From NCBI GenBank assembly GCA_022572905.1, contig JACZUZ010000010.1, forward strand, positions 1 through 12,682: a stretch of 12,682 nucleotides of DNA, read 5' to 3'. Source of the stretch: Candidatus Zixiibacteriota bacterium. GTDB taxonomy: Bacteria; Zixibacteria; MSB-5A5; GN15; JACZUZ01. This document shows positions 1-12,682 of this stretch, piece by piece; positions within the stretch are counted from its first letter, which is position 1; the number at the start of each line of letters is the position of its first letter. The translations under genes and the position numbers were made by a program. The notes beneath the pieces were generated by a model. That model was not told where the DNA came from. It saw only the letters and a program-made list of their open reading frames with translations, and ran no database searches.

Positions 1-127
1 TCCCGCAGTGTCTCGATGTGACTGTAACGCGCTGCCAGGTCTAGCGTTATGGGATATTCCCAATCAGGCGCCTACTTTGCTCAGTACACATTGCAGGACA
101 TGAATTAGAAGAGTTCGGAGGAACAAA

Positions 128-298
128 ATGATTTATACACGATTCAAAAGAGTCAAGATTAACAATCCCGACCACAGTGTTATCAAATGGGTTGTCGCTT
201 TCCTGATATTCATGGGAACGCTGACATTTACGGTGTGGGATGTTGAAGGCGCGCAGGTTGACACAAATGATCCAATCACTGTAGAATCTCAGCGCTAA
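128..298 (+). CDS. Small single-span membrane or secreted peptide, 56 aa
   Basis: No family is recognised. The ORF opens with ATG at 128, preceded by a strong Shine-Dalgarno site (GGAGG at 117-121, six bases before the start), and ends with TAA at 296-298. The product begins with a basic segment (residues 1-20, several Lys and Arg), then a hydrophobic stretch at about 21-38 (WVVAFLIFMGTLTFTVW), then an acidic polar tail with DVEGA and DTND. This is either a signal peptide with a possible cleavage after VEGA or a one-span membrane protein. It runs convergently to the terminase gene, whose stop lies 78 bp away. Coding status rests on the ribosome binding site and the ordered basic-hydrophobic-polar layout. 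Function is unknown. A phage-associated role is possible only because of the neighbour. Confidence 0.55.
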   Translation: MIYTRFKRVKINNPDHSVIKWVVAFLIFMGTLTFTVWDVEGAQVDTNDPITVESQR

Positions 299-375
299 TT
301 TTTCGCCCTTTCATTCTCTCACGCGCAGACATCGTTTATTCGTACTAAAATATGTTCCGTCATAAATATTGCCCA

Positions 376-1773
376 TCAGAACGACGCTACTCTAGCGTCG
401 ACACGTCGAATTCGAGACACGTCTCGTAGCGGCCAGAGCGCGAGCGCCAGAGCCATCATTCCGTCACATTTCGTGTTCTCATCCCATGTAGCTCCGCGCA
501 GTTCGTCCTCAAGCGACCACACTCGTCCGTTCTTATCCGCAATCTCAAAGCGCTCATAGGCGAGATGCTTCCTGACATGAAACATCTCAAGATTTGTTAA
601 AAGTTCGGCTTTGCTTTTTTCATTGAACAGGAATGGTATCGGCCCGACATCTCGTAATTCGGCAATTACGACGTCTCCCAATCCGGTGGCGTCGAGTACC
701 ACTCTTCCGGGGAAATTTCTCTGGCGCATACGGATTTTTTCGAAAACAAAGTTCCATTCCATTTCCTGAAAGCGCTCTACAGCGACGACCCGCGCGAATC
801 CGTCCCGCCTCACTGCCACAGTTATCCCAACAGTCGCCGTTCGTTTGCGAGCAAGGTCCCAACCGGAAATAAAGTATATCTTGTCATCTGATAATTTGTC
901 AGGTGTTTCGTAATCTGCGTCTCGCTTTAAGGCGGCGTCAACATAATCCGAGCCCACGATTTCGCGCCCGGAATCGACAAAAACCCCCATGATATTCTGC
1001 GCTACTCTTTGCGGAGAAAACAATTCAATACGCTGGTTAATATATTCACGCGACACAAACGGGTTTTCGCGTGTGTCGCCTATCTGCGCATATCCTATTT
1101 CCGGGTTATCCGCCAGGTCGCGCATTTTTTGATAGAACCAATTCTTTCCGTTTGGAGTAGAAACCAGGTCCAGCTCTCCGCGCCTGTCGGCCAAACGCAT
1201 CATTATCACCTCCTCGACCACATACTCCGCGGACGATTCAAAAGCGACTTCATCGAAAATGAAATAATCATAATCATTTCCAAGCAGATATTCGCCGCGA
1301 TTTTGGGTTGAGCGCGCCTCTATTTCGCTACCATTTCCAAATGTTATTTTGGGGAATGGAGTATGAGTGACATCGCGAATAAGCGCTGATGCGACTGATT
1401 TTCGCGCAAGCGACAGCGCGTAGTTCCAAATAATGCCGGCCTGATTTTGTGTGATTGACGCGACGACGATCCGATATCGCGCTGGTGTATCGTATTTGCT
1501 ATCGCGAACCTGGAAGATTGCGCGATGAAGCGCCTTTATGGCCCCGACGAATGATTTCCCCCAGCGATTGCCGGTTACCAGAAGATTCTGGCGAGAATTT
1601 GAGCGCCTGAGCCATTTGCGCTGGCCGGAATGGGGATTTACGCCCAGTATTTCGCGCGCAAAAAAAACCGGGTCTTTCAGACTCTTGCGCCAGAGACTTT
1701 CAAGCCATTGACTCTCATGTGCGAGAAGCTCCACAAATGCGAGCTCCCGTTCGCGAGACTTATCTGAATTCAA
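376..1773 (-). CDS. terL: Phage-type terminase large subunit (packaging ATPase/nuclease)
   Basis: This is the motor of headful DNA packaging: it cuts concatemeric DNA and pumps it through a portal ring using ATP. The N-terminal ATPase domain covers about residues 35-270: an adenine-contact Gln (Q51, in PHSGQRKW), Walker A VTGNRWGKS (66-74), Walker B FIFDEVAF (171-178, D174 and E175), and coupling motif STPNG (205-209). The C-terminal RNase H-like nuclease domain covers about 298-450, with candidate metal-binding acids D306 (SGWDLAR), D361 (VVLDATGLGD) and D437 (KCDGMMALALAL). The length of 465 residues is normal and no key residue is missing. The start is uncertain: TTG at 1773 lacks a clear ribosome site, whereas GTG at 1734 (residue 14) has GGAG nine bases upstream. 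It follows the portal gene by 41 bp and is probably co-transcribed with it. No small terminase gene is visible. Base style resembles the flanking cellular genes. Confidence 0.93.
   Translation of the reverse strand: MNSDKSRERELAFVELLAHESQWLESLWRKSLKDPVFFAREILGVNPHSGQRKWLRRSNSRQNLLVTGNRWGKSFVGAIKALHRAIFQVRDSKYDTPARYRIVVASITQNQAGIIWNYALSLARKSVASALIRDVTHTPFPKITFGNGSEIEARSTQNRGEYLLGNDYDYFIFDEVAFESSAEYVVEEVIMMRLADRRGELDLVSTPNGKNWFYQKMRDLADNPEIGYAQIGDTRENPFVSREYINQRIELFSPQRVAQNIMGVFVDSGREIVGSDYVDAALKRDADYETPDKLSDDKIYFISGWDLARKRTATVGITVAVRRDGFARVVAVERFQEMEWNFVFEKIRMRQRNFPGRVVLDATGLGDVVIAELRDVGPIPFLFNEKSKAELLTNLEMFHVRKHLAYERFEIADKNGRVWSLEDELRGATWDENTKCDGMMALALALWPLRDVSRIRRVDARVASF
382..426. repeat. 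Cluster of short palindromes in the 3' end of the terminase gene
   Basis: Three dyads sit side by side within the last codons of the terminase gene. At 382-400 an 8-bp perfect stem (CGACGCTA / TAGCGTCG) encloses CTC. At 406-415 lies the palindrome TCGAATTCGA. At 413-426 CGAGAC and GTCTCG flank AC. The octamer GACACGTC also occurs twice as a direct repeat, at 400-407 and 416-423. The terminase stop is at 376-378. No T-run follows the first stem on the minus strand, so a standard intrinsic terminator is not supported. The cluster could be an RNA structure, a protein site, or chance within an Arg/Asp/Val-rich coding end. Confidence 0.5.
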
Positions 1774-1814
1774 GACGCTGTTAGGTATTGCGGACAGTTT
1801 GTAAACAGGGGGAT

Positions 1815-3062
1815 CTAACCCAGCGCTCGTGTCGCCTGAGCTTTAGCCGCATCTTTTTCCAGCAATCCCGCTTCAAATAATTTGATTACGTTGTCAACGC
1901 GCTGGGTTTGAATAACGGCCGCTTTGTCGGATTCGTACGATGTCTTGTTATCGAAAACAAACTCACACCCGAAATCAAAGCCATGCAGGGCCAGGTCAAT
2001 ATTCCCAATCCATTCCATCACCCGTGCGACTTCGTTTTGAACACTCTGTGTCTGGCGCATGACCAGTTCAAACTTGAAAGAACTCCAACTCTCGGTCGCT
2101 CCGAATGAATATCCCAGGAGAAATGGAGACAAATTCGTCCCGGCGCAAATTTCCTCGATCATGGCGCGATGACTTATAAACCATGATTCCGAATCCCCGC
2201 GGCCGCGACGAGGACCGATATATTCGATATTGATGTCATTCCAGGTGACAGGATTGTCCTCAATCTCGATATCCTTTATCATCTTCGCGGTTTGATCAAA
2301 ATACGTGTTAGCGCGATCGTTGTAGGCCGTGTCAGTTTCGCCGACCTGCCGTTCGGGAGGCGTAACTTTTACATGAAGTCGGTGAAAACCTGAATTATGG
2401 CTCGAGCGCCTCATGTCGTCCACCAACTGACGCTCTACGTATGTGACAAATGGTATAGACCGCAGGATAGATCGTCCGAGACCAGTACTCCGATCGGTGT
2501 TCAATCCGAAATAGATAAAATCTGCGCGTTCGAGCGAAATCGATTTCTCCCCGGAATCCAAAAATAGAGTTTGCCGACCGCGCGAATCTGTTCGTGAGCG
2601 AATCTGAGAAACATCAACCAGCTGAAACCCCTCAACTCTGGTATGGTCGCTTGAAATATCTACGAATCCGGCAAAAGCCCCATCCGTGAAAAGCCCTTCA
2701 AAAATCACCGGCAGGAATCCGGCCATTCCTCCCGAGCGACGGAATTGGAAAGGGAAAATTCTTTCCCCGAGGCTATCCAGGGCTTTCAGAGCGGCTTTTC
2801 TGGTAGTTTCTGGGATATCCTCCGCTATGCGATATTCGGCCGGGGCGGCTGCAAGCCTGCTCCAGGTCCAGATGCACCCGCTAATAGCCGGAATCGAGTC
2901 TCTCAAATACCTGAAGAGATGAATGGGTAAATTCACGCTCAAAGAATCGCCGCTTCTCCAGACCAATGACCCCGGCCGATGTCTCCGGGCGAACCCAAAC
3001 GAGAGGTTGTCTAGCCGCGGCTCTCTGGAAAACCCGGCCGGTTCAATCAATTTCTTACTCAT
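1815..3062 (-). CDS. Phage portal protein
   Basis: Portal proteins form the twelve-subunit ring at one capsid vertex through which terminase pumps DNA. The 415-residue product has the family layout: an N-terminal wing, a segment reading ERADFIYFGLN then STGLGRSILRSIPF (about 178-205) that matches the usual 'GlSpl' region before a long helix, a stem/clip segment (VERQLVDDMRRSS, then HRLHVKV), the EEICAGTNLSPFLLGY region (about 303-318), a long helix (FKFELVMRQTQSVQNEVARVMEWI), and a C-terminal LFEAGLLEKDAAKAQATRALG typical of portal tails. The start chosen is ATG at 3062, because GGAG (3070-3073) lies seven bases upstream; the frame stays open to a TTG at 3083, which would add seven residues. 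The terminase gene follows 41 bp downstream. In most tailed phages terminase precedes portal, so the order here is inverted. Assignment to the portal superfamily is firm; the subfamily is not. Confidence 0.88.
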   Translation of the reverse strand: MSKKLIEPAGFSREPRLDNLSFGFARRHRPGSLVWRSGDSLSVNLPIHLFRYLRDSIPAISGCIWTWSRLAAAPAEYRIAEDIPETTRKAALKALDSLGERIFPFQFRRSGGMAGFLPVIFEGLFTDGAFAGFVDISSDHTRVEGFQLVDVSQIRSRTDSRGRQTLFLDSGEKSISLERADFIYFGLNTDRSTGLGRSILRSIPFVTYVERQLVDDMRRSSHNSGFHRLHVKVTPPERQVGETDTAYNDRANTYFDQTAKMIKDIEIEDNPVTWNDINIEYIGPRRGRGDSESWFISHRAMIEEICAGTNLSPFLLGYSFGATESWSSFKFELVMRQTQSVQNEVARVMEWIGNIDLALHGFDFGCEFVFDNKTSYESDKAAVIQTQRVDNVIKLFEAGLLEKDAAKAQATRALG

Positions 3063-3069
3063 CAACATA

Positions 3070-3073
3070 CTCC
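3070..3073 (-). promoter_or_regulatory. Ribosome binding site deciding the portal start
   Basis: GGAG on the minus strand lies seven bases before ATG at 3062. It selects that codon over the upstream in-frame ATG at 3068, which it abuts too closely, and over TTG at 3083. Confidence 0.6.
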
Positions 3074-3114
3074 ATATTTTCAATTATTTCATATTCCCCC
3101 TCTAATCAGGCTTC

Positions 3115-3127
3115 CAGCGGTCCGCTG
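3115..3127. promoter_or_regulatory. Perfect dyad CAGCGG-T-CCGCTG, possible operator
   Basis: A 13-bp sequence with perfect symmetry around T3121 lies 52 bp upstream of the portal start codon. Its position suits a repressor or activator site for the portal-terminase pair. No cognate regulator gene lies in the window, so the function is inferred from position and symmetry only. Confidence 0.35.
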
Positions 3128-3149
3128 ATAATGAATTACCCGATGTCTA

Positions 3150-3169
3150 TTTTGGTTTCCTTTCCAAAA
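3150..3169. promoter_or_regulatory. Dyad TTTTGG-N8-CCAAAA, possible operator
   Basis: Two 6-bp arms separated by eight bases form a 20-bp dyad about 88 bp upstream of the portal start. The arm spacing would place the half sites about 1.3 helical turns apart. It differs in sequence from the dyad at 3115-3127, so the two would bind different factors if real. The A/T-rich arms make chance occurrence more likely than for the other dyad. Confidence 0.28.
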
Positions 3170-3501
3170 GACTATTGATTTGGCGCTATTGGGAGATTTA
3201 GAGCCTATGGCGATATATCGCGTATAGCTGGATACTTTGGCGTCGGGAGTGAGAGGCGTTTCGGCTCAAATCGCCGATAAGTACAAGGACGGGGCCTAGC
3301 AGAAAACGCAGACACGTTGGTAGTGCAAATTTCACCCCAAAACGCTTGTCAGAGGCGATTTGGCGGCTATATTGGCGGACGAGCTTACGTGAACGAATCG
3401 TGGCATAAAGTTGTATCATACATCGGGGTCGAAAGAATCCATCATCAGTCCTCGCGATAACAATGAGAGACAATAGAGAAATCACAGGAGAATATTATAT
3501 C

Positions 3502-4101
3502 ATGAGAAGTCGATATCTAGCCAGCGCAGCGCTAATGTTACTGATCTTATTTTCGGCCGGGACTGCCGCGCTTTCCCAGGAAATCCCTCCGATTCCCAAA
3601 CCGGTCGACTCAGACCCGCTGGGTGAGCGGGACACGCTTTTTGCTGAGATTGCCAGAATTGACGACAATTCCTGGACTGTCAATCTTTCCACTTATAACG
3701 ACTACACTTTATTCGGACTTTCGATTCCGCTTCGCCTAACATCCGGTCTGCGAAAAGTGCTAATCGACTCAATCATTTTAACAGGCGGACGGGTGGAACA
3801 TTTCGAATGGCCGCTTATAAGAATAGATACTGCTATCCAATGCGTGACTGTTGGCTTAATCGCCGGGTTAAACCCGCAGGTTAAGCCTCTTGCGATAGGC
3901 CGCGGCCGAATAGCGACAATTTTTGCGCACAGCTTGGGCGAAGGCAGAGCCCCGGCCCTGAAAGTGGATACGATAACAACGGCTCCCTCAAATTCTCTGT
4001 TATTCATAAACAGCGAGATGAAACCCGACACCGAACAGTTCAAAATTTTGCCCGCATTCGTGGTCACTACCGTTGCCGAAAGTGAGATTCAGAAAAAATA
4101 G
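3502..4101 (+). CDS. Secreted 199-aa protein, predicted beta-sandwich (cohesin-like)
   Basis: The product has a clear N-terminal signal peptide: MRSR, then a hydrophobic core (about residues 6-22), then a likely cleavage near TAALSQ (about 21-26). A proline-rich linker (EIPPIPKPVDSDP) follows. The rest (about 43-195) alternates hydrophobic and polar residues as in a single beta-sandwich domain. The pattern of IPLRL, then IDSIILTGGRVEHFEW, then LAIGRGRIATIFA resembles cohesin-like or anchorage domains of secreted proteins in environmental bacteria; this similarity is from memory and tentative. The start is ATG at 3502, since AGGAG (3486-3490) precedes it and the signal peptide begins there; a frame-open ATG at 3463 would place unneeded residues before the signal sequence. 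It points away from the portal gene and converges on the nuclease gene, with 64 bp between the two stops. No catalytic motif is visible. The true function is unknown. Confidence 0.75.
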   Translation: MRSRYLASAALMLLILFSAGTAALSQEIPPIPKPVDSDPLGERDTLFAEIARIDDNSWTVNLSTYNDYTLFGLSIPLRLTSGLRKVLIDSIILTGGRVEHFEWPLIRIDTAIQCVTVGLIAGLNPQVKPLAIGRGRIATIFAHSLGEGRAPALKVDTITTAPSNSLLFINSEMKPDTEQFKILPAFVVTTVAESEIQKK

Positions 4102-4165
4102 GCGCAATTTAGTGTATTGTTGTGACGATCCGGGAAGGTCGGCGATCTGACCATCTTCGTTTCGC

Positions 4166-5416
4166 TTAATCTTTTTCAGAACCATCTGGCGCCTGCGTTC
4201 CTGCGGCGCCTTTCTTGTTGTAGCTGACGCTCAACGAGGGTTTGCGAGTTTCAATGATACATTCGCGCATAGCGTCAAGCGTTTCCTGCGGGAACTTTTC
4301 GGTAAGAAACCCATCTTTATAAGCGGCTTTTTCGTTCAAATCAAGAAACACATCGGCCATCTCGGACTTGCGCACAAGTTCGCTGATCTTAAGGAACTTC
4401 TGCAAATCCCGACTCTTCGACGGGAATCCTTTTTGCGCGGAGCCTATTTTTATTCTGCCCTGTTCGCCTTCTATTGTTCTAAGATTTTCTTTCGCGGCGA
4501 CGAACAGGAGTTCTTCCTTCAATGCGTCAAGCTCTGCTTTTATTGTTCTGGACTCTGTCGAAAGTTGTAAATATCTCTCCGCTTTTTTCTGCGCGTCGAG
4601 AAGCTCTTCCTCTGCCGTAGTTTCATCATCAAGAGCAAGTCGATGTCGTTTGGCCGGACAAAGCGAGAAATATGGGCAGCGCTTGCACAGGGGTGATTCC
4701 TTTGTGGGGAATTCATTCTCTGAAAGCGCTCTCTTAATTTCAAGAATGTCCTGAACAGCCTGATAACGCGCTTCATCCAAAAGATCAGGAGAAAGTTTTG
4801 CGCTGAATTCCTCACCCTGCCGCAGAAAAATTTGCTTTACAACAATATTCTCATACTGCGGCCAGCTCTCTTGCACGGCCATCTGATACAGCGCCATTTG
4901 CGGATTTCGCTCCAAATCTTTCTGACTGGGAATGCCTTTGCTGAATTTGTAATCTATTATCTCCACAACGCCGTCATCGCGTCGGCGTAAGCGGTCAATT
5001 ATGGCCACTATTTTATAACCGCGCTCCTCATCGAGAGTGAAAGTCAGACGCTTTTCCACTCCGAGCGTGACACCATCATCAAAAGGCGCATGCGATCTAT
5101 AATATTTCTGCAGGGAATCGCGTCCAAGCTTTATATAATGCTCAACTGACTGCGCAAGATCATAGACAACCAGATTCGCATGCGAAACGGTTTCCCATGA
5201 ATTGTCATATCTCTCGAGAAATTCCTCTTCGCTCAGAAGACAACCGGTCGCGGCGAGATCGTACAGATTCTCCAGCGCCCGGTGAAGCATCTGCCCGGTG
5301 AAGAGATCGGCCGAAACCGGGCGATCCACCTGAGGTCTTTCGATGTATTGGAATTTGAACCGCCTCGGGCAATTTCGGAAAACCCCGAGCTTTGAATGGG
5401 AATATCTATCGCTCAC
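4166..5416 (-). CDS. PD-(D/E)XK nuclease of the RecB/AddB/Cas4 type with Fe-S cysteines
   Basis: This is a DNA nuclease of the group found at the C-terminus of AddB and in Cas4. It begins with YSHSKLGVFRNCPRRFKFQYI (residues 5-25), the usual opening motif. Catalytic positions are H45 (GQMLHRALE), D141 (IIDRL), D155 and K157 (EIIDYK), and the QxxxY motif Q173-Y177. Four cysteines, C16 and C244/C247/C253 (CKRCPYFSLC), fit a 4Fe-4S cluster. After the nuclease core comes a charged, probably coiled-coil helix (about 265-310) and a C-terminal region (about 311-416) that is not recognised. The start is GTG at 5416: an in-frame stop lies just upstream and the family motif begins at residue 5. No helicase partner such as AddA lies nearby, and no cas gene is present. 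It follows the glycosyltransferase-like gene by 83 bp. Role in DNA repair or end processing is inferred from the family. Confidence 0.88.
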   Translation of the reverse strand: MSDRYSHSKLGVFRNCPRRFKFQYIERPQVDRPVSADLFTGQMLHRALENLYDLAATGCLLSEEEFLERYDNSWETVSHANLVVYDLAQSVEHYIKLGRDSLQKYYRSHAPFDDGVTLGVEKRLTFTLDEERGYKIVAIIDRLRRRDDGVVEIIDYKFSKGIPSQKDLERNPQMALYQMAVQESWPQYENIVVKQIFLRQGEEFSAKLSPDLLDEARYQAVQDILEIKRALSENEFPTKESPLCKRCPYFSLCPAKRHRLALDDETTAEEELLDAQKKAERYLQLSTESRTIKAELDALKEELLFVAAKENLRTIEGEQGRIKIGSAQKGFPSKSRDLQKFLKISELVRKSEMADVFLDLNEKAAYKDGFLTEKFPQETLDAMRECIIETRKPSLSVSYNKKGAAGTQAPDGSEKD

Positions 5417-5499
5417 ACATTGAATATGTTCGAGCGTTCGTCAGATATCAACCCCCCGATTTAAAATGTGACATCTCAAAAGAGCCAGAGGCGAGCAAT

Positions 5500-6678
5500 T
5501 CAAGCTGAGCTGCTTTGGTTAGGGGGCGCGGGAGGCGCGGGGTGCGCGGCGGCCGAACCCGAACGTTCCGGCGAAGACGGTGGAGCGGTTTGGGGCGTAC
5601 GAACGCGAACCGTGTCCAGCCATTCGCGAACAAACCCGAATCCGAGCGCAACGTGTCTCACGACAAAAATAACCGGAAGCGAGAGGAAGTACTCAACTTT
5701 ACCCTTCTGGTAAGCGATCAACGCGGAAACAATCATTATCGCAGCGAAATATATCGATGCGATAAACTGCAGCCAGCCCAGAAACGGGTCCCCCAACGGC
5801 GGACCGATAATTAGCAGAACAATAAAAGCAACAATAAGCGCCGGAGCGATAACCAATCTGCTGTCGCTAATTCCATTTTTGCGAAAAAAACGAAATCGCC
5901 CGCGACCGCCCTTAAGCAGGGATTTCCAGATCAGACCAAGAGATGACCACGGTTGCGAAAATGTTTTCAGCCCCGGAGCAAGAAAAGATTTTAATCCAGT
6001 GATTTTTAAACGGTAATTGAAATCCGCCAATTCGTAGGGTGACATTTTTGAATCAAACTCACCTACTTTCTTGAAGACTCCTCGGCGCCAGACCATGCCC
6101 AGACTTAAGGGATCACATTCGACTTCAGCGGAAGGAGCGTGAATGGCGCTAAGACTTTGCCCCATGAACGACAAACGCGCCTGCTCCACAGCTTGTTCGA
6201 ACATGTTCAAACCGTCTGGTATCTCAACATCGGAACGACACAAACAATTCGCGCCCGTTCGCTTAAAAGTGTCCGTGCAGTCCGTCAAAACGTGATCCGA
6301 CATGAGGCGTAAACTCGCTTCCATTATCATAATATAGTCAGCGCCGCTTTTCGCCACGGCCTTATTCAAACCTGAAGCCAGATCATTTGATTCGACATTG
6401 ATAACATTTAGACTCGCAATTGAGTTCTTGTAATTGGACAGAACGCCTTCGACAGCTCCCGCTTGCGCGCATGCCACTACAATAACTTCAATTCTCTCGG
6501 AGGGATACTCCTGTCGTTGAATGGAAGTCAGGGCCTGATCCAACCCGGCCAGAGATTCCCGTTGCGCGAGTATTACCGTAAAAAAAGGTAAGTCGGCCCG
6601 CTGGTCCATGCCCGATGCGCCTGGCTCTGAATCTTTCACAGGCCGACTCTCAATTCCGTTTGTTATCTCATCTGTCAT
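5500..6678 (-). CDS. Membrane-anchored family 2 glycosyltransferase-like protein, degenerate active site
   Basis: The fold signature is GT-A, family 2, similar in layout to ExoA-type exopolysaccharide transferases. The N-terminal strand FFTVILAQRE (32-41) is followed by TSIQRQEYP (51-59), EVIVVAC (64-70), LASGLNKAVAKSGADYIMIMEAS (100-122), then the acceptor-side region MVWRRGVFKKVGEFD (195-209) and ELADFNYRL (216-224). Membrane segments lie at about 275-292, 300-325 and 330-350. Two usual acidic sites are missing: the Asp expected after VV is replaced by Ala-Cys (69-70), and the DXD position reads E120-A-S122. Either this copy is catalytically inactive or it uses other ligands. The C-terminus (about 358-392) is a Pro/Ser/Ala-rich tail. 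The start at 6678 has no strong ribosome site; M24 is an alternative. It lies downstream of the heparinase-like gene (165 bp) and upstream of the nuclease gene (83 bp). Context suggests cell-surface polysaccharide, acting at the cytoplasmic membrane. Confidence 0.8.
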   Translation of the reverse strand: MTDEITNGIESRPVKDSEPGASGMDQRADLPFFTVILAQRESLAGLDQALTSIQRQEYPSERIEVIVVACAQAGAVEGVLSNYKNSIASLNVINVESNDLASGLNKAVAKSGADYIMIMEASLRLMSDHVLTDCTDTFKRTGANCLCRSDVEIPDGLNMFEQAVEQARLSFMGQSLSAIHAPSAEVECDPLSLGMVWRRGVFKKVGEFDSKMSPYELADFNYRLKITGLKSFLAPGLKTFSQPWSSLGLIWKSLLKGGRGRFRFFRKNGISDSRLVIAPALIVAFIVLLIIGPPLGDPFLGWLQFIASIYFAAIMIVSALIAYQKGKVEYFLSLPVIFVVRHVALGFGFVREWLDTVRVRTPQTAPPSSPERSGSAAAHPAPPAPPNQSSSA

Positions 6679-6716
6679 ATTAGCGCTTATCTTTACTGAT
6701 TTTCTTTAGATCCAAA

Positions 6717-6744
6717 TTTAGCAAATCCAATATCGGTTTAGCAA
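6717..6744. promoter_or_regulatory. Two TTTAGCAA direct repeats 20 bp apart
   Basis: TTTAGCAA occurs at 6717-6724 and 6737-6744, exactly 20 bp apart from start to start, or about two helical turns. They lie 39-66 bp upstream of the glycosyltransferase-like start at 6678. Position and phasing fit a dimeric regulator or a tandem promoter element. No matching copies were noticed upstream of the other genes. Confidence 0.3.
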
Positions 6745-6843
6745 GTGGTCATTCCCAGATGTTATGACCCTGCGGTTATTTACGAGCGGAAGAGAGAATT
6801 GTTTTGTTTTTTAGCGCCTGAAAACCGATAAAAGTTACCGGAG

Positions 6844-9126
6844 CTAGCGCACAAACTCAACAGCCGGCTTCGGATCGCGCATACTTTTCGTTGATCCCAG
6901 GGATATTTTCCCCGCTGGCCCCGCCCGCAGAAGGCGTTTCTCCTCATCAAGCCCCACCTCATACATCCCGGTTTCCTCAAGTAGCTTTACCGGGCCGATT
7001 CTTGATATAACCGTGGTTACGGAGCCTTTTGACGACATCCCCAGATCGGAAACGAGACCTCCGGTAACACCCACCAATCCATAATCGGGCGAGTAGGCGA
7101 ATTCGTTCTGTTTGGGTTTGAAGCGAATATCTTCATCCAGCTCCTCCAGGTCTTTTTCATTTGAAAATTCATTCGAGCCTCCTTTCGAACTATCGCTCTC
7201 ATTGTCTGTCGAGCTAAAGAGAATTTCCGGATTGATCGAGTAAAAGAATTCGGGTCCGTCTTCTTCAAATATTCTTTTCGCGCCAATATCAATTTTCAAC
7301 GACGGATGCAGTGTAAAGGGCAATGAAACTTCAACATCGCGCTCGGCCTCCCAGCTATCAACCATCAGCAATAGACCCTCATTGAAGAAAATAACCTCGC
7401 GATTAATCTGAGTGTCAAAACCCAGAACTTTGCTGTATCCGTTATGATGTCCCTTGAAATAAAATCCACCCGGAAAACTTCTCGCGCAGGCGACATCCGC
7501 GTCTGTAGTTTTATCCCATCCATCTGCGCCTGACTGCACGGATGGACCAATGCCGTTTATGATGAGAGTGTTTTTCCCAACTGCTCCGCGAAACCGTTTG
7601 CGAATCTCGGGGTTGTGGTAAATCGAGCCGGTTCCGCTATCCACTAGCACAGGTTTGCCCCCCAAATACAAAGCCAGCGACAATTGACTGTCATGTATAT
7701 GCTCATCAGCGCCAAAATCGAACTTCCCACATCTCAAGAGCAGAAAGTCACCTTCCTGACTTTTGTGTACTATGAATCCGGAATCGGAATCGATATCCAC
7801 CATACGACCTTCAGAATTACTGTCTGAGCTGACAGACGTCCGTTCGAAATTTTTATCGGTTTCCGCTTTTACTTCAGGAATTTCTCCGCACAGCCAGACA
7901 TTCTCCGCGTTTACCACTCGATCTGAGTTCATTGCATACGAACAATCAAATATGTCGCTCTCCGATATTAAAGCGGGACCGCTGTCAAGGGGATGAAACG
8001 CCAGCCAGCAGATTCTACCGCCATCGCAATCATTGAACTGAGGAACAAGCAAATCTTTCGGGGAAAGCTCCCTCAGGCGTTTGTGTGCGACCGCTGCGAT
8101 TTCTGTAACTCTGTTGTCCAGCTCGTATCCCAATTCACGCGCCAAACTGACAACGGTTACGTATATATCTGTGGCGTAAAGATGCGCCGAAGCGGTCAAG
8201 CCCATGTGGGTTCCGTCCGCCAGAAAGCGCTTCTCCGGACGGTCGGAGAGAATTTCCGCGGCCTGAGAACGCCAGTTAGCGGCTTCCACAAACTCAGGAA
8301 AGGCAGCGCCCACGCTATAAAGCGCAAGCGCCACTCCCAAAGGTTCGATTTCGGCGGCCTTATCGCGCCACAGATTTTTTTCAAGGCGCTGGCAACATTC
8401 CCAAATTCCTTTGAGGATCAGCGACAACAACTGTGGACGTCGAGCAAGTTCAACTCTGAAAAACTGAACCGCCCAAACCCAGGCGTAAACCCTGAGTGAA
8501 ATTTCAAAATCAGAAACGTAATTTATCCCCGACGAAAAACGGTTCCTGGTAAACCAATCAACCGTCAGTTCCGCGAAGCGCTCGAAATATTTCTTGTCTC
8601 CGCTCAGGACATAGGCCGGACCCAGCCAGTACACCCAACCCCAGCGATTTGGCTCGCGAAGGTGACGAAGATCGCCAATCTTGTAAAACTCCGTCAGATC
8701 AAGGTCGGCGTAAAAGCCCTCCGGCGCTGTGACTTCGTGAATATGATCGCGGCGCCAGCGATCGGAGCCTTTGAATGCGCCGGGATCGTGAGAAAGAATC
8801 GGCATTTTCCCAGCGACAACATGGTCCGCCCGCGAATAAATCAAAGAGCGTTCATAATCGCCATCATCGTAATAATCACGAATTTTTTCCAATTTCTCGT
8901 CATAAAGAAAACAACCGGAGGTGCGGGAAAGTACCCAGCGCCCCAGCTCTTTCTCGGATTTCCCCAGCGAGCGCAGATGGTCTTGCGGATCAAAGCGCTC
9001 GGAGTTGTTCTTATAGGCCCAACGACTGAAACCATGAAACACGCACGCGTTAACCTCGCGCCACAACTTATCGGTTTCCAGACGTTCAAGCATATTTGTC
9101 AGAGAGTTCTTCATATGTATCTTCAT
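6844..9126 (-). CDS. Heparinase II/III-family polysaccharide lyase-like protein
   Basis: The family comprises lyases of uronic-acid polysaccharides and related proteins in exopolysaccharide clusters. The N-terminal (alpha/alpha) toroid domain covers about residues 60-400, including LREPNRWGWVYWLGPAY (156-172) and INYVSDFEISLRVYAWVW (201-218), the usual 'NW..slE..lR...W' region. The C-terminal beta-sheet domain (about 445-720) contains SGFIVHKSQEGDFLLLRCG (449-467), GADEHIHDSQLSLALYLGGKPVLVDSGTG (472-500) and GAVGKNTLIING (514-525), the usual 'H.D..s..l...G.p.l.D.G' and 'HNT' regions. By recall, family members read DGxxxExSxxYHxx in the toroid; here residues 304-316 read DGTHMGLTASAHL, so the Glu is Gly and the catalytic-type Tyr is Ala. 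A Ser/Asp/Glu-rich insertion lies at about 639-668. There is no signal peptide, so a cytosolic site is likely unless exported otherwise. The start is ATG at 9126; ATG at 9114 is an alternative. It is followed by the glycosyltransferase-like gene. Confidence 0.85.
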   Translation of the reverse strand: MKIHMKNSLTNMLERLETDKLWREVNACVFHGFSRWAYKNNSERFDPQDHLRSLGKSEKELGRWVLSRTSGCFLYDEKLEKIRDYYDDGDYERSLIYSRADHVVAGKMPILSHDPGAFKGSDRWRRDHIHEVTAPEGFYADLDLTEFYKIGDLRHLREPNRWGWVYWLGPAYVLSGDKKYFERFAELTVDWFTRNRFSSGINYVSDFEISLRVYAWVWAVQFFRVELARRPQLLSLILKGIWECCQRLEKNLWRDKAAEIEPLGVALALYSVGAAFPEFVEAANWRSQAAEILSDRPEKRFLADGTHMGLTASAHLYATDIYVTVVSLARELGYELDNRVTEIAAVAHKRLRELSPKDLLVPQFNDCDGGRICWLAFHPLDSGPALISESDIFDCSYAMNSDRVVNAENVWLCGEIPEVKAETDKNFERTSVSSDSNSEGRMVDIDSDSGFIVHKSQEGDFLLLRCGKFDFGADEHIHDSQLSLALYLGGKPVLVDSGTGSIYHNPEIRKRFRGAVGKNTLIINGIGPSVQSGADGWDKTTDADVACARSFPGGFYFKGHHNGYSKVLGFDTQINREVIFFNEGLLLMVDSWEAERDVEVSLPFTLHPSLKIDIGAKRIFEEDGPEFFYSINPEILFSSTDNESDSSKGGSNEFSNEKDLEELDEDIRFKPKQNEFAYSPDYGLVGVTGGLVSDLGMSSKGSVTTVISRIGPVKLLEETGMYEVGLDEEKRLLRAGPAGKISLGSTKSMRDPKPAVEFVR

Positions 9127-9183
9127 GAATATCTTGTTGGTATTATTGCGAATGGAAATGATCAGAAAACTTCTCTGACCCCG

Positions 9184-9203
9184 TACCGCTATTATCGGCG
9201 GTA
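9184..9203. repeat. Inverted repeat TACCGC-N8-GCGGTA
   Basis: A perfect 6-bp stem with an 8-base loop lies between the metallophosphoesterase stop (9260) and the heparinase-like start (9126). The minus-strand bases after it (CGGGGTC) are not a T-run, so an intrinsic terminator is doubtful. An operator or RNA hairpin upstream of the heparinase-like gene is equally possible. Confidence 0.3.
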
Positions 9204-9259
9204 AATGGGATTAGATTCAGAGATTTGGAATAAAACGCGATGAAGAAAAGGAGGGAAAA

Positions 9260-10495
9260 TCAGGCCTTGCGAAGTGTGATAATTGGCGCCTCGGTGGGAC
9301 ATCCCAGTCGGAATGGAAACCAGTGGCCTATCCCGCTGGACGTATATAGTTTATTCTGGCCAATCTCGAACTCACCCCAGAGATAACTATTCTTATTGAA
9401 CACATCAAAAACCGACTTACCCATAAATCCCACCTGCCCACCATGCGTATGCCCCGCCAGCGAAAGATCAACCCCAGACTTAGCGGCCACCTCAAATGCC
9501 CAGGGACGATGTGTTAGAAGAAGTTTAAATGATTCGCTTTCAGAATCGCGCATTGAACGTTCAACGGTTTCGTCATAGAACGAATCATACTTTGCGCCCC
9601 ACCTCATCGAAACCGGATCATCTGCGCCACCCACATAAATACTGCTAGCGCCGACCTGTATTTTCTCTCCGGAATTAACCAAAAGTGGAATCGGCCCTGC
9701 GTTGAAAGTTCGGTAAACCTGCTTTATGCCGCGATAGTATTCATGATTCCCGAGTGTGGCGAACGCGCCGTAACGCGGATTCAAGGCGGCGATTAACCTT
9801 AGCGCATCGGGTAATTGATCGAGCCTGTCGGCGAAATCGCCAACTACTACGATCAAATCGATCTTTTCTTTCTCCAGCTCAAGCGTCAGCTCCTCTAAGT
9901 TATTCAGCGTATAAAAGAGACCCAAATGCAGATCACACAAATGTAATATGCGAAACCCCTCCAGATCGGGACTCAAGTTCGGAAACCTCAGAGGTAATTC
10001 GAAAACTTTAACCGAACTGTAAGAGCCCAGAACACCCGCAACTCCGCTGGTCATTGCCAGAGCGGGGAGAGTAGCGCCAGCCATAAGCAAATAGCGACGC
10101 TCCGGAGAAACTAGTTCTTCTGAAATTTCTTCGGAAGCGTTGGCGCCACTATCGGAGGAGTCCCGAAGATTCCTTTTGCTTTTTCTTTTAAGAAGCCAAT
10201 CCGCTAAGCGCAAAATGCCTGAAATGGGCAAAACCAATGTCGCGGCGATAAGAGAAACCCACAGCGCGGCCGCCAGAAGTCCCATTGGTGTTTCAATCCA
10301 GATCAGTCCCTGCCAGCGACCCAGAAACAAAAGAATTGTGGCGACAAGAGTCAGAAGAGGCGCTCCCCATATAACTCTGCGACCCCAGTGCGAACGCCAT
10401 AGAGTTGGAGTGAAGTATTTGGCCATAAGAATAGCCGTCGCCCCCACTGCTAAATGGAGACCCAAAAAAGCCAGAACAAACATCGTTACTCTCAT
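9260..10495 (-). CDS. Membrane-anchored calcineurin-like metallophosphoesterase (YkuE-like)
   Basis: The catalytic domain (about residues 175-410) carries all the metal-site motifs of the calcineurin-like superfamily: D188-x-H190 (HLCDLHLG), G219-D220 (VVVGDFADR), GNHE at 249-252, H329 (LLLTHRP) and GHTH at 348-351. Hydrophobic segments at about 5-27, 42-60 and 70-97 are membrane spans. A basic and acidic linker (about 101-130) follows, then PERRYLL and a fourth hydrophobic segment (about 136-157), which resembles the twin-arginine-like leader seen in YkuE-type proteins but here in an internal position. The catalytic domain is therefore membrane-tethered. Known relatives hydrolyse phosphodiester or pyrophosphate bonds, some in lipid A or phospholipid metabolism; the substrate here is unknown. 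The start is ATG at 10495, with ATG at codon 5 possible. It lies 232 bp after the helicase gene and 133 bp before the heparinase-like gene, so co-transcription is uncertain. Confidence 0.9.
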   Translation of the reverse strand: MRVTMFVLAFLGLHLAVGATAILMAKYFTPTLWRSHWGRRVIWGAPLLTLVATILLFLGRWQGLIWIETPMGLLAAALWVSLIAATLVLPISGILRLADWLLKRKSKRNLRDSSDSGANASEEISEELVSPERRYLLMAGATLPALAMTSGVAGVLGSYSSVKVFELPLRFPNLSPDLEGFRILHLCDLHLGLFYTLNNLEELTLELEKEKIDLIVVVGDFADRLDQLPDALRLIAALNPRYGAFATLGNHEYYRGIKQVYRTFNAGPIPLLVNSGEKIQVGASSIYVGGADDPVSMRWGAKYDSFYDETVERSMRDSESESFKLLLTHRPWAFEVAAKSGVDLSLAGHTHGGQVGFMGKSVFDVFNKNSYLWGEFEIGQNKLYTSSGIGHWFPFRLGCPTEAPIITLRKA

Positions 10496-10727
10496 CTATA
10501 TTCTCGCTGCTATCATAAATTGATCACCTAAGTTAAAACTGTGCGCCCCCCAGTGATTTCACAATTCCCGACAGAGCAATCCTGCAGTCCGTCAGTTCGG
10601 CGGGCCGCTTTGAGACATCATACGATCAAACATAACATCGGGTTCCCGTATATGAATACTTGACCCTCGGTGAGCGCTAAAATAGTTGGGACCGCTAATA
10701 GTGATTGATAAGCGCCGACTGGATGTC

Positions 10728-12023
10728 TTATAGCCTGCGTTTCCTTTTTTTCCGGCCCACTCTGCCAAATTCTTCCTTGGGAGTGGAGGTGGGCTTCTCA
10801 CCCTCTTCCTCCTGCGGGACATCTTTGGGATCAAAGCCAAAGAAAACCGGAGGCGTTTTCTCAAATATCTTGGTAGATGTTTGCCTGAAGATCGTATCTA
10901 AGGGAACTGCAAACCCCTTCACTTCTTCTCTATCTATTTTGTATCCGAGTATTGCTTCTATGGCTAGAAGTTTCTCGTATTCCTCGGGCGACACAAGTGT
11001 AATAGCGTCACCCTCGGCGTCCAGGCGAGCTGTGCGGCCAATTCGATGAATATAATCATCGGGGGCATCCGGCGTATCATAATTGACCACATGCGTGATC
11101 CCCGAAATATCCAACCCGCGCGCGGCGATATTTGTCGCCACCAGAATCTTGTAGCGACCATTCTTGAATCCTTCGAGAGCGCGCAGACGCTGGGGTTGTG
11201 TGCGGTCTCCATGAATAACCGCAACCGAGCGCCAGGTATGCTTAAGTCGCGCGGCGACACGATCCGCCTGACGTTTGGTTCGCGTGAAAATCAAAGCGGA
11301 ATCCAGATTAACAGACTTTAGAACTTTTTCGAGCAGGTCAAGTTTTGTGCGAAGAGAAACAGGATACACTTTATGCGAAATACCCTGGGCTGGAGCGCCA
11401 ACAATTCCAATCGATACTTTGACAGGATTGTGAAGAAAATCCGTAGTCAGGCGCATTATCTGGGGCGGAAATGTAGCCGAGAATAACATCCGTTGACATC
11501 TATCGGGAGCGCGTCTGAGAATTCTGCGGACATCGGGCATAAATCCGACATCCAGCATACGGTCCGCTTCATCGAGAACGACGAACTTAAGACGTTTGAG
11601 ATTTATCACGCCCTGGCGCAGATAATCCAAAAGCCTTCCTGGAGTAGCCACAATTATCTGAACACCTTTTTCAAGCTCTTCCCTGCCCGTGCGCACTGAA
11701 CTGCCGCCGTATGCGACCGTACTCTTATGTCCGCTGTATTTGCTGTACGCAAGTAGGTTCTTGCCAACTTGAATCGCCAGTTCGCGAGTAGGAGTCAAAA
11801 TCAGCGCTTCCGGAAAGGGGTTCTTGCTGGGCTTCAATTTACTCAAGATAGGCAAGAGATAAGCCGCGGTCTTGCCGGTGCCTGTTTGCGCTGTGCCAAC
11901 CATATCGCGGCCGGACTGAGCCACCGGGATAGCCTCATCCTGGATGGGCGTGGGCGTTTTATACCCTAATTCATCCAGCGCTCTATAGAGAGATTTATCA
12001 AAATTAAATTTTCTAAAAGACAT
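10728..12023 (-). CDS. DEAD-box ATP-dependent RNA helicase, RhlE-like
   Basis: The enzyme unwinds short RNA duplexes using ATP, usually in ribosome assembly or RNA decay. All superfamily 2 motifs are present in order: Q motif YKTPTPIQ (21-28), motif I AQTGTGKT (45-52), Ia PTREL (78-82), GG (106-107), Ib TPGR (127-130), II DEAD (151-154), III SAT (182-184), IV ALIFTRT (243-249), V ATNIAARGLD (296-305) and VI HRIGRTAR (326-333). The N-terminus (MSFRKFNFDKSLYRAL) begins like E. coli RhlE. The C-terminal extension (about 385-431) ends in a basic GRKKRKRRL tail, a likely RNA-binding patch. Length 431 fits the group. The start is ATG at 12023 with only a weak ribosome site; a possible -10 element lies 34 bp upstream. 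Gaps of 235 and 232 bp on either side suggest a separate transcription unit. Confidence 0.95.
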   Translation of the reverse strand: MSFRKFNFDKSLYRALDELGYKTPTPIQDEAIPVAQSGRDMVGTAQTGTGKTAAYLLPILSKLKPSKNPFPEALILTPTRELAIQVGKNLLAYSKYSGHKSTVAYGGSSVRTGREELEKGVQIIVATPGRLLDYLRQGVINLKRLKFVVLDEADRMLDVGFMPDVRRILRRAPDRCQRMLFSATFPPQIMRLTTDFLHNPVKVSIGIVGAPAQGISHKVYPVSLRTKLDLLEKVLKSVNLDSALIFTRTKRQADRVAARLKHTWRSVAVIHGDRTQPQRLRALEGFKNGRYKILVATNIAARGLDISGITHVVNYDTPDAPDDYIHRIGRTARLDAEGDAITLVSPEEYEKLLAIEAILGYKIDREEVKGFAVPLDTIFRQTSTKIFEKTPPVFFGFDPKDVPQEEEGEKPTSTPKEEFGRVGRKKRKRRL

Positions 12024-12056
12024 CTGGTTTATCCGTTGGAAAGTTTTTTCTCGCGC

Positions 12057-12062
12057 ATTATA
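12057..12062 (-). promoter_or_regulatory. Possible -10 element (TATAAT) of the helicase gene
   Basis: TATAAT on the minus strand lies 34 bases before the helicase start codon, allowing a leader of about 25 bases. The -35 position (about 16 bases upstream, reading GCCGAC) is a poor match, so the call rests on the perfect -10 hexamer and its location. Confidence 0.35.
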
Positions 12063-12258
12063 GGGTTTTGGGCAAACGGTCGGCTTTCTGCGAGCGCGCG
12101 AGAGTCTGGTATCGTTCTTCAGTTACCGGAAACAGTCCTCGAAACCAATATAAGGGGAATTGCCGGTCTATTCCAGATCAAAATTGAAAACGAGGCGATC
12201 TCGGCTTTTACCTAATTTGTGGAAAGGGGAATTTACGCAAGGGATTCCACAAGGTCGA

Positions 12259-12682
12259 TCAGTCGCTGACTGAGATCAGACCTTTCTCAATTTCTACATC
12301 TGGATGCTCTGAGCAGTGGAATTTGTATAATCCCAATACCGGGAAATAGACAACAGAGCTGTCGCCATACAGAAGCAGGCCAGAGTCGAAACCTCCGGGT
12401 GTGTCTGATACGAATTGATGCCCCTCGATCTTAGTAAGCTCGTCCAGGTTTACAAAATTGACGCCAAATCCGCGCTTAATATTCAGGTTCGTCGGGGAAA
12501 GAATTTTGTTGGCGATTAACACTCTCACAATCGGAAACGCGGGGATACTCACGAATGCGGGCTCAGATTTTTCGGACTCGTTGCCGAAAATATCTGTCAC
12601 GACAACTGCGACGATGTAATGACCGGTATCAATATACAAATGGCTTGCGGAGAAGACTTCATCTCCTGAGTGAAAAAGTATA
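12259..12682 (-). CDS. PKD-like plus plastocyanin/cupredoxin-like protein, 5' end outside window
   Basis: The frame is open to the right edge of the window, giving 140 C-terminal residues of a longer protein; the TTG at 12639 is not needed as a start. Residues 1-47 (fragment numbering), with GDEVFSASHLYIDTGHYIVAVVVTDIFGN, match the end of a PKD or Ig-like repeat ('Y...G.Y.V...VTD..GN'). Residues 51-138 form a cupredoxin-like domain: IANKILSPTNLNIKRGFGV (56-74), FVNLDE (76-81), H88, FDSGLL (98-103), and the copper loop FHCSEHP (121-127). Candidate type 1 copper ligands are H88, C123 and H126. The axial Met expected in CxxHPxM is replaced by Val129. Extracellular location and a role in electron transfer or copper binding are inferred from the domains; the fold may also serve only structurally. 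The stop (TGA) is 235 bp before the helicase start. Confidence 0.75.
   Translation of the reverse strand, partial: ILFHSGDEVFSASHLYIDTGHYIVAVVVTDIFGNESEKSEPAFVSIPAFPIVRVLIANKILSPTNLNIKRGFGVNFVNLDELTKIEGHQFVSDTPGGFDSGLLLYGDSSVVYFPVLGLYKFHCSEHPDVEIEKGLISVSD

Follow-up and report, generated by a model that had tools for sequence, protein, structure and literature searches.

We find that a terminase and portal gene pair at one end of a Zixibacteria contig heads a conserved cluster of phage-like head and packaging genes. The pair probably supplies the packaging genes of a caudoviricete (tailed-phage) cluster that has been domesticated, is inherited mostly vertically across Zixibacteria, and is used as a gene transfer agent (GTA). 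The best explanation of the cluster is a new, phylum-wide GTA, short-tailed or tailless, and not a prophage remnant; particles, packaging, and transfer are what we infer.

A portal-terminase pair at a contig end

The window (the whole stretch of DNA analyzed, 12,682 bp) spans bases 1 to 12682 of a 13128-bp contig, the left end of which lies 375 bp past the terminase gene (Table 1). Its source genome is a draft of 2.49 Mb in 484 contigs and is 77% complete. The pair reported by the first-pass annotation is real and lies where it was placed. The large terminase subunit (TerL) is recognized by Pfam (Terminase_6N, E 6.8e-13) and by PHROG (phrog_2, 'terminase large subunit', E 5.7e-39), and the portal by PHROG (phrog_3753, 'portal protein', E 8.1e-23), with 0 Pfam families matching the portal at E 0.01. 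The catalytic motifs of the terminase, described as intact, are indeed so: Walker A (GNRWGKS), the DE of Walker B, and the Asp residues of the nuclease are near-invariant, being present in 55 to 57 of 57 terminases per position checked, and the departures are gaps or X, except for a single Gly for Ser in Walker A. The portal-then-terminase order, also pointed out from the window, recurs at all 39 order-level loci where both genes were called. Base composition resembles that of the flanks, as had been judged by eye, with the GC content of the pair (~0.48 to 0.52) falling inside the window's range of 0.45 to 0.55. As listed, the two ORFs start at TTG. Most relatives' TerL alignments begin only at about residue 19 to 28 of the window TerL, and therefore its true start may be internal to the listed ORF.

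Table 1. Features of the window at and beside the portal-terminase pair.
Feature	Position	Strand	Details
Stretch from TerL to contig end	1..375	.	Relatives' protease-like gene falls past this end
TerL (ATPase motor and nuclease)	376..1773	-	465 aa; second cluster gene; PF03237, phrog_2
Portal protein	1815..3083	-	422 aa; first cluster gene; phrog_3753
hyp4 family, flanking host gene of unknown function	3463..4101	+	Opposite strand; family in 30/42 order-level loci
PD-(D/E)XK nuclease family, flanking	4166..5416	-	PF12705 E 7.6e-33; phrog_69 exonuclease E 4.4e-33

The hyp4 gene marks the chromosomal place of the locus. The PD-(D/E)XK gene is a conserved neighbor (its family occurs at 22 of 42 order-level loci) that may act with the particle. 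No integrase, replication, or lysogeny gene was found among the nine window proteins with Pfam. Glycosyltransferase family 2 and heparinase II/III-like genes (window positions 5500-9126) adjoin the locus, an exopolysaccharide-like neighborhood in this genome. Phage exonuclease families are also among the matches of the PD-(D/E)XK protein, whose relative in genome G005 has a weak Mu-Gam-like C-terminal match.

The pair heads a conserved gene cluster

The annotation called the pair an orphan, having seen no capsid or protease gene nearby. The window indeed has neither, but only because the contig stops there, TerL being at its left end, and the orphan label does not hold. In relatives, protease and capsid genes come after the terminase, with a gap between TerL and the protease-like gene of 0.4 to 1 kb in G001, G003, G005, and G055 and a larger one in some others. 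The proposed search of the rest of the source genome recovered the protease-to-MCP part (protease, small genes, and major capsid protein, MCP) on a separate short contig of 4666 bp (C295 = L323).

ORFs were mapped at 42 order-level loci (window included), at 19 loci outside the order, and on the source genome's C295. The cluster spans ~15 kb in relatives (14.9 kb in G001), and portal and terminase are followed by protease-like, head-decoration-like, MCP, beta-propeller, adaptor-like, and apparently exported fibre-like proteins. The first genes in order encode the portal, the terminase, the protease-like protein, a ~100-aa membrane protein, ~137-aa and ~140-aa proteins, and the 367-aa MCP; past the MCP come 470-aa, 270-aa, ~124-aa, and ~98-aa proteins, a variable gene, and ~485-aa and ~108-aa proteins. 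The seven large core genes stand in exactly the listed order at 22 of 42 order-level loci, and the other 20 have contig-end cuts; split, merged, or missed ORFs; or real breaks. Small-gene order varies at the loci outside the order. Opposite-strand PEP-CTERM-type genes lie just before the portal and between terminase and protease (L031:10343-11200 and the TerL-protease gaps of many order loci).

The MCP of G001 matches phrog_3922 'major head protein' (4e-62), and all 16 proteins of the 140-aa family (s140) match phrog_4588 'virion structural protein', one also matching 'head decoration'. The protease-like protein is ~500 to 630 aa long in the order and 262 to 734 aa over 56 sequences, all 56 of which have His111 and Ser164, with a Cys/His cluster alongside. 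Structure comparison matched an adaptor-like fold for a cluster protein. The 98-residue proteins are weak small-terminase candidates, and no lysis gene was recognized.

In the cluster, the tail-tube and tape-measure matches are weak and partial, with none over the full length. The 270-aa family (f270) matches the tail family phrog_807 over 37 residues only (E 5e-5), and its model also resembles tail-tube domains; the ~108-aa family (s108) weakly matches phrog_3519 (tail, E 0.047); and 1 of 19 proteins of the ~485-aa family (f485) has a weak partial match to phrog_1204 (tail, E 0.003). PF10145, the sole tape-measure family sought genome-wide, occurs in 2 of 35 genomes. Contigs C52 and C55 (L388) of G010 have strong PhageMin_Tail tape-measure matches, probably an ordinary prophage in this one relative.

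Distribution across the phylum

A terminase homologue occurs in 55 of 60 relatives, and in 40 of the 41 high-quality ones, mostly as a single gene; near-complete matches are 49 to 65% identical, with one internal stop each in G038 and G056. Across 132 genomes of the phylum, we detected TerL in 115, the portal in 112, and MCP in 111, mostly as a single match each. All three genes are present in 97 genomes and at least one in 124, counting G058 and G104 via a weak terminase match alone (E 3.4e-11; E 1.2e-7 over 40 residues). The remaining eight have none (G018, G040, G070, G076, G091, G094, G098, and G105; G018 and G070 are high-quality). Among 78 high-quality genomes, the corresponding counts are 71, 70, and 73, with at least one of the three genes in 76. 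Extra matches per genome are fragments, or a distant terminase in G022. Apparent losses include all three genes in G018 (98% complete), TerL in G069 (one contig, 99%; portal and MCP present), and MCP in G051 and G078 (one contig each; portal and TerL present). Broken copies are few (G038, G056, and G044).

Among 78 loci listed, 63 carry this terminase at an identity of at least 48%, and 13 of these are labeled other than Zixibacteria or GN15 ('bacterium', 7; 'FCB group', 2; Calditrichaeota/Calditrichota, 2; Thermoplasmata, 1; Ignavibacterium, 1). The terminases of L083, L102, L110, and L128, with Calditrichaeota/Calditrichota, Thermoplasmata archaeon, and Ignavibacterium MAG labels, are 53 to 61% identical. 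MCP relatives at 63 to 68% (P0022, P0034, P0046, P0054, and P0071) have labels including Acidobacteriota, Candidatus Acidoferrum, and Deferrimicrobium. These oddly labeled contigs are either mislabeled or mis-binned, or represent genuine spread beyond the phylum.

Mostly vertical inheritance under purifying selection

The gene trees largely track that of the host. MCP and rpoB trees of 30 genomes have 20 of 27 splits in common (at most 4 in 2000 label shuffles), with a patristic r of 0.90. For TerL, 15 of 25 splits are common (28 genomes, r 0.84), and for the portal, 18 of 23 (26 genomes, r 0.91). However, in AU tests, the MCP and rpoB alignments each reject the precise tree of the other gene (p 0.008 and 2e-5). 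Because identical topology is rejected, the trees point to inheritance that is mostly, not strictly, vertical and co-diversifying with the host.

The dN/dS check proposed by the annotation gave low values where measurable. Between G012 and G024, dN/dS is 0.013 for MCP, 0.088 for the portal, 0.104 for TerL, 0.20 for the protease, and 0.295 for f485. Between G114 and G115, it is 0.048 for MCP and 0.107 for the protease, with portal and terminase outside the stretch; in the remaining three pairs, many synonymous sites are saturated. These sequence comparisons show a head and packaging set (portal, terminase, protease-like, decoration-like, major capsid, and adaptor-like proteins) under purifying selection, mostly in one copy.

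Chromosomal place and split loci

Synteny in relatives, a further check that had been called for, is evident: the pair heads the cluster, and flanking host genes are largely conserved within the taxonomic order. A conserved gene (hyp4, TPR5, or PDDEXK) lies within 6 kb upstream at 33 of the 39 order-level loci with enough flank, the exceptions being G026, G029, G032, G036, G043, and G053. Downstream, the opposite-strand f700 gene is present at 19 of 19 order-level loci with enough flank. Its protein (L032:4855-7260, - strand) has a C-terminal dockerin and DUF7451 and is a putative surface protein. In the one-contig genome G005, one side of the wider flank encodes a radical-SAM protein along with dihydroorotate dehydrogenase and OMP decarboxylase, and the other side encodes an M50 peptidase and an HD/response-regulator protein.

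Three one-contig genomes have the cluster divided over two far-apart places without loss of either half. The halves are ~90 kb apart in G114 and ~410 kb apart in G029; in G106, MCP lies at 11 kb and portal and terminase at 1305-1307 kb, so that the halves, ~1.3 Mb apart, could not travel as one unit. Split loci also occur in G067 and G034. In G029, the terminase match breaks off at position 400 of the 431-position profile, and a 3' piece covering positions 375-431 is found 3.5 kb ahead of the distant MCP gene (pieces at C1:2126980-2127150 and C1:2541962-2543164), which places a rearrangement breakpoint inside the terminase gene. Separate terminase 3' pieces are also found in G023, G067, and G121, and the MCP match of G044 is likewise divided, with one part at 1.725 Mb and one at 2.322 Mb.

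Apparently exported proteins

By a simple hydrophobicity rule, a hydrophobic N-terminus is present in most f485 (37/44) and variable-gene (21/23) proteins, as well as in the small membrane-protein-like families TM100 (29/31) and s108 (15/23). The same rule finds 0 among portal, terminase, protease, MCP, s140, f470, f270, s124, s98, and s137. In most f485 proteins, the N-terminus resembles a Sec signal peptide, with a conserved start of the mature protein after it; a few f485 ORFs begin in the wrong frame or at the wrong start under the simple ORF rule. The f485 proteins are apparently Sec-exported, and the variable-gene proteins apparently exported. 'Fibre-like' is our guess for f485, prompted by a CarboxypepD_reg domain and the weak tail matches. 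A search with f485 found at least 74 proteins among 7995 candidates scored; the eight matches with a taxon in the source name comprise five Zixibacteria, two 'bacterium', and one Candidatus Acidoferrum. To our knowledge, a conserved, apparently Sec-exported fibre-like cluster protein is unlike known GTAs.

Viral relatives and alternative explanations

TerL matches solved phage TerL domains (E 5e-7 to 4e-6). The MCP and portal profiles have no solved-structure match at E 0.1; RcGTA particle chains were among the structures searched, as 6te8 and 6toa show. Terminases of Thermus and Meiothermus phages are 24 to 26% identical to TerL over 80 to 90% of its length but are distant and belong to free phages. 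In five gut phage records (e.g., MT835769), the MCP is 32 to 34% identical to that of Zixibacteria. Two contigs of uncultured tailed phages from IMG/VR (L245 and L246) resemble the cluster in the order portal, protease-like, s140, MCP, and a third (L247) in the order protease-like, s140, MCP; unlike the Zixibacteria cluster, they have no matching terminase, and identity is low. The nearest phages found share the head module.

Repeated infection by a single Zixibacteria-specific phage lineage could explain why the trees fall short of full congruence, and it could draw on IMG/VR contig L239 (IMGVR_UViG_3300027896_005586), which has portal, terminase, protease, MCP, and f470 in Zixibacteria order and an MCP 57% identical. 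We consider it very improbable, because the same neighbors flank the cluster at most order loci, and the best-scoring viral matches (among the best 80 per scan) are 34% identical for TerL and, besides L239, 37% for MCP; L239 is more simply, and most likely, a Zixibacteria fragment filed as virus. An ordinary prophage or remnant at a contig edge is just as improbable. Its core genes are phage-like, capsid genes follow the terminase in relatives, and there are the few broken copies. The first-pass annotation had stated that capsid, tail, and integrase genes left of position 1 would make the pair an ordinary prophage edge; capsid genes are what relatives have at this place, but the verdict does not follow, because no integrase is recognized, the neighbors are conserved host genes, and inheritance is with the host. 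Neither integrase nor replication nor lysogeny genes were found among 10 G001 cluster proteins, 19 G005 cluster and flank proteins, and one G044 protein. A prophage remnant is largely contradicted by conserved neighbors beside a mostly single match per genome phylum-wide, low dN/dS, host-like trees, and loci split yet kept in G106, G114, and G029. Of the three readings that the annotation offered (a dispersed GTA-like system, a domesticated DNA-translocation module, and a recent prophage remnant), the GTA-like system gains support from synteny, mostly vertical inheritance, purifying selection, and two-locus dispersal in some genomes.

A domesticated capsid could also be kept vertically for another job, such as controlled DNA release, a killing or signaling particle, or a storage compartment. 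Conservation shows that the host benefits, not which benefit it is, and exported fibre-like proteins are odd for a GTA. Nevertheless, the motor and nuclease residues are conserved, which would be needless for a storage shell or a tail-like weapon, and we regard another job as unlikely. The GTA reading fits because retention is mostly vertical, the packaging motor is conserved, and the genes have dispersed without loss.

Comparison with known GTAs

GTAs have been characterized by six features: caudoviricete-derived proteins that form caudovirion-like particles; encapsidation of mostly random host DNA pieces; a genome fully endogenized in the host, often at several loci; no packaging, or no full packaging, of their own genome, owing to head size; mostly vertical inheritance and co-diversification with the host; and delivery of the encapsidated DNA to other cells (PMC9662315, section 3). 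In the genes of the Zixibacteria cluster, two of these six are seen in full and a third in part. Endogenization is seen in the neighbors conserved within the taxonomic order and in the split loci (G106, G114, G029, G067, and G034), and vertical inheritance in the splits common to rpoB and the three gene trees. Caudoviricete derivation is indicated by TerL, portal, and MCP, which match phage families, and by the adaptor-like fold. Of 35 genomes, 33 have a ComEC-family protein, which would make DNA uptake possible, no more.

The GTA groups classified in PMC9662315 are three, in alphaproteobacteria and one spirochaete genus. The RcGTA-like, Bartonella, and Brachyspira GTAs likewise have caudoviricete-derived head and packaging genes and are endogenized, mostly vertically inherited, and sometimes at several loci (PMC9662315). 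The Zixibacteria cluster differs in belonging throughout to another phylum, in its apparently exported proteins, and in having no full-length tail-tube or tape-measure match. In FpGTA of Faecalibacterium, particles and ~9-kbp packaged DNA have been shown (PMC12946183). Likened by description, it resembles the Zixibacteria cluster in having two separate operons per genome and portal, TerL, and MCP; it has no identifiable tail and is probably podovirus-like. FpGTA differs in its gut Gram-positive genus, head-scaffolding gene, and lysis operon. It is the nearest earlier example of a GTA with two operons and a short tail or none (PMC12946183, section 9).

Proposed mechanism and implications

We propose that the cluster is expressed in some cells, where a capsid would be built and then brought to maturity by the cluster's own protease. 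Terminase and portal would pack host DNA into this capsid, which the adaptor-like protein and beta-propeller would close as a short tail. Particles would exit by lysis, and their DNA would be taken up by recipients, perhaps via ComEC. The apparently Sec-exported fibre-like proteins would act outside the cytoplasm, perhaps as a recipient-side receptor or adhesin. Taking this further, an ancestral phylum-wide GTA might code both sides of the exchange: on one side a short-tailed DNA particle whose beta-propeller has a lectin fold, and on the other a fibre-like protein, exported by Sec to the cell surface along with variable exported partners, as the dedicated receptor or docking protein on kin cells. 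One inherited operon would then match donors and recipients; we put this forward tentatively, as a doubtful but conceivable extension.

Most sequenced Zixibacteria species inherit and keep this phage-derived particle gene set, with its nearly invariant catalytic residues, and its most likely use is packaging their own DNA and moving it between cells. If this is true, a phage would have been domesticated at or near the root of this uncultured phylum, and selection for a DNA-packaging particle would have lasted since. The phylum would offer an evolutionary test bed of 132 genomes, with natural losses (G018), natural splits (G106, G114, and G029), and MCP as a marker for viromics. The apparently exported proteins raise the testable question of how GTA particles recognize kin.
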